From Schleiferiaceae bacterium (GTDB lineage Bacteria; Bacteroidota; Bacteroidia; Flavobacteriales; Schleiferiaceae), in contig JAURMB010000003.1 of the NCBI GenBank assembly GCA_030831045.1, positions 1-7,544 of the forward strand: a stretch of 7,544 nucleotides of DNA, in the 5' to 3' direction. The position numbers and the translations under genes are program-made. The notes beneath the pieces are model-generated. The model did not search any database and was not told the DNA's origin. It saw only the letters and a list, made by a program, of their open reading frames with translations. Each line of letters starts with the position of its first letter. Positions within the stretch are counted from its first letter, which is position 1. This document shows positions 1 through 7,544 of the stretch, in pieces.

Positions 1-186
1 CTGGAACTGCCCGAACTGGCCCTGAGCGGAGGCTCGTACGTGCTTCACCTTCGGCTTTTTGCCGACGGGCTGCTGCACGACGAGGTTCGGAACGCGGGGC
101 GAATTAACGTGGCGTCGGCTCCATGGAAGGGCATTGACTACCCTACCCCGCGCCCCATGGCACTCCAGATTCAGCGCTGGTCTTAA
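1..186 (+). CDS. Partial CDS: C-terminal end of a probable polysaccharide ABC exporter ATPase (Wzt-like C-terminal domain)
   Basis: Only the last 61 codons are present, open from the first base and ending at TAA 184-186. The peptide has a beta-strand pattern: LSGGSYVLHLRLFADG, then HDEVRNAGRINV, then a short tail ending in QRWS. This resembles the C-terminal beta-sandwich of Wzt-type ATP-binding subunits of O-antigen/polysaccharide ABC exporters, where a 'GxYxLxLxL...D.V.NA..F.V' pattern is typical and the domain recognises the glycan to be exported. No ATPase motif is inside the window, so the call rests on this fold-like pattern and on the sulfotransferase and glycosyltransferase genes next door. 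It could instead be the end of another beta-sandwich protein. Its stop overlaps the stop of the convergent sulfotransferase gene. Confidence 0.55.
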   Translation: MELPELALSGGSYVLHLRLFADGLLHDEVRNAGRINVASAPWKGIDYPTPRPMALQIQRWS

Positions 187-1106
187 CGCTTTTTCAACCC
201 CAAGGCCTTCAGACTGAGGCTCGCCCAAGTGCGCACGAGGGCCGCGACTCGTACGGACCAGGGAACGGGCAGCGCGTGCGGTCCGCGCGGATGGTGAAAC
301 AGCCCCGACATGTACTCGGAACCTTGGCGCGCCGGCAACTGACTGGGGTACTCAAGCCTCCAATCGTCGGCATCATAGCCTTGGGCCGTGAGGTAGTCGT
401 GAAACACGGGGCGGTAAAACGAAACGTCTTGGTCGGTAAACCAGCGCCGCCAGTCGCTGTGGGCCTGGCTGCGGGCGACGTGCCTGAAGTTGCCCCGCAC
501 TTCCGTGGTGCGCGGGAGCGAAAGCCCCAAATAGGCCTCCAGTTCGTCCCATTTGCCGTCGACCAAGTCTTCGTAGCGCCAAATGAACCAGCCCTCAGCC
601 CTCAGCCGGTCGAGGAAGGCCGAAAGCTCGTCGAGCTTATGCTTCTGCTCCGAGGCGTGGGCACGCAAGGACGCTTCGTCGTCGGCGTGCAGGCGGTGAA
701 ACGGCACCGACGCCGGGTCGGACTCTTTGGCGCGGACCCGTTCCAGGGCACGGGCAAATTCCGCCGGCTCCGGCTGGTGCACATAGAACCAGCGGTAAAA
801 AAAGCCCGATATCCAGCGGTCGCGGGGGTCGCGAACCAAAAAAATCTTGCGGTCGTAGTGGGCAAAGGCCTGCGCGGCGGCGTCGCCCGACCATCCGTGC
901 ATCTCGGGACTGCTGTACAAAATTTTGACAAGCATGGCGTCCTGGTCCGGCCAAACCATGCCGTCCAGCCGGTGGAACTGTCCGTCTTCGAGGCGGTTGG
1001 GCTCAAATACTTCGCGCAGCGGACCCTGGGCGCGGAGCGCCTCCGAAAGCAACGAAAACCCATAAGTAGTGCCGCTTCGCGGCATTCCAAACAAAACGGT
1101 GCGCAT
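183..1106 (-). CDS. Sulfotransferase family protein (PAPS-dependent, probably acting on a surface glycan)
   Basis: The 307-residue product begins with the P-loop-like 5'-phosphosulfate-binding motif GMPRSGTT at residues 7-14. It carries the 3'-phosphate-binding segment FLVRDPRDRWISG at residues 89-101, with Arg92 and Ser100 in the expected places. These two motifs define PAPS-dependent sulfotransferases, which move sulfate from PAPS to a hydroxyl or amino group. The rest is soluble in character and rich in W, Y and R, with no clear signal peptide, so cytoplasmic action on a glycan precursor is likely. The ATG at 1106 lies directly before the P-loop strand, as usual in this family. It is divergent from the glycosyltransferase at 1136, with 29 bases between the starts, and convergent with the preceding gene. 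The polysaccharide context suggests a glycan substrate; the acceptor itself cannot be read from the sequence. Confidence 0.85.
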   Translation of the reverse strand: MRTVLFGMPRSGTTYGFSLLSEALRAQGPLREVFEPNRLEDGQFHRLDGMVWPDQDAMLVKILYSSPEMHGWSGDAAAQAFAHYDRKIFLVRDPRDRWISGFFYRWFYVHQPEPAEFARALERVRAKESDPASVPFHRLHADDEASLRAHASEQKHKLDELSAFLDRLRAEGWFIWRYEDLVDGKWDELEAYLGLSLPRTTEVRGNFRHVARSQAHSDWRRWFTDQDVSFYRPVFHDYLTAQGYDADDWRLEYPSQLPARQGSEYMSGLFHHPRGPHALPVPWSVRVAALVRTWASLSLKALGLKKR

Positions 1107-1111
1107 GGGGG

Positions 1112-1119
1112 CTGAAGGT
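1112..1119 (-). promoter_or_regulatory. Weak candidate -7 box for the sulfotransferase gene
   Basis: On the minus strand this reads TACCTTCA, which keeps TAnnTT of the Bacteroidota -7 consensus TAnnTTTG but misses the last two bases. It lies 5 bases before the sulfotransferase ATG, mirroring the better box of the divergent glycosyltransferase. No clear -33 TTG element is seen. This is a tentative call. Confidence 0.25.
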
Positions 1120-1122
1120 ACA

Positions 1123-1130
1123 TTAAGTTT
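1123..1130 (+). promoter_or_regulatory. Bacteroidota-type -7 promoter box (TAAGTTTG) of the first glycosyltransferase gene
   Basis: TAAGTTTG is a full match to the Bacteroidota sigma-A -7 consensus TAnnTTTG. The ATG starts 6 bases after the box, so the expected transcription start (about 5 bases after the final G) falls at or next to the start codon. The transcript would be leaderless or nearly so. No clear TTG is seen at the -33 position. Confidence 0.5.
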
Positions 1131-1135
1131 GGGGG

Positions 1136-2200
1136 ATGCGCGAACGACCTCCTTTAGTCACCGTGGCGGTACCCAACTACCGTCATGCACGCTACCTCAA
1201 GGAGCGCCTCGAAAGCATTGCCCAACAGAGCTTTACCGACGTCGAAGTGCTCCTGCTCGACGACGCCTCGCCCGACCATTCGCTCGAAATTTTGACGGAA
1301 TTCGCCGCCGGACGCCCCGGCTGGTCCGTGCATTCCAACGACCAAAATTCCGGGAGTCCCTTTGCCCAATGGAACAAAGCTGCGGCGATGGCGCGCGGAA
1401 CCTACCTCTGGATTGCCGAAAGCGACGACGTGGCCGACCCCCGATTGCTTGAGACGTTGGTCGGTCTAATGGAGTCTGATTCGGGGCTTGCGATCGCCTA
1501 CGCCCAGTCAATGCTCATCGACGAAGACAGCGCGCCCCTGCACACGTTTGATGTTCACTACCGCTACGTTTTTGGTACCGAAGCGGTGCGCTGGGAGCAC
1601 GGCTACCGCAACGACGGCATCGACGAAATCCGGCGTTTTATGCTCCTGCACAACGTGGTTCCCAACGCCTCGGGGGCGCTGCTGCGGCTGTCCACGTTCC
1701 GCGAAGCCGGCGGAGCGGTCCCCCATTGGAAGCTCAACGGCGACTGGATGACCTACCTAAAAATGCTGGAGCTCGGCGGCATCGCTTTTGCCCCCAACGT
1801 GCTGAACTACTTTCGGGTTCATCCGCACACGGCCCGCCAAAAAGCCAACGAAACCGGCGAGGTGTATCGGGAACTCCTGGCTCTCGTGGACTACATTTCG
1901 GAGCATCACCGACCCGAACCCGTTCGGCGCGCCAGGGCCTACCGCAACGTCGCCGCGTGGTGGACCCACTCGCTCTACCGCCAAGATTGGAGCGCGTCGA
2001 ACCGAGCGACCAACCTTCGCGTCAACGCGGCACTACTTCGGCGGTTTTTAAAGCTCCACCCGCTCGTGCTGCTTCACATACCGTACGAGGGCGCGGTTCG
2101 CCTTGCAGTGCGGACCCTTGAACTCCTGGGACTCAAGGAACCCCTTCGCCGCGCGCTGCACCGGGCCTTCCCCAGCCACTTTATGCCCCGTGCGACATGA
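1136..2200 (+). CDS. Family 2 glycosyltransferase
   Basis: This 354-residue protein has a GT-A fold. The N-terminal nucleotide-binding strand VTVAVPNYRHARYL is at residues 8-21, the LLLDDASPD motif at 39-47, and the DxD-like metal and sugar-nucleotide site ESDD at 95-98. Asp203-Trp204, in a GDWM segment, fits the acceptor/catalytic region, and His229 in the RVHPH segment fits the downstream conserved histidine. No membrane segment is evident, so it is probably a cytoplasmic or peripheral enzyme adding one sugar to a surface glycan. The start at 1136 leaves only seven residues before the first beta strand, which is normal for GT2. It is followed by a second GT2 gene overlapping by ATGA. Donor and acceptor sugars cannot be deduced. 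Confidence 0.9.
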   Translation: MRERPPLVTVAVPNYRHARYLKERLESIAQQSFTDVEVLLLDDASPDHSLEILTEFAAGRPGWSVHSNDQNSGSPFAQWNKAAAMARGTYLWIAESDDVADPRLLETLVGLMESDSGLAIAYAQSMLIDEDSAPLHTFDVHYRYVFGTEAVRWEHGYRNDGIDEIRRFMLLHNVVPNASGALLRLSTFREAGGAVPHWKLNGDWMTYLKMLELGGIAFAPNVLNYFRVHPHTARQKANETGEVYRELLALVDYISEHHRPEPVRRARAYRNVAAWWTHSLYRQDWSASNRATNLRVNAALLRRFLKLHPLVLLHIPYEGAVRLAVRTLELLGLKEPLRRALHRAFPSHFMPRAT

Positions 2201-3042
2201 ACATTAGCGTGATCATTCCATGCTTTGCCTCGGAGTCAACGTTGCGCGAGGCCGTGGTAAGCGCCTCGGCCGCTCACGAAGTGCTGGTAATCGACGATGC
2301 CTCTCCGGGCGGTTGCGCCGAGCTCGTCGCTTCTTGGAACTGGACCAACGTTCGGGTGATCACGCATTCCGAAAACCTGGGACTCGGCGCCGCGCGAAAT
2401 ACCGGAGTGCGCGAAGCAACCGGCGATTGGGTCGCCTTTCTCGATGCCGACGACTGCTTCGAACAGACGTGGCACGAACATCTGCAGGCAGCGCTCGCGG
2501 CGCATGCGGAATCCTCGTGGCTCTACCACCCCGTGCGGGAATGGGACGGAACGCGGCTCGGACGCATTCGACTGGGAGACCATCCTACCCAAATCAGCGA
2601 CTGGGTGCTCAAGCGGCCCGCCGTGGCTCCAAGCGCGTGCACCCTGCGGGTAGACCTGGCGCGCAGCCACCCGTTTGACACCGCCCGTAGCCTTCAGGGC
2701 ACCGAAGACCTCGAACTCTGGGTGCGGCTGTGGGCAGAAGGGCTGCGGCCCGTTCGCTGGACCGACGAAGCCTTCACCCGCTACCGAATCGGTTTTGGCA
2801 TGTCGGCCGAACTGGATTCCCACAGCACCAAGATTCGCTTGCGCTGGGCCCAATTTGTACAGCGCGGATGGCTTCCTGAAGCCGTTCTCCTATCGGCCGA
2901 GCGCGAACTGCAGCGGCAAAAAGCGCGGAGCCTCCACAAAGCTGGGCGGTTTTTTGAAGCACAAAAGGCCTACCGCATGGCAGGCCTTTCGATTCAGAAT
3001 GTGCTGTTGGCCGCGGCAGCCGCCGCGCGAGTCCGCCTCTAG
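2197..3042 (+). CDS. Family 2 glycosyltransferase, translationally coupled
   Basis: The 281-residue product starts directly with the GT-A strand [16 protein letters not shown]. It has VIDDASPGG at residues 31-39, [13 protein letters not shown] at 59-71, the metal-binding LDADD at 82-86, and a GTEDLELW motif at 168-175 whose Glu-Asp matches the catalytic-base region of GT2 enzymes. The last 60 or so residues form a charged helical tail of the type [12 protein letters not shown], perhaps for protein contacts. ATG 2197-2199 overlaps the TGA 2198-2200 of the preceding glycosyltransferase (ATGA), a classic sign of coupled translation, so the two probably work on the same glycan. Its TAG shares the palindrome CTAG with the stop of the convergent icd gene. 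Confidence 0.9.
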
Positions 3043-4265
3043 AGTCGGGCGCGAAGTTCCGCATCCAAGGCATCCAAGAATTCCTCGGTGTAGAGGTAGT
3101 GCGTGCCGTGCTCCACGCGGTTGCCGTGAATGCACACCGCTAAATCCTTAGTCATGCGGCCGCTCTCGACCACATCGATGCACACCTGCTCCAAGGTTTC
3201 GCAGAAGCGAATCAACTCGGCGTTGCCGTCGAGCTTGCCCCGGTGCGCGAGTCCGCGCGTCCAGGCAAAAATGGACGCAATCGGATTCGTGCTGGTCGGT
3301 TTGCCCTGCTGATGCTGGCGGTAGTGGCGCGTTACGGTTCCGTGGGCCGCCTCGGCCTCCATGGTTTGTCCGTCGGGCGTAATCAGCACCGACGTCATCA
3401 AGCCCAGCGATCCAAAGCCCTGAGCGACCGTATCGGACTGAACGTCTCCGTCGTAGTTCTTGCAGGCCCAAACAAAAGAACCTTCCCATTTAAGGGCTGA
3501 TGCCACCATGTCGTCGATCAGTCGGTGCTCGTAGGTAATGCCTGCGGCCTCGTACTTGGCTTTGAATTCAGCCTGGTAGATTTCTTCAAAAACGTCTTTA
3601 AACCGGCCGTCGTACTTCTTCAGAATGGTGTTTTTGGTACTGAGGTACAGCGGCCACTTTTTATCGAGCGCCATGTTGAAGCAGCTCCGTGCAAAGCCCG
3701 CAATTGACTCGTCGGTGTTGTACATGCTCAGCGCCACTCCGTCGCCTTTGAAGTTGTAGACCTCCCAGGTTTGGGGCTCGCTTCCGTCTTCAGGGGTGAA
3801 GGTCATCGTGAGTGTTCCCTTGCCCTTCACCGTGGTGTCGGTGGCGCGGTATTGGTCGCCAAACGCGTGGCGTCCAATGACAATGGGCTTGTTCCAGGTT
3901 GTGACCAGGCGCGGAATATTTGCCATCACAATCGGCTCGCGGAACACCGTTCCGTCTAAGATGTTGCGGATGGTGCCGTTGGGCGACTTCCACATCTGCT
4001 TGAGGTTGAACTCTTTTACGCGCTGTTCGTCGGGCGTAATCGTGGCGCACTTAATGCCCACGTGGTACTTCTTAATCGCCTCGGCCGCATCAACCGTCAC
4101 TTGGTCGTTGGTGGCGTCGCGGTGCTCCATGCCCAAGTCGTAGTACTTGATGTCGAGGTCGACGTACGGAAGAATCAGCTTGTTTTTGATAAACGACCAA
4201 ATGATTCGGGTCATTTCATCGCCGTCCAACTCGACGACGGGGTTCGCAACAGGTATCTTTTGCAT
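3039..4265 (-). CDS. icd: NADP-dependent isocitrate dehydrogenase, eukaryote-like homodimeric type
   Basis: The 408-residue enzyme oxidatively decarboxylates isocitrate to 2-oxoglutarate with reduction of NADP, in the cytoplasmic TCA cycle. It belongs to the subfamily that includes human IDH1/IDH2, not the E. coli Icd type. The isocitrate-binding motif SPNGTIRN is at residues 94-101, with Arg100, Arg109 and Arg132 (in GRHAFGDQY) and Tyr139. The catalytic lysine is Lys211 in the LSTKNT motif. Metal-binding aspartates are Asp251, Asp274 and Asp278, followed by the [10 protein letters not shown] segment and the coenzyme-binding HGTVTRHYR at 308-316. Length is normal for the family and no key residue is missing. 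The ATG at 4265 follows a perfect -7 box. It lies 33 bases downstream of the dnaX stop on the same strand and is convergent with the second glycosyltransferase. Confidence 0.97.
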
Positions 4266-4273
4266 ATGGATCG

Positions 4274-4281
4274 CAAAAGTA
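4274..4281 (-). promoter_or_regulatory. Bacteroidota -7 promoter box (TACTTTTG) of icd
   Basis: The minus strand reads TACTTTTG followed by C, a perfect TAnnTTTG match, inside the 33-base gap between the dnaX stop and the icd start. Eight bases separate it from the ATG, so a leader of only a few bases is expected. The -33 region would fall in the 3' end of dnaX, where no clear TTG is seen. It suggests icd can be transcribed independently of dnaX. Confidence 0.6.
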
Positions 4282-4298
4282 CCGAAGAAAGCGCAGGA

Positions 4299-6170
4299 TT
4301 ATTCGATATCTAGCTGAAATTCTCTTCGAAATTCGTCTAAATGTGGATTTTTTTCTAACAAAAAGGCGTACCGCTCATCGGGCGTATACACCAAACGGGC
4401 GTTGACGGCTCCCTCCTGAACCTCGGTGCGGATTTTCAGCGAATCGTTGTGCAGCGCTTGCCGCAAAAAAGGCAGGATGCGGTCGCGCACGGAATTCAGG
4501 TATCCTTCTTGAAGTTCGTTTTCTAGGCTCACTCGAACGCCGTTATCCTCCTCGAGGACCGGCTTGACTTGCTGAACAATGGCCTTGATTACCGGAACTT
4601 CATCCAGCGTCGCGGCGGACTCGAGCCACGCCGTCTCGAGCGCCGCCTGCGTAACGGGGCGCAACCGACGCTCCACCAGGGTCGAGACCTCGGCAACCGA
4701 ATCATCCGGTTCTTGGCCCAGCTGCTCCAGGGGTGCTCCCACGGCAATCGGTGCCGGCGACGGAGACTCCAAGTCTTTGAGCGAAAAGGCCGTTCGGCGC
4801 ACCCGGGCCACCGGATTCACGACCGGCACCGTTTCGGGCGACGGAGCCAACGGCACTTCGACCGGCTCGTCGAGGACCCGATCCGGCCCGATGGGCTCAG
4901 ACTCTTGAAGCAGCGACGCTGCGGGCTCCACCGGAGCGAGCTCGATGGGCTCAGACTCTTGAAGCAGCGACGCTGCGGGCTCCACCGGAGCGGCCATCGG
5001 AGCAGGCGCTGGAACGGCTGCTTCCACCGGCGCGGGCGAAGACGGTTGGGGGCGCTTCGCAGGAGCCTCGAGCTCGGCTACGCGTTCGTTAGTGGGATTT
5101 TTTTTTTCGTCGACGGACTCGTCGGAAATCAAGTCAAGCAGCGCCACCTCGACGTGCCATCGGGCATTGCTTGCGGCTCGGTACCCCGCATCGGCGGCCA
5201 CAAGGCGCTTTAAGGCGGTCGCCGCGCGTCCTGCACTCACGCGCGATGCCGAATCGAGGATGCCGCGCTTCACCGAATCGGGAGCGTCTAGCAACGCCAC
5301 GGTGCTGGGATGGTGCGCCAAAAGCAGTTCGCGCACGTACCCGGCAAATCCCATCAGAAAGCGCTGAAGATCAAATCCTTGATCGAGGATGTTGTGCACC
5401 GCCGTGAGCACCGCGGCGCGGTCCCCTGCTTCGATAGACTCCCAAAGCTGAACAAAAAGGGCCCGATCGACCAGCTGAAGGTTTTGGCGAACGAGTTCGT
5501 AGGTCAAGGTTCCGCCTTGGGCAAATGCTGCAATGCGGTCAAAAATGGACAGGGAATCGCGAAGCGAGCCGTCAGCCTTCTCGGCAATCGCATGCAGGGC
5601 CTGAGGGTCCGCTGTGAGCCCTTCTTGCTGGGCTACCCAGGCCAAATGCTCGGCGATGTCGCCGATTCCGATGCGCTTGAAATCAAAAATCTGGCAGCGC
5701 GAAAGAATGGTGGGCAGCACTTTGTGCTTTTCGGTCGTCGCTAAAATGAACACGGCGTGGGCGGGCGGCTCTTCGAGGGTCTTCAAAAAGGCATTGAAGG
5801 CCGCTTGCGAAAGCATGTGCACCTCATCAATGATGTACACTTTGTAGGTGCCCATCTGCGGTGCAAAACGCACTTGGTCAATGAGCTGGCGAATGTCGTC
5901 AACCGTGTTGTTGGAGGCCGCGTCCAGTTCAAAAATGTTGAGGCTGTAGTCAAGGCCTTCACCCGTGTGCACCTCGTTGATGCGCCGGGCCAAAATGCGG
6001 GCACAAGTCGTTTTGCCTACTCCGCGCGGACCAGTGAAGAGCAATGCCTGCGCCAGGCGACCGCTGACGACTTCGTGCTCCAGCGTCTCGGTTACGTGGG
6101 CCTGACCGACCACCGAGGCAAAGGCCGCGGGCCGGTATTTACGGGCTGAAACGAGGTACTGCTGGTCCAT
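4299..6170 (-). CDS. dnaX: DNA polymerase III subunit gamma/tau (clamp loader ATPase)
   Basis: This is the clamp-loader motor that opens and loads the sliding clamp, with tau joining the polymerase to the helicase. It has 623 residues. AAA+ motifs are in order: VSARKYRPAAF at 7-17, Walker A GPRGVGKT at 47-54, Walker B YIIDEVHM at 112-119, sensor 1 around ATTEKHK at 144-150, the SRC arginine-finger motif at 157-159 and sensor 2 GSLRD at 201-205. The collar domain ends near residue 350, then a Pro/Ala/Glu-rich linker runs to about 490, then a C-terminal tau domain. The four zinc-binding cysteines usual after Walker A are absent. ATG 6170 is preferred: the in-frame TTG at 6185 lies inside the gene's own -7 box. 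A run of ten A residues at the collar/linker boundary could yield a short gamma form. Confidence 0.96.
   Translation of the reverse strand: MDQQYLVSARKYRPAAFASVVGQAHVTETLEHEVVSGRLAQALLFTGPRGVGKTTCARILARRINEVHTGEGLDYSLNIFELDAASNNTVDDIRQLIDQVRFAPQMGTYKVYIIDEVHMLSQAAFNAFLKTLEEPPAHAVFILATTEKHKVLPTILSRCQIFDFKRIGIGDIAEHLAWVAQQEGLTADPQALHAIAEKADGSLRDSLSIFDRIAAFAQGGTLTYELVRQNLQLVDRALFVQLWESIEAGDRAAVLTAVHNILDQGFDLQRFLMGFAGYVRELLLAHHPSTVALLDAPDSVKRGILDSASRVSAGRAATALKRLVAADAGYRAASNARWHVEVALLDLISDESVDEKKNPTNERVAELEAPAKRPQPSSPAPVEAAVPAPAPMAAPVEPAASLLQESEPIELAPVEPAASLLQESEPIGPDRVLDEPVEVPLAPSPETVPVVNPVARVRRTAFSLKDLESPSPAPIAVGAPLEQLGQEPDDSVAEVSTLVERRLRPVTQAALETAWLESAATLDEVPVIKAIVQQVKPVLEEDNGVRVSLENELQEGYLNSVRDRILPFLRQALHNDSLKIRTEVQEGAVNARLVYTPDERYAFLLEKNPHLDEFRREFQLDIE
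4889..4996 (-). repeat. In-frame tandem duplication (54-base period) in the dnaX linker
   Basis: Bases 4889-4938 and 4943-4992 are identical over 50 bases and are offset by 54 bases, so they form two units of 18 codons. They encode VEPAASLLQESEPI twice, at about residues 393-410 and 411-428 of DnaX, in the Pro/Ala/Glu-rich linker. Because synonymous sites also match exactly, the duplication looks recent or kept uniform by recombination. It preserves the reading frame and only lengthens a presumably disordered region. Confidence 0.95.
5078..5108 (-). promoter_or_regulatory. Candidate slippage/frameshift site in dnaX for gamma production (A10 run with stops in both alternative frames)
   Basis: The coding strand has ten consecutive A residues (5107 down to 5098) spanning Glu355-Lys-Lys-Asn358, right after the collar domain and before the tau linker. 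If one A is added, or the ribosome shifts -1, the frame reads Lys-Ser-His and stops at TAA (5089-5091), giving 360 residues. If one A is lost, it reads Ile-Pro-Leu-Thr-Asn-Ala and stops at TAG (5078-5080), giving 363 residues. Both products would keep the AAA+ and collar domains, the definition of gamma. Thermus thermophilus dnaX makes gamma by transcriptional slippage on an A run; E. coli uses a -1 ribosomal shift on A AAA AAG. Only a weak 4-base stem is visible downstream, which favours polymerase slippage. Function is inferred. Confidence 0.55.
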
Positions 6171-6182
6171 AAGGCGTGAATG

Positions 6183-6190
6183 CAAACCTA
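6183..6190 (-). promoter_or_regulatory. Bacteroidota -7 promoter box (TAGGTTTG) of dnaX
   Basis: The minus strand reads TAGGTTTG followed by C, a perfect match to TAnnTTTG(C), in the 24 bases between the cruF-like stop and the dnaX ATG. Twelve bases separate it from ATG 6170, so the leader would be roughly 8 bases. The box overlaps the in-frame TTG at 6183-6185, which argues against that codon as a start. No clear -33 TTG is visible. Confidence 0.6.
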
Positions 6191-6194
6191 CACC

Positions 6195-6821
6195 TTAGTT
6201 GCCGATTGGCCACAGCCACGAAAGGGCAAAAAAACAGGCTTGCGCGAGGAGCACCGGCCGAGCGAGGGGGTTGCGAAGCGGAGCCGTTCCGAGCAACCAC
6301 TGCGCGGCAAAGGCAACCACGGCCCACGACGCGTAGTTCTGCCAGGGCGCGACTCCGCCGACAAAGAGCCACAGCCGGTGTGCGTGGGCGACCGGCTCCA
6401 TTAGCACGTCGAGGGCCAGCATCAGGCCGCTAGCTAAAAGGGCGCGCTGCAGTCGCGTTCCGTCGACCAAAAACTGAGAGGCAAACGATCCGGTCGCCAA
6501 GCTCAGTAAGGCCCAATTCAGGCCGATGAGCCACGGGGTTTCCATGACCTTGGGACCGAGGCCTTCAAGGTAAACGTAGGCCCCAAATGGAAGGCCCGTG
6601 TTGACCCCAAGGATTTCCACAGCGAGTCCCAAGGCAAAAATGGCGAGGAGCGAGGCTTTAAGCCGCTCCGAGCGGTCCGAGTAGAAAAACAGCAGGCCGA
6701 AGGTGAGCAGTAGGTGGACCGGGGTGAGCAAGATCATCCAGTCAGCCCAAGGGCTACGTAGCCCAATGGCGCCTACCAAATGGGTGACCACGACAACGAG
6801 GAGTGCAGTGCGGTGCGGCAT
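6195..6821 (-). CDS. cruF: Carotenoid biosynthesis membrane protein, CruF-like 1',2'-hydratase
   Basis: This 208-residue, strongly hydrophobic protein has about six or seven membrane segments. It shows the signature of the CruF/DUF422 carotenoid family: EILGVNTGLPFGAYVY at residues 69-84, ETPWLIGLNWALL at 94-106, DVLMEPVA at 138-145 and PWQNYASW at 159-166. Known relatives hydrate the psi end of acyclic or monocyclic carotenoids (gamma-carotene 1',2'-hydratase, bisanhydrobacterioruberin hydratase), a step toward hydroxylated carotenoids such as myxol- or saproxanthin-type pigments. The start at 6821 is chosen because MPHRTALL leads directly into the first helix and a perfect -7 box lies just upstream. 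The longer reading to 6917 would run across the divergent promoter into the neighbouring gene. No other carotenoid gene is in the window, so the exact substrate is open. Confidence 0.82.
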   Translation of the reverse strand: MPHRTALLVVVVTHLVGAIGLRSPWADWMILLTPVHLLLTFGLLFFYSDRSERLKASLLAIFALGLAVEILGVNTGLPFGAYVYLEGLGPKVMETPWLIGLNWALLSLATGSFASQFLVDGTRLQRALLASGLMLALDVLMEPVAHAHRLWLFVGGVAPWQNYASWAVVAFAAQWLLGTAPLRNPLARPVLLAQACFFALSWLWPIGN

Positions 6822-6825
6822 GCTC

Positions 6826-6833
6826 CAAAGGTA
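6826..6833 (-). promoter_or_regulatory. Bacteroidota -7 promoter box (TACCTTTG) of the cruF-like gene
   Basis: The minus strand reads TACCTTTG, a perfect TAnnTTTG match, with only four bases before ATG 6821. The expected transcription start, about 5 bases after the last G, coincides with the A of the ATG, which predicts a leaderless mRNA. The box shares its TA with the candidate box of the divergent gene. Confidence 0.6.
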
Positions 6834-6839
6834 GGATTG
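6832..6839 (+). promoter_or_regulatory. Candidate -7 box (TAGGATTG) of the divergent unknown gene
   Basis: TAGGATTG matches TAnnTTTG with one mismatch and would give a leader of about 27 bases before ATG 6871. It overlaps the cruF-like -7 box on the other strand by the two bases TA at 6832-6833. No clear ribosome binding site follows. Moderate to low confidence. Confidence 0.35.
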
Positions 6840-6870
6840 AACCCTGCACCGGAATCCGCGTTGACGTAGT

Positions 6871-7344
6871 ATGTGGACCGAACGCCGAATGCTTGCCGTG
6901 GTGGCCGCCCTTTGCACGGCCGTCGTGGGTCTCGCTGTAGCTAACTACGAGGCGCCTCCCGTTGACCTCGGCTACCGCAACAACCTGCAAGAGAACCGCT
7001 TGCTGTACTTTACCAACATTCGGAGCATTCACTACACCCTCGCGGAATACGGACACGGTGTGGGCCGATTTACCCCTGAGGACCTCGATTCTGAGCAGGG
7101 CGGCTTTGTGATCCGAATAAACCGCCACAGCGCCGAGGCGAACATTGTTTGGCAGCGCGGAACGGCCGCCGAACGCCTCGTCGAGCGCCCCGACTCGCTC
7201 GGCCTATGGGATCCCGATACGGCCCAGCTACCTACGCATTGGAACATGGCCCTGCGGCAACTTCGGCGGCAGCGGCGGCCCGACCGGGTACTGTCTGATT
7301 ATTTTGAGCTTATTGGCATCTTCCCCGAACACTTAAAGAACTGA
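6871..7344 (+). CDS. Unrecognised probable exported or membrane-anchored protein
   Basis: The product has 157 residues and I do not recognise its family. The N-terminus has the form of a signal peptide or anchor: MWTERR, then a hydrophobic stretch at residues 7-24 ending in GLAVA, a plausible signal peptidase I site before Asn25. The lone Cys15 sits mid-helix after Leu, so it is not a good lipobox. The mature part is polar and rich in Arg, Asp and Glu. It has an aromatic, charged segment ENRLLYFTNIRSIHYTLAEY around 41-60, a beta-like stretch GGFVIRINRHSAEANIVW around 77-94, and a basic RQLRRQRRP near 128-136. Codon and base use match its neighbours, which supports a real gene. It is divergent from the cruF-like gene and ends 39 bases before rpsF. 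No function is assigned. Confidence 0.75.
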   Translation: MWTERRMLAVVAALCTAVVGLAVANYEAPPVDLGYRNNLQENRLLYFTNIRSIHYTLAEYGHGVGRFTPEDLDSEQGGFVIRINRHSAEANIVWQRGTAAERLVERPDSLGLWDPDTAQLPTHWNMALRQLRRQRRPDRVLSDYFELIGIFPEHLKN

Positions 7345-7352
7345 TTTTTTTG

Positions 7353-7360
7353 TATCTTTG
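7353..7360 (+). promoter_or_regulatory. Bacteroidota -7 promoter box (TATCTTTG) of rpsF
   Basis: TATCTTTG followed by C is a perfect match to TAnnTTTG(C), preceded by seven T residues (7345-7351). The expected start near 7365 gives a leader of about 19 bases. It begins 9 bases after the stop of the upstream gene, so the ribosomal protein operon has its own promoter. No convincing -33 TTG is found at the usual spacing. Confidence 0.7.
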
Positions 7361-7370
7361 CGCCCCTTAA

Positions 7371-7375
7371 AAGGA
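7371..7375 (+). promoter_or_regulatory. Shine-Dalgarno-like site of rpsF (AAGGA)
   Basis: AAGGA lies 8 bases before ATG 7384, a usable spacing. It is the only clear Shine-Dalgarno-like sequence before a start in this window; the other promoters sit too close to their ATG for one. Many Bacteroidota genes do not rely on this pairing, so its importance is uncertain. Confidence 0.4.
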
Positions 7376-7383
7376 AATTTCTA

Positions 7384-7544
7384 ATGAAACAATACGAAAC
7401 CGTTTTCATCCTAAATCCCGTCTTATCTGATGATCAGATAAGGGAAACGGTGGATAAATACACCAGCAGCATTAAAGCCGCCGGTGGTTCCATCATCAAC
7501 GTAGAGCGTTGGGGCCTGCGCAAGCTTGCGTACCCCATCGACAA
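7384..7544 (+). CDS. rpsF: Ribosomal protein bS6, N-terminal part (runs off the window)
   Basis: The 53 complete codons read [18 protein letters not shown], then a helix, then [16 protein letters not shown]. This is the unmistakable N-terminal half of small-subunit protein bS6, including the first beta strand with YETVFIL and the conserved WG..KLAYPI segment. bS6 binds 16S rRNA together with bS18 in the platform of the 30S subunit. In Bacteroidota it usually starts an rpsF-rpsR-rplI operon, which would continue beyond the window. A strong -7 box and a Shine-Dalgarno-like site precede it. The C-terminal half is missing only because the window ends. Confidence 0.98.

What the first reader, a model, noticed from the sequence alone, without database searches (positions are those of the whole stretch)
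5078..5108. A10 run at the collar/linker boundary of dnaX with closely spaced stops in both shifted frames: probable gamma/tau switch by slippage
Seen: in a GC-rich gene, the longest homopolymer of the window (ten A on the coding strand) lies at codons 355-358, just after the clamp-loader collar domain. Adding one A leads to TAA after Lys-Ser-His; losing one A leads to TAG after six codons. Either way the product is about 360 residues with all ATPase and collar parts. Known: Thermus thermophilus makes gamma by transcriptional slippage on an A run, and E. coli by a -1 frameshift. Inferred: this lineage uses the same trick, with a design that tolerates slippage in either direction. I am not aware of it being described for this group.
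Basis: partly seen in the sequence, partly recalled or inferred. Interest (0 to 1): 0.72.

Follow-up and report, generated by a model that had tools for sequence, protein, structure and literature searches.

The report
Slippery A-run making two clamp-loader proteins
A run of ten A's inside a bacterial DNA-replication gene very probably lets the cell make a short and a long version of one protein because the copying enzyme slips there; many relatives keep the same trick, and one related group seems to have replaced it with a deliberately leaky stop codon.

Summary
The window's dnaX (623 codons, minus strand) has A10 at codons 355-358, right after collar domain III. One A more gives TAA and 360 residues; one A fewer gives TAG and 363.

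Relatives support a programmed gamma/tau switch. An A9-A13 run lies just after the collar in 250 of 286 Bacteroidota dnaX loci; in 244 of the 250 one frame continues as tau and the other two stop within 20 codons. Both near stops exceed synonymous shuffles (27 of 31 thinned loci; shuffle mean 10.5, maximum 17). The tau frame drifts: 182 in-frame, 63 need +1 A, 4 need -1 A, even between sister loci. That, with little downstream RNA structure, favours RNA-polymerase slippage (Thermus-type) over -1 ribosomal frameshifting. No transcript or protein was seen, and the principle is published.

Unexpected: some loci without the run use other devices. Three have A_AAA_AAG, an immediate stop and a hairpin. 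In a Bacteroidales family, 52 of 78 inspected loci (20 of the 78 chosen for short first frames) have an in-frame TAG inside a conserved RNA element, tau continuing in the same frame: candidate programmed readthrough, which my paper searches did not show described.

The parts
4299..6170 (-). dnaX, DNA polymerase III gamma/tau, 623 codons, ATG at 6170
   Evidence: TIGR02397 dnaX_nterm 359.9 bits over cut-off 250; PF13177, PF22608, PF12169 over cut-off
5112..5501 (-). collar domain III (residues 224-353), last part shared by gamma and tau
   Evidence: PF12169 match 224-353
5098..5107 (-). A10 slippage run (T10 on the + strand), codons 355-358
   Evidence: run of 9 or more at this place in 250 of 286 loci
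5089..5091 (-). TAA met when the message has one A more (gamma of 360 aa)
   Evidence: TAA/TAG/TGA at the corresponding place in the 18 nearest relatives listed
5078..5080 (-). TAG met when the message has one A fewer (gamma of 363 aa)
   Evidence: a -1A stop within 12 codons of the run-start codon in 17 of the 18 nearest relatives listed, 39 codons in L084
4299..5097 (-). tau-only part: fast-evolving linker and C-terminal tau region
   Evidence: NF011531 profile aligns 3-622 of the protein though below its cut-off (560.9 of 685 bits)

Best explanation
The A10 run is a programmed slippage site that splits dnaX expression into tau (623 aa) and gamma (about 360 aa: ATPase and collar without the tau-only tail). 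RNA polymerase slips on the run, so the messages carry 9, 10, 11 or more A. Messages with 10 (or 10+3n) A give tau; the others meet a stop within a few codons and give gamma. Shown: the anatomy, its conservation, selection for stops in both shifted frames, drift of the tau frame among relatives. Inferred: that slippage occurs, that it is mainly transcriptional, and that both proteins exist in the cell.
For: Run of 9-13 A at the same place in 250 of 286 loci, one locus with 8 and 35 with 7 or less, never 9 or more in an equal upstream stretch. In 244 of 250, one long frame and two frames closed within 20 codons. Both stops within 10 codons in 165 of 181 single-ORF loci (shuffle maximum 67) and 62 of 63 loci of the +1 class; thinned to under 65% identity 27 of 31 (shuffle mean 10.5, maximum 17). 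The -1A frame, which a -1 ribosomal shift does not need, is closed within 6 codons in 86% (expected 37%). Tau frame 0, +1 or -1 in 182, 63 and 4 loci; 24 parsimony changes single/split; sister loci differing by one genomic A with opposite layouts (L259/L262, L173/L208, L217/L220). The run persists in 17 of 26 loci above 55% GC.
Against: No RNA-seq or protein data. 36 of 286 loci lack the run, Bacteroides L046 among them, so gamma is dispensable or made otherwise there. Locus by locus the stops are not extreme: the mean rank of the observed distances among shuffles was 0.42-0.46 per frame in the two large classes and 0.27-0.29 for the larger of the two distances, where chance gives about 0.61. 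Loci are related, so pooled counts overstate independence. Ribosomal slipping on the same run would look similar in most loci.
Confidence: 0.75

Rival explanations
1. Ribosomal -1 frameshifting on A_AAA_AAA (E. coli-like) makes gamma while RNA polymerase is faithful.
For: The run holds tandem AAA codons, and adding one A is equivalent to a -1 ribosomal shift, so it explains the single-ORF and the +1 classes. Three run-less loci (L203, L204, L206) do carry the E. coli heptamer with a hairpin.
Against: The -1A frame is closed as well, beyond expectation; four loci have tau in the -1A class; mean z of downstream folding is -0.33 against -0.18 in control stretches (140 loci; 9% against 4% below -2) and SD-like sequence is not enriched (8% against 15%, 248 loci). 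The window's own downstream stretch has z -0.56.
Confidence: 0.15
2. No recoding: a Lys-rich hinge that happens to be written in AAA; only tau is made.
For: The linker is charged and variable; 36 of 286 loci live without the run; no protein evidence exists here.
Against: 63 plus 4 loci need a shift to make tau at all; the run is kept in 17 of 26 GC-rich loci; stops in both frames exceed shuffles; 119 of 120 nearest proteins keep EKK in a fast-changing linker.
Confidence: 0.07
3. Sequencing or assembly error, or a hypermutable on/off (phase-variable) run.
For: Homopolymers are error-prone; many loci are MAGs; genomic run length differs between sister loci.
Against: The run recurs in separate assemblies and in named isolates such as Pedobacter puniceum L007, Aquimarina mytili L014 and Hymenobacter polaris L069, and at nearly every length one tau frame and two early stops remain. 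Switching a replication gene off has no evident use.
Confidence: 0.03

Closest known systems
Thermus thermophilus dnaX, gamma by transcriptional slippage on nine A (Larsen et al. 2000, not held; seen through PMC1088944 passages and PMC5009743 section 21)
   Same: Sense-strand A run, tau in one ORF, near stops in both non-zero frames, a shorter product expected from slipped messages.
   Different: Ten A instead of nine; here the run sits directly after the collar (codon 355 of 623), there seven-eighths along the gene; slippage not demonstrated here.
Two-ORF dnaX genes with 7-10 A found by GeneTack (PMC3711429, passages)
   Same: Same run length, predicted transcriptional realignment; 67 of the 250 run-bearing loci here have tau in another frame.
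   Different: The window has tau in frame. The species with 10 A are in a supplement I could not see.
Escherichia coli dnaX -1 ribosomal frameshift (PMC3711429 and PMC5009743, passages)
   Same: Same end: gamma and tau from one gene.
   Different: Window: no A_AAA_AAG, no SD-like enrichment, no marked downstream structure. L203, L204 and L206 resemble it with roles reversed.
Viral programmed stop-codon readthrough with a downstream RNA structure, such as murine leukaemia virus gag-pol (recalled, no call)
   Same: Only for the Bacteroidales relatives: in-frame UAG, short fixed spacer, downstream stem, longer product in the same frame.
   Different: A bacterial replication gene; near-invariant bases between stop and stem; readthrough not demonstrated. 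Not a feature of the window.

Membership tests
Thermus-type dnaX transcriptional slippage | Run of at least nine A on the coding strand after the clamp-loader core | tested here: met
   A10 at codons 355-358, domain III ends at 353
Thermus-type dnaX transcriptional slippage | Tau encoded in one ORF with near stops in both other frames | tested here: met
   Stops after 360 and 363 residues
Thermus-type dnaX transcriptional slippage | Transcripts with mixed A counts; gamma and tau both present | not testable with these tools
   No RNA or protein data
E. coli-type dnaX -1 ribosomal frameshift | A_AAA_AAG heptamer | tested here: not met
   Window reads GAA AAA AAA AAT
E. coli-type dnaX -1 ribosomal frameshift | Stem-loop just downstream | tested here: not met
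   Window 65 nt downstream z -0.56; relatives mean -0.33 against -0.18 control
E. coli-type dnaX -1 ribosomal frameshift | Upstream Shine-Dalgarno-like stimulator | tested here: inconclusive
   No enrichment over 248 loci; the window was not scored on its own
Two-ORF dnaX (GeneTack 2013) | Tau in another frame than gamma in the DNA | tested here: not met
   Window tau is in frame; 67 relatives meet it
Programmed stop-codon readthrough (Bacteroidales relatives only) | Conserved in-frame stop with conserved coding sequence after it | tested here: met
   TAG in 52 of 78 inspected loci, tau 182-257 codons after it in frame; third-position excess among eight
Programmed stop-codon readthrough (Bacteroidales relatives only) | Readthrough product made | not testable with these tools
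   No proteomics; reinitiation at the ATT/ATA after the stop not excluded

The most novel reading that the evidence does not exclude
Bacteroidota keep the gamma/tau split of dnaX with interchangeable decoding devices at one boundary: an A-run slippage site as in the window, whose tau frame is free to drift; an A_AAA_AAG plus hairpin ribosomal frameshift in one small lineage; and, in a Bacteroidales family, programmed UAG readthrough driven by a conserved element (UAG-AUW-GCA-AGR, then a GC stem 9-10 nt downstream), with a possible +1 frameshift variant (AGG-CYU-AGC-UAG). The UAG device would be programmed stop-codon readthrough in a bacterial chromosomal replication gene: an RNA model of it has one strong hit (E 1e-4 or better) in each of 105 of 189 genomes.
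Probability: 0.6. Interest if true: 0.85.

Novelty: new member of a known kind. Interest (0 to 1): 0.6.

Why it matters
One review states that most bacteria lack frameshift signatures in dnaX and may not make gamma (PMC3290774, passages); another that gamma by frameshifting seems limited to enterobacteria (PMC4456610, passages). A slippage site kept in 250 of 286 loci of one phylum says that a short clamp-loader subunit matters more widely, and the drifting tau frame gives natural experiments. Split dnaX genes in this phylum can also be misread as gamma-only or broken genes. If the TAG element is real readthrough, it adds another way of making gamma and tau.

Tried and rejected
Own genome of the window: none held; G055 (DnaX 98% identical) stood in. 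Stimulators for A-run loci: no SD-like enrichment and only a slight excess of folding. AAA codon choice inside the run is no independent evidence, because loci were picked for having the run; I give instead how many GC-rich loci keep it (17 of 26). Rfam on four TAG loci: matches all below the gathering scores and none credible. Covariation of the TAG stem on one fixed register is weak (covariation score reached in 477 of 500 shuffles, 79.6% of cells paired), since the stem slides by a base among loci; the support is codon choice and stem score against synonymous shuffles (on average 16% of a locus's own shuffles still reach its score). The A_AAA_AAG hairpin rests on three sequences (two pairs changed on both sides, 57 of 500 shuffles as high). 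A reassigned TAG was considered: of 44 ORFs of 200 or more codons (stop to stop, not proven genes) on eight TAG loci 18 end in TAG, but 8 of those are dnaX itself, so this is only modest evidence against it. Suppressor tRNA: no CTA anticodon among 30 anticodons recovered from one genome, but only 30 of its 42 tRNA matches were given as loci. More members of the A_AAA_AAG lineage: the genus search held one genome; among the relatives of G065 I did not inspect the new loci. A structure prediction was not run.

Full report
Observation. The window's dnaX runs on the minus strand from ATG 6170 to the stop at 4299 (623 codons). The coding strand carries A10 at 5107-5098, codons 355-358, directly after collar domain III, which ends at residue 353. 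One extra A leads to TAA after 360 residues, one fewer to TAG after 363, two more or fewer to 364 and 359. It is the longest homopolymer of a 60% GC window. In G055, whose DnaX is 98% identical, four A/T runs of 10 or more exist in 1.6 Mb; I read the other three as lying outside genes.

Sample. The phylum list is cut at the weaker end, so distant members are under-represented. Four loci with short alignments were dropped (L211, L323, L333, L337), leaving 286.

Conservation. 250 of 286 have an A run of 9-13 near the collar end: A9 50, A10 177, A11 19, A12 3, A13 1. One further locus has 8 as longest run there and 35 have 7 or less; an equal stretch upstream in the same genes never reaches 9. 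Of the 36 without a run, L099 (masked), L209 and L319 (contig ends) say little. In 119 of the 120 listed nearest proteins Glu-Lys-Lys stands at this place in a fast-changing linker. Of 26 loci above 55% GC, 17 keep the run.

One frame lives, two end. In 244 of the 250 loci exactly one of the three frames after the run is long and the other two end within 20 codons; the exceptions are L040, L084, L094 (short contig), L216, L269 and L338. The long frame is the DNA frame in 182, needs one more A in 63, one fewer in 4. Against shuffles that keep the tau protein, both stops lie within 10 codons in 165 of 181 single-ORF loci (expected 28%, maximum 67 of 181 in 400 shuffles, linker positions 17%), in 62 of 63 of the +1 class (expected 24%, linker 24%) and in 4 of 4 of the -1 class (expected 22%). 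Locus by locus this is milder: the mean rank of the observed distance per frame was 0.42-0.46 in the two large classes. Keeping one locus per 65% identity group leaves 31 usable: 27 have both stops within 10 codons, shuffles give 10.5 on average and 17 at most; the mean rank of the larger distance is 0.29 where chance gives 0.61. For the window alone 4.6% of shuffles do as well. The -1A frame, which a -1 ribosomal shift does not need to close, is closed within 6 codons in 86% of single-ORF loci (expected 37%, linker 18%).

Drift of the tau frame. On a FastTree tree of 283 collars, whose weak forks and long branches the tool points out, single-ORF and split layouts change 24 times; shuffled labels give 60 on average and 53 at least. 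Sister loci show how: L259 has A10 with tau in frame and L262 A9 with tau one A away; L173/L208 (A11/A10) and L217/L220 (A11/A10) differ likewise; Aquimarina L014 and L067 both have A10 with tau in different frames. Around Aquimarina mytili, 50 of 52 genomes of the genus matched: 32 with a long open frame (586-629 aa) and 18 with 365-402 (table only). If RNA polymerase mixes the frames anyway, such changes cost little.

Mechanism. A floor of 9 A agrees with the length at which selection against slippage becomes evident in many genomes (PMC1088944, passages). Downstream folding is barely different from control (140 loci; mean z -0.33 against -0.18) and SD-like sequence is not enriched (248 loci). 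Four loci (L021, L063, L108, L220) have tau in the -1A class, which -1 ribosomal shifting cannot serve. I therefore favour transcriptional slippage at about 0.75. That slippage occurs, its extent and the presence of both proteins remain inferred.

Where the run is missing. Three run-less loci (L203, L204, L206) have A_AAA_AAG followed at once by a zero-frame stop, tau in the -1 frame, and a stem six bases downstream (11 pairs in the common structure, 97% of cells paired, two pairs changed on both sides). The folding z-scores are -1.50, -0.46 and -3.54, so the structure is clear in one and supported by shared position in the others. This is the E. coli device with roles reversed, a layout that the 2016 review mentions. 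Other run-less loci, Bacteroides L046 among them, show no signal I can name.

A leaky stop. L076, a Bacteroidales MAG, has an in-frame TAG at the boundary with tau continuing in the same frame. In its family 59 of 61 and, in a fuller search, 158 of 190 genomes matched. I inspected 78 loci: L076's own, 29 and 28 that the searches gave as best matches, and 20 that I chose for a short first open frame and lower identity. 52 have the in-frame TAG with 182-257 codons of tau after it, 19 are single ORFs, 6 are split otherwise, one is cut. Without the 20 chosen, it is 36 of 58. The stop is TAG in 52 of 52. The bases that follow are nearly fixed: Arg is AGR in 52 of 52 (24% in tau overall), the second codon GCA in 48 of 52 (24%), Ile never ATC (40%), and the base before TAG is A or T in 50 of 52 (30% at third positions upstream). 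A stem starts 9-10 bases after TAG in 50 of 52; its mean score is 11.6 against 5.1 in synonymous shuffles and 4.0 in control windows. Eight tau extensions are down to 23% identical to each other, with third positions changed most. An RNA model of the element matches 118 of 189 genomes at E 0.01; 105 hits at E 1e-4 or better lie in 105 genomes, and the 30 best loci are all this place in dnaX. The 120 nearest proteins listed are 348-426 aa, so the early stop recurs in many assemblies. Four of the six other split loci (L465, L469, L470, L478) have AGG-C[T/C]T-AGC-TAG with tau in the +1 frame. Programmed UAG readthrough is my best reading (0.6); reinitiation at ATT/ATA after the stop, a special tRNA or a changed code are not excluded.

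Prior work. Thermus slippage and two-ORF dnaX with 10 A are published. Paper searches on dnaX with slippage, frameshifting or readthrough and Bacteroidetes, Bacteroidales or Flavobacterium (listings seen, long lists cut) showed nothing on the TAG element; the library lacks most subscription journals.

Verdict. The window's feature is real, very probably functional and a new member of a known kind. Its phylum-wide setting and the readthrough-like replacement in a Bacteroidales family are what would surprise a specialist.

Noticed in passing
L371 (=L076), L375, L376, L380, L381, L383, L386, L390, L434-L461, 16 of L462-L481: dnaX with an in-frame TAG at the gamma/tau boundary inside a conserved element (TAG-ATW-GCA-AGR and a GC stem), tau continuing in the same frame: candidate programmed stop-codon readthrough.
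   Followed up: partly
L465, L469, L470, L478: Same family: AGG-CTT-AGC-TAG (CCT in L469) with tau in the +1 frame, possibly a +1 ribosomal frameshift.
   Followed up: no
L203, L204, L206: dnaX with A_AAA_AAG, an immediate zero-frame stop, tau in the -1 frame and a downstream hairpin.
   Followed up: partly
G062 (L101, L210): Two different dnaX matches in one assembly, perhaps a mixed bin.
   Followed up: no
window 4876-4983: Tandem duplication of 54 nt in the tau linker, second copy 91% identical.
   Followed up: no
window 1136-2200, 2197-3042, 3039-4265, 6195-6917: Neighbours: two family-2 glycosyltransferases, an isocitrate/isopropylmalate-type dehydrogenase, a carotenoid biosynthesis protein; the ORFs at 183-1106 and 6871-7344 have no Pfam match.
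   Followed up: no
window 7345-7544: TATCTTTG upstream of an ORF that starts at 7384 and looks like ribosomal protein S6; the box resembles the TAnnTTTG promoter element of Bacteroidota (motif and name recalled, no call).
   Followed up: no
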